Made by a program: the position numbers and the translations under genes. Positions 1 through 64,000 of a stretch of 64,000 bases of DNA are shown piece by piece. Positions within the stretch are counted from its first letter, which is position 1. Every line of letters starts with the position of its first letter. The stretch covers positions 682,001 through 746,000 of the forward strand of contig LVKA01000011.1 of the NCBI GenBank assembly GCA_001709035.1, read 5' to 3'. The notes under the pieces were generated by a model, which was not told the origin of the DNA, ran no database searches, and worked only from the letters and a program-made list of their open reading frames with translations. The stretch comes from Candidatus Thiodiazotropha endoloripes. GTDB lineage: Bacteria; Pseudomonadota; Gammaproteobacteria; Chromatiales; Chromatiaceae.

Positions 1-406
1 ATGGGGTTATGAGCAATAAAATTAGGGGTAATAGTAGCCTGTTCATTTTTATCGGCACCTGTATTGTTTGGTCGTTATTTTGAGGGAGGGAATTGCTTGG
101 CAAATCCCAAACATTCTAACCTTAGCCGGAAATAAAAATTCCCCGGCTTAAACTGTGTGAATGTCAGTTGTTTCAGTCTTCTTATTCTGTTTTGGCAAAC
201 TGCGGCCCCCTATACTTGAGGTTGTGTTGTTTTCTTTATTGTGCCGCGGCATATGCCTCGCTATATTAAACACTGAGAAGGTTAAATTGGATATGGCTGT
301 GCGCAATAAAATTGTTTATCACGTTATAAATAGATGTGAAAGACCTTGGTAACTGCGAGTAGGATCTAAGCAGTCGCGTGCAAGCGAATGTGAATCAGGA
401 GTTTCA
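1..406. other. Upstream non-coding region
   Basis: This stretch holds no gene I can support. A 63-codon open frame at 161-352 has no recognisable domain and no convincing ribosome-binding site. The last part (about 350-406) is presumably the leader of the cytochrome gene that starts at 407; the run AGGAGTTTCA just before its ATG is a usable ribosome-binding site. Confidence 0.5.
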
Positions 407-1180
407 ATGAGAAAGTTTATTTTAGTCGCTTCGCTGGTCAGCCTGTTAACGCCGGCACTGGGCGTGGCTCAGCCTGCTGACGACGCATTGCGTGAGTATG
501 AGCAGGCGATGAATCTCACCCCGAACCTGGCGAATGGCAAAAAGGTCTACAAGATCTGTGCGGTCTGCCATACGCCGGAAGGCTGGGGGCTGGAGAGTGG
601 CGCCTATCCTCAGGTGGCGGGTCAGCTGTCAACCGTATTGATCAAACAGTTGGCAGACATACGCGCAAGAAACCGCGACAATCCGACCATGCTGCCCTTT
701 ACCTCGCCACAGTTGCTTGGGGGCGCTCAGGAGATTGCAGACGTGGCGGCCTATATCTCCCAGTTGCCGATGAGCCCACACAATGGGGTTGGTCCGGGAG
801 TGGATCTTGCGTTGGGTGAACACCTCTATAAAGACAACTGTGTTGAATGTCATGGCGAGCATGGTGAGGGTATCCTGGACGACCATATCCCCTTGATCTA
901 CGGTCAGCACTATCGCTACCTGTTGCGACAGTTCGAGTGGATTAAAAATGAGCGTCGGCGTAATGCGGACAAGAAGATGGTCAAACAGATCCACGGCTTC
1001 ACGCATCGGGATATTCGTGCGGTACTCGATTATGTATCACGCATCAAACCACCAAAAGAGAAACTGGCTGAACCGGGATGGCACAATCCGGATTTTCCAA
1101 AGTTCGCCAGACCGCCGAACCTCCATTCAGGAGCAGGCTATAGCATCGATAAGCGTCCAGCAAGGCCAACACGACCCTAG
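407..1180 (+). CDS. Diheme c-type cytochrome (cytochrome c4-like), periplasmic
   Basis: This gene encodes a 257-residue secreted cytochrome. Residues 1-21 form a signal peptide ending near GVAQ. Two heme-attachment motifs are visible, CAVCH at residues 51-55 and CVECH at 145-149, each opening a class I cytochrome c fold, so the layout is the two-domain arrangement of the c4 family. Such proteins shuttle electrons in the periplasm to terminal oxidases or reductases. It converges with fccB across a strong bidirectional terminator at about 1303-1334, so it is a separate transcription unit, but its position next to the sulfide dehydrogenase genes suggests it could accept sulfide-derived electrons (inference). 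The proline- and arginine-rich tail after residue 215 has no recognised role. Confidence 0.85.
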   Translation: MRKFILVASLVSLLTPALGVAQPADDALREYEQAMNLTPNLANGKKVYKICAVCHTPEGWGLESGAYPQVAGQLSTVLIKQLADIRARNRDNPTMLPFTSPQLLGGAQEIADVAAYISQLPMSPHNGVGPGVDLALGEHLYKDNCVECHGEHGEGILDDHIPLIYGQHYRYLLRQFEWIKNERRRNADKKMVKQIHGFTHRDIRAVLDYVSRIKPPKEKLAEPGWHNPDFPKFARPPNLHSGAGYSIDKRPARPTRP

Positions 1181-1302
1181 TGGTCTGAGAGCTTCAGATT
1201 GGAATTGTCTTAATCTCGCCGGAGGGTGGCATGACAAATTGTCACCTTTCGTGGTTATCAGCCATGACATCGGCGTTGTGAATTCACTGGCTTGATGAGG
1301 CG

Positions 1303-1334
1303 AAAAAAAAAGCGGGGCAATGCCCCGCTTTTTT
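1303..1334. terminator. Bidirectional rho-independent terminator
   Basis: A run of A, then the stem GCGGGGC, a short loop, GCCCCGC and a run of T form a hairpin with A/T tracts on both sides. It lies between the converging cytochrome gene (ends 1180) and fccB (ends 1366) and can stop transcription in both directions. Confidence 0.85.
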
Positions 1335-1365
1335 ATTTGGAATCGATCCCTGATTCCGTGCTGGA

Positions 1366-2673
1366 TTACATGAAAATATCAGCCGTGATATTGTCGAACC
1401 AGCTGTAGGCATAGGCTACTTCACGCGCCCGCATCTCTGGGGTAGCGTCGGTTGGGGTCAGACCACCGGAAACCTTGGTGATCTTGGAACCGTCTTCTGC
1501 CAGTTTGTAGACGGCGGCAACGGAGATGCCCCAGTCTTTGCCGATGATGGAGTAGCAGGTGTTGACGTAAGCCGGTGTACCTGGCTCCTGACCATTCAGC
1601 AGAGCAGCAACGCTGGCTGCGCAGACTTTGGCTTCAGAGTTGGCGGCATATCCGGATTTCGGCATACCTTTCGCGATGGACGCGTCACCAATCACGTGGA
1701 TGTTCTTGTGAATGGTGGACTCGAAGGTGTGCAGATCGATCGGGCACCAGCCACTGTCATTGGTCAAACCAGCTGCAAAGGCGATCTTGCCCGCTTTTTG
1801 GTTTGGAATGACGTTCAGTACATCGGCCTTGATGGTGTCGTCGAAACCGGTGGTCACACTCATTGCGCCGGCATCCACTTTAACAACCGCGTTGTCATTG
1901 GAACCCTGAGCACTGCCGCGCCATTCGATCATGGAGTTGTCGGTCTCATAGCCATAGAGTGCTTTCCAGCCCTGGGTAAAGAGACCCATCTTGGAGAACT
2001 TTGGCTTGGGATCGAGGATGATGATCTTCGACTTAGGCTTGTGCTGTTTCAGATAGTGAGCGATCTGAGAAGCACGCTCGTAAGGTCCTGGAGGACAGCG
2101 GAATGGGTTGCCTGGAGGGGCAATCACGACGGTACCGCCATCTTTCATAGCCTCAAGTTGCTTGCGCAGGGTTACGGTCTGTGAACCCGCTTTCCAAGCA
2201 TGAGTTATGGTCTCTGCAACTTTGGCATCGTAGCCTTCCAGAGTCTCCCATTTGAAGTCGATACCTGGGGCAACGATACAACGGTCGTAGTTGAAACTCT
2301 GACCGCCTTTAGTTTTAACGGTTTTGGCTTTGGCATCGATGGCGGTTACCACATCATGGACCACTTTGACACCGTGCTTGCCGAGGCCGCTGTAACCGAA
2401 CTTGATGGAGTTGATACTACGGTCGCCGCTCAGTACTTCATTGGACAGGTAGCAAGTGTAGTAGTCCTTGTTGGCTTCGATCAGGGTAACTTCGATGGTC
2501 GGATCGGCCATACGCAGGTATTTGGCAGCGGTTGCACCACCGGTACCACCACCGACGACCACGACTTTCTTGGAAGCGCCGAGGGCAATATAGGGAGTCC
2601 CCATCATGCCGACAGCAGTTGCTGCGCCTGCGCCTTTAACAAAACCTCTTCGGGTAATCTTCATGTTTCTCAT
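1366..2673 (-). CDS. fccB: Sulfide dehydrogenase, flavoprotein subunit FccB
   Basis: This is the FAD subunit of flavocytochrome c sulfide dehydrogenase, which oxidises sulfide to sulfur or polysulfide in the periplasm and passes electrons to the heme subunit. The protein starts with a twin-arginine signal (RRGFVKG, residues 8-14), as expected for a cofactor-loaded exported flavoprotein. The FAD-binding GGGTGG motif lies at residues 41-46, and conserved cysteines occur in TCYLSNE, RCPPGPY and GWCPID, the regions that carry the flavin link and redox disulfide in this family. The C-terminal FCSD domain is complete (435 residues, normal length). An ATG three codons in (2664) is better spaced from the AGAGGGG sequence and is the likelier start. 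It follows fccA by only a few bases in one operon. Confidence 0.95.
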
Positions 2674-2680
2674 TCCCCTC

Positions 2681-3295
2681 TTATTTTTGGCCTGACGCGT
2701 AGAAGTGGTTCAGAGCGTCGAGTCCAGCGTCGCCCTCTTTCTTCAGCAGTTGATTAACCTTCTTCTTCATCTTCTTGGTCATCTCACGATCACCAGATTT
2801 GAAGTCGGCCATGGTGTACTCCAGATAGGGAACTAACTGACCCATCAGAATGCCGGAGTCATCATCGGGAGAGGTGGCGTTGTCCGCATGACACTTTTCA
2901 CAATATTTGTCATGCAGCTTGGCGCCTTTTTTGGCTTTAGCGGGATCAAAATCCTGCTTGGCCATAACAAAGGGCTGTTTACTGAAGAATTCACCCATCG
3001 CCTTGATCTCGTCATCGGTATAGCCTTTGGCGATACGGGTCATGATGGTGGATTTGATGTCACCAGCCTTGAAGCCTTGCATGACTTCTTCGAAGTAGAC
3101 GGCGGAGATTCCACCGATACTGGGCGAGGCTGGGCCGATGCTGGCACCGTTGGTACCATGGCAGCCGGCGCAGGTGTTAGCCAGCATGGCTGCACTGGCA
3201 CCCGACATCAGGGGTTTGTCAGCAGCGAAAGCCGCAGATGAGGCACTGAGGGCCAGTGCGCCGATCAGGGCTCTCTTGAGATTGTTGTACGCCAT
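2681..3295 (-). CDS. fccA: Sulfide dehydrogenase, diheme cytochrome subunit FccA
   Basis: This 204-residue secreted diheme cytochrome is the electron-accepting partner of FccB. A signal peptide ends at AFA (about residue 24). Heme motifs are CAGCH (42-46) and CEKCH (132-136), one in each of two cytochrome c folds. It is the first gene of a two-gene operon with fccB immediately downstream. The start is fixed by an unusually perfect Shine-Dalgarno sequence (AAAGGAGGT, a few bases upstream), which suggests high expression, as expected for a central sulfur-oxidation enzyme. Together the two subunits make the periplasmic FccAB complex. Confidence 0.95.
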
Positions 3296-3299
3296 GTTA

Positions 3300-3308
3300 C
3301 CTCCTTTG
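3300..3308 (-). promoter_or_regulatory. Strong ribosome-binding site of fccA
   Basis: The minus strand reads AAAGGAGGTAAC directly before the fccA ATG, a near-complete match to the 16S rRNA anti-Shine-Dalgarno end. It decides the start of fccA and implies strong translation. Confidence 0.8.
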
Positions 3309-3488
3309 GTATTTAAACAGGCTTACATTAGTTACAACAGGGAACATGACGAACCCTGTCACACGAACCGGAGCAGTAAATTAGGACTGATCCTGTTGCG
3401 TTCAGCTTGGGAGGAGGCGTTATTGCTCGTTTATAAGCCGTCTTTTTTAACAAAGACGTGCCGGTCTCCACCCAGGCTTATGCTCTTT

Positions 3489-4421
3489 TTATTTTAAAAG
3501 GCCTGAAACTTTGTTGTGTTTCTTTTTAACCGCAATATCGGCTGCGGTATGACCCTCGTTGTCTTTATTCGATTTGTCTGCATTGTGCTGCAACAGCAGC
3601 ATGATAATCTCTTCCGAGCCGGTACGGGCCGCTTCCATCAGTGGTGTGACACCATCATTGTCGGCCAGATTGACATCGGCGCCGGCTTCCAGCAGCAGTT
3701 TTGCGCTCTCCAGCTCATCCTGGCCTACCGCCCAGATCAATGCTGTTGCGCCGTCATTATCCTGCATATTGAAATCGGCTTTGTAGGAGAGCAGGGTGTT
3801 AATCGTCTCCACATGACCCTGGTCAGCCGCCAGGATCAAAGCGGTGGAGCCGTTTTTATCCCGGCTGTTTAAATCTGCATGGTGCTTGGCCAGCATGGCG
3901 ACCGTCTCTGCATGGCCTTTTTCCGCAGCCATCATCAGCGCATTATGTCCATGCTTGTCGGAAGCTTTGGGGTCGGCGCCTTTGAATAACAGTTGCTCAA
4001 CCATATCGGTGATGCCGTAGCGTGCGGCAATCATCAGGGCGTCCCATCCGGCACGGGTTCGGTCGTGCAGATTGGCGCCCCGCTCCAGCAGCATGGCGGA
4101 GAGCGCCGGGTGGCCGTTCTCTGCAGCAAAGGTCAGTGCGCTGCATCCGGCGACTGTGCGGGCATTTACGTTGGCGCCCCGGTTCAACAGGATGACAACG
4201 GTTTCAAAATTGTTGTTCTCTACAGCAATCATCAGAGCGTTTTTGCCGAATTTATTCGCGCTGTCAGGCGAAACGCCCTTATCCAGAAGCTGGGTGATGG
4301 TTTCCACATCACCAACATCCGCTGCAAGCCGCAGTTCCCTCTCATCTTCAGCGCTTCCCGCCATAACATGAGCGGACAGCAGCATTGTGAGTGTGGCAAT
4401 TAACAGTCTGGTTGTTTTCAT
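3489..4421 (-). CDS. Exported ankyrin-repeat protein
   Basis: This 310-residue protein starts with a clear signal peptide (MKTTRLLIATLTMLLSAHVMA) and is otherwise built almost wholly of about eight ankyrin repeats of 33 residues (units such as GANVNARTVAGCSALTFAAE and GADVNLADNDGVTPLMEAAR). Ankyrin arrays bind other proteins; the signal peptide places this one in the periplasm or outside the cell. It lies between fccAB and the tetraheme cytochrome gene on the same strand, about 50 bases downstream of the latter, so the two may be co-transcribed. Ankyrin proteins near redox genes can protect or scaffold periplasmic enzymes, but a role here is inference. In symbionts ankyrin proteins are often considered host-interaction factors; nothing in the sequence proves that. 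Confidence 0.85.
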   Translation of the reverse strand: MKTTRLLIATLTMLLSAHVMAGSAEDERELRLAADVGDVETITQLLDKGVSPDSANKFGKNALMIAVENNNFETVVILLNRGANVNARTVAGCSALTFAAENGHPALSAMLLERGANLHDRTRAGWDALMIAARYGITDMVEQLLFKGADPKASDKHGHNALMMAAEKGHAETVAMLAKHHADLNSRDKNGSTALILAADQGHVETINTLLSYKADFNMQDNDGATALIWAVGQDELESAKLLLEAGADVNLADNDGVTPLMEAARTGSEEIIMLLLQHNADKSNKDNEGHTAADIAVKKKHNKVSGLLK

Positions 4422-4473
4422 GAATTATCTACAAACCCTGTTATAAAAAATCGGTTGTGTCAGATAGCGACAA

Positions 4474-5040
4474 TCATGGTGTGTCCGGTTCTTCGGGCTC
4501 GTCCGGCTCCTCGTGTGCGACACCGGCATGACAATCGATACATGCCTTTCCTTCATCCATGGCTTTGGGGTGTCGTTTACGGGCACTGCGATCCTGTTCG
4601 CTCAGATCCATATTTTCAAACTCGTGGCACGAGCGACACTCTCTGGAATTCGAAGCACGCATTTTGTCCCATACCCGGTTGGCCATATCCCAACGGTGGG
4701 CCTCGTACTTCTCTTTGGTATCAATGGTGCCCATGATCTCGTGGTAGACATCTTTGGCGGCCATCACTTTGGCGATCATCTTGGGAATAAAAGGCTTGGG
4801 AACATGGCAGTCCGCACAAGTTGCCTGGACGCCTGAAGCGTTCTTATAGTGCAACGTCTCTTTGTACTCCTCCAGATTAACCTTCATGGAGTGACAGGAG
4901 GTGCAGAATTCCATTTCATTGGTATAGGCCATGCCCATGCTGAACAGCCCGGAAAAGATGATGCCGGCAACAAAGATGATGCCAACCAGTATCAAAGATA
5001 TCTTGCCTGCGGACTGTTTCGCCGCGCGCTCTCTGAACAT
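4474..5040 (-). CDS. Membrane-anchored tetraheme cytochrome c, NapC/NirT family
   Basis: The protein has one N-terminal membrane helix (residues about 14-36) followed by four heme motifs: CTSCH (46-50), CADCH (75-79), CRSCH (135-139) and CIDCH (167-171). This is the NapC/NirT/CymA plan; such proteins take electrons from the quinol pool and hand them to periplasmic partners. At 188 residues it is near normal size. The reading frame is open upstream to 5109, but the ATG at 5040 follows a GGAG-type ribosome-binding site and gives a typical N-terminus, so I use it. The C-terminal tail is a short acidic proline-rich stretch (EEPDEPEEPDTP). The ankyrin gene follows directly. Substrate partner unknown: no nap or nir structural genes are in this window. 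Confidence 0.85.
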   Translation of the reverse strand: MFRERAAKQSAGKISLILVGIIFVAGIIFSGLFSMGMAYTNEMEFCTSCHSMKVNLEEYKETLHYKNASGVQATCADCHVPKPFIPKMIAKVMAAKDVYHEIMGTIDTKEKYEAHRWDMANRVWDKMRASNSRECRSCHEFENMDLSEQDRSARKRHPKAMDEGKACIDCHAGVAHEEPDEPEEPDTP

Positions 5041-5215
5041 ACTCCACCCTCTGTGTCGGAAAAGTTTTCCTTTTCCTTGTCGTTTGTTTGTTGTCCCCCC
5101 TATGTCCATACAGGTAGAGGCATTTTTCTTGACTGTGGGATGTTACGTCAACTCGGTATTCAATGCAAAATATACTCTGTAAACAAACTCATATGACTGT
5201 ATTAGTAGAAACTAA

Positions 5216-5872
5216 TCAGTTACCCGGTAACGATGCTCCGGTATTCTGACCATCAGATGGTCGGCAAGTTTGCCATTTATGATCGGTCTTGCCTAATGTT
5301 GACAGTCTTTTAATTAACACTCTTTGCTTGTCTGGCGCACTGTTGAGGGAGTGAAGGGTGGTTCTGATCTGGTGGGGAATGCCGCTTTCGATCAACATCT
5401 CAGCACACTGCCAGGCGGCGCTGCCGCTTTTCGAACTGCCGGTCAGCGCTGCATAGTCTTCAGCCAGCGCCTTGATATCGAGGCCAACCCAATCCACAAG
5501 GGGCAGTAGTGCGGCAAACCGCTCCGGATAAGGGCCGGCAGTGTGTAGACCAACCAGAAAGCCCATTTTTTTTATCGTATTTACCGCTGCAGGTAGTGCG
5601 CTTTGAAGCGTTGGCTCACCGCCGCTGAACACCACCGCATCGAGGAGTCCTTGCCGCTGATCCAGAAATGACACGATCTCATGCCAGGGGACAGGGGTTG
5701 TTGCCTCGCTCGGTATTAGTTCAGGATTGTGACAGTAGTCACATTTTAAAGGACAGCCCTGACAGTAGATCACCGCTGACAAATGGTCAGGGTAGTCGAT
5801 CGTGGTCAGTGGCGTGACCCCTCCCACCCGCAGTTCTGAGGGATCTGTTGGTTTCGGGAAGGGATTGAGCAT
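5216..5872 (-). CDS. nrdG: Anaerobic ribonucleotide reductase activating protein
   Basis: This is a radical SAM activase (218 residues) that would generate the glycyl radical of the class III ribonucleotide reductase encoded just upstream. The [4Fe-4S]/SAM motif CxxxCxxC is at C40, C44 and C47 (CPLKCDYC), preceded by a TTIDYPD segment and followed by the FSGGEPTLQ glycine-rich SAM motif, all typical of the NrdG2 type. It is the last of three genes (nrdD, small glycyl-radical gene, nrdG), six bases after the small gene, in an obvious operon. Confidence 0.92.
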   Translation of the reverse strand: MLNPFPKPTDPSELRVGGVTPLTTIDYPDHLSAVIYCQGCPLKCDYCHNPELIPSEATTPVPWHEIVSFLDQRQGLLDAVVFSGGEPTLQSALPAAVNTIKKMGFLVGLHTAGPYPERFAALLPLVDWVGLDIKALAEDYAALTGSSKSGSAAWQCAEMLIESGIPHQIRTTLHSLNSAPDKQRVLIKRLSTLGKTDHKWQTCRPSDGQNTGASLPGN

Positions 5873-5878
5873 CGCCTG

Positions 5879-6061
5879 TCAGGGGTGCGGTGTGGACCGA
5901 TCGGTTTTACGGGGTGCCGGTTCCCGGTAGCAGAGACGTTCCGCCTGCTCCGCCTGTTTACCTGGATTGAACGCGGAGATCGGGCGGTGATAACCCATCA
6001 CCCGAGTCCAGACTTCGCAACGGGTGCGCTCTTCATCATTCAGTTCAATTATTTTGTTCAT
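5879..6061 (-). CDS. Separate glycyl-radical-loop protein of class III ribonucleotide reductase
   Basis: This 60-residue protein holds only the C-terminal glycyl-radical segment of NrdD: CEVWTRVMGYHRP followed by FNPGKQAEQAER, matching the RVxGY...NxGKQEE pattern of the NRDD C-terminus. The glycine of VMGYH would carry the radical. In most bacteria this segment is the end of NrdD itself; here it is in a different reading frame and overlaps the last 17 bases of nrdD. It has its own ribosome-binding site (AGGAG, about seven bases before ATG 6061), so independent, coupled translation is likely. The open frame extends to 6130 upstream, but that part lies inside nrdD and looks unrelated. A sequencing frameshift is less likely because the start, spacing and ribosome-binding site are all good. 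Confidence 0.82.
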   Translation of the reverse strand: MNKIIELNDEERTRCEVWTRVMGYHRPISAFNPGKQAEQAERLCYREPAPRKTDRSTPHP

Positions 6062-8090
6062 TGAGTTGCTCCTGTAATTTCTGTTCACGTAAGCGTTGGT
6101 CGCATTCCGGGCAGAACTCATGTTCACCACTCAGGTAGCCGTGAACAGGACATATGGAAAAGGTTGGGGTGATGGTCAGATAGGGGAGACGAAAGCTCTC
6201 CAGGGATCGTTTGACCAGGTTCCTGCAGGCCTGGGTGCTGCTGATGCGTTCATTCATATAGAGGTGGAGTACGGTCCCACCGGTATATTTGCACTGCAGG
6301 GACTCTTGATGTTGCAAGGCGGCAAACGGATCCTCGGTATAGCCGACCGGCAGTTGGGATGAGTTGGTGTAGTAGGGAGTCTGCGGGGTGCCGGCCTGCA
6401 GAATTTCAGGAAACCGCTGGCGGTCAATCTTGGCAAAGCGATAGGTGGCGCCTTCGGCCGGGGTCGCCTCCAGATTGTAGAGATGATCGCTCTGCTCCTG
6501 GAAGCTCACCATCCTCTTGCGGATATGGTCGAGAAACCGTTCAGCCAGTGCCTTGCCTTCCGGGTCGGCGATATCCCAACGATCAGCGCTGAAGTTGCGG
6601 ATCATCTCATTGACGCCGTTGATGCCGATTGTGGAGAAGTGGTTGCGCAGGGTGCCCAGGTACCTTTTTGTATAGGGGAAGAGGCCGGCGTCCATGTGGC
6701 GCTGGATAACCTTTCTTTTGATTTCCAAGCTGTTACGGGCCAGGCGCAGAAGATCGTCTGCCGCTTTCAGCAGCCCTGCTTCATTCTCTGTAAATTGATG
6801 GCCGAGACGGGCGCAGTTGAGGGTGACTACACCAATGGAACCGGTCTGCTCGGCCGATCCGAACAGGCCGTTGCCCCGTTTCAGCAGCTCCCGCAGATCG
6901 AGTTGCAGCCGGCAACACATGGAGCGCACCTGGTGCGGGCTCAGTTCTGAATTAAGGAAATTCTGGAAATAGGGCAGGCCATACTTGGCGGTCATGCGGA
7001 ACAGACGTTCGGCATTCTCACTCTCCCAGGGGAAATCGGCGGTGATGTTGTAGGTGGGGATAGGGAAGGTGAAGACCCGGCCTTTGGCATCCCCCTCGGT
7101 CATTACCTCGATATAGGCGCGATTGATCAGATCCATTTCGGCCTGCAGATCACCATATTGGAAGGGCATCTCCTCACGGTCGATCACAGGTACCTGCTGG
7201 CGCAGATCCTCCGGGCAGACCCAATCGAAGGTGAGGTTGGTGAACGGCGTCTGAGTGCCCCAGCGGGAGGGAACGTTGAGGTTGTAGATCAGCTCCTGGA
7301 TGGCCTGTTTTATCTGCTCGTAACTGAGTTTGTCTTTGCGAATGAAGGGCGCCAGGTAGGTATCGAACGAGCTGAAGGCCTGGGCTCCGGCCCACTCGTT
7401 CTGCAGGGTCCCCAGGAAGTTGACGATCTGTCCGACAGCGCTGGAGAGATGTTTGGGGGGTGAGGACTCCACCTTGCCTGGAACTCCGTTGAGTCCCTCA
7501 TGCAACAGGGTTCTCAGTGACCAGCCTGCACAGTAGCCGGCCAGCATATCCAGGTCATGAACGTGCAGAGCGCCGCTTCGATGGGCCTCGCCGATCTCCG
7601 GTGGATAGACGTGATTGAGCCAGTAGTTGGCGATCATCTTGCCGGATGTGTTGAGGATCAGACCGCCCAGGGAGTAGCCCTGGTTGGCATTGGCGCTGAC
7701 CCGCCAGTCGTTACGCTGCAGATACTCGTTCACCGAGCTGGCGACATCGAGCAGGGTGCGACGATCCTGGCGCAGCTTCTTATGTTGTTCCCGGTAGACG
7801 ATATAGGCCCGGGCCGTCTGCAGGTGGTTGGCGCTGATCAACACCTGTTCCACCACATCCTGTATCCGCTCGATGCCAGGGTTGCTCTGCCGATAGCCGG
7901 TGTGGGTCAGGACTTTTACCACCTGGGCGGTGATCAGGGTGGCCTCTTGATCACCAAATTCACCGCTGGCTTCGGCGGCCAGCAGGATAGCATTTTGTAT
8001 TTTGGAGGGATCGAAATCCGCTTCACTGCCATCTCTTTTAACGATTTTGCTGGGTGTGCGGAGCCTCTGTCGCGCAATGGTGGCTTGCAT
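6045..8090 (-). CDS. nrdD: Anaerobic (class III) ribonucleoside-triphosphate reductase, catalytic subunit lacking the radical loop
   Basis: NrdD reduces ribonucleoside triphosphates to deoxy forms without oxygen. This 681-residue protein has an N-terminal ATP-cone (residues about 13-105) for allosteric control, the ten-stranded barrel core with characteristic blocks (HVHDLDMLAGYCAGWSL; EQTGSIGVVTLNCARLG), and a C-terminal zinc-ribbon signature CPVH...CPEC (C647, C660, C663). The chain stops 18 residues after this zinc site, before the glycyl-radical loop, which is encoded by the overlapping small gene at 5879-6061. Downstream nrdG supplies the activase. Upstream lie an NrdR-box-like palindrome and an Fnr-like box, suggesting control by deoxynucleotide supply and anoxia. 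Confidence 0.93.
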   Translation of the reverse strand: MQATIARQRLRTPSKIVKRDGSEADFDPSKIQNAILLAAEASGEFGDQEATLITAQVVKVLTHTGYRQSNPGIERIQDVVEQVLISANHLQTARAYIVYREQHKKLRQDRRTLLDVASSVNEYLQRNDWRVSANANQGYSLGGLILNTSGKMIANYWLNHVYPPEIGEAHRSGALHVHDLDMLAGYCAGWSLRTLLHEGLNGVPGKVESSPPKHLSSAVGQIVNFLGTLQNEWAGAQAFSSFDTYLAPFIRKDKLSYEQIKQAIQELIYNLNVPSRWGTQTPFTNLTFDWVCPEDLRQQVPVIDREEMPFQYGDLQAEMDLINRAYIEVMTEGDAKGRVFTFPIPTYNITADFPWESENAERLFRMTAKYGLPYFQNFLNSELSPHQVRSMCCRLQLDLRELLKRGNGLFGSAEQTGSIGVVTLNCARLGHQFTENEAGLLKAADDLLRLARNSLEIKRKVIQRHMDAGLFPYTKRYLGTLRNHFSTIGINGVNEMIRNFSADRWDIADPEGKALAERFLDHIRKRMVSFQEQSDHLYNLEATPAEGATYRFAKIDRQRFPEILQAGTPQTPYYTNSSQLPVGYTEDPFAALQHQESLQCKYTGGTVLHLYMNERISSTQACRNLVKRSLESFRLPYLTITPTFSICPVHGYLSGEHEFCPECDQRLREQKLQEQLNEQNN

Positions 8091-8154
8091 CTCGTTAGTC
8101 CTCCGACCTTATTATCAATAAATATCTATATGTAGCGAGTGATTAATAATTCAA

Positions 8155-8170
8155 ACACAATATATTGTGT
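8155..8170. promoter_or_regulatory. NrdR box upstream of nrdD
   Basis: The perfect 16-base palindrome ACACAATATATTGTGT fits the NrdR consensus (acaCwAtATaTwGtgt). NrdR is the nucleotide-sensing repressor of ribonucleotide reductase genes. The site is about 65 bases upstream of the nrdD start, where it would cover the promoter. NrdR usually binds two boxes about 30 bases apart; I see only one convincing box. Confidence 0.75.
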
Positions 8171-8185
8171 TTTCAAGGTCAGTAA

Positions 8186-8199
8186 TTGACTGATGTCAA
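8186..8199. promoter_or_regulatory. Fnr/Anr-type binding site upstream of nrdD
   Basis: TTGAC-TGAT-GTCAA is a perfect dyad with the spacing of Crp/Fnr-family oxygen- or NO-sensing regulators (TTGAT-N4-ATCAA; Anr/Dnr variants allow C/G at the fifth base). Its centre is 30 bases upstream of the NrdR palindrome, a place suited to activation of nrdD under anoxia. Which family member binds is not known. Confidence 0.6.
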
Positions 8200-8293
8200 T
8201 TATCTGATGAAATCTCTGGCTGGCTGGAGTGATTGGTAAGAAGGGGGGAGCGGCAGCAGGGCTCTGCTGCCGGATTATCTGGTCGATATGGGT

Positions 8294-8935
8294 TTATAGG
8301 CCGTCCGCAACGAACGGATTGGTCTGGCGCTCCTCGCCAAAGGTGGAGTCGGGTCCATGACCGGGTATGAAGCGTACATCATCCCCCAAGGGCCAGAGCC
8401 TCTCTCTGATTGAGCTTAGCAGGGCCTGGTGGTCGCCCCGGGGAAAGTCGGTTCTGCCAATGGAGCCTTTAAACAGTACGTCGCCAACCTGGGCGATCCG
8501 GCTCTCCCGGTGAAAAAATATGATATGGCCAGGTGTATGGCCTGGGCAGTGGATGACTTCCAGCTTCTGATCCCCCAGGGAGACCTGATCCCCATGCTCC
8601 AGCCATTGATCCGGCGTACATTTTCTACCGTCGCCAAAACCGAACATGTCCGCCTGCTGGTCCATGTTGTCGAGCCAGAAGGCATCCTCCTTGTGCGGGC
8701 CCTGGATCGGTACTCCGAGCCGCTCCGCCAGCTCGACTGCGCCACCGGCATGATCCAGGTGGCCGTGGGTGAGCAGGATCATCTGTGGCTTCAGTTCGAG
8801 ATCCTTAAGTATGGTCATCAGTCGCTGACTCTCCCCGCCCGGATCGATGATGGCGGCCGCGCGGGTGTTTTCACACCAGAACAGGGTGCAGTTTTGCTGG
8901 AAGGGGGTTACGGGGATGACTTTGTATTGCATCAA
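8294..8935 (-). CDS. Metallo-beta-lactamase-fold hydrolase (glyoxalase II-like, YcbL type)
   Basis: This 213-residue cytosolic enzyme has the metal-binding motif THGHLDH (H57, H59, D61, H62), a further HCPGHTPGH block and a late PGHGPDST block, the pattern of small glyoxalase II-like hydrolases such as YcbL. These hydrolyse thioesters such as S-lactoylglutathione; the true substrate cannot be read from sequence. The thioredoxin-like gene lies 15 bases upstream on the same strand, so the two probably form an operon, which hints at a thiol-related job. Confidence 0.88.
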   Translation of the reverse strand: MMQYKVIPVTPFQQNCTLFWCENTRAAAIIDPGGESQRLMTILKDLELKPQMILLTHGHLDHAGGAVELAERLGVPIQGPHKEDAFWLDNMDQQADMFGFGDGRKCTPDQWLEHGDQVSLGDQKLEVIHCPGHTPGHIIFFHRESRIAQVGDVLFKGSIGRTDFPRGDHQALLSSIRERLWPLGDDVRFIPGHGPDSTFGEERQTNPFVADGL

Positions 8936-8950
8936 CAGGTGGCCTCAACA

Positions 8951-9331
8951 TCAGTGTTTGATCTTGTTCAGCAGGGTTTCGATCTGGGCGGTTTTTTTCG
9001 CGCCCAGAAGGATATCATCGATTACCCCGTCTTTTACCAGAACCAGCGTCGGTGTGGCGCGGATTTTATACGCTCTGGCTGCTTCCGGGTCGTTGCTGAC
9101 GTTGATTTTGCTGATGTTCTCATGTTGTGTCGACAGATCATCGATAATCGGGGTCATCTGTTTGCAGGGTGGGCAGCTTTCAGTGTAGAAGTAGATCAGT
9201 CTACTCTCCGCTTCCCCGTTCTCCGAAGTCACTTTAACGCCAATCTGTCTTTTCGCGGACAGGTAGGTGAGCAGCGGTACCAGAATCAGATAGCTGGCAA
9301 TCAGCAGAAGTATGATCATCACCCAGGACAT
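8951..9331 (-). CDS. Membrane-anchored thioredoxin-like protein
   Basis: The 126-residue protein has one N-terminal membrane helix (residues about 4-24) followed by a thioredoxin fold. The active site is CPPC (C53, C56) in YFYTESCPPCKQM, and the cis-proline loop is ATPTLVLV. The helix would place the domain either in the periplasm or at the inner face; the lysine/arginine just after the helix (SAKRQ) favours a cytoplasmic domain by the positive-inside rule, though this is weak. It would reduce or form protein disulfides. It is the first gene of a pair with the metallo-hydrolase. Confidence 0.85.
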   Translation of the reverse strand: MSWVMIILLLIASYLILVPLLTYLSAKRQIGVKVTSENGEAESRLIYFYTESCPPCKQMTPIIDDLSTQHENISKINVSNDPEAARAYKIRATPTLVLVKDGVIDDILLGAKKTAQIETLLNKIKH

Positions 9332-9385
9332 GGGGTTATCTCCGGTGGTGTTTTTAGATTAGGTTGTTTTTTTCTTTGTCAGTTC

Positions 9386-9420
9386 TTAGGGCCTATTGGA
9401 TTAGTGTTAACAGGCCCTAG
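9386..9420. repeat. Short (solo) copy of the TTAGGGCC...GGCCCTAA dispersed repeat
   Basis: A 35-base unit beginning TTAGGGCC and ending TGTTAACAGGCCCTAG; the ends are inverted copies of each other and the middle reads TATTGGATTAGTG. It is almost identical to the copy at 24000-24033 and to the terminal repeat of the larger element at 46056-46325. Confidence 0.85.
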
Positions 9421-9599
9421 TGTCAGCACAATACTTACGAGATGCTCAATTGCAAGCGCTGGGTTTTTTAGCGTGGCAAACTTTTGTCAAAACCCATCTG
9501 CCAACGCCTGCTACCCTTGAAGCCCTGAATCTAACCTATTAAGGTGTCGGATTAATATTGTGTCTGAAAACCCATACACCACAGGTAGATAACCCATCG

Positions 9600-10295
9600 A
9601 TGGAACAGACAACGCTCTTTATTGTAGTCGGGGGATTGTTAGTCCTCACCCTGGTGCTGGCAAGCATCATTCAGCGTTATAACGATTTTGTTGAAGAGCG
9701 AAATCAGAAGGTGCAGCGAATCCTCAACCGGGTAACTGAAATCGAGGCGCTGATCGGGCGCATCCCCGGATTGCCCATACCTGCCGAAGCGGAAACCCTG
9801 CTGCGCCGGGACATTCATGCCCGTTTGCTGGCCCTGCAGCAGATGCATCCCAAGTATGAAGGCATCCGTCAGATGATCCAGGCGGCGGAGCAGGCGATCG
9901 GCCAGGTCAAGCCTGAGAGTGAGGAGCGTTTGCTCGATACCGCGCGACTGGAGCAGTTCTCCCGGCTGTCAAGCGAGATCAGCTGGTTGCTGAAAGAGAA
10001 CCGGCTGTTGACCCCGGTTACCGACAGTGTACGGGAACAGTTGACGACAAAGCTGGAATTCAGGCGAGTCGAAACCGCCTACCATCACCACATTCGTCAG
10101 GCTGAGCGTCTGATAAAAGGTCAGCAGCTGCACCAGGCTCAATGGTACTGCAGCCAGATGAAGACCCTGATTGAACCCTGGTCCCATTCCAATAAACAGG
10201 CGGTCGGCTGGTACCAGGAGGTTCTCAAGGTCTGTAAGAAAGTCTCAAGTGGCTTGAAAGGTGAGGCTCAGTCGAAGGGCTCATCTTCGAGCTGA
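9600..10295 (+). CDS. Membrane-anchored coiled-coil protein of unknown function
   Basis: I do not recognise this 231-residue protein. It has an N-terminal membrane helix (residues about 4-22, [18 protein letters not shown]) followed by a long, charged, helical region rich in E, R, Q and L that is probably coiled coil and faces the cytoplasm. The frame is open from 9558, but the ATG at 9600 starts directly at the helix and is preferred. Its 3' end overlaps the end of yacG on the other strand by 28 bases (10268-10295). No domain or partner is evident. Confidence 0.75.
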
Positions 10296-10459
10296 TCGTT
10301 GTGGGGCTCTGAGATTCTGTGGTTCTCATCCAACCAGTCACCCAGATCAATCAGTCGACAGCGTTCACTGCAGAAGGGTTTCCACTTCGAGCGCTCTTCC
10401 CATAGGACCGATTTTCCGCAGTTCGGACAGGGGACTGTGGTCGGGGTGGTATTTTCCAT
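10268..10459 (-). CDS. yacG: DNA gyrase inhibitor / zinc-binding protein YacG
   Basis: This 63-residue protein has the four zinc-binding cysteines of YacG (C11, C14, C30, C34; CPNC and CSERC) and the family's RLIDLGDWL motif. YacG binds GyrB and inhibits DNA gyrase in Escherichia coli. It is immediately downstream of zapD, sharing one base (the stop and start read TGATG), the usual zapD-yacG coupling. Its tail overlaps the converging coiled-coil gene. Confidence 0.93.
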
Positions 10460-11226
10460 CAGAAGATACAGGTGGTCAGTTGAAAGGGGATGTCCTGTTT
10501 GGATTGGGTCGGTTTTCCCGTGTCTATGGACTCCAGAAAGCGGATGCTGAAGCGGTGCTTATTGCCGCTGATCTCGGTGAAGACATTGGTGTTTCGCGGC
10601 AGGCTGACTCGCACCAGCTGGGCCGGTGACGAGGGTTCCAGACTTTTCTGGAAGAAACCCTGTTGGGCGGTCTCCTCGCTGGGTAGATTGCTGCCGCGAA
10701 CCAGATTGAGTAGCAGAACTACCGCCTCACGGACCGGGTGCAGTTCATGCATCCATTCGCTCATTTGATCCTGACGTACTTCATGGGGCTGGTTGAGCCA
10801 GCGATGGTATTGCGGCAGATCGAAATTACAGCCTCCCCCGGGGATGCTGCTGCGTTGCACGATGGTGGTTAAAAACTCGTTGTTACGCAGATTGCGGGCG
10901 ATCTGTCCATCCATACGATAGACCTGATGAATCGCCTGCTCCAGATCGTCCAGTACCAGTCCCAGAGCCTCCATGTTGACTCCGGGCTGTTGACGTACCC
11001 GCTCAAGATTACTGACATGACGCTCCAGCTCCTTGAGGATCTCGGTTTTGAGGTCAGAGCGGCCGAATACACTCATGATGCTCAACAGACCCTCGATCGC
11101 CGCTCGATTACTCCAGATATCGGCCAGTGGACGAAAGTGGTCCACCTGCATGAACAGGTGCTCTAATCGAAGAAAGGTACGGATCCTTTCATTCAGAGGA
11201 TGTTCGTAGTGGATCTGGTCTGTCAC
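10459..11226 (-). CDS. zapD: Cell division protein ZapD (YacF)
   Basis: This 255-residue cytosolic protein matches ZapD, which cross-links FtsZ filaments at midcell. Family-typical blocks include [20 protein letters not shown] at the start and [12 protein letters not shown]-like text (here [13 protein letters not shown]) in the middle. The yacG gene follows with a one-base overlap. In many gammaproteobacteria coaE and pilD precede zapD; here a repeat cluster and an unrelated gene do. Confidence 0.92.
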
Positions 11227-11385
11227 GAGATTTAGTTCAACCCGTCAGGCGGAGTAAAGAGCGGCCTATTATGTCAGGGGTCGGGCCTGACTGCTAACAC
11301 GATGGCTGTGGTAATGGGTGCGGCGGTTATCATTTTGTCAAAATCTCCCCAGCTCCAAAAGTTGAACAGCGCCATTGGATATATG

Positions 11386-11704
11386 TTAGGGCCTAATAAC
11401 ACGAATCCAATATGCCCTGTGCCTGAAAAAGAGCAAATCAAGCTGCAAGCTGCGTAGTTCGGTTGTTCCAAATGAGTGGCGAGCAACGGTTCGTGGCGCT
11501 TTTTCAGCTATAACACCCCAGATTGTATGAGACAGTATACTAGCGTATCAAAGGGTTTTTGGTGGGGAGGGCCCCACCCTACACTCTGAACTCAACAGTA
11601 GGGTGGGACCCTGCCCCACCAAATACTGGTTAAGTCAGCGCCATTCGGGGCTAGGTCTGTTTTTGCGCCCAGTGGCGTTATCATTCGCTTTAACAGGCTC
11701 TAGT
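11386..11704. repeat. Decayed MITE-like element with nested insertion
   Basis: The left end (11386-11419) matches the terminal repeat of the 46056-46325 element with a few changes (TTAGGGCCTAATAACACGAA...). Homology continues through GCCTGAAAA, TTCCAAAT, GAGCAACG and GGCGCTTTTTCAG. After an unrelated stretch of about 140 bases it resumes with GTCTGTTTTTGCGCCCAG and GGCGTTATCATTCGCT, and ends at a shortened right end TTAACAGGCTCTAG. The interrupting stretch carries the hairpin at 11558-11623. Confidence 0.75.
11558..11623. repeat. Hairpin repeat (GTAGGGTGGG type) nested in the element
   Basis: Two arms of about 25 bases, TTTGGTGGGG...CCCACCCTAC and GTAGGGTGGG...CCCCACCAAA, are inverted copies separated by about 15 bases. 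A single arm of the same type (GTAGGGTGGGGCCATGCCCC) occurs at about 18729-18755, so this is a second dispersed repeat family. Confidence 0.7.
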
Positions 11705-11717
11705 ATGAGGCAATCGT

Positions 11718-12728
11718 CTAGCTGCGTACACCCGGACCGAAACTGAAGCTGTCCAGAATATGTACATAGTTGACCCGTTCGAATTCTGTTGGATCGGCGA
11801 CACTGATCTGGCTGAGCCGGCCACGAAACTCCTCGATCGATTCAAAGCCTTTCTCTTCCATCCACTCTTCGATGCCTGCCACGATCTTGGCCAGGGCGGT
11901 CGGGCCCTGCTCGAGCAGCAGACTGCACAGATGGACGACATCGGCACCCGCCAGCAGTAATTTAATGACATCTTCTGCGTTGTGCACACCACCGGTGGCG
12001 CCCAATGAGAGCTTGGTGCGACCGTGTAGGATCGCAATCCAGCGCATCGCCAGCAACACCTCTGAAGAGTTCGAGGTATGCAGTGTGCTGGTGAGTCGCA
12101 TATTGTCGATGTTGATGTCCGGTTGGTAGAAGCGGTTGAACAGGGAGACGCCGTTCGCACCCGCGGTCTCGAGCTGTTTGACCATGTTCGCCATGGCGCT
12201 GAAGGCGGGCGAGAGTTTCATATTGATGGGCAGATTGACCCGCTGTTCCAACTGGGTGAGCAGTTCGACATAACGCTGCTCGATTTCACTGCCGCTGGTC
12301 TCGATGTCAGCCGCCACTTGATAGATGTTCAGCTCAATCGCATCGGCGCCGGCTTGCTCCATCTCGGTGGCATGGGTAATCCAGCCACCGGGGGTGGTGC
12401 CATTGAGGCTGGCGATCACCGGTATCTCCACAGCCTCCTTGAGCGCCCGCAGGTTTTCCAGATAGAGCTCCTGACCATTGGAAAAGTCATAGTGGTCAGG
12501 CAGAAAGCTGTCGGCTTCCGCAAACCCGGTATCCTGATGATGCAGAAAACGCACCATCGTCTCCTCTTCGGCGGTTACCGACTCTTCGAAAAGGGAGTAC
12601 ATGATCACTGCCGAAGCACCGGCATCCTCCATTCGACGTACATCGTCGATACTGCGGGAGAGTGGCGAAGCGGAGGGGACCAACGGGTTTTTGAGTCGCA
12701 TCCCAAGGTAGTCAGTTGTCAGGTCCAT
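11718..12728 (-). CDS. Dihydroorotate dehydrogenase-like flavoprotein
   Basis: This FMN-barrel protein (336 residues from the ATG at 12728; open to 12740) belongs to the dihydroorotate dehydrogenase-like group rather than to PyrD proper. It opens with TTDYLGMRLKNPLVPSASPL and has the INMKLSP strand and the GATGGVHNAEDVIKLLLAGAD phosphate-binding region of the family. True PyrD has a catalytic Ser or Cys loop that I cannot identify with confidence here. Proteins of this group often occur in anaerobic or nitrogen-fixing bacteria together with pyruvate:ferredoxin oxidoreductase and GltD-like flavoproteins; both occur elsewhere in this window (15.6 and 24.1 kb). Substrate unknown. Confidence 0.85.
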   Translation of the reverse strand: MDLTTDYLGMRLKNPLVPSASPLSRSIDDVRRMEDAGASAVIMYSLFEESVTAEEETMVRFLHHQDTGFAEADSFLPDHYDFSNGQELYLENLRALKEAVEIPVIASLNGTTPGGWITHATEMEQAGADAIELNIYQVAADIETSGSEIEQRYVELLTQLEQRVNLPINMKLSPAFSAMANMVKQLETAGANGVSLFNRFYQPDINIDNMRLTSTLHTSNSSEVLLAMRWIAILHGRTKLSLGATGGVHNAEDVIKLLLAGADVVHLCSLLLEQGPTALAKIVAGIEEWMEEKGFESIEEFRGRLSQISVADPTEFERVNYVHILDSFSFGPGVRS

Positions 12729-12740
12729 ATCATTCCCCAT

Positions 12741-13162
12741 GCATGCTCAGGTGGGTGGATTCGGGCTGTTCGGATGTTACCGTGAAGCAATTCTCTTGTC
12801 GGGCTGATAACCGGCTGATGCTGAAATCTGCTATCGGCACTCTATTGGTGGATCTACTTGTAGATTCCATCGATGCTTTACTCTCTAGTTTTAGCCATTT
12901 TTTTGCTGATCGCCAGATCAATGTCGCGTATCGAGCAACGCTGTGTTCTCAGCGAGTGTGCTGCTAAAACCTGCACCAGCCACCTGCCAATGCCTGTTTG
13001 TCCTATTCTGGTTGAGTCGTGCTTTCACCCGCTCAGCGCTACCGTATCAAGCCTGCCGTTTTTGCTTGTTACACTATGTTACAGTCGATTACCCAGCGTA
13101 ACACCCTTTCTGGTGTGGGCGTGCTATGGTCAGGAGTGTTAGGCCCTAGTGGGAGAGGATTG
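12741..13162. promoter_or_regulatory. Divergent promoter region between the DHOD-like gene and rstA-like gene
   Basis: No gene is supported. The region must contain promoters for both diverging units. It holds an RstA-box-like sequence at 13070-13083 and, at 13137-13150, a possible scrap of the dispersed repeat (GTGTTAGGCCCTAG, lacking three bases of the consensus GTGTTAACAGGCCCTAG). Confidence 0.5.
13070..13083 (+). promoter_or_regulatory. RstA-box-like operator
   Basis: TACACTATGTTACA matches the published RstA consensus TACATNTNGTTACA at all but two defined positions. It lies 80 bases before the start of a gene whose product closely resembles RstA, consistent with autoregulation. Confidence 0.55.
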
Positions 13163-13894
13163 ATGAATGATGGGAATATGACTGCCGGACCTCCCAGGGT
13201 ACTGCTGGTGGAAGATGACGTACAACTCGCCGGCTTGGTGCAGGAGTATCTGCAGCGATATGAATTCGAAGTGTATCTGGAGCATCGTGGCGACCGGGCG
13301 ACTGAACGGGTCAGTTCACTCAAGCCGGATATCCTGGTGCTGGATCTGAACCTGCCCGGTAAGGATGGCTTGGAGATCTGTCGTGAGATCCGCTCCGACT
13401 TCAGCGGCCCGATCGCCATGTTTACCGCCCGGGATGAGGATGTGGATGAGGTTGTGGGTCTGGAGCTGGGGGCGGACGACTATCTCACCAAACCAGTGGA
13501 ACCCCGGGTTCTGTTGGCTCGTTTGAGATCCCTGCTGCGGCGCTATCGCGCCATCGGTTCCGCTGTGCCGGATGCCCAGGGGGATCAGCTCGCTTTCGGC
13601 AAGTTGCAGATCGATTCACGAGGCAGAACCCTGTCACTGAATGGCGAGACGATTGAACTCTCCACCGGAGAGTTCGATCTGCTGTGGCTACTGGCCTCTA
13701 CCGCAGGTCAGGTGGTGGATCGGGACAGTGCCTTGAAAACACTGCGTGGCTTTGCCTATGACGGCCTCGACCGGTCGGTGGATATCGGTATCTCGAGGTT
13801 GAGAAGAAAGCTCAACGACAACGCCCACCGGCCCTATCGTATCAAGACGGTGCGTGGGCGTGGCTATCTGTTTGTACCCGACGCCTGGGACTGA
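13163..13894 (+). CDS. rstA: OmpR-family response regulator, RstA-like
   Basis: A 243-residue two-domain response regulator. The receiver domain (residues about 12-125) has the acidic pair E17-D18-D19, phosphoacceptor D61 in LVLDLNLPGKDG, and the switch lysine in LTKPVEP. The C-terminal winged-helix DNA-binding domain contains LKTLRGFAYDGLDRSVD and PYRIKTVRGRGYLF, almost the same as in E. coli RstA, including the final DAW. The ATG at 13163 follows GGGAGAGGA; the frame is open further upstream but that part is unlike the family. The cognate kinase starts two bases after the stop. An RstA-like site lies upstream. Confidence 0.9.
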   Translation: MNDGNMTAGPPRVLLVEDDVQLAGLVQEYLQRYEFEVYLEHRGDRATERVSSLKPDILVLDLNLPGKDGLEICREIRSDFSGPIAMFTARDEDVDEVVGLELGADDYLTKPVEPRVLLARLRSLLRRYRAIGSAVPDAQGDQLAFGKLQIDSRGRTLSLNGETIELSTGEFDLLWLLASTAGQVVDRDSALKTLRGFAYDGLDRSVDIGISRLRRKLNDNAHRPYRIKTVRGRGYLFVPDAWD

Positions 13895-13896
13895 GT

Positions 13897-15483
13897 ATGG
13901 CGCGCCTTTTTATTACTCTCTACGGCATTCTGTTCATTACCGGCGCCCTGTTTGTGCTGGGCATCGTCTGGTTACCGGAAATGGCGCTGAAAGGCACCAT
14001 TCGGGACTATTACGAGCGCTCCATGTTCGGTGTGTTCGGTCTGGTCGAGGATCGCCTGATGAGCCAGCCACAGAGTGAATGGCCGCAGACCGTCAAAGCG
14101 TTGAAAGCCAATTTCAAAAGCGGCCTGGCGTTAATGGAACATGACCAGTTACCCCTTGATGATGATGAGCTCTCCGCACTGGCGCTGGGAGAGTTCGTTT
14201 TTACCGAGGATGATGATCTGACCCGCTTCTACAAACAGATACCCGACTCGGATCGTTATCTGATGCTGGCCCTGGGCAAGAGCCGTGAGCAGCGGGAGGT
14301 TGAGGAGGTTGAAGGCATTGTACAATTGATCGGCGAACTTTTTTTGGAGCGGGAGAGGGAGGCGTGGCCGCAGATTCTGCAGACGCTGGGGAAGCGTTTC
14401 AAAATGCCGTTGAAACTGCTGCCTCTGGATGATCCCTCGCTGCCTGCAGATCGTCTTGCTGATATCAAGGCGGGGAAAGTTGTGGTGCTTGGCTTTAAGC
14501 AGAGCCGGGATACCTATTATGCAAGAGTCCATGACTCCGAGCTGGTGTTCCGCGCCGGTCCCTATGAAGCGCCCTTTGTGTTGCGCAATTTCAATACCAT
14601 TCTGTTGGTACTGTTCGCCCTGTTGGTCGCCCTGGCGGTCTATCTCTGGGTTCGTCCCGTTTGGCGGGAGTTGAGTCGATTCGACCAAGGGGTGACGCGA
14701 CTGGGTGCTGGTGATCTGAACACCCGCCTGATCGTGAGTAACGGTGCTGCTTTGAAACCGCTGGCAGAGACTTTCAATAGCATGGCCCGACGGATTCAAA
14801 AGTTGATTCAATCCCATCGCGATTTGACCGGTGCCGTCTCCCACGAGCTGCGCACCCCGATTGCCCGGCTGAGGTTTCGCATCGATATGCTGGAAGATCC
14901 ACTGGGTGAGGAGGACAGAGAGCGACACATCACCGCGATGCGCAAAGATATCCTGGAACTGGAAGAGTTGGTCAGTGAATCCCTGAGTTATTCACGACTC
15001 GATCGGGAACGCCCGGAGCTGGTGATGGATACCGTCTATTTAAAGGATTGGTTGCAAGCGTTGTTGATCGAGACAGAGGATGATTATGACGGGATCAAAC
15101 CTGAGCTGGTCACTGAGGCGATCAACACGCATTTGCAGGTCAGCGTTGATTCGAAGTTGATGGGCAGGGCGGTCAAGAATCTACTCAGAAACGGACAGCG
15201 TCATGCCCAACAGCGTCTGATCGTATCAGCCGACTGTCAGCAGGGTCAGGCCATCATCATTGTTGAGGATGATGGTAGCGGGGTGCCTGAAAAAGAGAGC
15301 CAGCGGATCTTTGAACCCTTCGCCCGACTGGATACGGCCCGCGACCGGGAATCAGGTGGTGTGGGGTTGGGATTGGCCATCGTGCAGCAGATTGTCCGCT
15401 GGCATGGTGGACAGGCATGGGTTGAAGACGCGGCCATTGGTGGCGCCCGCTTTATGATCAGCTGGCCGGTATCCCAGGATTGA
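13897..15483 (+). CDS. rstB: Sensor histidine kinase, RstB-like
   Basis: A 528-residue membrane kinase paired with the regulator just upstream. It has a first membrane helix (residues about 5-27), a long periplasmic sensor region (about 28-230), a second helix (about 232-252), a HAMP domain (about 253-305), the phosphoacceptor H316 in SHELRTPIARLRF, and an ATPase domain with N-box (NLLRNGQRHA) and GVGLGLAIVQQI. It is about 95 residues longer than E. coli RstB, mainly in the periplasmic part, so its signal may differ. The symbol rests on the operon partner and general similarity. Confidence 0.85.
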   Translation: MARLFITLYGILFITGALFVLGIVWLPEMALKGTIRDYYERSMFGVFGLVEDRLMSQPQSEWPQTVKALKANFKSGLALMEHDQLPLDDDELSALALGEFVFTEDDDLTRFYKQIPDSDRYLMLALGKSREQREVEEVEGIVQLIGELFLEREREAWPQILQTLGKRFKMPLKLLPLDDPSLPADRLADIKAGKVVVLGFKQSRDTYYARVHDSELVFRAGPYEAPFVLRNFNTILLVLFALLVALAVYLWVRPVWRELSRFDQGVTRLGAGDLNTRLIVSNGAALKPLAETFNSMARRIQKLIQSHRDLTGAVSHELRTPIARLRFRIDMLEDPLGEEDRERHITAMRKDILELEELVSESLSYSRLDRERPELVMDTVYLKDWLQALLIETEDDYDGIKPELVTEAINTHLQVSVDSKLMGRAVKNLLRNGQRHAQQRLIVSADCQQGQAIIIVEDDGSGVPEKESQRIFEPFARLDTARDRESGGVGLGLAIVQQIVRWHGGQAWVEDAAIGGARFMISWPVSQD

Positions 15484-15624
15484 GCTGTAGGCTCCTGAGA
15501 GGAGTCATCACGCCAATCGGCATCTGGGGCAGGATCAAAACTTGACAACACAAACCCAGCGCGAGCCGGGTCTGTGTTGGGGTTGAAATTATACGGATAG
15601 GTCGTCGATTCAATCAGCGTTTAT

Positions 15625-17556
15625 TCAGTATTGCCCCAGTCCCATCTCAATGTAACCGGTGGGACAGACCTCTTTGCAGATATGGCAACCGACACACTTG
15701 GCATAGTCGGTTTCCACATAGCGTCCCATGACACGCTCATCCTTTCTCACGCGGGTGACCGCATCCTGAGGGCAGTAGATGACACAGTTGTCGCACTCGA
15801 AGCAGAATCCGCAGCTCATGCAGCGTTTGGCTTCGCTGACCGCTGACTCCTGGGTAAGACCGTTGAAGCGCTCGATCATGCTACCCAATACATTGGAGAC
15901 GTTAACGTCCATCTCATCCCGAGCATTGACTGTTTCGTAGTCAAAGTGACCGGTGTAGAGGGCGTTGGTATTGATTACGTCTGCTTCGGCCCGGTTCTCA
16001 AAATTGTGTACAGACCATTTGGCGCTGTTGGTGCCCCAGGTCGAGCCATGATTGTACTCATCCGGCGATAGGGATTTTTCATCCAGCTCCTGCAGCAGAT
16101 CGAAGTGGTGACCTTCCACCTTGGGTCGGTCATCGAGCGACTCACCGCTGAGATATTTGTCGATTCCCTGGACGGCCACCGAGGCCTGACCAATCGCAGT
16201 GGTCAGCAAGTGGGGATTGATGGCATCACCGGCAACGAAGTGATCCTGTTTACCTTTCACCTGCATGGTTCGATCCGCATCGATCTGGTTCCACTCGTTG
16301 GCGATGCCGTCGATGCCGTCGTAGTCACCAGTCTGACCGGTGGCGGCGACAATCAGGGTGCACTCGATCTCGAAGGGTTCTCCATTCGGTTCCATTTTGC
16401 CGCTCGACCAATCCACCGGTTGGACCTTCAATGCAGAGGCACGGCCCTGCTCATCCAGTACCACCTCAAGGGGAGCCAGACTGTCGTGGATCTCCACTCC
16501 CTCAGTGATACAGGCCTCCAGCTCATGCTTGGTGCAGGGAGCCTTTTCGATCGGGCGACGATAGACCAGCCAGCAGTCGGAGTCGGTGCGCAATGCTACC
16601 CGGTCTTCCCGTTGTGAGCCCGAGCCATCAAACACCGCCTCCGGGCGTTCCAGATGTTCGAGTTCAGCTACCTCTCCAATGCGTTTCGCAACAGCCGCCA
16701 CATCCATGGCGGTGTCACCGCCACCGATTACCAGGATACGACCATCGAGGTATTTCAGAGTACCGTTGTTGAAGGATTTGAGGAAGGTCATGCCATCGAC
16801 ACAGTTGGGGGCCTCACCGCCTTCGACACGCAGCGGTTTGCCGATGACCGTACCCACGCTCCAGAAGATGGCGTCGTAATCATGCTCCAGGGTTTCGACC
16901 TTTACATGCTCACCTACCCGTGTGTTGAGTTGCACTTCGATACCGCCCAGGTCGAGGATGCGCTGGATCTCATCTTCCAGTACATCACGCGGGATACGGT
17001 AGCCGGGAATACCGAATACCATCTGTCCTCCCAGCGCATCATGAGCTTCATAGATGGTTGAGTTGTGACCCAGACGGCGTAGGAACAGGGCGGCGGCCAA
17101 TCCGGCAGGACCTCCTCCGATGATGGCCACCTGCTTACCCGATTCTGTTTCAGGTTTCTCAAAAGCAAGATTGTTTTCCCTCGCCCAGTCGCCAATATAC
17201 TGCTCAATGGAGTTGATGCCGACGAAGCCATCAAGACTGTTGCGGTTACAGCCACTCTGGCAGGGAGCGGGGCATACCCGACCCATGATCGAGGGGAAGG
17301 GGTTGGCCTGGGTCATGCGCTCGAAAGCGTATTGCTGCCAGGGTTTGTCAGCTTGTGGTTTGTCCAGGCCACGTACGATCGACAGCCAACCGCGAATATC
17401 ATGACCCGATGGGCAGGCGTTCTGGCATGGTGGGGTGCGCTGGATATAAGTCGGGCAGAGGTAGGACTCGCCCTGATTGATTACATCGTTATTCCAGTCG
17501 TAGGGTTCGTTGTCGCCGTCGCTATAGCGTCGATAAGTTGGGTCGGTGTCACTCAT
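15625..17556 (-). CDS. GltD/DsrL-like FAD-NAD(P)H oxidoreductase with C-terminal ferredoxin domain
   Basis: This 643-residue cytosolic enzyme has an N-terminal Fe-S region (C34, C44, C48 in QRTPPCQNACPSG; then CPAPCQSGCNR), an FAD-binding AIIGGGPAGLAAA (about 148), an NAD(P)-binding VIGGGDTAMDVAA (about 277), and a C-terminal 2[4Fe-4S] ferredoxin domain (CMSCGFCFECDNC...CP and CVGCHICKEVCP). This is the plan of glutamate-synthase small-subunit relatives that move electrons between NAD(P)H and ferredoxin or another protein, including DsrL of sulfur oxidisers and NfnB-type subunits. It is not beside dsr genes here, so DsrL identity is unproven. A link with the ferredoxin made by NifJ in this window is plausible (inference). 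Confidence 0.85.
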   Translation of the reverse strand: MSDTDPTYRRYSDGDNEPYDWNNDVINQGESYLCPTYIQRTPPCQNACPSGHDIRGWLSIVRGLDKPQADKPWQQYAFERMTQANPFPSIMGRVCPAPCQSGCNRNSLDGFVGINSIEQYIGDWARENNLAFEKPETESGKQVAIIGGGPAGLAAALFLRRLGHNSTIYEAHDALGGQMVFGIPGYRIPRDVLEDEIQRILDLGGIEVQLNTRVGEHVKVETLEHDYDAIFWSVGTVIGKPLRVEGGEAPNCVDGMTFLKSFNNGTLKYLDGRILVIGGGDTAMDVAAVAKRIGEVAELEHLERPEAVFDGSGSQREDRVALRTDSDCWLVYRRPIEKAPCTKHELEACITEGVEIHDSLAPLEVVLDEQGRASALKVQPVDWSSGKMEPNGEPFEIECTLIVAATGQTGDYDGIDGIANEWNQIDADRTMQVKGKQDHFVAGDAINPHLLTTAIGQASVAVQGIDKYLSGESLDDRPKVEGHHFDLLQELDEKSLSPDEYNHGSTWGTNSAKWSVHNFENRAEADVINTNALYTGHFDYETVNARDEMDVNVSNVLGSMIERFNGLTQESAVSEAKRCMSCGFCFECDNCVIYCPQDAVTRVRKDERVMGRYVETDYAKCVGCHICKEVCPTGYIEMGLGQY

Positions 17557-17955
17557 TCGTTTATCACTCCATTCAAAGCAGTGTGACTGTCTGTGTGCAC
17601 GCTGAAGGTCCGCAGACTTGTCACGGGTTGGTGATGCTCTGGTTCGGTGTTTTGATTATAGGCAACAAATGTAACCGGTTTGCACTGTTATGGGATTGTG
17701 AACCAAGTACCTACAAACGAGTAGATCAAAAGTTTTTTAAGCGCAGCTTAAGATTGATCGGGAATGGCTCTAAAACAATCTGAAAAATCGAACTCCATCA
17801 CAGCTTCATCGGTCGTGGTGCGGCTGAAACATATCCGAGATAAAAACATCGGGCAAAATATTAGCAGCGTTGTGGGGATTTTGCCTGGTATTTTTTAGCT
17901 GGGATTGTCAGCTTCTCCATACACTCAATTTGAGATGATAGCTCAGCAGCGAGCT
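17557..17955. other. Non-coding gap
   Basis: I see no gene, repeat or terminator with confidence. It should contain the promoter of the GltD-like gene (minus strand, near 17557-17700). Confidence 0.4.
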
Positions 17956-18402
17956 TTATTTAAGCGGCTTAAGGAAGCAGACAATCCTTTCGGTTTCGAT
18001 GAAACCGAGCTTTTTATGCAGCGTGATACTTGTCTGGTTGTGGGTCTCTGTATCACTGGCAATCTCCTTGAAGCCTTGCTTGGCGGCCCAGGATTCCGCT
18101 TGCTGCATCAGCGCTTTGCCGTAGCCTTGGCCGCGATACCCGGGTTTGACGAACCAGCCTTCAATATAGGGCACCCTGGATGAGCGGCTGCTTTCGGCAA
18201 AGTTCCGGATGTTGAGTTCGATAAACCCGGCCAGCTCCCGGTCGGCAATCTCAACCACGAAGGTTTCAACAATATCGATCGATTCACCGGCAAAATATTC
18301 AGCAAGTTCTTTCGGATGTTGGCTTTGATCCTTTGGCCAGAGCTGGCTTCTCATACTGATCCAGTCTGCTAAATCAGATGTTTCAACAGGGCGGATAATC
18401 AT
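17956..18402 (-). CDS. GNAT acetyltransferase resembling aminoglycoside 6'-N-acetyltransferase
   Basis: This 148-residue GNAT-fold protein has the acetyl-CoA loop VKPGYRGQGYGKALMQQAE and the surrounding pattern RVPYIEGWFVKPGYRGQGYG...ASDTETHNQTSITLHKKLGF that is characteristic of the AAC(6')-I family. Members acetylate the 6' amino group of aminoglycosides or unknown amines. The frame is open three codons earlier (GTG 18411), but ATG 18402 fits the family. It stands alone between long non-coding stretches, and repeats lie just upstream, so lateral acquisition is possible. Function in resistance is not shown by sequence. Confidence 0.82.
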   Translation of the reverse strand: MIIRPVETSDLADWISMRSQLWPKDQSQHPKELAEYFAGESIDIVETFVVEIADRELAGFIELNIRNFAESSRSSRVPYIEGWFVKPGYRGQGYGKALMQQAESWAAKQGFKEIASDTETHNQTSITLHKKLGFIETERIVCFLKPLK

Positions 18403-18651
18403 AAGTATCACTCGGTGCTTGCGCTTTCAAATCTAAAGCATGTTCGATAAGGAATTTATGCTTGGAGTCACTCCTGTTCTGTTAACTCAATATTAGCCAA
18501 GGAGATTCAGAAAGCCCTTCTCCCTTGATGGGAGAGGGTGTACGCGAAGCGTTTCATCTGGCTAAAAAGAAAAAACTCATTGATCCTTTATTTTTATCGC
18601 GCTGGTTTCTTGTAAAGACTGAGGTGCTTTTTATCCCCCCCTCTCCCCCGG

Positions 18652-18676
18652 CCCCTCTCCCGCAAGGGGAGAGGGG
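18652..18676. repeat. CCCCTCTCCC/GGGGAGAGGG intergenic hairpin
   Basis: CCCCTCTCCC, a GCAA loop and GGGGAGAGGGG form a perfect GC-rich stem. The longer phrase (CCCTCTCCCCCGGCCCCTCTCCC) is a common type of dispersed intergenic hairpin in proteobacteria. A related weaker hairpin precedes it at about 18513-18539. Confidence 0.7.
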
Positions 18677-18905
18677 AGCTACTCTTTCGGTCTGTTTGGT
18701 AGGCTGATGATTGGTGCATTTTCAGGGTGTAGGGTGGGGCCATGCCCCATCAAATGCGCTTAGATTAAACACAATGAAGCGCCTTGGCGCTTACTGAGCC
18801 ACCATCAGTTTCAATACGGATGGTCAGGTAAGTAGTAAGACGAAGCATCGCCATGATCGTCGAAAAAACACGGACACACTGAGTTTTCCCGACAGCCGTG
18901 TCTTA

Positions 18906-19069
18906 AACCTGAATCCGTGGGTTCAGAAGGAGTGCAGCGTGCAAGATATTGATTCGGATAGCGTAATAAAAATTCGTAGCCATACCCTTAGGTCTGGCGA
19001 GAATTTTTATATAGCTAGAAGGATCAAGAGCTTGTGCGATGTGTCCTGATGGACCCACGGATTCAGGTT
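18906..19069. mobile_element. MITE-like element with 17-base terminal inverted repeats
   Basis: AACCTGAATCCGTGGGT at 18906-18922 is repeated as a perfect inverted copy at 19053-19069. The 164-base interval contains no gene. The size and perfect ends fit a miniature inverted-repeat element, different in sequence from the TTAGGGCC family. No second copy is in the window, so mobility is inferred only. Confidence 0.55.
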
Positions 19070-19104
19070 AAAAAAACCAATCAGGGTTTATACCCTCAGC
19101 CAAC

Positions 19105-19911
19105 TCAAAGCGTCACTCGGCAAAACAAAGTGTCGGTATTAAGCTCGATTGTTCCGTTATCTGAGATCGCTGTAACTTCGGCGGTATGTTCTCTTTTAAA
19201 CGCCTCCAGCTGTTCAGGCTTGAGTTGATCAAGCAGTGATTTATAGCCTGCGCTGTTGAGCAGTCCCCACCACTCATCGACCGAAACCGGGTAGCGAATT
19301 GGTTCTTCAATGATCTCCAGATCCGTGTAATCAGAACTCTCCACGAGTGCCTGCCAATTTTGAGCGGTTTTCAGTCGATCTTTTATCTCTCCCGGTGGTG
19401 ACAGGTCATACTTTGTTTTAAGGCGATCCAAAAACAGTTCAGCGTAGGGATTGAAGGCCGCATTTGTAAAGGAGGAGCCGATCAACTGACCGCCCGGTTT
19501 GACGGTTTTGCAAATTGCCCGGTATGAGGCTTCCATGTCCGGGTAGAAGAACATCGCATAGCCACAGGTGACCACATCGAATCTGTCCGCCGGGTAGGTC
19601 AGCTCATCCACATCGGATTGAATGAAACGAATATTGGGGAGCCGCATCTGTTGGACTTTTTTGGCCGCAAACTCGAGCATCTCCCGGGACAGATCAATGG
19701 CTTCGATCTGTGCATCGGGATAGTTGATTGCCACTTCAATGGCCACACTGCCGGTGCCTGTTGATATGTCGAGTACCTGCAGCCCATCAGCCGCAGGCAA
19801 CAGCCTGGCCAGTCTTTTAGCGGAGATGCCAAAGAAACTGTTTTGGTCATATCGGCTTGAGACTTTGTCAAAGGTGGATTGTATGGTCTGTTTGTATTGT
19901 GTTGTATCCAT
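19105..19911 (-). CDS. SAM-dependent methyltransferase, UbiE-like fold
   Basis: A class I methyltransferase (268 residues from ATG 19911). Motif I is VLDISTGTGSVAIEVA, motif II ends with the acidic residue in IEAIDLSREML, and motif III is FDVVTCGYAMFFYPD. The fold resembles UbiE/COQ5-type enzymes, but the C-terminal half (NWQALVESSDYTDLEI...) is not that of UbiE, so the substrate is unknown. The frame extends to an ATG at 19953 (also possible at 19941); neither start has a strong ribosome-binding site. It is transcribed divergently from the MipA-like gene. Confidence 0.82.
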   Translation of the reverse strand: MDTTQYKQTIQSTFDKVSSRYDQNSFFGISAKRLARLLPAADGLQVLDISTGTGSVAIEVAINYPDAQIEAIDLSREMLEFAAKKVQQMRLPNIRFIQSDVDELTYPADRFDVVTCGYAMFFYPDMEASYRAICKTVKPGGQLIGSSFTNAAFNPYAELFLDRLKTKYDLSPPGEIKDRLKTAQNWQALVESSDYTDLEIIEEPIRYPVSVDEWWGLLNSAGYKSLLDQLKPEQLEAFKREHTAEVTAISDNGTIELNTDTLFCRVTL

Positions 19912-20132
19912 CGATCTGTCGTTGTTGAGAGCGTGTTCCATTGTTGGCGTCAATCCATTTCAAGTGGATTGAACAAACGATGTTCAAATCAACTTGTGGG
20001 TTGCTGTTACCAAATCCAGTGGTGTTGTGACGATTGTTACAGAAGGATACATATCCAAACAATATCCCCACAGACATTAACAAGCTTGTTTCTTAACCTG
20101 ATGATGTCAATAAAACAACAGGGAGCATCATC

Positions 20133-20939
20133 ATGCCAATCAATCTGTCTGGTTTTCATGGATCCAAACTGGCTGCACCATGGGTTCTCGCCTTTGGGGC
20201 TACACTGCTACCCGGCCTCGCTGCGGCGGGTGAGTGGTCGGCGGGTATCAACCTGGGAGGTGGTCGTAATCCGATCATTGGCGAAGACAACACCTTTGTG
20301 GCCATGCCGGTGATCGCCTATCGGGGCGAGCGTTTCCATGCCAATCTGGGTAATCCCGGACTCGCTTTCTTCAATGGCAGCACAAATTTCGGCGGATTGG
20401 GTTACAGCCTGGTTAAACAGGATAATTTTAAACTCGATCTGGTCGGGCGGATTCGTGCCATGGGGATCGACCCGGACGATAACGACGAGCTGGATGGGTT
20501 GGATGAACGTAAGCCGGGGTTCGATGTGGGCATCGATGTTGTCTGGGGCAGTGATCTTGGTGAGCTCAACGGGCAACTGCTTGGCGATGTCAGCAATCGT
20601 TCAAAAGGTCAGGAGCTGGTGGTCAGTTACGCCTATCCCCTGAAGCACGGAGATTGGTCGTTCAGGCCCGAGGTTGGTGTCAGTTGGCAGAGCAGTAAAC
20701 TGAGCGACTACTACTTTGGTGTGGATGATGATGAGACTGGCGCCGGGCTGGAGAGCTATCAAGCCAAGTCAACCATTACACCGTTCGTGGGTATCCAGGC
20801 CGAGTATGCCTGGTCCAAGCAGATACGTTTGATCGGTGGTGCCGGTATCGGCCGCCTGGGGGATGGTATCAGTGACAGTCCTATCGTCGATGGACGCAAT
20901 CTGGCCGGTGCTTTTCTGGGGGCGGTTTACCGTTTCTAG
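20133..20939 (+). CDS. MipA/OmpV family outer-membrane protein
   Basis: This 268-residue protein has a signal peptide ending near LPGLAAA (residue about 32) and an antiparallel beta-barrel pattern with the family traits: WSAGINLGGGRNP at the start, an early PVIAYRGERFHANLG strand, and a C-terminal aromatic residue (AVYRF). MipA was first described as a scaffold for murein enzymes; many relatives are induced with efflux or two-component systems. It is followed after 11 bases by a MacA-like adaptor and an ABC pair, so it is probably the first gene of a four-gene operon and might act as their outer-membrane component (inference). Confidence 0.87.
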   Translation: MPINLSGFHGSKLAAPWVLAFGATLLPGLAAAGEWSAGINLGGGRNPIIGEDNTFVAMPVIAYRGERFHANLGNPGLAFFNGSTNFGGLGYSLVKQDNFKLDLVGRIRAMGIDPDDNDELDGLDERKPGFDVGIDVVWGSDLGELNGQLLGDVSNRSKGQELVVSYAYPLKHGDWSFRPEVGVSWQSSKLSDYYFGVDDDETGAGLESYQAKSTITPFVGIQAEYAWSKQIRLIGGAGIGRLGDGISDSPIVDGRNLAGAFLGAVYRF

Positions 20940-20950
20940 GTTGACTGATC

Positions 20951-22027
20951 ATGCAGCTGAAATCGCTGGCAATCGGGTTGTTGATTGTTCTGCTTCCCTT
21001 GGGTCTGTTTGTCGCCGGGATCTGGGATCAAGCTAGACAGGTCGAAACCGTTGAGGTCGAACGGGGTGATCTGTCACTGGTGATCCGGGTAACCGGCGAG
21101 GTGATCAACGACCGCCGTGTGGAGTTGACCGCGTTGGTGGATGGTCAGGTGATCGGCGTCGAAGCTGGCGTCGGCGATCGGGTCAGCGCCGGGCAGATCT
21201 TGGCGAAGATGGACAATCGCGCCGCTGCGGCCAATCGCCAAAGGGCCGAGGCGTTTGTGCAGCAGCATGCGGTTTTACGCAAAGAGGCAAAGTTGCGTTA
21301 CCAGCGACTGAGCAAGCTGGTTTCCAAGGGTGCGGTAACCGAGGAGCAACAGGAGGATGCACAGCTGGAGTGGCAAGCCGCCAGTGCAGTCTGGCAAGTG
21401 GCCAAGGCGGAGTTACTGCTGACGGAGGTGGCCCAGGAGTGGCAGGTGAACCGTGCGCCGTTCGATGCCGTTGTGGTGAAAAAATCCACCGAGAAGGGAC
21501 AGTGGGTTGAGGCCGGCACCCCACTTTTCTCCCTGGTGGCTCTGGACGGTTGGCAGATCGAGGCCCATGTGGATGCGGTGGACAGTGGACGCATCAAGCT
21601 AGGTCAGCCGATTGAGTTGAAATCTGATGCCTTTCCCGGAAAAAACTGGCGCTCGGAAGTGAGCTGGATCGGACCCAATGTGGAACAGCAGCAGGAGCGT
21701 CGACTCAACACCTTCAAAGTGCGTTTGGATCCGGGTGAGGCTGCGCCGGCACTGCTGTTGGGTCAGCAGGTGGATCTGGAGATTCTGGTGGCGCAGCGTA
21801 AGGGCGTGTTGAAGCTTCCCTTTATGGCGCTGAAAGAGGATCAGGAGAGGTTCCAGGTTGGAGTGATCGAAGCGGGTCTTTTAAGTTACCGGGAGGTGGC
21901 TGTAGGCCTGCAGGGGGATAGTCATGTGGAGTTGCTGTCCGGCATCCTGGAAGGGGACAAGGTGGTGCTGCTGGAGTCTGCCAAGCTCGAATCCGGGATT
22001 GCTGTGCAGGAGAGAACGGAACAATGA
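20951..22027 (+). CDS. Periplasmic adaptor (membrane fusion) protein, MacA-like
   Basis: A 358-residue membrane-fusion protein: N-terminal membrane anchor (residues about 5-25), biotinyl-lipoyl-like halves flanking a short helical hairpin (about 85-150), beta-barrel domain (GWQIEAHVDAVDSGRIKLGQPIEL) and membrane-proximal domain. It would couple the inner-membrane ABC transporter encoded next to it to an outer-membrane factor. Its stop overlaps the start of the ATPase gene (ATGA). No TolC-type gene is nearby. Confidence 0.87.
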   Translation: MQLKSLAIGLLIVLLPLGLFVAGIWDQARQVETVEVERGDLSLVIRVTGEVINDRRVELTALVDGQVIGVEAGVGDRVSAGQILAKMDNRAAAANRQRAEAFVQQHAVLRKEAKLRYQRLSKLVSKGAVTEEQQEDAQLEWQAASAVWQVAKAELLLTEVAQEWQVNRAPFDAVVVKKSTEKGQWVEAGTPLFSLVALDGWQIEAHVDAVDSGRIKLGQPIELKSDAFPGKNWRSEVSWIGPNVEQQQERRLNTFKVRLDPGEAAPALLLGQQVDLEILVAQRKGVLKLPFMALKEDQERFQVGVIEAGLLSYREVAVGLQGDSHVELLSGILEGDKVVLLESAKLESGIAVQERTEQ

Positions 22028-22683
22028 TCCAGATGCAGGCGATCCATAAATCCTATTGGCGGGGTGGCGCTGAGCTGCCCGTTATCCGTGGCATCGATTT
22101 GAATATTTCAGCGGGTGAATTTGTCGCCATCATGGGGCCCTCCGGGTCGGGTAAAAGTACCCTGATGAATATCATCGGCTGCCTCGATCTGGCGGACCGT
22201 GGCGAGTACCGGCTAAACGGGGAAAGGGTATCGGGTGTTCAGTTTTCCCGCTTGGCCGAGTTGCGGGGGCAGACCATCGGTTTTGTATTTCAGTCCTTCA
22301 ATCTGATCGCCAATCGGAGTGCGCTTGAGAATGTGGCGCTGCCACTGCTTTATCAGGGTGTTGCCCGAGATGAACGACTGGATCTCGCCACACAGGCTCT
22401 GCAGCGAGTCGGTATGCTGGACCGGGCCTCGCATCAGCCAAACCAACTCTCCGGTGGTCAGCAGCAGCGGGTCGCCATAGCCCGGGCTCTGGTCAATCGC
22501 CCCAGCCTGTTGATTGCGGATGAACCAACCGGTGCGTTGGACAGTCGGAATGGGGATCAGGTTTTACAGCTCTTCAATGAGCTGCATAACGAAGGACATA
22601 CCCTGGTGATGGTGACCCATGATCCATTGATCGGTGAGCGGGCGGATCGGGTGATCATGTTGCATGATGGTGTGGTGATATGA
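22024..22683 (+). CDS. ABC transporter ATP-binding protein, MacB/LolD type
   Basis: A 219-residue ATPase with Walker A GPSGSGKS (38-45), Q-loop FVFQSFNL, signature LSGGQQQR (about 141), Walker B LLIADEPTGALD and switch histidine in VMVTHDP. The LNLIA...RSALENVALPLLYQG text is typical of the LolD/MacB group that powers mechanotransmission rather than classical transport. It overlaps by four bases with both the adaptor gene before it and the permease gene after it (ATGA in each case), showing tight translational coupling. Confidence 0.93.
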   Translation: MIQMQAIHKSYWRGGAELPVIRGIDLNISAGEFVAIMGPSGSGKSTLMNIIGCLDLADRGEYRLNGERVSGVQFSRLAELRGQTIGFVFQSFNLIANRSALENVALPLLYQGVARDERLDLATQALQRVGMLDRASHQPNQLSGGQQQRVAIARALVNRPSLLIADEPTGALDSRNGDQVLQLFNELHNEGHTLVMVTHDPLIGERADRVIMLHDGVVI

Positions 22684-23924
22684 ACCGGCTGCGGGTGTTT
22701 ATCGAACTGACCGGAGAGGCGGTGATCGCGTTGTGGCAGAACCGCTTGAGATCACTGCTCAGCGTTTTGGGCATCGCCATCGGCATCGCTGCGGTGATGA
22801 CCGTCAGTGCGGTGAGCAGCGGCGGTAAACTGTTTGTACTGAAAGAGCTGGAGACTTTCGGTTTACGATCACTGTGGGTGTTTCGGGACTATCAGGATAA
22901 AAATCCCCAGTCACGGATCAGGGACAGCTCCGGGATCGATAGCCGCGACCTGAGTCTGTTGAAAGGGGCGTGTTGCCCCGCAGTGAAGCGGTTAAGCCCG
23001 GTGTTGCTCGCGGCCAATCGTCCGATTGTACAAAATGGCAATCGTTACAGCAGTGCCCAGTTGAAAGGTGTGGATGCCAACTATACCGGGATCAATAACG
23101 ACCGGCTGACCATGGGACGGGGATTTCGACCGGCGGATATCAAAGGTCGTCGTCCGGTGGTGCTGATCGGTGAGACGGTGAGCCAGGATCTCTATCCCCA
23201 GTCGGAAAACCCAGTCGACCGGGATCTGCGCATCGGTGGGCGTCGATATCAGGTGATCGGGGTGTTGGAATACAAGAGCCGGGACCTGCTCGCAAGCATT
23301 GGATCTGAAGGGGGTGAGGATGCCAATAACAGAATTCTGCTGCCCTATACCCTGGTGCAACAGATGAATGGCAATCAGCAGGTCAGTTATCTGCAAGCGG
23401 AAGCGGTCTCCATCGCGAAGGCCGAACAGGCGGCAGATCAATTGAGACTGACGCTGCAACGGCGCTACCGGGGCAGCTACCAATACACCAAGATCACCCT
23501 CGCTTCCTATCTGAAAACCGTGGACCGGATATTGGGCGGTATCACCGCGATGGGTGTGGTGGCCGCTTCCACCGCACTGCTGGTGGGCGGCATTGGTGTG
23601 GCGGGGATCATGAGTACCGCGGTGGTCGAACGAATCCGTGAGATTGGTGTGCGTATGGCGATCGGTGCGAATCGTCGCCATATTCTGTTTCAGTTTCTGG
23701 CCGAGGCGGTATTGATCAGTCTGCTTGGGGGTATCGCCGGTTTGTTGTTTGGTTTTCTACTCGGGGGTAGTCTCGATCTGCTGACCGGATTTCCATTGAT
23801 GCCGACCTTGAGCGGGGTGTTGACCGGATTGATCGTATCTGTTTTGGTGGGGTTGGCCTCTGGTTACTATCCCGCCCGTCGTGCGGCAGGTTTTCTACCG
23901 GTTGAAGCGCTGCGCCGAGAGTGA
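22680..23924 (+). CDS. ABC transporter permease, MacB/FtsX family
   Basis: A 414-residue permease with one membrane helix near residue 20-40, a large periplasmic MacB-PCD domain (about 45-270) and three C-terminal helices that form the FtsX domain (about 285-405, including VVERIREIGVRMAIGANRRHI). With the ATPase and the MacA-like adaptor this makes a complete inner-membrane MacAB-type machine. Substrate unknown; the MipA-like partner hints at envelope components or peptides. Confidence 0.9.
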   Translation: MNRLRVFIELTGEAVIALWQNRLRSLLSVLGIAIGIAAVMTVSAVSSGGKLFVLKELETFGLRSLWVFRDYQDKNPQSRIRDSSGIDSRDLSLLKGACCPAVKRLSPVLLAANRPIVQNGNRYSSAQLKGVDANYTGINNDRLTMGRGFRPADIKGRRPVVLIGETVSQDLYPQSENPVDRDLRIGGRRYQVIGVLEYKSRDLLASIGSEGGEDANNRILLPYTLVQQMNGNQQVSYLQAEAVSIAKAEQAADQLRLTLQRRYRGSYQYTKITLASYLKTVDRILGGITAMGVVAASTALLVGGIGVAGIMSTAVVERIREIGVRMAIGANRRHILFQFLAEAVLISLLGGIAGLLFGFLLGGSLDLLTGFPLMPTLSGVLTGLIVSVLVGLASGYYPARRAAGFLPVEALRRE

Positions 23925-23999
23925 TTTGAGCGCTCTGCCGGATCAACGGCCCCGGACATGGTAGAGCGTTTTACAACGATTATTTAGCATCGTTTCCCC

Positions 24000-24033
24000 T
24001 AGGGCCTATTGGATTAGTGTTAACAGGCCCCAG
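24000..24033. repeat. Short (solo) copy of the dispersed repeat
   Basis: The core AGGGCCTATTGGATTAGTG is identical to the copy at 9386-9420 and continues through TTAACAGGCCC. It lies between the ABC permease and nifJ, which converge. Confidence 0.85.
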
Positions 24034-24125
24034 GATGTGTCAAGACACTTAACAAGGACGGATTGCTTGCCAGGATTCGTGCATCACCCTTGATGTTGTG
24101 CTGAGTCTGTCGCAACCATGGTAAT

Positions 24126-27100
24126 TCAGTCTTCGGCTTTTTGCATCGCCAGTTGCGCCAGCTGTTCATAGAGCCGATATCGGCTCTTGATCTGCTGTTG
24201 TGCCTGACGCAGAAACTTTTCTGAGGCTTCCGGGTGGGTTCGCTGCAGTACACTGAAGCGGGTTTCACTGCCGGCGAAATCCCGATAGGGAATCGAGGGC
24301 TCCTTGGAGTCCATTTTCAACGGATTTTCCCCTTTGTCGCTGCGGCGGGGATCATAGCGGAACAGGGGCCAGTGCCCCGAGTCCACCGCCAGCTCCTGTT
24401 GACGGATATTGTTGGAGAGGTCCACTCCGTGGGCTATGCAGGGGGAGTAACAGATCAGCAGCGAGGGGCCGGGATAGGCTTCCGCTTCCAGAAAGGCCCG
24501 CAAAGTCTGCACATCCTTGGCGCCAAACGCTACTTGGGCTACATAGACATTGCCGTAGGCCATGGCCATCATGGCGATATCCTTCTTGTTGGTCGGCTTG
24601 CCGGCCGCTGAGAATTTGGCTACCGCACCGAGGGGAGTCGCCTTGGAGGTCTGGCCGCCGGTGTTGGAGTAGGTCTCTGTATCGAGCAACAGGATATTGA
24701 CGTTGCGGCCGGAGGCCAGTACGTGATCCACACCGCCGTAGCCGATATCGTAGGCCCAGCCATCTCCCCCCACCAGCCAGACACTTTTTCGCGCCAGGCT
24801 GTCCGCCACGGAGATCAGACTCTGTGCCTGGGGATCGTCGATCTGCTGGCAGGCCTGTTTCAGGGTCTCGATCCGTTCCCGCTGTTCAAATATCTCCGCT
24901 TCACTCTGTTGTTGGTTCTTCAGCAGCTGTTCCACGAGCTGCTGATCGAGATCCTTGCGCAGATGTTGCAATAAGGCTTTGGCGTGGTCATTCTGCTTAT
25001 CGATGGCGATGCGCATCCCCAGACCGAACTCCGCATTGTCCTCGAACAGGGAGTTCGACCAGGTAGGCCCCCGGCCTTCCGGGTTGGTGGTGTAGGGGGT
25101 GGTTGGCAGGTTGCCGCCATAGATCGAGGAGCAGCCGGTGGCATTGGCAATCAGCATACGATCACCGAACAGCTGGGTGGCCAGTTTGATATAGGGGGTT
25201 TCTCCACAACCGACACAGGCCCCGGAGAACTCGAACAGGGGCTGCATGACCATTGCCCCTTTCAGGGTTGTCTGTTTCAGTTGAGTACGATCATGTTCCG
25301 GCAGGCCGACAAAGAACTCCCAGTTGATCCGCTCCTGTTCGTGGTAGGCCGGGTCGTCCACCATATTCAGCGCCTTGCGCTGGGGATTCTGCTTGTCACG
25401 GATCGGGCAGATCTCGACGCAGAGTCCGCAACCGGTGCAGTCGTCCGGGGCTACCTGATAGCTGATGTGGGTATCCGGAGCAAAATCCCGTCCACCTTTG
25501 ACCTGGGTATGCAGAAAACTTTCCGGCCCGTTGTCGGTCAGGGAGGCCGGAAACAGTTTGGAGCGAATCGCCGCATGGGGACAAACCAGGGGACATTTGC
25601 CGCAGTGAGTACAGAGGTCCATCTCCCATTTGGGAAGCTGCAGGGCGATGTTGCGCTTCTCATAGGCGGTGGTGCCCAGTGGCCAGGTCCCGTCGGCCGG
25701 CATCAGGCTGACCGGTATGCTATCACCCTGGCCGGCGATGATCGGTGCCGTGACCTGTTGTACGAACTCCGGTGCATGCGCAGGTACGATTGGCTGCCTG
25801 GGGACCTCGGGGATCTCCACGTCGGGTAGATCAACCTTGTGCAGGCCGGCCAGTGCGGCATCGATGGCATCGTAATTCCGTTGCAGCAGGCGCGCCCCTT
25901 TGCGGCCATAGCTCTTTTTCACGGCCGCTTTGATCAGATCGATGGCCTTGTCGCTCGCCAGCAGTCCGGAAATGGAGAAGAAGCAGGTCTGCATGATGGT
26001 GTTGATGCGTCGTCCCATGCCGGTTTCGGCGGCGATCTTATAGGCATCGATGACGTAAAAGCTGAGCTGCTTTTCGATCATCTGTTTTTGCATCTGCGGT
26101 GGTAAGGTCTGCCACACCTGGTATGGATCCGCCTGACTATTGAGCAGAAATGTGGCGCCGGGAGCGGCTTTTTCCAGCATTTCGTAGCGGCCAAGAAAAA
26201 TCGGCTGATGACAGGCGACAAAACCGGCTTCGTTGTCACCGATCAGATAGGTGGCGTTGATCGGCATTGGACCGAAGCGAAGATGGGAGACGGTGACTGC
26301 CCCGGACTTTTTCGAGTCATACTGGAAATAGCCCTGGGTGTAGTTGTCGGTCTGCTCTCCGATGATTTTGATCGAATTCTTGTTGGCTGAAACTGTGCCG
26401 TCCGCACCCAGACCATAGAAGACACAGGCGCTGACATCCGTATTGGCAAAAGGGCGGAAATCCGCGTCCCAGGGCAGGCTGGTATGGGTGACGTCATCCA
26501 CAATCCCCACTGTGAATCCGTTCTTCGGCTGCTCCCGGCTCAACTCATCAAAAATGCCTTTGACCATGGCTGGGGTAAACTCTTTCGATGAGAGTCCGTA
26601 TCGACCTCCGACGATCCGTGGCAGGGTTGTACGCTGCCCCTGGCTATAGGCCTGGGCAAAGGCGCCAAGCACATCCTTGTAGAGAGGCTCGCCATCCGCG
26701 CCTGGCTCTTTGGTGCGATCGAGTACGGCAATCTTTTGCACACTCTCCGGAATGGCTTTCAACAGCTGGTCCGCAGCAAAGGGGCGAAACAGCCGTGCTT
26801 TGATCATACCGATCCTTTCCCCCTCCGACGAGAGGTGATCGATACAGATTTCAGCGGCGCCAATGCCTGAGCCCATCAGGATGATCAGCCGTTCCGGTTG
26901 TGCCGAACCATAGTATTCGAACAGTTCATAATGTCTGCCGGTCAGGGTGGCGAAACGGGCCATCGCTGCCTGCAGTTTCTCCCCGACCCGATTGTAGTAG
27001 GGGTTGACGGTTTCACGTCCCTGAAAGTAGACATCGGGATTTTGTGAAGTGCCGCGAATTACCGGGTGGTCCGGAGAGAGGGATCTGGCGCGATGAGCTT

Positions 27101-27701
27101 CGACCAATTCGTCGTCGATCATCGCCTTGATCACCGATTGATCGGGCAGGGCGATCTTGTTGAGTTCGTGTGAGGTTCTGAAGCCATCGAAAAAGTGCAG
27201 AAACGGGATGCGGGTCTCCAATGTGGCCGCCTGGGCAATCAGCGCGAAGTCGGCAACCTCTTGAACGCTGGCGGAACAGAGCATGGCATAGCCGGTGCTG
27301 CGACAGGCCATCACATCGCTGTGGTCGCCAAAAATGGATAAGGCCTGGGCTGCCAGCGATCTTGCAGAGACATGCAGTACGGTTGGGGTCAGCTCACCGG
27401 CAATCTTGAACATGTTGGGGATCATCAGTAACAATCCCTGGGAGGCAGTAAACGAGGTGGAGAGGGAGCCGGCTTGCAGTGCTCCGTGGACGGCTCCGGC
27501 CGCACCGGCTTCGCTCTGCATCTCAATCACATCAGGAATACTGCCCCAGATGTTTTGGACACCCTTTGCGGACCACTCATCCGACCATTCACCCATGGGT
27601 GAGGCCGGGGTGATCGGGTAGATGGCGATGACCTCGTTGGTCTTATGGGCAATATGTGCAGCGGCCTCGTTGCCATCTATGGTAACCATCTTGTCGGACA
27701 T
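24126..27701 (-). CDS. nifJ: Pyruvate:ferredoxin (flavodoxin) oxidoreductase
   Basis: This 1191-residue single-chain enzyme converts pyruvate and CoA to acetyl-CoA, CO2 and reduced ferredoxin or flavodoxin (reversible). The N-terminal domain begins with MVTIDGNEAAAHIAHKTNEV and the YPITPASPMGE block. The ferredoxin domain (about 685-770) carries CTHCGKCPLVCPH and CTGCGLCVEICP for two [4Fe-4S] clusters; a further cluster is bound near GACVGCGETPY. The C-terminal thiamine-diphosphate domain contains GDGWAYDIGYGGVDHVL and SNTGGQTSKATP. Length is normal. The start follows AAGGA at a good distance. It stands alone on the minus strand, diverging from the hydrogenase operon. It could feed ferredoxin to nitrogenase, to biosynthetic carboxylation or to fermentation. 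Confidence 0.96.
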   Translation of the reverse strand: MSDKMVTIDGNEAAAHIAHKTNEVIAIYPITPASPMGEWSDEWSAKGVQNIWGSIPDVIEMQSEAGAAGAVHGALQAGSLSTSFTASQGLLLMIPNMFKIAGELTPTVLHVSARSLAAQALSIFGDHSDVMACRSTGYAMLCSASVQEVADFALIAQAATLETRIPFLHFFDGFRTSHELNKIALPDQSVIKAMIDDELVEAHRARSLSPDHPVIRGTSQNPDVYFQGRETVNPYYNRVGEKLQAAMARFATLTGRHYELFEYYGSAQPERLIILMGSGIGAAEICIDHLSSEGERIGMIKARLFRPFAADQLLKAIPESVQKIAVLDRTKEPGADGEPLYKDVLGAFAQAYSQGQRTTLPRIVGGRYGLSSKEFTPAMVKGIFDELSREQPKNGFTVGIVDDVTHTSLPWDADFRPFANTDVSACVFYGLGADGTVSANKNSIKIIGEQTDNYTQGYFQYDSKKSGAVTVSHLRFGPMPINATYLIGDNEAGFVACHQPIFLGRYEMLEKAAPGATFLLNSQADPYQVWQTLPPQMQKQMIEKQLSFYVIDAYKIAAETGMGRRINTIMQTCFFSISGLLASDKAIDLIKAAVKKSYGRKGARLLQRNYDAIDAALAGLHKVDLPDVEIPEVPRQPIVPAHAPEFVQQVTAPIIAGQGDSIPVSLMPADGTWPLGTTAYEKRNIALQLPKWEMDLCTHCGKCPLVCPHAAIRSKLFPASLTDNGPESFLHTQVKGGRDFAPDTHISYQVAPDDCTGCGLCVEICPIRDKQNPQRKALNMVDDPAYHEQERINWEFFVGLPEHDRTQLKQTTLKGAMVMQPLFEFSGACVGCGETPYIKLATQLFGDRMLIANATGCSSIYGGNLPTTPYTTNPEGRGPTWSNSLFEDNAEFGLGMRIAIDKQNDHAKALLQHLRKDLDQQLVEQLLKNQQQSEAEIFEQRERIETLKQACQQIDDPQAQSLISVADSLARKSVWLVGGDGWAYDIGYGGVDHVLASGRNVNILLLDTETYSNTGGQTSKATPLGAVAKFSAAGKPTNKKDIAMMAMAYGNVYVAQVAFGAKDVQTLRAFLEAEAYPGPSLLICYSPCIAHGVDLSNNIRQQELAVDSGHWPLFRYDPRRSDKGENPLKMDSKEPSIPYRDFAGSETRFSVLQRTHPEASEKFLRQAQQQIKSRYRLYEQLAQLAMQKAED

Positions 27702-28415
27702 ATCCTTGCTTCCCTAGTCATGTTGTTAACTGGCTTGTATTTGGTCGGTAGTGTTCATACATACCATCAGCCATATCCAATCAATGCTCTCACTGATCGA
27801 TCAGTAATGCATTGATCAATAGCAGTTATCGGAGAGAACCTGTGGTGATACAGAATCATCAGTATGAGATGGCGATTCAAGCTTCTCTATGTTGCTGTTC
27901 AGTTAAAGATTATTGACGATAATCCAAGATTTTAAGCAACAAAAGCCGTAGATAGTTTGTGGTTATGCGCCAGAATAAAACACAATTGAGTAGCGAGCTG
28001 GAGGAAGTGTAAAAAAATAGTCTTTGATGGCTATTGTCTGCCCGGTTTTATGCTAGTTTCTTAGATAGCGACATTCGCTTTTTTGAGGGTATGACTACTA
28101 AGCCTGATTCCATGTGCTCCTCAAACAAATCCCCTGAGTGAATTGGGATGTGTTCTGATCCGCTACTGTTAATGGAGTTGGAAAGGGATTGAGGCCATGT
28201 GTGGATAGGGTGATCTCTGTAGGTATGGATGGCCACAGTGAGGCCGATGTCTTTTTCAGCTATCTCACTGTCGTTCATAAGGGGCTTATCTTTAATCACG
28301 GGAAGAGTTTCTTACCGGCCTTGAAAGATAATCTGTCTATCAGAGGTTACCGGGCGCCGAACAATATTATGCGGTCGAACTGAGTGATCAGTACCGCGAA
28401 TGTGAGGCTGTTAAA
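27702..28415. other. Non-coding region between nifJ and the hydrogenase operon
   Basis: No gene is supported over 714 bases; short open frames at 28048-28299 (minus) and 28189-28383 (plus) overlap each other and show no domain. Two small palindromes, TGATCGATCA and ATTGATCAAT, lie near 27794-27826, but the second lacks the spacer of an Fnr site. The region must hold promoters for both nifJ and the hydrogenase operon. Confidence 0.5.
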
Positions 28416-29540
28416 GTGCAACAGAGCGCTAAGATTGAACGACAACCTGGCTTTCTGCCCCGCTCCGACTTTCAGAAGTTGCTGGATGGGATTGTGCAAT
28501 CCGGTTATCAGCTGTTGGGGCCGGTTGTGAAAGATGGGGCGATCCAGTTGATGCAGATCTCCGATGTCACTCAACTGGCAAAGGGGCTGACCAATGAGCA
28601 GCAGCCTGGTCACTATCGGCTGCAACAGACTGCCGGTGAACGGTTGTTTGATTGGAATCACGGACCGCAAGGTCTTAAACCGCTCTGTTTTGCCCCCCAT
28701 GAAGTGTTATGGGTTGAACAGAAGGACCCTTTGAGTTTTACAACCCGTCTACCGGATGTGAAACCGACTGCTGTGTTAGGGGTGAGAGGCTGCGACCTGT
28801 CGGCACTGGCGATTCAGGACCGGCACTTTCTGCATGCGGCTGGCGCCGATCCCCACTATCGGCAGCGACGTGAACGGTTATTGTTGATCGGCATCGATTG
28901 CGCCCACTCTGCGGAGAGTTGCTTCTGTGCCTCAACCGGTGATGGGCCGAGCGTCAATCAGGCAGTCGATATTGGCTTGTCAGAGCTTGATGATGGGTTC
29001 CTGGTCTGGTCCGGTAGTGATCAGGGAGAGGCTGTTCTGCAGCGGCTCGATTTGGCCACAGCGCAAACTCAACAGCTGGAGCAGATGGAGGGTCAGACCG
29101 AACAGGCGGCGCGGGAGCAGCAGCGGCAACTGCCGAAACCAGAAGAGCTGATACGTCTCTATCAACGGCTTGAACATGCCCATTGGCAGCAGGTTGCCGA
29201 TCGCTGTCTGGGGTGTGGTAACTGCACGGCTGTCTGTCCCACCTGTTTCTGCTACGACACTCAGCATGAAGTCTCATTGGATGGCCTGTCGGCACAAAAT
29301 GTTCGTCAGTGGGACTCCTGCTTCAGTGCCAGTCACAGCAGTATGGGCGCTTTCAAGGTGCGTGGAAATATCCTCAGTCGTTACCGTCAATGGCTGACCC
29401 ATAAGCTGGCGGGGTGGCAGGAGCAGCAGGGGCGGATTGGGTGTACCGGCTGTGGTCGATGTATCACCTGGTGTCCGGTGGGCATCGATCTCACCAAAGA
29501 GGCTGACGCCATTCTGTGGGAGGGGAGTCTCGATGAGTGA
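28416..29540 (+). CDS. Group 3b [NiFe] hydrogenase, beta (Fe-S) subunit
   Basis: A 374-residue iron-sulfur protein of the HydB/ShyB type found in NADP-linked sulfhydrogenases. Two [4Fe-4S] motifs are present near the C-terminus: CLGCGNCTAVCPTC (about 266-279) and CTGCGRCITWCP (about 346-357). An early block RGCDLSALAIQDRHFL and SCFCAST are family-typical. The subunit carries electrons between the diaphorase (next gene) and the hydrogenase core. The start is a GTG at 28416; GAGG lies about ten bases before it. The gene overlaps the next one by eight bases. Confidence 0.9.
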   Translation: MQQSAKIERQPGFLPRSDFQKLLDGIVQSGYQLLGPVVKDGAIQLMQISDVTQLAKGLTNEQQPGHYRLQQTAGERLFDWNHGPQGLKPLCFAPHEVLWVEQKDPLSFTTRLPDVKPTAVLGVRGCDLSALAIQDRHFLHAAGADPHYRQRRERLLLIGIDCAHSAESCFCASTGDGPSVNQAVDIGLSELDDGFLVWSGSDQGEAVLQRLDLATAQTQQLEQMEGQTEQAAREQQRQLPKPEELIRLYQRLEHAHWQQVADRCLGCGNCTAVCPTCFCYDTQHEVSLDGLSAQNVRQWDSCFSASHSSMGAFKVRGNILSRYRQWLTHKLAGWQEQQGRIGCTGCGRCITWCPVGIDLTKEADAILWEGSLDE

Positions 29541-30366
29541 TCTGCATCTGCCCCGTACAGCAATTATCGATGAGCGCATTCAAGAGTCACCGACCATCTT
29601 TACCCTCAGGTTGAGGTTTGAGGATGCGACCGCCCAGGAGGTGTTTGAGTTCTCTCCCGGCCAGTTCAACATGGTGACCCATTTCGCGGCCGGAGAGATC
29701 CCGATCTCGATCGTCAATGATCCTAAGGACAGCCACTATTTCGACCATACGATACGGGTGGTTGGCCGGGTCTCCGAGGCGATGTCGAAACTGCAACCGG
29801 GAGACCGGGTGGGGATCCGTGGGCCGTTCGGCAGAGGCTGGCCGGTCGTGGATGCGTCGGGACGCGATGTGTTACTGGTGACCGGCGGTCTGGGTTGTGC
29901 CCCATTGGTCTCGGTGATCCACTATATGATGAAGCGACGCAATCAGTTCGGTCATCTGCACATCCTGCAAGGGGTCAAACACTCGAATGATCTGATTTGG
30001 CGGGAGCAGTATGACGCCTGGGCCAGGGAGCCGGATGTCAATGTGCTGTTGGCGGCCGATGTGGTAACCCGTGAGTGGCATGGCCAGCAGGGGATGGTTA
30101 CCGAACTGATCGGACAGCTCAATCTGCGTCATGGACGCACCATTGCGATGTTATGCGGGCCGGAAGTGATGATGTTGGCAGCCATCGCCAATCTGCGGGA
30201 TCTTGGGATTGCCGATCACCAGATCTGGTTCAGTATGGAGCGCAATATGCAGTGTGGTATCGGACAGTGCGGCCACTGCCAGATCGGCGCCAAATATGTC
30301 TGTCGGGATGGGCCGGTGTTCTGTTATTCCGAACTGGCAGATTTAATGGGGGCGAAAGGCTTTTGA
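29533..30366 (+). CDS. Group 3b hydrogenase, gamma (FAD/NAD(P)-binding) subunit
   Basis: A 277-residue ferredoxin-reductase-like protein. It has an FAD-binding front domain (FSPGQFNMV), an NAD(P)-binding domain (LLVTGGLGCAPLVSVIHYMM) and a C-terminal [2Fe-2S] cysteine cluster (MQCGIGQCGHCQIG...C). It is the diaphorase that links hydrogen turnover to NAD(P)(H). The start ATGAGTGA contains the stop codon of the beta-subunit gene, so translation is coupled. The frame runs open from 29437, but that part lies inside the previous gene. Confidence 0.92.
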   Translation: MSDLHLPRTAIIDERIQESPTIFTLRLRFEDATAQEVFEFSPGQFNMVTHFAAGEIPISIVNDPKDSHYFDHTIRVVGRVSEAMSKLQPGDRVGIRGPFGRGWPVVDASGRDVLLVTGGLGCAPLVSVIHYMMKRRNQFGHLHILQGVKHSNDLIWREQYDAWAREPDVNVLLAADVVTREWHGQQGMVTELIGQLNLRHGRTIAMLCGPEVMMLAAIANLRDLGIADHQIWFSMERNMQCGIGQCGHCQIGAKYVCRDGPVFCYSELADLMGAKGF

Positions 30367-30427
30367 TCCCTCAATGGCATGAACCCTATCCGCTGTATTG
30401 AGCAACCCATAGAGCTGGGCAACTATT

Positions 30428-31216
30428 ATGGCCACAGACAAACCGAAACTCGCCGTACACAAATTCAGTTCCTGCGATGGCTGCCAGTTGGCGCTACTGA
30501 ATCTTGGGGAACCACTGCTGGCGTTACCCGGGCTGGTGGATATCGTCCATTTTGCTGAAGCAGGCCCGAATTCGCCGGATCAGCCGGTGGATATATCACT
30601 GGTTGAAGGGAGTGTCTCCACCCCGGAGGATATTCAACGGATTCAACAGGTCAGACAGAACAGCAAGTTGCTGGTGAGTATCGGGGCTTGTGCCACCAGC
30701 GGAGGTTTGCAGGCACTGGCCAACTTTGCCAACCGTCATGAGTGGATGGCATCGATCTATACCGATCCTGAAAATATCGAAGTTCTGAACAGTTCCGATC
30801 CCATCTCGAAGCATGTCAAAGTGGATCTGCAGATTCAGGGGTGTCCGGTCAATTCCGCGCAGGTGATCGGCGCTTTGAGGGACCTGCTCTCAGGGGTTGC
30901 GCCACGACCTGAAGTTCACTCGGTCTGCATGGAGTGTAAGCGCAAAGGTGTGATCTGTACGATGGTGACGAAAGGGGAACCCTGTATGGGACCGGTCACA
31001 TTGGCCGGTTGCGGTGCCCTGTGTCCCGCTGCCGGTCGGGGTTGCTACGGCTGTTACGGGCCGGCAGAGCAGCTCAACGATCGTTCCATCGCTGAACGAT
31101 TTGAACAACTTGGTCTGGATGCACAAGCCGTACTGAGGCGTTTCCGCTTTATTGCCAACAGTGCAGCCGGCTTCAAAACAGCCAGCGAAGGGCTGCGAGG
31201 TGATACCGATGGCTGA
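30428..31216 (+). CDS. Group 3b hydrogenase, delta (small) subunit
   Basis: A 262-residue small subunit of the NADH-ubiquinone oxidoreductase 20-kDa family. The proximal cluster ligands are seen in SSCDGCQLALLNL, GACATSGG and QGCPVNSAQ, and further cysteines for additional [4Fe-4S] clusters lie in CMECKRKGVIC, CMGPV and CGALCPAAGRGCYGC. It has no Tat signal, so the enzyme is cytoplasmic, as expected for group 3 hydrogenases. The 61-base gap before it has an unremarkable ribosome-binding site; its end overlaps the large-subunit gene by eight bases. Confidence 0.93.
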   Translation: MATDKPKLAVHKFSSCDGCQLALLNLGEPLLALPGLVDIVHFAEAGPNSPDQPVDISLVEGSVSTPEDIQRIQQVRQNSKLLVSIGACATSGGLQALANFANRHEWMASIYTDPENIEVLNSSDPISKHVKVDLQIQGCPVNSAQVIGALRDLLSGVAPRPEVHSVCMECKRKGVICTMVTKGEPCMGPVTLAGCGALCPAAGRGCYGCYGPAEQLNDRSIAERFEQLGLDAQAVLRRFRFIANSAAGFKTASEGLRGDTDG

Positions 31217-32507
31217 GCATCGCGATATCCATATCAATGTACCGGTATTGACCCGGGTCGAGGGTGAAGGCGCCTTGGAGCTGGACATTGTCGGTGGTGA
31301 GATCGAACGGCTCAATCTGCGTATCTTCGAGCCTCCCCGACTGTTTGAGAAATTTATCGAGGGCTATGAACGAAACCAGGTGATCGACATGGTGGCGAGG
31401 ATCTGCGGGATCTGTCCGGTCGCCTACCAGATGAGTGCCGTTCAGGCATTTGAGCGTCTCTCGGGTTTTACCCCGGATCCCTGGGTTCAGGGGATGCGCA
31501 GGGTGATGTATTGCGGCGAATGGATACAGAGTCATGCCCTGCATGTGCATCTGCTGGCCGCACCGGATTTTCTCGGTTTCGAGTCGGCCATCGCCATGGC
31601 GGCAGACTACCCGGACGCGGTGCGCCGCGGTCTGCAGCTGCAAACCCTGGGCAATGATCTGATCGCCATGTTTGGTGGTCGTTCGGTACATCCGGTGGGG
31701 GTCAGGGTGGGTGGATTCTACCGGGCGCCCGATTCCTCTGCGGTGGCGATGATGGTGAAACGGCTGCAGGCGGCTCTGCCGGAAGCCGAGGCGTTGATCG
31801 GCTGGACAGCGGGATTGGATTTTCCCGATGACGATCAATCCTTCATCAGCGTAGCGCTCAGTGACCCCGATGAGTATGCCATTGGTCAGGGACGATTGAT
31901 TTCCGGTCAGGGGCTGGATATCGATATCTGCTATTTCGACAGCCACTTCAAGGAGATTCAATCCCCCCATTCGACCGCTCTGCATTGCGAACTGGAAGGA
32001 CGACCCTACCTGACAGGCCCACTGGCAAGGTTGAATCTGAATTTCCATCAGCTGCCGGCAGAGGTACGCAGGTTGATGGAAGGCTGCGGTATCCGTTTTC
32101 CCAGTCACAATATGTTTCACAGTATCGTGGCCCGGGCGATCGAACTCTACTTTGCCATCTCCGAGGCAATCCGCTTGTTGCAGGACTACCAGAGTCCGGC
32201 TCAGTCTTACCGGGAGGTGGAAGCGGTTGAGGGGGATGCCTTTGGCTGTACAGAGGCGCCGAGAGGGATCCTCTGGCATCGTTATGACGTGGATGATGCC
32301 GGTATTGTGCGCTATGCGCGTATCGTGCCACCAACCAGTCAGAATCAGGGGCGCATCGAAGAGGATATTGCCCTGTCGCTGCAAAAATTCGGCCTGGATC
32401 AAACCGATGAAAAGCTGCGGCTGCGGGCCGAGCAGGTGATACGCAACTACGATCCCTGCATCTCCTGCGCTACCCATTTCCTCAAGCTGAACGTCAATCG
32501 CGGATGA
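31209..32507 (+). CDS. Group 3b hydrogenase, alpha (large, NiFe-binding) subunit
   Basis: A 432-residue catalytic subunit. The two pairs of nickel-iron ligands are RICGICPVAY near the N-terminus (about 57-66) and DPCISCATH near the C-terminus. After DPCxxCxxH a short tail (FLKLNVNRG) remains, which the maturation protease encoded next would remove. Together with the preceding three genes this forms a complete bidirectional, NAD(P)-coupled hydrogenase that can also reduce sulfur in some organisms. The true start is the ATG at 31209, inside the end of the small-subunit gene. Its stop overlaps the protease start (ATGA). Confidence 0.95.
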   Translation: MAEHRDIHINVPVLTRVEGEGALELDIVGGEIERLNLRIFEPPRLFEKFIEGYERNQVIDMVARICGICPVAYQMSAVQAFERLSGFTPDPWVQGMRRVMYCGEWIQSHALHVHLLAAPDFLGFESAIAMAADYPDAVRRGLQLQTLGNDLIAMFGGRSVHPVGVRVGGFYRAPDSSAVAMMVKRLQAALPEAEALIGWTAGLDFPDDDQSFISVALSDPDEYAIGQGRLISGQGLDIDICYFDSHFKEIQSPHSTALHCELEGRPYLTGPLARLNLNFHQLPAEVRRLMEGCGIRFPSHNMFHSIVARAIELYFAISEAIRLLQDYQSPAQSYREVEAVEGDAFGCTEAPRGILWHRYDVDDAGIVRYARIVPPTSQNQGRIEEDIALSLQKFGLDQTDEKLRLRAEQVIRNYDPCISCATHFLKLNVNRG

Positions 32508-32929
32508 TCAGGATCATTGGCGTGGGTTCACCCTTTGGTGCGGATCGTGTCGGCTGGCTGGCGATCGATCACCTGCAGGGCTGTCAGCTGGAAGATTGTG
32601 AATTGATCAAGCTGGATCGCCCAGGCAGTGGATTGTTGAATTACCTGCGGGATGCGGATTGGGTGGTACTCATCGATGCCTTGAAATCGACCGGCAGGGC
32701 TGGTGATGTGGCGCAGATCAGCCGGGATAAGTTGGCCCAGTGTCAGGCACTCACATCCTGTCATGGCTTTGGTGTGGCGGAAGCCCTGGCATTGGCTGAT
32801 CAGTTGGGGGAATTGCCACGACAGGTGTTACTGCTGGGTATTCATGTCGGCGATGATCAAGAGAGACCGCCGGCACTGGATGTGGTCTCACTTGAACAGC
32901 AGATTCAAGCTCTGTTGGCGAGTGGGTGA
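32504..32929 (+). CDS. Hydrogenase maturation protease
   Basis: This 141-residue peptidase of the HyaD/HybD/HycI family cuts the C-terminal tail of the large subunit after nickel insertion. It begins with the family motif IIGVGSPFGADRVGW and has the DAL and CHGFG blocks that carry the metal-binding Asp and His. Here the usual GNxLxxDDG motif is altered to GSPFGADRVG, still keeping one acidic residue. It overlaps the large-subunit gene by four bases, so this is the dedicated protease. Confidence 0.9.
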   Translation: MIRIIGVGSPFGADRVGWLAIDHLQGCQLEDCELIKLDRPGSGLLNYLRDADWVVLIDALKSTGRAGDVAQISRDKLAQCQALTSCHGFGVAEALALADQLGELPRQVLLLGIHVGDDQERPPALDVVSLEQQIQALLASG

Positions 32930-33176
32930 GTAGAGGCCGTACGCTTTTTAATCCTCTTTAAATGCGTTTGTTGGCTTCGCAAGAAGCGTGCTATCTCCGC
33001 TGATTTCGGATATTGAGTCGTTGATGAAATTGTCAGCCATTTCGAGGAAATTAGCAGTGATTCGTGTCATTTACGGCGATACGATCTGAGTGGCCCATAA
33101 GAAAATCCGGATTGTGCCGCTATGGTTTCCAGAGGTTGAAGAGTTTGGTTGGATCATTTGATTCCGGGATTGGTGC

Positions 33177-35549
33177 ATGAGGCTGAAACAGATCGGGCGT
33201 TTTCAGGTGGGCAAAGAGCTGGGCTCCGGTAATCAGGGTACCGTTTATCTCTGCCACGACAGCCAGTTGGAACGCCAGGTAGCGATTAAGCTGCTCGACA
33301 AGGTATTGCAGGATGCTTCATTCCGCGATGAAGCACGCACCATGAGTAAGCTGCAGCATCCCAATATCGTTTCGATCTACGAGGTGGGTGAGCATCAGGG
33401 TACGCCATTTCTTGTCTTCGAATACGCTCAGGGCAAATTATTATCGGATCTTATTCAGGGTGACCCACTGGAGCTCCCTTTGGCGCTGAAGATCTTCGAG
33501 GGGCTGCTGGATGGAATGAGCCAGGCCCACCGGGCGGGGATCGTCCATCGGGATCTGAAGCCGTCAAATATCATCATCGGTGAAGATAAACAGCCGAAGA
33601 TCATGGACTTCGGAATCGCCAGATTGCTCTCTGAGGCGAAAGGTCCCGACAAACAGCTGATCGGCACACCCCGATATCTGGCTCCCGAGTATATCCAGGC
33701 CGGAGAAGTGGGTCCCCAGGCGGATGTGTTTGCCATGGGATTGATTCTGGACGAGATGTTGACCGGAATGCCGGTGTTCAGTGGCCAGAGTCAGCAGATC
33801 GTTATCGATGCCATTCTCAAGCTGGAGCCTAAGCCGCCGTCGCAGTTCAATTCCGCTGTTGATGAAAAACTCGACCGTTTTATCCTCAAGTCCCTGGAGA
33901 AGGATCCGGCACTGCGTTACAGCGATGCGCAGGAGATGCGGGATGCCTTCAAACAGATTTTCAAGTCGGCCGACGCCGAGCCGGCTTCCGATGTGGAGGC
34001 GAGCGGCACTGTCGATTTTTTATTGCGGCGGATGAAACGTAAGAGTGACTTTCCCGCTTTGTCCCAATCGGTTCGTAGCATCAATGCCATGTCGGATGTG
34101 AGCGATCGCAGTGTCAATCAGATGGCTGGTGTGATCGTTAAGGATTTCGCTTTAACCAACAAGATACTCAAGGTTGTCAACTCAGCTTACTACGGTCGGT
34201 TCTCCGGCCATATTGGAACCGTTTCCAGAGCAGTTGTGGTGCTTGGCACCCAGGCGATCCGCTCTTTGGCCGCTTCTTTGATATTTTTTGATCATATTGA
34301 GAATAAACAGCAGGCCGACTATCTCCGCGAGCTGGTCTCTTCTGCACTGTTTCGCGCCACCCTGGCACAGAATGTGGCTGATGAGATCGATCAGCAGGAG
34401 GCTGAGGAGTATTTCCTCACTGGCTTGCTCAGCGATCTCGGCAAAGTACTGGTTGCCTTCTATCTGCCGGAAGAGTCAAAAGAGGTCGAACGGTTGATCG
34501 AGGTTGAGAAAAAGGAGCCGGTTTCAGTACAGCACACCGTGCTTGGGGTCAGTTTTGAAACCATCGGTATTGAAATTGCCAAGCAGTGGAATTTTCCCAA
34601 ACCGTTAACCGACAGCCTGAAATCCTGGCAGGGAGATCACTCGCCGGTCAATCGGACTGAGAAACGTCGTTTGGTTTCCCTGTTTGCCGATGAGGCGATG
34701 AAGGTGATTGTCGAGAACGGCTCTGATGACAAGGCCGCGTTGGATGACCTGACGAAGAAATACTCCAAGAGCCTGAAGCTTGGCAGTAAGAAAGTGGCAA
34801 AGCTGACAAAGCAGTCTGTTGAGGATTTTCAGGAGTTGGCCGAGGCCATTGCAACCGATGTGTCGAGCAGTTTTGTCAAAAAACTGAAAGGTGGTCAGGA
34901 AACACCAGACAAGAGTGGTGCAAAAAAACGGGAAAAAACTGGGACAATCACTCAGGATGGTTTAGATAATACACAGATACTCGATGAGTCTACCCAGGCA
35001 ATCGATGAAAGGAGTGTAGAGCCTGCCGCGCATAGTGACGAGGATACTGAAGCACTGCTGATGGATGGTCTGCAGGAGGTTACCGGGATGCTGGTGGGAG
35101 ATCATAGCGTCTCTGAAATCTTCAATGTCGTATTGGAGACCATGTATCGGGCGGTCGGTTTTAAACGGGTGATCCTGGCGTTGCTGAATCCGAAACAGGG
35201 TGAGATGGTGGGGCGGCTTGGATTCGGCGACTCGGCCGATGATTTTACCAGGGCGTTTCACTTCTCCACCAAGTACCGGGTCGATGTCTTTCATGGCGCC
35301 ATGAAAAATGCGGTTGATGTCTATATTGCCGATGCCACGGATAAGAAAATACAGGGTGATATTCCTGACTGGTATAAAAAGATCTCAAAGGCGGGCTCCT
35401 TTTTGATCTTTCCCATTGTGGTCAATAAACGTGCCGTTGGTTTGATCTATGCGGACCATGCCAAGCCGCATGGGTTGGCGATCGATAAAAAGCGGTTGAA
35501 TCTGCTGAAGTCTTTGAGGAATCAGATAGTATTGGCGGTTAAATCTTGA
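33177..35549 (+). CDS. Ser/Thr protein kinase - HDOD - GAF fusion protein
   Basis: A 790-residue signalling protein. Residues about 8-265 are a complete Hanks-type kinase: GSGNQGTVYL loop, K38, catalytic HRDLKPSN (124-131) and DFG (144-146). Residues about 278-480 form an HDOD domain (LRRMKRKSDFPALSQSVRSIN, then LGKVLVAFYLPEE), a relative of HD phosphohydrolases that lacks clear metal-binding H-D pairs. After a charged linker, residues about 625-790 form a GAF domain (MVGDHSVSEIFNVVLETMYRAVGFKR...). No membrane helix, so cytosolic. It stands alone downstream of the hydrogenase operon, with 247 bases between. The combination suggests a regulator that senses a ligand through GAF and phosphorylates unknown targets. 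Confidence 0.88.
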   Translation: MRLKQIGRFQVGKELGSGNQGTVYLCHDSQLERQVAIKLLDKVLQDASFRDEARTMSKLQHPNIVSIYEVGEHQGTPFLVFEYAQGKLLSDLIQGDPLELPLALKIFEGLLDGMSQAHRAGIVHRDLKPSNIIIGEDKQPKIMDFGIARLLSEAKGPDKQLIGTPRYLAPEYIQAGEVGPQADVFAMGLILDEMLTGMPVFSGQSQQIVIDAILKLEPKPPSQFNSAVDEKLDRFILKSLEKDPALRYSDAQEMRDAFKQIFKSADAEPASDVEASGTVDFLLRRMKRKSDFPALSQSVRSINAMSDVSDRSVNQMAGVIVKDFALTNKILKVVNSAYYGRFSGHIGTVSRAVVVLGTQAIRSLAASLIFFDHIENKQQADYLRELVSSALFRATLAQNVADEIDQQEAEEYFLTGLLSDLGKVLVAFYLPEESKEVERLIEVEKKEPVSVQHTVLGVSFETIGIEIAKQWNFPKPLTDSLKSWQGDHSPVNRTEKRRLVSLFADEAMKVIVENGSDDKAALDDLTKKYSKSLKLGSKKVAKLTKQSVEDFQELAEAIATDVSSSFVKKLKGGQETPDKSGAKKREKTGTITQDGLDNTQILDESTQAIDERSVEPAAHSDEDTEALLMDGLQEVTGMLVGDHSVSEIFNVVLETMYRAVGFKRVILALLNPKQGEMVGRLGFGDSADDFTRAFHFSTKYRVDVFHGAMKNAVDVYIADATDKKIQGDIPDWYKKISKAGSFLIFPIVVNKRAVGLIYADHAKPHGLAIDKKRLNLLKSLRNQIVLAVKS

Positions 35550-36493
35550 GTTTATTCGTTCGCAAATGAGCGCAAACAAGAGTCGCGAGTTGTATTAGTG
35601 TTAGTTTGGATTGGCCCCATACAGTGGCATAAGCCATCATTGTTGTACGTTAACACAAAAAAATAGCGTAGTGGCTAAACAATATCTAGATTGCCTTTTT
35701 CTTTGGATTAAGAGCTTACAAATATCTGACGCTGCCCTATCTGGATATGGCAAAGGCCTCTATGTGGATTTGTCTGATAAATAGCTCTGAATTCATAGGT
35801 TTCCCATTATTGCTGGTGATAAGTAGCTATTTCTGGATTTAGTAAACGCTATTACATAGTTCGGTAGCAGAGTTATAGAATAAAGCTGCCTTTGATTTGT
35901 TGCGTTGCAATAGGCGGTTTTCGGCCATAGCGGACCAAGCGAATCACCTGGATGACAAGGCCCTGCATCCTTAAAGCAGACATTTTCCTAAAAGCCACTG
36001 ACTACTGACATCGTCCCTAAGCTGGCTACCCCAGTCTGAGCAAAATGACGCGAAGCGGCTAGATTTGGCTGCTTCGCTGTTTTATTCAAAAACATGAGGA
36101 GGGTTACAGACTCGGCGTGAGCTGGCGCGCCAGGTGTAACCCCTTTCCCGCAACGCTATACCGAGATCTGACAAAGTTATGGCCGGTTTAGCGTCCAGGG
36201 TACGGTTGCTCTCCGGCCAACGCAGGACATTCCTGATCTGCGAGCAGAGGTCGCCTACCTAGCCGAAGCAGTCCAAAGTCGGGGACGGCTTAATGACCGC
36301 TTTGTCACAAAATCGGACAATCAACCTTTTATTCCCTATCTAAATCATTAATGTGCTAAAATTGATCTTGTAATCCAGCCCGTGGATACCTTCCACAGAA
36401 ACCCAACTTAGTCGGGACTACTCGTTGACATTCGGCCAATTCTGGTCGGCACGATCCTGTCGCCTCTTCTGAGACTTAACTCGAGGAGTGACA
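35550..36493. other. Long non-coding region before the DUF1611-racemase module
   Basis: No gene is supported over 940 bases. Near 36050-36085 the sequence CGAAGCGGCTAG...GCTGCTTCGCTG can form a small hairpin followed by TTTTATT. Part of 36100-36330 has the base composition of coding DNA but no long frame, so it could be remains of a decayed gene. A possible promoter begins TTGACATTC at 36426. Confidence 0.45.
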
Positions 36494-37690
36494 ATGTTCA
36501 CAGTCCCGCTCTCCGCGCGTTCAATCGCGCCCCCAACTGATCCTAACCCTGTCGTCAGAAACGAAACGGCGAATTCCGTACAGCCTCAAATCAGTGGAGT
36601 CAAGCAGCCAATCTCCACTGCAATCGTCTATTGTGAAGCCAACTTTGGCGCTATCGACGGCAAGACCGCCAACGGGCTTGTGCGCCAATCGGAACGGTAT
36701 CAGATCCTCTCGGTCATCGACAGCGAACAGGCCGGTCTCGATGCCGGCATGGTTCTTGACGACGAGCCCAACGCAATTCCCATCTGCCGCGATCTGACCA
36801 GCGCACTGACACAGGCCGGCACTGTGCCCGATTACTTCATCTTCGGGATGGCGCCAGCCACAGGCATGCTGTCGATACACGAGCGCAGCCTCATACTTGA
36901 GGCCATGAGCCATGGGATGAGTATCGTCAACGGCCTGCATGAATTTTTAAACGACGATCCGATATTCGAAGCGGCATGTGTAGCGCACCAGGTAGAGATC
37001 CTGGATGTACGAAAACCCCGGGACAAGAAGGATTTGCGCATGTTCAGCAGTGCTATCGCCAATGTCAGCTGCCCACGTATCGCCGTTCTCGGCACCGACT
37101 GTGCCATTGGCAAGCGGACGACCGCCACCATCCTGACCCAGGCCCTCAACGAGCGTGGATTGAAAGCAGTGATGATCGGGACAGGCCAGACCGGTTTGAT
37201 CCAGGGTGCCCGTTACGGCATCGCGCTCGATGCCATCCCTTCACAATTCTGCGCCGGCGAGCTGGAAGCGACCATCGTCGAAGCATTCGAGATCGAAGAC
37301 CCCGACGTCATCATCATCGAAGGACAGGGTGCGCTGAGTCACCCGGCCTTTTCTTCTTCGTCTTTCATCCTCCGTGGCAGCTGCCCCAATGGCATTGTGT
37401 TGCAGCACGCACCGGGACGCAGCCAGCGCTGTGACTTCGATAACATGTCGATGCCGACACCGGCCTCTGAAATCAACCTCCTCCAGACCTTCGCCGATAC
37501 CAAGGTCATCGGCTTGACAATCAACCACGAGAACATGACTGACGACGAAGTCAGCGCAGCCATCACACAGTACGAGCGGGAGCTCAACATCCCGGCCACC
37601 GATGCGCTGACCCGGTCACCCGAGCGCCTGGTGGAGATGGTGCTTGCCGCGTTCCCGAAACTCGAGAAGCTGCTGCCCGCCGCCGCATGA
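36494..37690 (+). CDS. DUF1611 family protein (DgcN-like)
   Basis: A 398-residue cytosolic protein of the DUF1611 family. An N-terminal Rossmann-like half (about 40-160) is followed by a P-loop domain with GTDCAIGKRTTATIL (about 197-211) and an IIIEGQGALSHPAF block. The family includes DgcN, reported to act on D-glutamate in marine bacteria as an N-acetyltransferase; other members are uncharacterised. The frame opens with GTG at 36488, but ATG 36494 lies eight bases after GAGGAG and is preferred. Its stop overlaps the start of the racemase gene (ATGA), so the two work together. Codons end in C more often than in neighbouring genes, a hint of transfer. Confidence 0.87.
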   Translation: MFTVPLSARSIAPPTDPNPVVRNETANSVQPQISGVKQPISTAIVYCEANFGAIDGKTANGLVRQSERYQILSVIDSEQAGLDAGMVLDDEPNAIPICRDLTSALTQAGTVPDYFIFGMAPATGMLSIHERSLILEAMSHGMSIVNGLHEFLNDDPIFEAACVAHQVEILDVRKPRDKKDLRMFSSAIANVSCPRIAVLGTDCAIGKRTTATILTQALNERGLKAVMIGTGQTGLIQGARYGIALDAIPSQFCAGELEATIVEAFEIEDPDVIIIEGQGALSHPAFSSSSFILRGSCPNGIVLQHAPGRSQRCDFDNMSMPTPASEINLLQTFADTKVIGLTINHENMTDDEVSAAITQYERELNIPATDALTRSPERLVEMVLAAFPKLEKLLPAAA

Positions 37691-38805
37691 TGCCCGCGCC
37701 GCGGTTGGAGATCGATCTCGACAAGATCTACCACAACGCTCGCACGCTGGTTGAACGACTGGCCAGTCGTGGCATCTCGGTGACAGGCGTCTCGAAGGCG
37801 ACACTCGGCTCACCGGAGATCGCAGGCGTGTTTCTGCAGGCGGGTGTGAGTGCCCTCGGCGACTCTCGCATCGAGAATATCGAAGCGATGCGTTATGCAC
37901 AGGTACCCGCATCGATGACAATGATCCGTTCTCCAATGCTTAGCCAGGCGGAACGGGTCGTAAGACACGCCGATGTAAGTCTTAATACCGAAATTGAGGT
38001 TATCAGAAAACTATCGTTCGAAGCGCAGAAGGCAAATCGTAGGCATGGGGTCGTACTCATGGTCGAGCTGGGTGACCTCCGTGAAGGTATCATGCCCGAT
38101 GACCTGATAGACACCGTACGTGAGACCCTCAGCCTGCCGAACATCGTGTTCAAAGGTATCGGCACCAATCTCGCGTGCCGTAGCGGAGTGTCACCTGACA
38201 GCCGAAACATGGCGTTGCTATCCGAGCTGGTAGACTCTATCGAGGCGACATTCGGACTGACGGTAGACATTGTATCGGGCGGGAATTCTGCCAACATACA
38301 GTGGGTGTTCAGTGACACAGACACCGGACGGATCAACGATCTCCGCATGGGCGAATCGATCCTGCTTGGTTGTGAACCTCTTCATCGTACACCAATTGAT
38401 GGACTGCACACCGACGCCATCACCCTCATCGCCGAAGTGATCGAATCGAAGGTCAAGCCATCACGTCCAACGGGCGAAATTGCACAAACCGCGTTCGGAG
38501 AGAAGCCAACCACTACAGACCGTGGGCATATCATGCAAACCATCCTGGCCATTGGCATACAGGACATCGACCCGAGCGGCCTGCAATCACCTGCGGGGAC
38601 CGAGATCATTGGGGCCAGTAGTGACCACCTCCTCTTGGACTCTGGCAGCTATGGCCTATCCGTCGGCGCGGAAATGATGTTCCAGCTCAACTACAGCGCT
38701 CTGGTACGCGCCATGACTTCCCCTTTTGTCACCAAGATCGTCAAACACCATCGGGCGAGTATGGTACAGCAAGATTGGATTTCTGGGTTGCCCCGGGAAC
38801 AATAG
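37687..38805 (+). CDS. PLP-dependent alanine/ornithine racemase family protein
   Basis: A 372-residue fold-type III PLP enzyme. The PLP lysine is in GVSKATLGS near residue 36, early strands match IDLDKIYHNARTL, and later blocks include GDSRIENI and SGGNSANIQWV, the pattern of the Orr/YhfX-like branch of the alanine racemase family rather than of Alr itself. It would interconvert L- and D- forms of an amino acid or derivative. It is translationally coupled to the DUF1611 gene, so the pair probably handles one D-amino acid. In the described DgcN pathway the partner is an enolase-type racemase (DgcA); a PLP racemase here is a different solution. Confidence 0.87.
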   Translation: MMPAPRLEIDLDKIYHNARTLVERLASRGISVTGVSKATLGSPEIAGVFLQAGVSALGDSRIENIEAMRYAQVPASMTMIRSPMLSQAERVVRHADVSLNTEIEVIRKLSFEAQKANRRHGVVLMVELGDLREGIMPDDLIDTVRETLSLPNIVFKGIGTNLACRSGVSPDSRNMALLSELVDSIEATFGLTVDIVSGGNSANIQWVFSDTDTGRINDLRMGESILLGCEPLHRTPIDGLHTDAITLIAEVIESKVKPSRPTGEIAQTAFGEKPTTTDRGHIMQTILAIGIQDIDPSGLQSPAGTEIIGASSDHLLLDSGSYGLSVGAEMMFQLNYSALVRAMTSPFVTKIVKHHRASMVQQDWISGLPREQ

Positions 38806-39124
38806 ACACCTCCGGCGTATAACTCCTAATTACCATGCTATTAAGTGCCGGTTGCTGCCATTAATCCCGGTTCACTGGCCGTCCGCAATGGTTGCAAAGC
38901 CCTGGCTTGAGGGAACGAACCGTTCCGTATTCTGAAAAGCGGGAGGCCAGAAATTCTTCTGTAGTCGATCTTGGTAGCCTGCGAACTGAGAGAGTTATCA
39001 ATGTGATTTGCCTTTTGTTGTAGTATGAGCATTGATCTATATGCGGCAGCACAGATTCAAGCCATCGTAATTTAGATGTAGAACTCTGCCACTGATAAGG
39101 CAGAGTTCGCTTTAATACAACAGG
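38806..39124. other. Non-coding gap with a hairpin
   Basis: No gene is supported. GAACTCTGCC at 39081-39090 and GGCAGAGTTC at 39099-39108 form a perfect ten-base stem with an eight-base loop. It lies just downstream of the cold-shock pseudogene on the minus strand and may be its terminator, although no strong T run follows. Confidence 0.55.
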
Positions 39125-39333
39125 CTATATGGATACGACATTTTCCGCTTGAGGGCCTTTCTGGCCCGCGGTTTCGGTAAATTCAAACTTTTGACCGTCT
39201 GCCAGGTCGCGACGACCTTCACCAACGATTGAATGGAAAAGAACAAACAGGTCTTTTCCTGCTTCACGTTCGATAAAACATAACCTGTTGCACTGTCGAA
39301 CCACTTGACGGTTCCGGTTTGCCTTTCAGGCAT
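39125..39333 (-). pseudogene. Cold-shock protein gene broken by a one-base deletion
   Basis: The first 18 residues (MPERQTGTVKWFDSATGY) match CspA-type cold-shock proteins. The frame then changes: an intact gene would read GGT TTT ATC GAA, but the sequence has GTTTTATCGAA, one G short. In the shifted frame the rest is perfect (FIEREAGKDLFVLF, GQKFEFTETAGQKGPQAENVV) to a stop at 39125, giving the usual length of about 69 residues. As read, the first frame gives a 73-residue nonsense tail. Either the gene is inactive or the base is missing by sequencing error; the otherwise perfect distal half favours a recent event. Confidence 0.85.
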
Positions 39334-39860
39334 CTGTAAATACCTCAAACAAAATAAAATATATCCGCCTTTGAGAGCGGTCATTCAGCACAAATCTTGG
39401 AAAAACACTTTGAAGCTTGATTCGGGTGAAACTGTTGAGAAAACAGCGAATATAAGACGAAATAGGCAGGACTAGGATCTTAAAGGGTGTTCACCATTAT
39501 ACAGTTTAGTACTGAATTGCAAATCGGATATATTATACAACCACTGGATGATTATTTGAGCAATGCATGTATTAACAAGGAATGAGACTGGGGTCTGGCG
39601 GTTAATTTCCAGATAAGCCAAGGCGTATTTCCAGAGAAAATAAAAAGCTATTCGGCATGACTTCAACTATAATCGTTGTATTGCGATGTTTTATGGCAAA
39701 TGATTAAGCCATATTTCACTGTAAAGACACACACAAATTCGGAATACAAAAGCTGAAAGTAAATATATTGCTTTATCCTATTGCAACCCGGTGCAACATT
39801 TTTTCTCATAGGTGCTTTAGCCGCAATTGGATGATGCGGTATCAGTAAACAGGCCTCGTC
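39334..39860. other. AT-rich non-coding region
   Basis: No gene is supported. The region is clearly richer in A and T than the genes around it. Two open frames on the minus strand (39472-39666 and 39663-39911) have no domain and one runs into the DUF1488 gene. The 5' leader of the cold-shock gene lies at its left end. Confidence 0.45.
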
Positions 39861-40160
39861 ATGCAGTTTAACCGCAAAAAAATAACCATTACAGACGATA
39901 CAGTAATTCATTTTCCAGGGTACGAGTCATGGAATAGCATGGCAGAAATGGCGACCGTTGCAGCGGATGTCAACAAAGAGCGTGTACTCTGTAGAGTATC
40001 GTTGAATATATTGGAAGATAAATTTGGTGTTATGGATGAAACACCGATCAGATGTGTCGCTCATCACCGCGCCGTTATACAAGAGGCGGCGAGAAGGTTG
40101 ATTCAGAGCGAGTCTTTCGAGGATGATGGGTCAATACTGATTCGTTCAGGCGATCTATGA
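39861..40160 (+). CDS. DUF1488 family protein
   Basis: A 99-residue cytosolic protein with the DUF1488 pattern: VIHFPGYESWNSM near the start, CRVSLNILEDKFG in the middle, and AVIQEAARRLI near the end. The function of this small family is unknown; members are common in proteobacteria. It is isolated between AT-rich non-coding DNA and the oppositely directed NYN gene. Confidence 0.85.
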   Translation: MQFNRKKITITDDTVIHFPGYESWNSMAEMATVAADVNKERVLCRVSLNILEDKFGVMDETPIRCVAHHRAVIQEAARRLIQSESFEDDGSILIRSGDL

Positions 40161-40213
40161 CAGAAATATCCGGTACTCCTTAGTAGATCAATTTTCACTG
40201 CTTTGTGTTCCGA

Positions 40214-41032
40214 CTACGTGACGCTCTTGATCATGTAGCCACCGGATTTTTCATCAGCTTCCAAGATCACTAAATTTCTTTCCTGTGCCTCTTCAAGCAG
40301 CGCATTGAAGGTGCTGAAGCCATGGTATCGCTCACTGAAACCGGGTTTACGACGCTTCAAGGTTTGCTTGACCATGGAGCCCCATACTTTCCCTCTTTCT
40401 CCGCGTTCCTGAATCAGATCTTCTACCGTGGCGGCAACCAGGTCCAGTGCTTCCTGCTTTCTTTGCTCCTCTTCACTAGGTTGCTTCTTTGAGATTTGCT
40501 TTTTAACGGTTTTTTTGCTGGTATTTTTACGCCGGCTTTGGCTGGGCTTCTTGCTATCTCTCACCAGATCGTCATAGAAGATAAACTCATCGCAGTTGGC
40601 AGTAAGTAGGTCTGAAGTGGAGTTCTTGACGCCGACACCAATTACAACCTTGTTGTTTTCGCGTAACTTACTGACGAGGGGGGAGAAGTCAGAGTCTCCA
40701 CTGATAATGACGAAAGTGTCGAGATGAAGCTTGGTGTAGCATAGGTCCAGGGCGTCAACCACCATCCGGATGTCGGCCGAGTTCTTGCCTGACTGGCGCA
40801 CGTGGGGAATCTCTATCAATTCGAATGCCGCTTCGTGCATGGTTGCTTTGAACTCTTTATAGCGATCCCAATCACAGTAGGCCTTTTTTACAACGATATT
40901 GCCTTTCAGCAATAAACGCTCAAGAACTTTCTGAATTTTAAAGGCTGCATAGTTGGCATCACGCACCCCCAATGCAACATTCTCAAAGTCACAGAAGATG
41001 GCCATATTTTGGGTTGGGTTCGATTCAGGCAT
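40214..41032 (-). CDS. NYN-domain (LabA/DUF88-like) protein with OST-HTH/LOTUS domain
   Basis: A 272-residue protein. The N-terminal NYN domain (about 8-160) is a PIN-like nuclease fold; its likely metal-binding aspartates are in FCDFENVAL, NSADIRMVVDALD and SGDSDFSPLV. A lysine-rich linker (about 165-190) leads to a C-terminal OST-HTH/LOTUS RNA-binding domain (about 195-272, ending GGYMIKSVT). The combination suggests an RNA-cleaving or RNA-binding role; targets unknown. Normal architecture for this family, and it stands alone. Confidence 0.87.
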   Translation of the reverse strand: MPESNPTQNMAIFCDFENVALGVRDANYAAFKIQKVLERLLLKGNIVVKKAYCDWDRYKEFKATMHEAAFELIEIPHVRQSGKNSADIRMVVDALDLCYTKLHLDTFVIISGDSDFSPLVSKLRENNKVVIGVGVKNSTSDLLTANCDEFIFYDDLVRDSKKPSQSRRKNTSKKTVKKQISKKQPSEEEQRKQEALDLVAATVEDLIQERGERGKVWGSMVKQTLKRRKPGFSERYHGFSTFNALLEEAQERNLVILEADEKSGGYMIKSVT

Positions 41033-41453
41033 TGGTCACTGTCCTGGTATAGGTCTTCCTACCTGTAGAATAGCCAACTTAACCGTTGTTTGTCGGTATC
41101 ACAAGAAAAATAGTATCCTCATGTAACGGTTGATACTGTTGAATCGTTAACCTTGTGCATAGATCTGATTTTTTCACAGACGATTTTTTGAATTCAGTTT
41201 TGGCATCAAGGATCATGTGTGGGCGTTTGCTCAGGTCGCTAAGCAGAAATCGGTTCTTTCCGTTAGTAGTTTGCATTCGGGATGAGATGAAGTATATCAG
41301 AGCGACTTGTCCTGTCCGAGGTTAACCATATCTGGCGTAACTGTTTTTTACAGCCCTGAAATGAAGCACCGGATTACAGATGGTGTCTCTGTAACCCGGT
41401 GCTGAGTGCCAACCAATCGGTTGTTGGTGCAAATCCTTTTGCGTTGGTCTTTA
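41033..41453. other. Non-coding gap with a large hairpin
   Basis: No gene is supported. AGCACCGGATTACAGA (41365-41380) and TCTGTAACCCGGTGCT (41388-41403) form a 16-base stem with one mismatch. It lies about 50 bases after the stop of the Ig-like protein gene on the minus strand and is probably its terminator; there is no long T run. Confidence 0.6.
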
Positions 41454-43838
41454 CTACATGGTGTCTTTCGCTACGACATTGGAGAGGTCACTTTCATTGC
41501 CAGCGAGGTCGTACGCTGTGATTGCGAAGTAGTAAGTACCGGTTTCCAGGTTTTCAATCAGATGGTTGCTGATCGTGCAGTCATCCACATCCACTACAGC
41601 TGAGAGGTTGTTGTTGCTGGTTCCCATGTAGAGTCTGTAGCCGGAGATTTCACTCATGTCCAGTGGGCTGCCGTCAGTTCTGGTGGCAGGTGCTACCCAG
41701 GTGAGTGAGATGCTACCAGTGGTAGGTGTGGTCTGGGAGGCTTCCACTACCAGGGTCAGTGGGCTCAGTGATGCCGTATCAGTTCCATCGGATACGCTGA
41801 TCACGATATTGTTGTAGCTGCCTTCATCCGCTTCTGCCGGTACACCGCTCAGGGTGCCGTTGCTGCTGTTGAAGCTGGCCCAGCTTGGCATGTTGGTGAT
41901 ACTGAAGGTCAGTGTATCGTTGTCCGCATCGGAGGCTGTGGGTGCAAACACGTAGCCGTCGCCTACCAGGACACTCTGATCGGGATTGCCGGAGATGATC
42001 GGCGCTGTGTTGGCGGGTGCAACATCATGGATGGTGACGATGGTGCTGCTTGGTGAGCCCAAGGTGTAACCGTCGCTCGGTGCATCGAGGCTGACGCGGA
42101 AGGTTTCGTCGCCTTCATCAATTGAATCGCTCATGATTGCGATGCTGATGACCTTGCTTGATTCACCGTCGCTGAAGTCCAGCGGTGTCCACATGTAACC
42201 GTGGTAGTCCTCGGTATATCTTGCTTCGATTCCGCGGGTGCCGAAGTTGACGGTGGCTGCGCCAGTACTGTTGGTACGGGTCACGGTCAGGGTTACGTTG
42301 CTGCCTTCTTCCGCATCGTAGCCGCCGCTGACGAACTGGAAGGTGCCGCCCTCTTCAGCTACATCGGCAACTGTGATGGCGAAAGGCGCCAGGCTTGCCT
42401 GTTCATTGCCGTCAGAGACGGTGATAACGATGTTTGAGTAGCTGCCGGCTGAGTTGGAATCAGGTGTGCCGCTCAGTTGGCCTGTGCTTGAGCTGAAGCT
42501 GGCCCAGCTGGGCAGATTGCTGACGCTGAAACTCAGGGCGTCGCCATCGGGATCACTGGCTGTCGGGGTGAAGCTGTAGGCGCTGCCTTCATCCAGACTG
42601 GTGGCTGGTGTGCCACTGATGGTCGGTGCGCGATTGGTCTCGGAGACCGTGATGTCAAACGCGCTCAATGAAGCTGTGGCGGAGCCGTCAGAGACACTGA
42701 TGCGAATGCTGCTGGTGGTGCCGGCATCATCCATGCCAGGTGTGCCACTCAGTACGCCGGTAGAGGTGTTGAAGCTGGCCCAGGATGGACGATTGGCGAT
42801 GGAGAAGCTGAGGCTGTCGCCATCCGCATCGTTGGCGGAAGGTGCAAATCTGTAGCTGCTGCCTTCGGCAACGGAGGTGGCTGGCGAACCGCTGATGGTG
42901 GGTGCGCGGTTGGAATCTGTCACAGCAATGCTGAAAGCACTCAGAGAGGCGCTATCGGTACCGTCAGAGACACTGATGCGAACATTACTGGTAGTGCCGG
43001 CATCATCCATACCAGGTGTACCACTCAATACACCGGTAGAGGTGTTGAAGCTGGCCCAGGAAGGACGATTGGCGATGGAGAAGCTGAGGCTGTCGCCATC
43101 CGCATCATTGGCGGAAGGTGCAAATCTGTAGCTGCTGCCTTCGGCAACGGAGGTTGCCGGCGAACCACTGATGGTGGGTGCCCGGTTGGTGTCGGTCACA
43201 GTAATGCTGAAGGCATTCAGAGAGATGGTGTCGGTACCATCGGAGACGCTGATGCGGATATTACTGGTGGTGCCGGCATCGTCCATATCCGGTGTGCCGC
43301 TGAGCTGACCGGTGGAGCTGCTGAAGCTGGCCCAGGTTGGTCTATTGGCAATGGAAAAACTCAGGCTGTCACCATCGGCGTCATTCGCGCTTGGACGGAA
43401 GCTATAAGCCTGGCCTTCGGCTACCTGAGTGCCGGGGGAACCACTGATTACCGGTGGTGTGTTTTCCGGAGTTGGATCTGGATCGGGATCTTCACCGGCA
43501 ACGAAGCAGTCGCTGGGCGCGCGGCGAATGACCGCATTGGCCGTATCCGCGCCGGATACCACATCAACTTTACAAGGTACGAACGGAGGAGCAATCTGCT
43601 TGATGCGCCAGATGCCTCTCTTGTTAACAGTAGCACTGCCAACAGGCAAGATTGAATTTGCTACAAACGCGTTGACTTTGGCTCCAGGCTCTCCCTGGCC
43701 TTTGATTACCAGTTTATCCTTCGCATTTCTCCATACTGCTTTGTAGACAGATAGGTCGGCGGCTTGGGCGAGGTTGATATCTGCAGAAAAAAGAGCCGGG
43801 AATATAATCAACGGAATGAGTTTGCGTGTTGCTTTCAT
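41454..43838 (-). CDS. Secreted Ig-like/Calx-beta/FnIII repeat protein
   Basis: A 794-residue exported protein (start ATG 43838; the frame is open to 43898). A signal peptide ends near LAQAA. After an N-terminal domain come four cadherin-like putative-Ig (He_PIG) repeats of about 92 residues, each beginning NTPP or NRAP and containing DADGDSLSFSIANRP and WASFNTSTG. Then follow a Calx-beta domain (FVSGGYDAEEGSNVTLTVTR), a fifth Ig-like repeat and a final fibronectin type III domain. Such proteins bind calcium, carbohydrate or cell surfaces. Two of the repeats are nearly identical in DNA, showing recent duplication. No sorting signal for anchoring is visible at the C-terminus. Confidence 0.87.
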   Translation of the reverse strand: MKATRKLIPLIIFPALFSADINLAQAADLSVYKAVWRNAKDKLVIKGQGEPGAKVNAFVANSILPVGSATVNKRGIWRIKQIAPPFVPCKVDVVSGADTANAVIRRAPSDCFVAGEDPDPDPTPENTPPVISGSPGTQVAEGQAYSFRPSANDADGDSLSFSIANRPTWASFSSSTGQLSGTPDMDDAGTTSNIRISVSDGTDTISLNAFSITVTDTNRAPTISGSPATSVAEGSSYRFAPSANDADGDSLSFSIANRPSWASFNTSTGVLSGTPGMDDAGTTSNVRISVSDGTDSASLSAFSIAVTDSNRAPTISGSPATSVAEGSSYRFAPSANDADGDSLSFSIANRPSWASFNTSTGVLSGTPGMDDAGTTSSIRISVSDGSATASLSAFDITVSETNRAPTISGTPATSLDEGSAYSFTPTASDPDGDALSFSVSNLPSWASFSSSTGQLSGTPDSNSAGSYSNIVITVSDGNEQASLAPFAITVADVAEEGGTFQFVSGGYDAEEGSNVTLTVTRTNSTGAATVNFGTRGIEARYTEDYHGYMWTPLDFSDGESSKVISIAIMSDSIDEGDETFRVSLDAPSDGYTLGSPSSTIVTIHDVAPANTAPIISGNPDQSVLVGDGYVFAPTASDADNDTLTFSITNMPSWASFNSSNGTLSGVPAEADEGSYNNIVISVSDGTDTASLSPLTLVVEASQTTPTTGSISLTWVAPATRTDGSPLDMSEISGYRLYMGTSNNNLSAVVDVDDCTISNHLIENLETGTYYFAITAYDLAGNESDLSNVVAKDTM

Positions 43839-44213
43839 GACCTTCGTGACCTCGAAAAAGATTATCCCTAAAAAGTTGTTGCTCACTATGGCGGTCAATT
43901 GGGCTTTTTATGCAGACACGGGGTCACAGTTTTAGTGGACGGGTTTCACACTACTTGCGCTTCCTCGCAGCAGTGTGAATTGGCTCGAAAATAGAGTAGA
44001 AGGAGTTCACAGTTTAACTCTCAAGTTGTTAAGGCTTGAGGGCCGGTATCTGGGTTCTGATCAACCAGGTTACTCATTGTTGACTGTTAAGCTATGTTTA
44101 AAAAAAGGGCCTGAATTTCAATATTTTTTAAGCATTGTTAGTTTAATTCCTGTAATTGAAAAACCGGTGCCTTTGTTTTACATCCAGAAAAAAGAGAGAT
44201 GAGTGAGGATGGT
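43839..44213. other. Non-coding divergent promoter region
   Basis: No gene is supported. It separates the diverging Ig-like and YceI genes and should hold both promoters. The open frame at 43975-44202 has no domain. Confidence 0.45.
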
Positions 44214-44825
44214 ATGAAAAGAAATTTCAGCGTGTTTTTATCACTATTTCCCGTTCTGCTTTTTTATGCCCAGTCAGGGATCGCCTCGTCCTATGTTATC
44301 GATACAGATGGAGGGCATGCTTTCATCCAGTTCAGAATCAGCCATCTGGGTTACAGTGTGCTGGCCGGACGTTTCAATAAGTTCTCCGGGGAGTTTGTCT
44401 ACGATACGAGCAATCCCTCGAAAGCGTCCGTGAGCGTGCTTGTGGAAACGGCGAGTATCGACTCGAATCATGCGGAGAGGGACAAACACCTGCGGGATGA
44501 TGATTTTCTTGCGGTGAAGCAGTTTCCGGAGGCTCGGTTTGTCAGTAGTTCATACCTTGAGCGCCAGGACGGCACTGGGCTGTTGAAGGGGAACCTGACC
44601 CTCAGGGGGGTTACCCGGCCGATCGAGATCGAAGTGGAGCATGTGGGGGCCGGCAGCGATCCCTGGGGAGGCTATCGGCGTGGCTTCACCGGCAAGACCA
44701 GACTGGTGCTGGCGGATTTCGGAATTACCAAGTATCTCGGTGATACAGCCAAAGAGATGGAGCTGATCCTGGGAATCGAAGGGATTCGCAACAAGTCGCA
44801 ACGCGGCTCGAGAAAGCCGCGGTAA
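44214..44825 (+). CDS. YceI family periplasmic lipid-binding-like protein
   Basis: A 203-residue secreted protein: signal peptide (KRNFSVFLSLFPVLLFYAQSG...), then the YceI lipocalin-like fold with YVIDTDGGHAFIQFRISHLGYS, the SIDSNHAERDKHLRDDDFLAVKQFPEARFVS block and GNLTLRGVTRPI. YceI relatives bind isoprenoids such as polyprenyl pyrophosphate or ubiquinone; some are pH- or stress-induced. The ATG at 44214 directly precedes the signal peptide and follows GAGGATGG; the frame opens five codons earlier. The C-terminus is unusually rich in arginine and serine (NKSQRGSRKPR). Confidence 0.9.
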   Translation: MKRNFSVFLSLFPVLLFYAQSGIASSYVIDTDGGHAFIQFRISHLGYSVLAGRFNKFSGEFVYDTSNPSKASVSVLVETASIDSNHAERDKHLRDDDFLAVKQFPEARFVSSSYLERQDGTGLLKGNLTLRGVTRPIEIEVEHVGAGSDPWGGYRRGFTGKTRLVLADFGITKYLGDTAKEMELILGIEGIRNKSQRGSRKPR

Positions 44826-44847
44826 ACTCCCTGTCTTTCTGCATCAG

Positions 44848-44878
44848 TATGATTGGATTTGTGTCAACAGGCCCTAGG
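44848..44878. repeat. Partial copy of the dispersed repeat at the end of the HIRAN gene
   Basis: GATTGGATTTGTGTCAACAG followed by GCCCTAGG matches the right-end half of the repeat. The TAG in its GGCCCTA end, read on the minus strand, provides the stop codon of the HIRAN gene. Confidence 0.7.
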
Positions 44879-45299
44879 AGACCCACTCTGAAGTGCGCTC
44901 GCCAATCCAGATGACCTGAAAGCGGATCCTGCGCCAGGGGTTGTCATCATCCAGCAGGCGTATGATGGTGGCTTCCAGGCGCTCCCCCTGGTCGAGCAGG
45001 CGGGCCAGGGTGCGGTTTTCCCGCATCGGGATATAGCCAAGGTGCTCGTTTTTGAACCATACTGCGATGGCGAAACGGTCGTGGGGGTTGCTCGGTTCCC
45101 GCTTCAGATGGAGCGTCTCTCCCAACTGGAGAAACGGCCAGATGGCCGGTCCGCGATGGTATTGGAAGCCAGCCAGCGGGGACTCTTGCAGGACAACTTT
45201 TTTCCGGCTCGGGATGATTGTTGTTCTGTTGTGGATTTTTCTCGCCAGATGTCTGGCGGGAAAGCGGAATAGGGCAGCAAGCATTTGGCTCTGTTTCAT
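44874..45299 (-). CDS. Stand-alone HIRAN domain protein
   Basis: A 141-residue protein with a HIRAN domain (about 40-135): LAGFQYHRGPAIWPFLQLGE, LHLKREPSNPHDRFAIAVWF and LGYIPMRENRTLARLLDQGE. In eukaryotic HLTF this domain binds 3' DNA ends; bacterial stand-alone forms probably also bind damaged or stalled-fork DNA, though this is not proved. The stop codon lies inside a dispersed-repeat copy, so the original C-terminus may have been longer and cut short by insertion. The N-terminal 38 residues (basic, FRFPARHLARKIHNR) are not part of the domain. Confidence 0.85.
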   Translation of the reverse strand: MKQSQMLAALFRFPARHLARKIHNRTTIIPSRKKVVLQESPLAGFQYHRGPAIWPFLQLGETLHLKREPSNPHDRFAIAVWFKNEHLGYIPMRENRTLARLLDQGERLEATIIRLLDDDNPWRRIRFQVIWIGERTSEWVS

Positions 45300-45390
45300 C
45301 GTTTGTGCTCCAGGTCGTTGGAGTCAATGAGAATAACATTTGGAGAGGCTCATTCTGTGAGTCCACCAAAAATAATCTGTTGGAGAACGC

Positions 45391-45792
45391 ATGCTGGAAT
45401 ATGTTTTTTTCGACAAACGTCCATGGCAGGACTTTGTTGATTATCTGAAACAACTGGGATTGGCGATTGAAACAGCCCAGGATGATGATGAGTGGCTGGT
45501 CTACGTTCCGGAGGAGCTGGACGATGAGACCGATGAGAAGATTGAAGCGCGTTACGAAACGCTGCTTGAGATGAATGAGCGCTTGATTGCCGACCAGCAG
45601 GGCGGCGCACATGTGGAGTTGGCCGGGATCAATGTGAGCCTGATGGATGGTCGGGTTGTCCAGGCGGCAGTGGATCCACAGCTGATCAATCGCCTGTTGC
45701 AGGTGATTTCGGTTGAGGAGCTGGGCGAGTTGGTCAGTGCCGTTGCTCAGGCGGTGGAGCAGGGGGATGAGCGGTCACTCTGTCAGCGTTGA
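45391..45792 (+). CDS. Hypothetical acidic protein
   Basis: I do not recognise this 133-residue protein. It is acidic and helical (PEELDDETDEKIEARYETLLEMNERL), has no signal peptide or membrane helix, and is probably cytosolic. It starts with MLEYVFFDKRPWQDFVDYLKQLG; a good GGAG ribosome-binding site precedes it. Its end overlaps the end of the converging small membrane protein by ten bases. Confidence 0.75.
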   Translation: MLEYVFFDKRPWQDFVDYLKQLGLAIETAQDDDEWLVYVPEELDDETDEKIEARYETLLEMNERLIADQQGGAHVELAGINVSLMDGRVVQAAVDPQLINRLLQVISVEELGELVSAVAQAVEQGDERSLCQR

Positions 45793-46016
45793 GTTTTTTC
45801 CGTGGAGGCTTTCAGGGCATCGTCGGTTCTTTGTTTGCCGGCTTTGAGGGCCTTCTCAGTGGCAAGCCTTGCCGCTTTTTTCTGTTCAACCAGCTCGATG
45901 TACTCTTTGGGGGACTGATTGATGCTGGTCTGGGGTGGATTTTCGCTGCTCTGCATGACATAGATGATGCCAAGGACCAGGGCGATGAAGACCACGAAAA
46001 AAGCTGTCCTCGACAT
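45783..46016 (-). CDS. Small single-pass membrane protein
   Basis: A 77-residue protein with one N-terminal membrane helix (residues about 4-20, AFFVVFIALVLGIIYVM) and a highly charged lysine/glutamate-rich cytoplasmic or periplasmic tail. No known family recognised. It ends ten bases inside the converging gene's end, and its upstream side borders the MITE-like element. Confidence 0.6.
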   Translation of the reverse strand: MSRTAFFVVFIALVLGIIYVMQSSENPPQTSINQSPKEYIELVEQKKAARLATEKALKAGKQRTDDALKASTEKTQR

Positions 46017-46409
46017 GATTCTCTTCTCCCGGCTGCTCGGGCCAATAGATTGGCCTTAGGGCCTGTTAACACGAATCCAATACGCCCTGCTGGGACTGTT
46101 TTTGTGCCCAGCAAGGCAGAATGAGCGTCGTGTCGTCATTCTACATGAGCGAATGATAACGCCGCTGGGCGCAAAAACAGGCCCAGCCCTTCGGGTTGCG
46201 CCTGAAAAAGCGCCACTCCACGTTGCTCGTCGCTTATTTGGAATAACCAAACTACACTCCTCGCGCCTTGATTGGCACTTTTCAGGCACAACAGGGCGTA
46301 TTGGATTCGTGTTAACAGGCCCTAAGTGGATCCTGGGCGCTTGAGCGCGGCAGAAATAGTGCTCGAAATTGCAACCCTATACGGGGATTATAACAGGCCC
46401 GAGGCCGGG
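46017..46409. other. Gap occupied by a MITE-like element
   Basis: Nearly all of this non-coding stretch is the inverted-repeat element at 46056-46325; no gene is present. Confidence 0.7.
46056..46325. mobile_element. MITE-like element with 34-base perfect terminal inverted repeats
   Basis: The left end 46056-46089 starts TTAGGGCCTGTTAACACGAA; the right end 46292-46325 is its exact reverse complement over 34 bases and ends TTAACAGGCCCTAA. The 270-base element has no gene. Inside, TTTTTGTGCCCAGC and CTGGGCGCAAAAACA make a second inverted pair, so one strand could fold into long hairpins. Shorter or decayed relatives are at 9386, 11386, 24000, 44848 and 55485. No transposase for it is in the window. 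Confidence 0.88.
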
Positions 46410-47069
46410 TTATCGGCTGTGCAGCTGAAGAATCGGCCAGTTACGTTTTTTTGCCACTTCCGCAAGGGTCTGGTCCGGATCAACCGCGACCGGATGCGCC
46501 ACCTGCTCCAGCAGCGGCAGGTCATTGTGGGAGTCACTGTAGAACCAGCTGCCCTGCATGGTCTGGTCAAACTCATCCAGCCAGTCGTTCAGCCGGCTGA
46601 CTTTGCCTTCGCGGAAGCTGGGGGTGCCGGCCACTTCGCCGGTGTAGTGGCCGTCGATCTGTTCCGGCTCCGTGGCGATCAGGTGGTCGATCCCGAAGCG
46701 CTGAGCAATGGGAGAGGTGACGAAGGCATTGGTGGCGGTGATGATCAGCAGCAGATCTCCGGCCTGACGGTGTTTCTCAACCAGTTGCTGGGCCTGTTCA
46801 CTGATGATCGGGATAATCTTCTCTTCAATAAAGAGCGCCCGCCACTGATTGAGCTTCTGCGGCGGGTTTTTTCGCAGTGGCTTCAACGAGAAGCGCATGA
46901 ATTCGTGGATGTCCAGTCTGCCGGCTTTGTAGTCCTCGTAGAAGCGTTCGTTTTCACGCTCATATTGCTCTCCATCAACAATGCCCTGTTCCACCAGGAA
47001 ACGGCCCCAGAGGTAGTCGGAGTCACCGGCCAACAGGGTGTTGTCCAGGTCGAAGATTGCCAATGCCAT
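46410..47069 (-). CDS. HAD-superfamily phosphatase, subfamily IB
   Basis: A 219-residue enzyme with the HAD catalytic motif FDLDNTL (D7, D9), motif II TATNAF, and motif III YSDSHNDLPLL. The long cap and the WGRFLVEQGIVD start put it in the SerB-like IB group, widespread in proteobacteria as a phosphoserine phosphatase-like or phospholipid phosphatase of unsettled substrate. It is transcribed away from rppH. Confidence 0.88.
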   Translation of the reverse strand: MALAIFDLDNTLLAGDSDYLWGRFLVEQGIVDGEQYERENERFYEDYKAGRLDIHEFMRFSLKPLRKNPPQKLNQWRALFIEEKIIPIISEQAQQLVEKHRQAGDLLLIITATNAFVTSPIAQRFGIDHLIATEPEQIDGHYTGEVAGTPSFREGKVSRLNDWLDEFDQTMQGSWFYSDSHNDLPLLEQVAHPVAVDPDQTLAEVAKKRNWPILQLHSR

Positions 47070-47386
47070 GATTCTGTCCTGCTTGTTTACTCAATGAGTT
47101 ATCTGTGGTCTGTCCGGCTATTTTACCTGGTTAAGCGGTAAATGTTGTTAACGGATTATTGCCCAGATTGCCGACGGCTTAATTAAACAATATCCAGATA
47201 CTGTCAGGCTCATTCCGGGTTCATGGTATGGAGTGTTATTTGGCGAGAGCCGAAGAAAAATAAATGACTTCTGTACAATTTTTGGAATTTCCATGATTTG
47301 CAAAGGCTTAAGTTTGCTGCCTTGCTGCACTACATGGATTATGGAAGAATCATATTCTAAGAATGTGACAAATTTTGGCGGATAAA
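47070..47386. promoter_or_regulatory. Divergent promoter region, HAD gene and rppH
   Basis: No gene is supported. Both neighbours are transcribed away from it, so their promoters must lie here. It is relatively AT-rich. Confidence 0.45.
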
Positions 47387-47911
47387 TTGATTGACTCTGA
47401 CGGCTTTAGACCGAATGTCGGCATCATCCTGTGTAATGACGATCGTCTCCTGTTTTGGGGTCGCCGCACCGGACAGGATGCCTGGCAGTTCCCCCAGGGC
47501 GGTATAAAGCGCGATGAAACCCCTGAAGAGGCGATGTACCGGGAGTTGAATGAGGAGGTGGGCCTGAATGCCGACCAGGTCTCGATCATCGGCTCCACGC
47601 GCAGCTGGCTGCGATACCGACTGCCGGAGCGCTATATCCGCCGTCACAGCGAGCCGCTCTGTATCGGTCAGAAGCAGATCTGGTTTCTGCTGAAGACGAA
47701 CTGTGGCGAGGATGCCTTCTGCCTGGATCACACCGAAACCCCCGAGTTCGAGGAGTGGCGCTGGGTAAAATATTGGCACCCTGTGCGCGAAGTGATCTAT
47801 TTCAAACGTAATGTGTATACCAAGGCTCTGGAAGAGCTGGCGCCACTGCTCTATCCCGAAGGGGTTCCCGGGCGCTCCCTGACAAGCTATCTGCGGCAGA
47901 ATCGCCGTTGA
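47387..47911 (+). CDS. rppH: RNA pyrophosphohydrolase RppH
   Basis: RppH removes pyrophosphate from 5' ends of mRNA and so starts decay. The 174-residue protein begins [16 protein letters not shown] and carries the Nudix box [23 protein letters not shown] with REL-EE metal ligands. I choose the TTG at 47387, which gives the family's usual M-I-D-S-D start and follows GGCGG at a good distance; the frame also opens with an earlier TTG at 47375. rppH directly precedes ptsP, a conserved gammaproteobacterial order. Confidence 0.93.
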
Positions 47912-47946
47912 TCGTGAGCTATTTCCCCTCGGGGCTAATAGAAAAA

Positions 47947-48036
47947 ACCGCAAATGGACGCCAATCACCGCTGATCGCCGCGAATACCTTTCATAGTGCG
48001 GCCTCACTTGTTGTGGATTCGCGTTCATTTGTGGCT
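47947..48036. repeat. Inverted-repeat element in the rppH-ptsP gap
   Basis: ACCGCAAATGGACGCCAATC near the left end pairs imperfectly with GGATTCGCGTTCATTTGTGG near the right end. The text CGCAAATGGACGC resembles a type of short repeat common between genes in many proteobacteria. One copy only was noticed here. Confidence 0.5.
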
Positions 48037-48086
48037 AACCAAAGATAGGAATTTCCAGGCTTTGCCAAGGGGTTGTTACGAGAACC

Positions 48087-50348
48087 ATGCTTGAGACGCT
48101 TCACCGCATCGTTAAAGAGGTTAATGCCGCTTCCGACCTGGAGCAGGCCCTGGCGATCATCGTTCAGGAGGTGAAGCAGGCGATACAGGCGGATGTCTGT
48201 TCCGTCTATCTCACCGATTTCGAGCGGCGGGATCATGTGCTGAAGGCGACGGACGGGTTGTATCCGCAAGCCGTCGACAAGGTCAGATTACCCTACCACC
48301 GGGGGCTGATCGGGCTGGTCTGTGAAAGGGCGGAACCGGTCAATTTGGCGGATGCACCAAATCACAAGCGCTATCTGTTCACCCATGAGACCGGCGAGAC
48401 CTCTTACAAGGGTTTTTTAGGTGTGCCGATCATTCAGAATCGCAAGGTTCTGGGTGTGCTGGTGGCGCGTCAGATCGATCAGCGCAGCTTCGAAGATAAC
48501 GAGGTTACCTTTCTGTTCACCCTGGCGGCACAGCTTGCCGGTGCGATCACGCATGCCCAGGCCAGCGGCAATCTGGATACCCAGAGTGATCTGGCGCCAC
48601 CAAAGCGGTTTCTTCAAGGGCAGCCAGGTTCTCCGGGTGTCTCCTTGGGTACTGCGGTTGTGGTCTATCCACCGGCCGACCTGGAAGCGGTGCCCGACCG
48701 GCCGGCGAAGGACCTTGATGATGAGGAGGATGCCTTCAGGACCGCAGTGGCGGCGGTGGTGCAGGATCTGATGGCGATCGAAGACCGCTTTGAAGAGAGC
48801 CTGCCTGCGGAGGACCGGGCGCTGTTCGATGCCTGGCTGATGATGCTTGGTAGTGATTCCCTGATCGGCAATACCGTGCGACGCATTCAGCAGGGCAACT
48901 GGGCGCCGGGCGCCTTGCGGGAGACTTTTCAGGAGCATGCGCGGATATTCGAGAACATGGAGGATATCTATCTGCGGGAGCGGGCATCTGATGTGCTCGA
49001 TCTGGGGCGACGTATCCTGATGCATCTGCAGCAGAAGGTCTCCACCCCGAATGAGTATCCGGAGGACACCATTCTGGTCGGCGAGGAGGTCAGCGCCATG
49101 CAACTTGCCGAGGTGCCGAGAGAGCGCCTGGCTGGTGTGGTATCGGCCAGTGGCGCCAGCTTCTCCCATGTGGCGATACTGGCCAGAGCCTTGGAAGTAC
49201 CGGCAGTAATGGGAATGAGTAATCTGCCGGTGAGCCGTATGGAGGGCCATTTTCTGATTCTCGAGGGCTATCTGGGACGGATCTACGTCTCGCCGGCGCC
49301 GTCGGTCATCGAAGAGTATCGACGGCTTGCCAGTGAGGACCAGGCACTCTATCAGGAGCTGCAGGCGGACAAGGACCTGCCTTGCGAAACCACCGATGGT
49401 GTCCGCATACCCCTCTACCTGAATACCGGCCTGCTCTCAGAGCTGAGCAATCAGGGTATGGCCGAATCGGAAGGTGTGGGTCTCTATCGCACCGAACTGC
49501 CGTTCATGGTGAGAGACAGCTTTCCAGGAGAGTCGGTACAGGTTGCCAACTATCGAAAGGTGCTGAAGATGTTTCATCCGCGCCCGGTGATCATCCGTAC
49601 CCTGGATATCGGTGGAGACAAACCGCTACCCTATTTTCCCGTGGAGGAGTCGAATCCGTTTCTGGGTTGGCGGGGGATTCGAATCTCTCTCGACCATCCG
49701 GAGATCTTCATCACTCAGGTGCGCGCCATCCTGCGTGCCGCCATCGATCTGAACAACTTGCGTCTGCTGTTGCCGATGATCAGTCATGTGCAGGAGGTCG
49801 ATGATGCCATGCTGCTGATCCAGCGGGCGCATGACGAGCTGCTGGAAGAGGGTTATCAGGTGAAGATGCCCAAGGTCGGTGTGATGATTGAGGTGCCGGC
49901 TGCGGTATACCAGGTCGAGGTCTTGGCCCAGCGAATCGATTTTCTCTCCGTGGGTACCAACGATCTGACCCAGTACCTGCTCGCTGTCGATCGAAACAAT
50001 GCCCATGTGGCGGACATCTATAACGATCTGCATCCGGCCGTGTTGCGGGCCTTGATCCAGATCGTCAATGGTGCGGGTCAGTACGGTAAAGAGGTGAGTG
50101 TCTGTGGTGAGCTGGCGGGAAATCCGGCGGCGGCGGTTCTGCTGCTGGGTATGGGAGTCAACAGTCTGAGTATGAATGGTGGCAGTCTGTTGCGGGTAAA
50201 GTGGGTGCTGCGCTCATTTTCCCACAATCGTGCAAAACAGTTGCTGCAGACAGCGCTGCGTTGTGAACAGGCGGGTGAGGTTGTCAATCTGCTGTCGAAT
50301 GCTCTGGAGGAGATGGGGCTGGGTGGACTGATGCGTGCCGGCCGATAG
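48087..50348 (+). CDS. ptsP: Phosphoenolpyruvate-protein phosphotransferase PtsP (enzyme I-Ntr)
   Basis: A 753-residue enzyme that starts the nitrogen-related phosphotransfer chain (PtsP to NPr to EIIA-Ntr), a regulatory system linked to nitrogen and potassium. An N-terminal GAF domain (about 15-150) senses a ligand. The swivelling phosphohistidine domain contains the active histidine in SGASFSHVAILARAL (about 360). The C-terminal PEP-binding barrel has GVGLYRTELPF, RTLDIGGDKPLPYF and LSVGTNDLTQYLLAVDR. Length and order are normal. It follows rppH by 175 bases. Confidence 0.95.
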   Translation: MLETLHRIVKEVNAASDLEQALAIIVQEVKQAIQADVCSVYLTDFERRDHVLKATDGLYPQAVDKVRLPYHRGLIGLVCERAEPVNLADAPNHKRYLFTHETGETSYKGFLGVPIIQNRKVLGVLVARQIDQRSFEDNEVTFLFTLAAQLAGAITHAQASGNLDTQSDLAPPKRFLQGQPGSPGVSLGTAVVVYPPADLEAVPDRPAKDLDDEEDAFRTAVAAVVQDLMAIEDRFEESLPAEDRALFDAWLMMLGSDSLIGNTVRRIQQGNWAPGALRETFQEHARIFENMEDIYLRERASDVLDLGRRILMHLQQKVSTPNEYPEDTILVGEEVSAMQLAEVPRERLAGVVSASGASFSHVAILARALEVPAVMGMSNLPVSRMEGHFLILEGYLGRIYVSPAPSVIEEYRRLASEDQALYQELQADKDLPCETTDGVRIPLYLNTGLLSELSNQGMAESEGVGLYRTELPFMVRDSFPGESVQVANYRKVLKMFHPRPVIIRTLDIGGDKPLPYFPVEESNPFLGWRGIRISLDHPEIFITQVRAILRAAIDLNNLRLLLPMISHVQEVDDAMLLIQRAHDELLEEGYQVKMPKVGVMIEVPAAVYQVEVLAQRIDFLSVGTNDLTQYLLAVDRNNAHVADIYNDLHPAVLRALIQIVNGAGQYGKEVSVCGELAGNPAAAVLLLGMGVNSLSMNGGSLLRVKWVLRSFSHNRAKQLLQTALRCEQAGEVVNLLSNALEEMGLGGLMRAGR

Positions 50349-50488
50349 CATTTGTTAGGCCCTGGCAGGAAGCTTAATATAGAGAGAAACCGCATTGAGA
50401 GAGCCGTGGTCTTTAAAACACTGCAGCAGGATGAGGATGGCAGGCTGACTCACGACGGTTGAAAACAAACACTTTGCGCCAGGTTACT

Positions 50489-53059
50489 ATGAAACCGCAA
50501 TCCGCATTCTCCAGCATAGAGTGGTCGAAGCAGTTTTTATTCATTCTGATACCGTTTGCGGCGATCTTTGCGCTGGGCGCCTATGTCCATTACTACACCA
50601 ATTCGGAAACCGATCGGGTCACGCTCAGAACCAATGAGCTATTGAATGTGGGATTGGCCCGAAGTGTTCTCAACCGCGACCTCTCCAATGTCATTTCAGA
50701 TCTGATCTTTCTTGCCAGCTATATCGACAAGCAGAGCTTTGAAGCCTCCGGGCAGTTAAGAAAAAAACAGGTCGAAGAGTTGTTCTTCACCTTCATAAAA
50801 GAGAAACGACTCTACGACCAGGTGCGCTATATCGACCGTCAGGGTCTGGAGAAAATCCGCGTCAACTTTGGCAGTGGAAATCCAACACTTGTTCCCGATC
50901 GGGAGTTGCAGGACAAGTCCGCACGCTACTATTTTGTGGAGACTGCGGCAATGGCTCCCGGGGAGATCTATATCTCGCCCTTGGATCTGAATATCGAAGA
51001 GGGGGTTATCGAGCAACCGCTGAAGCCGGTGATGCGGTTTGCCGTGCCGATCTTTGCGCAGCGAGATCGGATCCAGGGTATTCTGGTACTCAACTATCTG
51101 GGGGAGCGCCTGTTGAGTGACTTCGCCAGGGCCGGTGCCAATATTGCCGATCATATCCATCTGTTGAACAAGGACGGCTACTGGTTGGACAGCCCCCAGA
51201 ACAGTCATGAATGGGGCTTTATGTTGCCCCACAAACAACATATCACTGAACTCTATCCAGCCGCCTGGGAGCTGGTCAGGCAATCGGTTTCCGGTCAGCT
51301 GGAGACCAGTGATGGTCTGATTACCTATGAAACGGTTACCCCCAGAACCGTGGCCTCGCAAACCATCCGGGGATATGAACAACAGCAATTGACCATGTCC
51401 CCGTTGGATGAGTTGCGTTGGAAGGTGGTTTCCCGGGTCTCTCTGGATCGCTACGCACCCGGCTTTTTAGGTTTTATCCGACAGCATACCCCACTCTATT
51501 TTGTGATCATGGTGGTTTTGCTGTTCGGCTCCTGGCTGTTGGCAACCGCCAATCTGCGCCATCGTAATGCACAGCGTCAGAGTGAATACGAACGGCGTTT
51601 CCGGCGCACCCTGGAGGATATGCAGCTGGCTGCGATTACCCTTGATCGTGAATATCGTCTGGTGTTTTGCAATGACTACTTTTTAAAACTGACCGGCTGG
51701 ACCCGTGAAGAGGTACTGCACGACGAGTGGATTGAACGCTTTGTCAGAGTCGAGCATAAAAAGCTGTTTCGCGATACTTTGGAAAAACTGCACAGCGAAG
51801 GTGTTGAATCACGGGATGTGGAAGTGGATGTGGTGATGCAGCTCGGCGGCTACCGACGGATCGCCTGGCACCATACGCCTTCAACCGATGCCCACGGTAA
51901 GGTTGTCCGGGTGACGGCGATTGGTGAGGATGTGACCGAGCGTCGTAAAGCGGAAGACAAGGTGCGCAAGTTGTCCCATGCGGTGGAACAGAGTCCCAGC
52001 ATCGTACTGCTGACAGACCGGCATGGCCAGATCGAGTATGTGAATCCCAAGTTCACCCAGGTGACCGGTTACGATGCGGATGAGGTGATCGGTAAAAAGA
52101 CCAATATCCTGAAATCGGGTGAAACCTCGGGAGATGACTACGAGCAGCTCTGGCAGACCGTGTTGAATGGTGAAGAGTGGCGGGGTGTCTTCCATAATCG
52201 CAGAAAGAACGGTGAGCTCTACTGGGAGTCCGCCTCCATCTCCGCGCTGAAGGATGAGGAGGGTGAAATCACCAACTTCGTTGCCGTTAAAGAGGATATC
52301 ACTGAGCACAAGCGTCTTGAGCGGGAAGTTGAGATGCAGCAACAGGAGCTGGTCCGTACCCAGGCGCTTACCGTGATGGGGCAGATGGCCAGTATGATTG
52401 CCCACGATCTGAGAAATCCTCTTTCGTCGGTCAAAATGAGTATGCAGATTCTGGGCAAGCATGCGGCCAACGAAGAGAAGGAGCTGTCAGCGATCGGTCT
52501 GGATCAGATTCGATACATGGAGAACATCCTTACTGACATGCTGACCTATGCCCGACCTGAAGCCGTTCATGTCGATTGGGTGAATATCGAAAAGCTCATG
52601 GATGCAACCGTGTTGAGCCTGCACAAACGAATTGAAGAGGTGCAGTCGACGGTCGATGTGGAGTACCAGTCCGGATTGCCCGCGTTACCGGGAGATGCCA
52701 ACAAGCTGCGGCAGCTGTTCTCGAATCTGATCGTCAATGCGCTGCAGGCCAGTGAGAAAAATGAACATGGCTCCAGTAAAATCAATATCAAAGTAATTCA
52801 GGTGATGGATCAGACGGGCAGTGCTGTCGAGGTATCGGTTTGCGACAACGGCATCGGCATTGAGAATGACGAGAATCAGAAACTGTTCGAACCATTCTAT
52901 ACAACCAGAACAAAAGGTACCGGCCTTGGCCTGGCGATTGTTAAACAGATTATCGATCAGCACCAGGGGCGGGTTGAATTGTTACCCCGCGAGGCTGGCG
53001 GCACCTGTGCCATTGTCACTCTGCCGACTGCCCCCAGGGAGGTGGAATCGGTGTCGTGA
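50489..53059 (+). CDS. Membrane sensor histidine kinase with Cache-like and two PAS domains
   Basis: An 856-residue hybrid sensor. A membrane helix (about 13-36) is followed by a periplasmic Cache-type sensor (about 37-330), a second helix (about 335-355), two PAS/PAC modules (about 370-480 and 490-615) and the kinase core with phosphoacceptor histidine in IAHDLRNPLSSVKMSM and ATPase boxes NALQAS and GTGLGLAIVKQI. The DLRNPL type of H-box is common in NtrB-like kinases. ATG 50489 follows AGG and is preferred to the TTG at 50459. The NtrC-type regulator 126 bases downstream is the likely partner. Signal unknown. Confidence 0.88.
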   Translation: MKPQSAFSSIEWSKQFLFILIPFAAIFALGAYVHYYTNSETDRVTLRTNELLNVGLARSVLNRDLSNVISDLIFLASYIDKQSFEASGQLRKKQVEELFFTFIKEKRLYDQVRYIDRQGLEKIRVNFGSGNPTLVPDRELQDKSARYYFVETAAMAPGEIYISPLDLNIEEGVIEQPLKPVMRFAVPIFAQRDRIQGILVLNYLGERLLSDFARAGANIADHIHLLNKDGYWLDSPQNSHEWGFMLPHKQHITELYPAAWELVRQSVSGQLETSDGLITYETVTPRTVASQTIRGYEQQQLTMSPLDELRWKVVSRVSLDRYAPGFLGFIRQHTPLYFVIMVVLLFGSWLLATANLRHRNAQRQSEYERRFRRTLEDMQLAAITLDREYRLVFCNDYFLKLTGWTREEVLHDEWIERFVRVEHKKLFRDTLEKLHSEGVESRDVEVDVVMQLGGYRRIAWHHTPSTDAHGKVVRVTAIGEDVTERRKAEDKVRKLSHAVEQSPSIVLLTDRHGQIEYVNPKFTQVTGYDADEVIGKKTNILKSGETSGDDYEQLWQTVLNGEEWRGVFHNRRKNGELYWESASISALKDEEGEITNFVAVKEDITEHKRLEREVEMQQQELVRTQALTVMGQMASMIAHDLRNPLSSVKMSMQILGKHAANEEKELSAIGLDQIRYMENILTDMLTYARPEAVHVDWVNIEKLMDATVLSLHKRIEEVQSTVDVEYQSGLPALPGDANKLRQLFSNLIVNALQASEKNEHGSSKINIKVIQVMDQTGSAVEVSVCDNGIGIENDENQKLFEPFYTTRTKGTGLGLAIVKQIIDQHQGRVELLPREAGGTCAIVTLPTAPREVESVS

Positions 53060-53185
53060 ATATCGATCAACCGAGGCTGGCCAAAGCCTTCACAACCATC
53101 GGTTAGCGGAGAGTTCAACTTTTACAGTTAACCGTTTTTAGTGACAACCACTCAACAGACAATCGAGTAGGTCCGGGTTTATAAC

Positions 53186-54562
53186 ATGACTAGAATTCTT
53201 CTCGTTGATGACGATATAGCCAGTTGCCGTACCCTGCAACTGCATCTCTCCGGTCTCGGTCACGAGGTCAGTATGGCCCATAGCGTGGACGAGGGGCTGC
53301 AGCTGCTTGAAAACTTCAAACCCGGTCTGGTGGTGCTCGATATTCGCATGCCGGGAAAATCGGGTCTGCAGGGATTGCCGGAATTCAAATCAGCACTGCC
53401 TGAGGTCCGCATCATCATGATCACCGCTTTTCACGATATGGAGAGCACCATCGAGGCGATGCAGAAGGGGGCGGACGACTATATCCACAAGCCGATCGAC
53501 ATCGATGAGTTTGATGGTGCGGTGGAAAAACTCCTCAGCCATGGGGAGGGTGAGGTGGTGGAGACCGGCAGTCAAAGCTTCTCCTCGCTTACCATGGTTG
53601 GCAACTCCCGGGCGATGAAGGAGATCTTCAAAACCATCGGCCTGGTGGCGAAAAGTCCGGCCACGGTGTTGATCACTGGAGAGTCGGGAACCGGCAAGGA
53701 GCTGGTGGCCAGAGCGATCCATCGAAGCGGTGAAAACCCCGATGGGCCTTTTGTGGTGGTGAACTGTGCTGCAATTGTCGAGACGCTGCTCGAATCCGAT
53801 ATGTTCGGCCATGAGAAAGGCGCCTTTACCGGTGCGGTGGCAAAGCAGGTCGGTAAATTCTCTTTGGCGGAGAATGGTGCCATATTTCTCGATGAGGTGG
53901 GCGAGCTCTCCCCGGTGATGCAGGCCAAGCTGTTGAGGGTGATTCAACACAAAGAGTTTACCCCGTTGGGGGCCAAGGAGAGCAAAGTCACCAACGCACG
54001 GATCATCGCGGCAACCAATGTCAATCTGGCCCAGCAGGTCTCTCACGGGGCTTTTCGGGAAGATCTCTTCTATCGGTTGCAGGTGGTGAATATCCATCTT
54101 CCCCCGTTGCGTGAGCGCAAAGAGGATATCATGGGGCTGGTACAGGCACTGCTCGCCCGTATCAATGGGGAGTTGAACCGTAAGGTGGCGCGTATCACTT
54201 CCGATGCCTTGCGCTGTCTTCAGGATTACCATTGGCCGGGAAACGTCAGAGAGTTGGAGAATGCGCTGATGAAGGCGGTGGCGCTCTGTCCTTCGGATAC
54301 CCTCTCTTGCGACCTGTTACCGATGGAGATTACCGGCGTGAGTCTGGAGGAAGTGGAGAATCAGCCGGTGGTCAGCAGACCGATAAGCCTGCAGGCGATG
54401 GAGAAAGCCCATGTCAAACAGGTGTTGGAGATGGTCGATTGGCATAAGGGGCGGGCTTGTGAAATCCTGGAGATTTCCAGACCAAGACTGCGGCGGATGA
54501 TCCAGCAGTACGAGTTGCAGCCCCCACCCGGTTTTGTGGCAGATAAGGATAACGGCGACTGA
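53186..54562 (+). CDS. Sigma-54-dependent response regulator, NtrC/AtoC family
   Basis: A 458-residue activator. The receiver domain carries D8-D10 and phosphoacceptor D52 (VVLDIRMPGKSG). The AAA+ domain (about 135-370) has Walker A GESGTGKE, the sigma-54 contact loop EKGAFTGAV, and Walker B IFLDEVGEL. A C-terminal Fis-type helix-turn-helix (about 420-450, GRACEILEISRPRLRRMI) binds DNA. With the PAS kinase upstream it forms a two-component pair acting with sigma-54 RNA polymerase. Target genes are not evident. Confidence 0.92.
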   Translation: MTRILLVDDDIASCRTLQLHLSGLGHEVSMAHSVDEGLQLLENFKPGLVVLDIRMPGKSGLQGLPEFKSALPEVRIIMITAFHDMESTIEAMQKGADDYIHKPIDIDEFDGAVEKLLSHGEGEVVETGSQSFSSLTMVGNSRAMKEIFKTIGLVAKSPATVLITGESGTGKELVARAIHRSGENPDGPFVVVNCAAIVETLLESDMFGHEKGAFTGAVAKQVGKFSLAENGAIFLDEVGELSPVMQAKLLRVIQHKEFTPLGAKESKVTNARIIAATNVNLAQQVSHGAFREDLFYRLQVVNIHLPPLRERKEDIMGLVQALLARINGELNRKVARITSDALRCLQDYHWPGNVRELENALMKAVALCPSDTLSCDLLPMEITGVSLEEVENQPVVSRPISLQAMEKAHVKQVLEMVDWHKGRACEILEISRPRLRRMIQQYELQPPPGFVADKDNGD

Positions 54563-54665
54563 AACAACCGTTACCGCCTCCGTTATCTTTCAAACAACCG
54601 GCATCAATCGCATGTAGGATGCCTTGAATGTTGATGATCAGATCACGGACGACAGCTGGTGCGGA

Positions 54666-55334
54666 TCAGAGGGTGCCCCAGGAGTTGCGACGACGCTGAA
54701 ATCTCAGGTGAGGCAGGATCAGCCCGATCAGGATGCCGGCAATGATCACCCCGGCACCGATCAGGAACCAGTCACGGGTCGCTTCATTGCTCAGATCCCG
54801 GTTGTCCTGTTTCAGCTCTTCCACTTCCCGGGTCAGTGCGGCAACCTGCTTGACCAGTTCATTGCGCTCATTGGAGATACGGATCGCATTGGAGGCTGTT
54901 CGCTGAATGCTCTGCAGCTCCTGTTCCTGCTTATCCTTTACCTTTTGCAGACTTTTGTGGTTGCTCAGTAATTCACGGTGGTTTTTCTGTAGATCGATCA
55001 GTTTACTGCGTAATTCGCCTGGTGCGGCCTTCAGTTCATCAATCTCTTTGCGCAGCGTGCCCAGCTGCGCTCGTGCACTGGGTTCATTCATCAGCTGTCG
55101 GGTGAGTACGAATCCCTGACTGCCGCCGACCCGGACTTTGGTGTACCCCGATTCCGGATTGGTGGAGAGGACATCCAGCGCCGCGCCGCTGTTGAGCATG
55201 CGCATGATTCGGTGTGTAGTACTCTCCCCGGTACGCATGGTGATCTGAAAGGTATCGGTTACATAGAGGGTTTTAGCCTGAACCAGTAACGGGAACAGGA
55301 GTAACAGGGCGAGCAGCAATAAGGATTTCTTCAT
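54666..55334 (-). CDS. SH3-domain membrane protein (TIGR04211 type)
   Basis: A 222-residue protein: signal peptide (LLALLLLFPLLVQA), bacterial SH3 domain (about 20-90, MRTGESTTHRIMRMLNSG...), a long coiled coil (about 95-185) and a C-terminal membrane helix (FLIGAGVIIAGILIGLIL). This order is that of the YgiM/TIGR04211 family, an envelope protein of unclear function. It is transcribed towards the NtrC-type gene and separated by about 100 bases. Confidence 0.87.
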   Translation of the reverse strand: MKKSLLLLALLLLFPLLVQAKTLYVTDTFQITMRTGESTTHRIMRMLNSGAALDVLSTNPESGYTKVRVGGSQGFVLTRQLMNEPSARAQLGTLRKEIDELKAAPGELRSKLIDLQKNHRELLSNHKSLQKVKDKQEQELQSIQRTASNAIRISNERNELVKQVAALTREVEELKQDNRDLSNEATRDWFLIGAGVIIAGILIGLILPHLRFQRRRNSWGTL

Positions 55335-55484
55335 GACTATATCTGGTATCTATCCGGAGCAATGGGGCCATTGTACAACTGAAATCTTCCATTGTTGCCA
55401 AGCAGGCCGCAGAATGTCGCATTTTTGTGGATCATGCACCCCTTGGAGGCATCTGTAAACCGCTTAATCCGGAGTGCAGTTGTC

Positions 55485-55518
55485 TAGGGCATATTGGATT
55501 CGTGTTAACCGGCCCTGG
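55485..55518. repeat. Short (solo) copy of the dispersed repeat
   Basis: TAGGGCATATTGGATTCGTG followed by TTAACCGGCCCTGG; the same layout as at 9386 and 24000 with two base changes. It lies 18 bases after the argF stop codon on the minus strand. Confidence 0.8.
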
Positions 55519-55535
55519 TGTCGGGTTGATCGCCG

Positions 55536-56441
55536 TCAGCGGCCGAGCAGCAGAAACTCCATCAACGCTTTTTGCGAGTGCAGACGGTTTTCGGCCTCAT
55601 CCCAGACCACGCTGTCCGGGGTGTCGATCACCGAAGCGGTAACCTCTTCACCCCGGTGGGCCGGCAGGCAGTGAAAGAACAGGGCATCTTTTTCCGCCTG
55701 GGCCATCAATTCGTCGTTTACCTGGTATTTGGAGAAGGCTTTCTCGCGCAACGCCTGCTCCTCTTCCTGGCCCATGCTGGCCCAGACATCGGTAACCACC
55801 AGGTCCGAACCACTGGCTGCCTCTAGGGGATCGCGGATGATGTTGGCCCGGTCACCGGCTGCTTCGAGGATTTCCGGTTCAGGGTCATAACCTTCCGGGC
55901 AGGCGATGTTGAGGCGAAAATCGAACTGTCTGGCAGCGTTCAGATAGGAGTGGCACATATTGTTGCCATCACCAACCCAGGTCACAGTCTTACCCTGGAT
56001 ATTACCGCGATGTTCCGCATAGGTCTGCATGTCCGCCAGTAGCTGACAGGGATGGTATCTGTCGGTCAGGGCATTGATTACCGGCACCTGGGAGTGGGCA
56101 GCGAACAACTCCAGTTTCTCCTGCTCGAAGGTGCGGATCATGATGATGTCGAGCATCCGCGAAAGTACCTTGGCGCTGTCCTCGATCGGTTCACCCCGGC
56201 CGAGCTGGGTGTCCCGGGGTGAGAGAAAGAGTGCATGACCACCCAATTGGGACATGCCGACCTCAAAAGAGACTCGTGTGCGGGTGGAGGATTTTTCAAA
56301 CACCATACCCAGGTTCTTGCCTTTCAAAGGGGTATGTATTTCACCCCGGTGCTGCATCCGCTTCAGTTCGGAAGCACGGCGAATCAGTGATTGCAATTCA
56401 TCACGGCTGAGATCGAGTAGGGAGAGGAAGTGCCTGGTCAT
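55536..56441 (-). CDS. argF: Ornithine carbamoyltransferase
   Basis: ArgF joins carbamoyl phosphate and ornithine to give citrulline in arginine synthesis. The 301-residue protein has the carbamoyl-phosphate motif SSTRTR (51-56), the HPCQLLAD block and the ornithine-binding [11 protein letters not shown]. Length is that of the catabolic/anabolic trimeric type. argD lies 24 bases upstream on the same strand, so both are probably co-transcribed. Confidence 0.95.
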
Positions 56442-56465
56442 AGTGTTACGCCTTTGCGTTGGCTA

Positions 56466-57635
56466 TCAAAGAAAGTCGGCAACCAGGGCGCTGACTTTGT
56501 CGATAATCTCTTTGCACTCATCATCGTTGAGGATCATCGGTGGCAACAGGCGAATCACATTGCCTGCGGTCACATTGATGAGTAGATTCTTTTCAAGTGC
56601 TTTGCCGACCAGCTCTGCACATGGGCGTTCGAGTTCGATGCCGACCATCAATCCTTTGCTACGAATCGAAGTGACGCCGGGCAGCTCGGCCAGTTTAGCT
56701 TCAAACTCCGACTGAAAACGTTGACCCAGCTTGTCGGCTCTGTCAGCCAGTTGCTGAGACTCCACCACATCCAGCACGCTCATCGCCACCCGGCAGGCGA
56801 GTGGATTGCCGCCAAATGTGGAGCCGTGATTACCCGGAGCGAGTAAATTTGCCGCTTCACCGCGTGCCAGGCAGGCGCCGATCGGCATGCCATTACCCAA
56901 GCCTTTGGCCAGGGTCATCACGTCGGGCAGTATGTCGTTATGCTGGTGGGCGAAAAGTTTACCGGTACGGCCAACGCCGGTCTGGATCTCATCCAGCATC
57001 ATCAACCACTGGTGCTGATCACAGATCTCACGGATCCGGTTGAGATAATCGGTTGACGGGATATTCACGCCACCTTCACCCTGTACCGGTTCAACCAGTA
57101 TGGCAACCACATTTTTCTGGTGTTGGGCAATCTCCTCGATCGCCCCGATGTCGTCGTAGGGTACTCTGATGAAACCCTGTACCAGGGGCTCGAAACCGGC
57201 CTGAACCTTGCGATTGCCAGTGGCAGAAAGGGTAGCCAGGGTTCTGCCATGAAAACTCTGTTCCATGACGATGATGGCCGGATTCTTGATCTCGCGCTTG
57301 TTGCCGTGGAGCCGGGCGATTTTAATTGCGGCTTCGTTCGCTTCAGCACCGGAATTGGCAAAAAACGCCCTCTCCATGGAGGCCAGGGTGCAGAGTCTCT
57401 CGCCCAGTGTCTCCTGCAACGGTATGCGATAGAGATTCGAAGTATGCAGCAGGCTGGAAGCTTGATCACACAACGCCTTGGCGATTTCCGGATGGGCATG
57501 GCCGAGTCCGCATACTGCAACACCGGTTACCGCATCGAGATAGCGGTTACCCTCGGTATCCCACAGCCAGGCACCTTCACCCCGCTCGAAAGCGACAGGC
57601 AGTCGTTGATAGGTTGTCATCAATGAGTCGGCCAT
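56466..57635 (-). CDS. argD: Acetylornithine aminotransferase
   Basis: A 389-residue class III PLP aminotransferase of arginine synthesis. Typical blocks: YLDAVTGVAVCGLGHAHPE at the start, MLDEIQTGVGRTGKLFAHQH with the PLP-contact aspartate, and the PLP lysine in TLAKGLGNG. The frame opens at TTG 57641, but the ATG at 57635 is preferred. A terminator-like hairpin lies directly upstream in the leader (57653-57677), a hint of attenuation control. Confidence 0.93.
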   Translation of the reverse strand: MADSLMTTYQRLPVAFERGEGAWLWDTEGNRYLDAVTGVAVCGLGHAHPEIAKALCDQASSLLHTSNLYRIPLQETLGERLCTLASMERAFFANSGAEANEAAIKIARLHGNKREIKNPAIIVMEQSFHGRTLATLSATGNRKVQAGFEPLVQGFIRVPYDDIGAIEEIAQHQKNVVAILVEPVQGEGGVNIPSTDYLNRIREICDQHQWLMMLDEIQTGVGRTGKLFAHQHNDILPDVMTLAKGLGNGMPIGACLARGEAANLLAPGNHGSTFGGNPLACRVAMSVLDVVESQQLADRADKLGQRFQSEFEAKLAELPGVTSIRSKGLMVGIELERPCAELVGKALEKNLLINVTAGNVIRLLPPMILNDDECKEIIDKVSALVADFL

Positions 57636-57652
57636 TCTCAAGCCCCATAAAA

Positions 57653-57677
57653 CAAAAAAGCATCCTAAAAAGGACGC
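57653..57677 (-). terminator. Terminator-like hairpin in the argD leader
   Basis: On the minus strand GCGTCCT-TTTT-AGGATGC is followed at once by TTTTTTG, the form of a rho-independent terminator. It ends about 18 bases before the argD start, and no other gene on that strand lies upstream for over 300 bases, so it may act on the argD leader transcript. Confidence 0.6.
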
Positions 57678-57972
57678 CGGATTAATTAAGCCCCTATTAT
57701 TATCGGCGAATGGGATCGATTGTTATCAACCCAATCGTCGGGGAATCGACTAGTCTACCATTCGATAAGAGTTTTTCAAATCGTCTTCTGCGATACCTGG
57801 GGTAGGGGGGGGGGCGCTATGATCCACAATTGGCGCCATGATAGAGTCTCTCTGAGCATTCCTTCTCTGCGAGTCGCGCCTTGAGCGAGGGGATTCTTGA
57901 AGCCCCGTGCATTACCGATTAAGGTGCCGGGTTAAGAGCGGCAGAGAGATTCATTGATTGGGAGTTTGGTCT
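57678..57972. promoter_or_regulatory. Divergent region between argD and the CopD-like gene, with a G10 tract
   Basis: No gene is supported. It holds the promoters of two diverging genes and a run of ten G at 57805-57814. Long homopolymers in promoters can change length by slippage. Confidence 0.5.
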
Positions 57973-58428
57973 ATGTCCATTGCCCTGACACTACATCTAT
58001 TGGCCGTCATCGTCTGGGTTGGCGGTATGTTTTTCGCACATGTGATTCTGCGTCCGGTGTTGAATGAACAATTGGAGCCTCATCAGCGACTGCCTCTGCT
58101 GCTCAGGGTGTTCGATGGTTTCTTCCCCTGGGTTTGGGGTTCAGTGATCACAATATTGGCCAGTGGTTTCTGGATGCTGTTTACCCAATATGGGGGTGAG
58201 ACCGGTTGGTGGCTCAGTTTCATGTCTGTGGTAGGCACCCTGATGGCAGCAATCTTCATCTTCATCTATGCCATTCCCTACCATCAACTTGGCACTGCCT
58301 TGAAAGGCGACGATATGCCCAGGGCGGTTGCCGCGATTACGTTGATTCGGCAACTGATCCTGGTGAATCTGATACTCGGCATGGTGGTATCGCTGCTGGC
58401 AACGATGGGGAAGTATGGTTTCTTCTGA
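57973..58428 (+). CDS. CopD-family/DUF-type small membrane protein
   Basis: A 151-residue protein with four membrane helices (about 3-22, 48-68, 75-97 and 122-145). The start MSIALTLHLLAVIVWVGGMFF, with the HLLAVIVWVGG pattern, and the conserved histidine and arginine residues resemble the CopD-like family of membrane proteins (copper resistance or cytochrome-b-like fold). Function unproven. ATG 57973 follows GGGAG; the frame opens five codons earlier with TTG. Confidence 0.8.
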   Translation: MSIALTLHLLAVIVWVGGMFFAHVILRPVLNEQLEPHQRLPLLLRVFDGFFPWVWGSVITILASGFWMLFTQYGGETGWWLSFMSVVGTLMAAIFIFIYAIPYHQLGTALKGDDMPRAVAAITLIRQLILVNLILGMVVSLLATMGKYGFF

Positions 58429-58630
58429 CATCGGAACGCTTATTACATAGGCAATCGGCCTGCTCGATTCGCCGGGCAGGCGGCGTCGAAGCCTGACTCA
58501 TATGGCACTTTTGTGACCCTTGGCTCAGGCACTTCTTTATCATCATTGATGAGTGATAGTCTTAAGCATAGTCATGGCGGCTATCCACCACCTTCGTTTC
58601 ATCAAATTCATAAAAATTTAGGGTGACTGT

Positions 58631-60460
58631 TTGTTCGATTCAATGGTGATGTTGGCTTTTACCCTGGGGATCGTCAGTGCCTCATCGCTGCCCATGGGGG
58701 CGATTACAGCAAAATTCTGGCAACCCAGCGACCGTGCCACAGCAATACTCATGGCATTTGGCGGTGGCGCCCTGCTGGCGGCGCTGACCATCGATCTTGT
58801 GGCTTCCGCGGTCGAAGAGGGGCATTTTTATGCTCTGGCTGCCGGGGCCATGGTTGGCGGGCTGTTGTTCATCGGGCTCAATCAATTGGTCAACGACTAT
58901 GGTGGATTTCTGCGTAAGGCCTCCACCACCATCTACCATTTTCGCCGTAAACAGCATCAGCAGATTAAACAGATCATCTCACGTATCCATCAGGTGAAGC
59001 TGTTTCATGACCTGCCAACCAATGATTTCAAGATTATTGCGCCTTCAGTCCGAGTGGTTACCTTTCACAAGGGAGAGACTATCTTCCGTAAAGGGGATCC
59101 GGCGGATACTTTCTATATCATCGATGTGGGTGGTGTCGATCTGTTCAGATCCGAAGCCGGTGAGCAGAATACGATTCAGTTGCAGGGTTACGATGTGTTT
59201 GGCTGGTATCCCTGTTTGACCTCGACACCGAATACGCTGAATGCGGTCGCCAGTCGCGAAACACGAGTCTGGCTGATACCCAAACATGCGATCGATACGC
59301 TACTGATCAATTCCCCTCACTTTCAACAGGAGGTCCATCTGCTGCTGCGCAGTGGTGAGCTACAGCACTACCTGGAACAGCAGCATCTGTTGACGACCGA
59401 TGAAATAGAGCGCTGGACCGACCAGGCGGTCCGGCAACTGATTCGTCGTGGTGTGGTACCCCCAGCGGTTGAAGTCAACCGTAATACCGCTGAGATATTG
59501 GAACGTTTCAATCAGATCAAGCGTCTGCCGATGCTCTCTGAATTGCCTGAAGAGGAGCAGATACTGATCGGACGAGCCTTGATTTACAAACGCTATCAGC
59601 GTGGCGATACCCTGTTTCTGCAACATACCCGTGCTGATCGTCTGTTCATACTCGATACCGGTGAAGTCAATCTGATCGATCCGGAAACTCCGTTGCAAAA
59701 GACGGTGGTGCTGCACGCCAATGACGCCTTCGGTACCTTCTCACTGCTCACCGGTGCCCGCCATTCTGTGACGGCCGTGGCGGCGGAGAATATTGGTCTG
59801 TGGGAGTTGCGTCGACGAGATTTTTACTCACTGCTGGGCAGTGCGCCGGTTTTGGCGGAACGCTATCGTGAGTTTATCCAGATGGGTGGTGCAAGGGACT
59901 ATCTGCAGAGCAGGCACCTGAACAGTGAACAGTCCCAGCGCTGGACCAGACAAGCACTCAGGTGCATCGATACCGGTGAAGAGTTACCCTCTGCTGCGGA
60001 TGTTGCCAGGGATCTGCATGCCAACAAAGCGGCACCACTGGCGATCTGGCTGGGCCTTACCCTTGACGGTGTACCTGAGTCACTTGTGATCGGCTCCAGT
60101 CTGATCAATGCGGGGGTCAGTATCTCACTGATTGCCGGTCTCTTTCTGGCCAACTTTCCGGAGGCACTCTCCAGTTCCTGCGGCATGAAAGAGCAGGGGT
60201 TCAAATTCAGAAGAATCTTCTTGATGTGGTTTTCACTGATGCTCCTGACCGGGGTGGGGGCGGCGATGGGTAACATCTTTTTTGTCAATGCCTCACCAGC
60301 CCTGTTCGCCTTTGTGGAAGGTGTGGCAGCGGGGGCGATGCTGACCATGATTGCCGAGACCATGTTGCCTGAGGCCTACTTCAAGGGAGGCTCGGTGGTG
60401 GGGATGTCGACCTTGTGCGGCTTTCTCACGGCGATCTTCTTCAAGACTCTGGAGGTTTGA
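58631..60460 (+). CDS. ZIP-like metal transporter interrupted by two cyclic-nucleotide-binding domains
   Basis: A 609-residue fusion. Residues 1-85 carry the first three ZIP-type helices (MAFGGGALLAALTIDLV). Residues about 100-240 and 300-415 are two cNMP-binding domains (VTFHKGETIFRKGDPADTFY and YQRGDTLFLQHTRADRLFIL), with the PBC-like GARHSVTAVA in the second. Residues about 468-609 return to ZIP helices 4-8 (GLTLDGVPESLVIGSSL; FLANFPEALSSS; AAGAMLTMIAETMLPEA). The ZIP ligand motifs HNxPEG and HEIPE are present only as DGVPES and NFPEA, so the histidines are missing. The nucleotide domains sit where ZIP proteins have the cytoplasmic loop 3-4, so binding could gate transport. Starts: TTG 58631 or ATG 58643. 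Confidence 0.85.
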   Translation: MFDSMVMLAFTLGIVSASSLPMGAITAKFWQPSDRATAILMAFGGGALLAALTIDLVASAVEEGHFYALAAGAMVGGLLFIGLNQLVNDYGGFLRKASTTIYHFRRKQHQQIKQIISRIHQVKLFHDLPTNDFKIIAPSVRVVTFHKGETIFRKGDPADTFYIIDVGGVDLFRSEAGEQNTIQLQGYDVFGWYPCLTSTPNTLNAVASRETRVWLIPKHAIDTLLINSPHFQQEVHLLLRSGELQHYLEQQHLLTTDEIERWTDQAVRQLIRRGVVPPAVEVNRNTAEILERFNQIKRLPMLSELPEEEQILIGRALIYKRYQRGDTLFLQHTRADRLFILDTGEVNLIDPETPLQKTVVLHANDAFGTFSLLTGARHSVTAVAAENIGLWELRRRDFYSLLGSAPVLAERYREFIQMGGARDYLQSRHLNSEQSQRWTRQALRCIDTGEELPSAADVARDLHANKAAPLAIWLGLTLDGVPESLVIGSSLINAGVSISLIAGLFLANFPEALSSSCGMKEQGFKFRRIFLMWFSLMLLTGVGAAMGNIFFVNASPALFAFVEGVAAGAMLTMIAETMLPEAYFKGGSVVGMSTLCGFLTAIFFKTLEV

Positions 60461-60628
60461 TCTGTTCTTCCTGGGTAATCAGGCCTTTCGTCTAGGTTGT
60501 ATGAGCCTCATCACCGCTGTCCGGTAGATTATTGAACTACATGAAGTGGGGTACTAATCTTGATGGGAAAAGGCAAATAATCAACGCTTAATTAATTTGA
60601 CATGATGTTGTAAAGATACGCCGCGAGT

Positions 60629-61087
60629 TTGAAACTGCTGCTGTTTGCAGGCTCGGCACTGTTTCTTGGTGTCCTCTACTATTGGCTTTTTCGTGCACCG
60701 GATGGCGTCTTATTTCTTGCTTACTTACCTGAGCGCACACCCATAACCGATGATTCCATGCTCCAATCGCTGATCGGCTGGTTGCCGACTTTTATTCATG
60801 TGTTTGCCTTTTCGATCGTCACAGCTCTGGTATTAGGTGTTCACTACGCCTGCTTTTCCTGCTGCTTATGGGGCAGTGTCAATGCCGTCTTTGAGGCAGG
60901 TCAGGCATTGCCAGATTCGATCCTTGACCATTTGCCTGAGTTATTGAATCTGCAGGATTACCTTAAAACTGGAACCTTCAGCTTAATGGATCTGGCTGCC
61001 TGTTTACTGGGCGCTGCTGGGGCATGGCTGTTACTGGGTTATTTCCACACAACTGAGCAACTATCAGAAGATAGCTCTGTCCACTGA
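60629..61087 (+). CDS. VanZ-like small membrane protein
   Basis: A 152-residue protein with about four membrane helices. The patterns LPTFIHVFAFSIVTALVL, NAVFEAGQ and SLMDLAACLLGAAGAWLLL resemble the VanZ-like family (a conserved glutamate before Q and an aspartate in the last helix). The start is a TTG at 60629 with only a weak ribosome-binding site. Family roles include antibiotic tolerance, but most members are uncharacterised. It precedes the broken surface-protein gene by 24 bases and may be co-transcribed with it. Confidence 0.65.
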   Translation: MKLLLFAGSALFLGVLYYWLFRAPDGVLFLAYLPERTPITDDSMLQSLIGWLPTFIHVFAFSIVTALVLGVHYACFSCCLWGSVNAVFEAGQALPDSILDHLPELLNLQDYLKTGTFSLMDLAACLLGAAGAWLLLGYFHTTEQLSEDSSVH

Positions 61088-61111
61088 TTTTTTTTCCAAG
61101 AGCAGTTACTT

Positions 61112-61711
61112 ATGCTTGATCAATATCACATTGCCATAAACAAGCCATCCACAGAAAAAGTCACGGGTCTCAGTTTGGTGTTGTTCACTGTGGTTTCTTG
61201 TATTGGCGTGTTGAGTATTCTCGGCTCCGGTGGTGGGAATGATCGTTCGGGTGATGAGGTCTATCCGGTGGGAGGTATTGAGGTCATTCTGACTGGCGAT
61301 GGAAGGGTAACAACCACCCGTGGAATCGACTGCCCCGGCGACTGCAGTGAAAACTATACCTTTGAGTTGGGCAGTGAAAGTGATGAGATTACACAAGTTC
61401 TGGTTGCAAATCCCGATATCGATTACAAGCTCGATGCAGAAGCGTCATCGGAAGGGCTTGCCGATGAGCGGATTGTATTCGAGGTTAACTCAGGCGATGC
61501 CATCTCGGTGACGGTGGTGTTTGTACCGCTTGAGAATGAGGAGGGTATGCCATTGTCGTTGACAGTCTCAACGGGAGGAAAGATCGTCGCTGATCCGGGA
61601 GGTCGGGTTTGTGACGGTGAATTGGCATCCGCTTCCTGTGAGCATCGGGTTGCCGATGCGCTCTCTTCGGGTAATGGCACAGTTCAAAAACGACGCAGTG
61701 TGGATCTGTAG
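61112..61711 (+). pseudogene. N-terminal part of a broken surface-protein gene
   Basis: This 199-residue frame starts with a hydrophobic export segment (LSLVLFTVVSCIGVLSILGSGGG) and continues with beta-rich repeats containing CPGDCSENYTF. It stops with TAG at 61709. The same frame then continues for 42 codons (YSFVGWQGDCSGSD) to a TAA at 61838, and goes on again in the same frame as the ORF 61850-62893. All three parts share one frame and one repeat type, so the original protein ran from 61112 to 62893 and is now cut by two stop codons. The export segment could also be a lipoprotein signal (VVSC). Confidence 0.75.
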
Positions 61712-61849
61712 GCAGTACCCTATGCGGGTTATTCATTCGTAGGTTGGCAAGGCGACTGTAGCGGCAGTGATGTGCTGCAAGCATTTGACTTGGGTGGGTC
61801 CATCGATCCCATGGCATTAAGTTGCAACGCCTTGTTTTAAGGGGTAACT

Positions 61850-62893
61850 GTGACCGATTATACCCTCACCGTGCCCGAGCCAGTCGAAGGTGGCAGCATC
61901 GCCAGCATCTCCGGTGCCATCAACTGCCCGGGTACGTGTTCCGCCACTATTACCGCGCAAACGCAGGTTGAGCTTTTCTATAACCTTGATGGAGGTTACC
62001 AGTTTGGCGGCTGGTCTGGCGATAATGAAAACTGCAGCGGTAACGGTGCATCGGTCACCCTTACCATCACCAGTGATACGACTTGTGGCGCCAGTTTTAT
62101 AGCTGATAGCGAGACCCAATACACGGTCACTGTTAGTGCACCAGAAAACGGTACCGTGACCAGTGCCGGCAACGCGTTGAATTGTGGTGCTACCTGCAGT
62201 GCCGAATTTGCGCAAAGTGCCAGTCCGGTCACTCTTACCGCGACAGCGGACACGGGTTATGTGTTTTTGAGTTGGGGGGGAGACTGCGCTGCAGCAACCA
62301 GCAACCAGCAACCAGCAACCAGCAACCAGCAACCAGCAACCAGCAACCAGCAACCAGCAACCAGCAACGTGGCGGCGCTGGTATTGGATGGGAACAAGAG
62401 CTGTTCGGTAAGTTTTACCGAACTGGACAGCGATGCAGACGGTGTTGGTGACACTACTGACAACTGCCCGGTTGTGACGAATGCCGATCAACTCGATACC
62501 GATGGGGATGGGGTGGGAGATCTCTGTGATCTGACTGGGGAGTGGGATTTCCGCACAGAGGTGCCGGCGGCGACCGGTGACTGTCGAGGAGAGGTGGGCA
62601 TCGCCGATAACTACACCATCGACATTGATCAGGAGGGGCAAAATGTCACCCTCAGAGGCTTTCTTGGTGTAGCGACGAATGTGCTTCAGGGTAGTGTGGA
62701 AGGCAACACGCTTCTCTATTCAGGGAGTTATCCTGAACATCTTGGTACCACAACCCAGGAGAGGACCGAACTCACCATCGATTGGAATCCCCCCATCTCG
62801 ATGTCAGGTGTGGAGCAATGGAGTTGGACCGATGGGAGCTCGAGTTGCCCTTCCGGCAATGAGTCTGCAATCACAGCGACGTTTCGCAATTGA
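61850..62893 (+). CDS. Distal part of the broken surface protein, with a heptamer tandem repeat
   Basis: This 347-residue frame has no signal peptide and starts at GTG after AAGGGG, so it may or may not be translated alone. It contains InlB-B-type repeats (FGGWSGDNENCSG; FLSWGGDCAA), then a low-complexity TSNQQPA repeat made by a seven-base DNA repeat (62293-62368), then two thrombospondin type-3 calcium-binding units (DSDADGVGDTTDNCP, DTDGDGVGDLCD) and a C-terminal beta-rich domain (EWDFRTEVPAATGDCRG). It belongs in frame with the fragment at 61112-61711. The type fits an outer-surface adhesin or calcium-binding protein. Confidence 0.7.
   Translation: MTDYTLTVPEPVEGGSIASISGAINCPGTCSATITAQTQVELFYNLDGGYQFGGWSGDNENCSGNGASVTLTITSDTTCGASFIADSETQYTVTVSAPENGTVTSAGNALNCGATCSAEFAQSASPVTLTATADTGYVFLSWGGDCAAATSNQQPATSNQQPATSNQQPATSNVAALVLDGNKSCSVSFTELDSDADGVGDTTDNCPVVTNADQLDTDGDGVGDLCDLTGEWDFRTEVPAATGDCRGEVGIADNYTIDIDQEGQNVTLRGFLGVATNVLQGSVEGNTLLYSGSYPEHLGTTTQERTELTIDWNPPISMSGVEQWSWTDGSSSCPSGNESAITATFRN
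62293..62368. repeat. Heptanucleotide tandem repeat (AGCAACC, about 10.9 copies)
   Basis: Ten full copies of AGCAACC plus AGCAAC lie inside a reading frame. Because seven is not a multiple of three, gain or loss of one copy shifts the frame downstream. Confidence 0.95.
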
Positions 62894-62971
62894 TCGGCTT
62901 GATCCCAGTGCTGGAATCCATCAGCGGGCAAAAGCCTGCAGAAGTTGCCCGGTCGACACAAGCTCTGAGGA

Positions 62972-63946
62972 TCAGCCGCCCAAGGCTGACATGGGACGAA
63001 TGATGGCCGTTGGGGTTTCGTTGAAATGGTGCCGTTCCGGCTTACGGGCGATGGCGGCGCGGATTGCCTGTTGCAGAACCTCATCCGAGGCTCCTTGACG
63101 GATTAGGGGGCGTAACGCCAGTTTATCCTCCTGTCCGAGACAGAGATGCAGATCGCCGCTCACGGATACCCTGACCCGATTGCAGGTTTCACAGAAGTGT
63201 TGTGACTGGGGGGTGATGAAGCCAATCACCAGGCCCGTGTCGTCGACCTGGAAGTAGCGCGCCGGTCCACTGCCTTGCATGGCGGCGGCTTGCAGTTTGT
63301 AGCGTCGGCGCAGACGGGCTTCAATCTCAGTGAGGGGAATGTAACGCTCAGTTGCCGCCTGTCCGCCTTCTCCCACCGGCATGGTTTCGATAAAGCGCAG
63401 TGTCAGGTTGTGGGTAAGACAGTACTCAACCATCTTCTCGACTTCATCGTCGTTGAGTCCACGCATCACCACCATGTTGATTTTGATGGGTGAGAGGCCT
63501 GTGGCGCTGGCTGCGTCGATACCTGCCAAAACCGGTTGCAGACGACTGCCGGTGATCTGCTTGAACTTGCCCTCATCAAGGGAGTCGAGACTGATATTGA
63601 GTCGTGTCACCCCGGCCTGACTCAGGGGTTCGGCGTATTGATCCAGGCGTGATGCATTGGTGCTGAGGGAGAGCTCTTCTATGCCCGGTACATTGGCGAT
63701 GCGCGAGGCGATCTCTGTCAGCTCCTTGCGTACCAGGGGTTCTCCGCCAGTGAGCCTCACATGCCTGACACCCAACGCGGCGAATTGGGTGACCAGGCGT
63801 TCTGTCTCAGCAGGCGTCAGCCAGTCATCGGGCGTTTCGAAGCCACGATGACTCTTGGGCAGACAATAGAAGCAGCGGAAATCACAGCGATCCGTAACGG
63901 ACAGGCGCAGATAATCGATCTTTCTGCCGAATGGGTCGTTTAGCAT
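62972..63946 (-). CDS. moaA: GTP 3',8-cyclase MoaA (molybdenum cofactor synthesis)
   Basis: A 324-residue radical SAM enzyme that, with MoaC, turns GTP into cyclic pyranopterin monophosphate. The N-terminal [4Fe-4S] motif is CDFRCFYC (C21, C25, C28) and the C-terminal cluster ligands are in CETCNRVRVSVSGDLHLC. The chain ends with the required Gly-Gly (MSALGG). Length is normal. It starts at 63946, 54 bases before the window end; upstream control is not visible. Confidence 0.96.
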   Translation of the reverse strand: MLNDPFGRKIDYLRLSVTDRCDFRCFYCLPKSHRGFETPDDWLTPAETERLVTQFAALGVRHVRLTGGEPLVRKELTEIASRIANVPGIEELSLSTNASRLDQYAEPLSQAGVTRLNISLDSLDEGKFKQITGSRLQPVLAGIDAASATGLSPIKINMVVMRGLNDDEVEKMVEYCLTHNLTLRFIETMPVGEGGQAATERYIPLTEIEARLRRRYKLQAAAMQGSGPARYFQVDDTGLVIGFITPQSQHFCETCNRVRVSVSGDLHLCLGQEDKLALRPLIRQGASDEVLQQAIRAAIARKPERHHFNETPTAIIRPMSALGG

Positions 63947-64000
63947 GCTTGCCTCATGGTTGGTCGATTTATAGTTACCTGCAAGTCATTCGCTTATCAT

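Follow-up and report, generated by a model that had tools for sequence, protein, structure and literature searches.

The window, i.e. the whole 64,000-nucleotide stretch of DNA that was analysed, contains a forward-strand gene whose single open reading frame (ORF) encodes, in this order, ZIP helices 1-3, two cyclic nucleotide-binding (CNB; cNMP_binding) domains and ZIP helices 4-8. The features of this gene are:

58631..60460, +, whole gene, 609 aa; TTG start, likely Shine-Dalgarno sequence AGGG at 58620-58623
58631..58915, +, ZIP half 1, TM1-TM3, residues 1-95 (alignment, BbZIP profile match, hydropathy)
58793-58795, +, D55 in ZIP half 1, in place of BbZIP S106
58958..59494, +, repeat unit 1, residues 110-288: CNB1 and helical tail (YL 247-248, W262) (Pfam, duplication)
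59192..59251, +, CNB1 phosphate-binding cassette region (residues 188-207), with W192 aligned to the pocket Glu and N201 to the pocket Arg
59495..60022, +, repeat unit 2, residues 289-464: CNB2 and helical tail (YL 424-425, W438) (Pfam, duplication, model)
59723..59785, +, CNB2 phosphate-binding cassette region (residues 365-385), with T369 aligned to the pocket Glu and H378 to the pocket Arg
60023..60457, +, ZIP half 2, TM4-TM8, residues 465-609 (alignment, BbZIP profile match, hydropathy)
60065..60079, +, TM4 site DGVPE, residues 479-483, equivalent to BbZIP H177-E181
60149..60163, +, TM5 site ANFPE, residues 507-511, equivalent to BbZIP Q207-E211
60248..60250, +, T540 in TM6, replacing BbZIP E240 (M2 metal site)

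The TTG start codon (58631-58633) is common to all five genus copies compared, namely: the window's, L005, L007, L008 and L009; an in-frame ATG lies 4 codons downstream. The gene is the sole PF02535 (ZIP) match in its own genome at E 0.001 or better. The nearest named record is L002 from Candidatus Thiodiazotropha taylori (Sedimenticolaceae, Chromatiales), with 96% identity over residues 86-609. Elsewhere in the window, eleven perfect copies of the 7-bp unit CAGCAAC are found at 62292-62368, inside the ORF 61850-62893. Because 7 is not a multiple of 3, slippage in this repeat would switch the frame, and the ORF is possibly a phase-variable gene.

ZIP fold and metal site

The Pfam ZIP model PF02535 matches the window protein with an E-value of 1.2e-7 and 31.7 bits, under its curated cut-off of 35.1. 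An alignment of the joined ZIP halves, with the CNB domains removed, and CNB-less relatives (A2; 11 rows, 253 profile positions) matches BbZIP (5tsa, 5tsb, 8czj and others) at E 6.1e-14 over profile positions 13-251 (239/253). At E up to 10, the A2 profile matched five chain sequences in the PDB, with E-values of 5e-14 to 3.2e-13, all over positions 13-251. One of the five is BbZIP by the depositors' name, and the available text of PMC9873690 gives PDB entries 5tsb and 7z6n as BbZIP. ZupT (NF003243) is absent among the 10 NCBIfam families listed for the window protein at E up to 1, and four CNB-less relatives score 32-43.7 bits against it, for an equivalog cut-off of 252.

Mean hydropathy over the 14 rows of the full-length alignment (A1) reveals three hydrophobic segments on the N-terminal side of the insert; the hydrophobic region on its C-terminal side fits five helices, with limits set by hand. 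In the same rows, positive charges lie in loops 1-2, 3-4, 5-6 and 7-8, the topology being N-out and C-out, and the insert is placed in the cytoplasm because of this charge pattern. The TM regions are the best conserved, with 55/150 invariant columns in TM4-8 and 30/95 in TM1-3 vs. 3/120 in CNB1 and 12/120 in CNB2. A full-length structure prediction, made from the window protein, L002 and the C-terminal half of L151 alone, reached a mean pLDDT of 33.2 and a pTM of 0.21, which is too low to base a conclusion on. On profile and motif evidence, the window protein is a homologue in the ZIP fold superfamily that belongs to a His-less branch, and it is a non-canonical ZIP by motif and Pfam cut-off. 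The arrangement proposed in the earlier note, with ZIP halves at both ends and two cNMP domains in the cytoplasmic TM3-TM4 loop, is borne out by Pfam, the BbZIP profile match, and hydropathy and charge.

The binuclear centre of BbZIP comprises M99, H177, N178, E181, Q207, D208, E211 and E240, as given in the available text of PMC9873690. The aligned residues of the window protein are L48, D479, G480, E483, A507, N508, E511 and T540, respectively, so that H177 is replaced by D479, N178 by G480 and Q207 by A507. The HNxPE motif in TM4 is absent, the sequence there being DGVPE (DG in 15/15 two-CNB rows). The TM5 motif Q/H-N/D-x-P-E corresponds to A507-N508-F-P-E511, in which N, P and E are kept and Q is lost. 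The earlier note was thus correct that the ligand histidines are absent and that Pro and Glu are kept (DGVPE, ANFPE).

These positions were compared in 15 two-CNB proteins (the 14 A1 rows and L069, all found by homology) and in CNB-less relatives. In row counts that are not de-duplicated, and with the CNB-less groups sorted by TM4 motif so that positions 177, 178 and 181 follow there by construction, the centre reads L, D, G, E, S (11) or A (4), N, E, T in 15/15 two-CNB proteins; L, D, G, E, S (9) or G (1), N, E, S (6) or L (4) in 10 CNB-less DG rows; and M, H, N, E, Q, N (20) or D (8), E, E (26) or Q (2) in 28 canonical rows, while 17 rows with D-F/Y in TM4 keep Q and N in TM5 and have Gly at E240. 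D479, G480, E483, N508, E511 and T540 are fixed in 15/15 two-CNB proteins, and the site is therefore under constraint. As judged from the alignment, where Asp replaces His the M2-site partners N178 and E240 have gone too, and what is left of the binuclear metal site looks like a single carboxylate site.

The His-less site pointed out earlier is real, but it is not special to the CNB-bearing protein, as 10/10 CNB-less DG rows share it. The loss of His is independent of the CNB insert, because the CNB-less relatives share D-G...E in TM4 and N...E in TM5, and the CNB-bearing proteins group with them (see below). Asp is not universal in the His-less branch, since L071 and L072, both partial or broken, carry Ser-Gly in the TM4 motif. 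The TM5 Glu is replaced by Trp in L071 and by Gln in a Haladaptatus relative.

The CNB insert and its pockets

The Pfam model PF00027 (cNMP_binding) matches two stretches of the window protein, with a whole-protein E-value of 1.5e-31 and 108.6 bits (cut-off 27.5). Units 1 and 2 (residues 110-288 and 289-464) align to each other with an hhalign probability of 100 (E 2.4e-40), and their tails alone with a probability of 97.8 (E 9e-13). By these alignments, the insert is a tandem duplication of one unit made of a CNB and a helical tail. L248, W262, A266, Y424, L425 and W438 of the tails are invariant in 14/14 A1 rows. The unit-1 tail Trp is missing in all 13 examined proteins from the order of G738, and hence this tail cannot be an absolute requirement. 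The insert length, taken as the distance between the end of the GGFLRK-type motif and the TM4 motif, is 381-386 aa in 27/28 two-CNB proteins and 405 in one.

A model of unit 2 (CNB2 and tail), obtained from the window, L002 and L003 sequences only, has the CNB fold, with a mean pLDDT of 72.6 and a pTM of 0.69. Its best Foldseek match is the CNB of PKG (4ku8_A; E 5.6e-9), with TM-scores of only 0.50/0.58. Further matches are to the CNBs of PKA, SthK and MloK1, and the TM-score by query length is about 0.5 for PKG/PKA. The unit of the single-CNB relative L172 is a homologue of unit 1, and the homology extends into the tail (E 1.2e-16). Among the NCBIfam models, that of the family 2B encapsulin shell matches the window protein best (42.8 bits, for a cut-off of 400), at residues 280-417 (59468-59881), i.e. 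the CNB2 region; family 2B encapsulin shell proteins also have an inserted CNB.

According to the available text of PMC6940986, CNBs that bind their ligand do so with a Glu, which holds the ribose 2'-OH, and an Arg, which holds the phosphate. The corresponding residues of the window protein are W192/N201 in CNB1 and T369/H378 in CNB2. Pocket residues were counted in 28 two-CNB proteins: 14 A1 rows, 13 from the order of G738 and one from the class of G335, where ORFs with D[GT]xP[EG] and [NG]xPEA motifs were drawn. In this set, which includes the near-duplicates L007/L009 and L156/L069, the pocket Glu is kept in 0/56 CNBs and the Arg in 7/56; His occupies the CNB2 Arg position in 24/28 proteins. 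By sequence, the window CNB pair is of the CNB fold and a predicted non-binder of cyclic nucleotides. Both single-CNB relatives, L172 and L073, retain the pocket Glu and Arg. L172 is a 464-aa ORF with an intact TM4 motif, DGIPES. In L073 (G855), the TM4 motif is DTIPG (Glu to Gly) and the TM5 Asn is Gly, with the pocket residues intact, and L073 is possibly a non-transporting sensor.

Recurrence, phylogeny and selection

The search for the same order in other genomes, as proposed in the earlier note, brought the number of two-CNB proteins, counting that of the window, to 28; they come from three families belonging to two classes, and the two single-CNB relatives are in addition to these. Thirteen further full-length proteins from other genomes keep the order at 36-69% identity to the window protein, and together with it constitute the 14 rows of A1. 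A1 and the pocket count were made without the following copies, which are near-identical, split, cut or broken: L005, L006, L011, L012, L013, L061-L063, L065, L066 and L159; L005 was used only for dN/dS and the start-codon comparison. Two of the thirteen, L058 and L064, are diverged two-CNB ZIP paralogues in one genome (G515).

Within the genus, 7/22 genomes (its own included) have a full or contig-split copy, and one more has a 71-residue piece. L013 (G013:C44:20732-20905) is a remnant of the 3'-end of the gene, an 88-aa ORF that covers query residues 539-609 with 83% identity. The gene seems to have been lost in at least one congener (G013). At E 1e-20 or better, the family gives matches in 15/146 genomes and 12/61 genera, with some copies split, cut or broken. 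In the class sample (321 genomes), 30 matched the ZIP profile, and a CNB-size insert lies between the halves in one ORF only in its own genome, G738 and G855. The phylum sample (388 genomes) gave 35 ZIP-profile matches, with the insert only in its own genome among the matches listed, and the protein query found no other full-length match in 398 phylum genomes among the matches listed. In the order of G738, 14/62 genomes matched: 13 have one ORF of 613-660 aa bearing both halves, and G897 has the halves in two ORFs. A second full-length copy was not found in the 36 genomes of the order of G855, the four other matches being to the CNB part only. Three of the 240 genomes in the class of G335 matched: one with two CNBs (G1084), one with a single CNB (G1123) and one without an insert. 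The architecture is rare and patchy, and is present in two classes among the samples searched.

In viral contigs, one CNB-less relative was matched, with no match for the full-length alignment and none for unit 2. The query matched 28 plasmid records, with no single place covering >80% of it among the matches listed (15 of 28). CNB-less TM4-8 relatives occur on large plasmids, namely: L174 (1261-2022; Haladaptatus salinisoli, Archaea) and L175 (1186-1929; Deinococcus taeanensis, Deinococcota).

Two trees were calculated, both of which gave long-branch warnings and were midpoint-rooted for drawing only; L071 and L072 were excluded from both, as well as from the site comparison. In the 69-row tree, the 16 CNB-bearing proteins cluster together (99/89) inside a 26-row DG group (97/90), which is apart from the DF/DY and HN groups; the figures in brackets are support values. 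The 61-row tree has 14 further CNB-bearing proteins, is also without L070, L074, L078, L111 and L127, and retains no more than 12 canonical and 10 DF/DY rows after thinning. All 30 CNB-bearing proteins still group in it, with lower support (92/86). The 61-row tree places L172 among the two-CNB rows, where the support is uneven (83/97, 90/12), and gives L073 a long branch.

Overall dN/dS for the window's gene is 0.16 vs. L005, 0.10 vs. L008 and 0.15 vs. L007, with dS >1.5 for L008 and L007. A contrary segment of 46 codons, in the near-identical pair L007 vs. L009, has a dN/dS of 4.7 on very few changes. The codon changes fit purifying selection. The gene neighbourhood was compared in 21 stretches, some cut by contig ends, using a crude longest-ORF finder and counting clusters from 3 stretches up; outside the genus, no neighbouring gene that would point to a partner or a metal was found to accompany the window's gene. 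The gene's own cluster is present in 16/21 stretches (the L141 copy was missed by the finder), and no other neighbour cluster occurs in more than 3. Two are common to the window, G002 and G006, and two others, one in L139/L143/L144 and one in L140/L141/L142, do not extend to the window.

Possible mechanism and comparison with known systems

BbZIP is an elevator whose dimer is formed by the domain TM2/3/7/8, as described in the available text of PMC9873690. For ZIP4, the available text of PMC13202269 describes a sliding movement of TM1/4/5/6 against TM2/3/7/8; the TM3-TM4 loop connects these two parts and changes with zinc. Since TM3 is part of the static scaffold that forms the dimer, and TM4 is part of the transport domain that slides, the CNB module would be a covalent strut between moving parts. 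In addition, the available text of PMC6940986 describes CNNM4, a divalent-metal transport protein in which a CNB-like domain without cyclic-nucleotide binding dimerises.

Our preferred reading, to which we give about an even chance, is that the window protein is a His-less ZIP-fold elevator carrier for a divalent metal, controlled mechanically by a CNB-like strut in the TM3-TM4 loop; we infer the metal transport, the choice of metal and the mechanical coupling. The state of the module would be set by dimer packing, by a partner protein or by some ligand that is neither cAMP nor cGMP, and would bias or limit the elevator slide. The metal would cross at one carboxylate site (D479, E483 and E511, perhaps with N508 and D55), and not at a two-metal His site. 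The BbZIP profile match, the fixed site residues, the near-constant insert length, the tail residues that are invariant despite pocket loss and the CNNM4 precedent all favour such a carrier. The sub-cut-off PF02535 score, the replacements in the metal centre, the lack of a partner gene and the missing unit-1 tail Trp in the order of G738 count against it. Transport may be lost, because Leu, Gly, Ala and Thr take the place of four of the eight BbZIP centre residues.

More tentatively, these proteins could form a family of allosterically gated ZIP elevators, in which a form with a single pocket, such as L172, would be switched by second messengers, and the two-CNB form, to which the window protein belongs, would be a duplicate with pockets retuned to a different ligand or turned into a strut. 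The His at the CNB2 Arg position in 24/28 two-CNB proteins bears on the possibility of retuned pockets. We know of no ZIP previously described as being under the control of a CNB domain.

The CNB pair could also be only a scaffold for assembly or dimerisation, with transport being constitutive. The loss of the pocket Glu from 56/56 CNBs of two-CNB proteins, the CNNM4 precedent (available text of PMC6940986) and the formation of the BbZIP dimer through the scaffold domain (available text of PMC9873690) are in line with this. However, the insert is placed precisely at the junction of scaffold and elevator and has a nearly constant length, and a plain dimerisation domain would presumably be easier to accommodate at a terminus; we consider a scaffold role of this kind unlikely. 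Doubtful as well is a ZIP-derived receptor or transceptor, whose membrane part would bind outside metal and use the CNB pair for signalling, while transporting little or nothing. Such a role would agree with the presence of Leu, Gly, Ala and Thr at four of the eight metal-centre positions and with the Gly at the key TM4 Glu in the single-CNB L073. On the other hand, D479, E483, N508 and E511 are fixed in 15/15 two-CNB proteins, a Pfam search of the window protein found no output domain beyond the two CNBs, and the 21 stretches yielded no conserved partner gene.

The earlier note had suggested a ligand-gated ZIP transporter. With cAMP or cGMP as the ligand, the CNBs would bind it and switch the elevator. 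The CNB fold and the four Guanylate_cyc domain matches over cut-off in the genome speak for such gating, the latter making the presence of second messengers likely. With W192/N201 and T369/H378 at the Glu/Arg positions, and the Glu kept in 0/56 and the Arg in 7/56 CNBs of two-CNB proteins, cAMP/cGMP gating of the window protein is unlikely, and we regard this suggestion as improbable. The earlier note counted the lack of a ligand pocket as evidence against its proposal, and the losses in the window CNBs go in that direction; L172 and L073 keep both residues, which makes gating by cAMP/cGMP plausible in these single-CNB relatives. Finally, a chance ORF, mis-assembly or decayed gene can safely be dismissed despite the non-ATG start and the broken or remnant copies in the relatives G013, G494, G554 and G897, since the order is kept in 28 two-CNB proteins from separate assemblies and the overall dN/dS is well below 1.

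If the window protein is indeed an elevator carrier with a mechanical strut, its folded, duplicated, sensor-type module between scaffold and elevator makes the coupling question, i.e. whether a held loop stops the slide, testable in one protein. The series of CNB-less proteins, those with one CNB and its pocket, and those with two CNBs and no pocket offers a comparison for the gain and loss of elevator allostery. Furthermore, some proteins named ‘zinc transporter’ have no His ligands, and hence their metal should not be assumed. In the listed titles and abstract openings from the open-licence literature searched, including for PF02535 together with PF00027, a CNB-ZIP fusion is not described, and nothing was found in this literature on Thiodiazotropha and cyclic nucleotides.

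Among known systems, the MloK1 and SthK channels and the MFS-CNBD fusions resemble the window protein in having a CNB fused to a membrane transport protein. MloK1 and SthK are channels with a terminal, ligand-binding CNB, and the membrane part of the fusions is an MFS protein. The MFS-CNBD fusions are mentioned in the available text of PMC10710835. The CNNM magnesium transport proteins differ from the window protein in having no tandem CNB insert. Their membrane fold is another one, and their CNB follows the membrane part. They are likewise divalent-metal membrane proteins with a CNB-like domain that is without the pocket Glu/Arg, but they have a CBS pair (available text of PMC6940986). The Deinococcus taeanensis protein WP_225523609.1, a ‘ZIP family zinc transporter’, shares 45.8% identity over residues 468-608 and a similar site (LDGIPES and LSNLPEG), but has 247 aa and no CNB domains. 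With the ZIP/SLC39 proteins (BbZIP 5TSA, 5TSB, 8CZJ), the window protein shares the eight-helix fold, the PE motifs in TM4 and TM5 and a cytoplasmic TM3-TM4 loop, whereas it is without the TM4 His-Asn, the TM5 Gln and the TM6 Glu and has Leu for the TM2 Met. It also differs from them in having about 380 residues between TM3 and TM4; in ZIP4, control by the TM3-TM4 loop lies in a disordered segment with a His-rich part, as described in the available text of PMC13202269.
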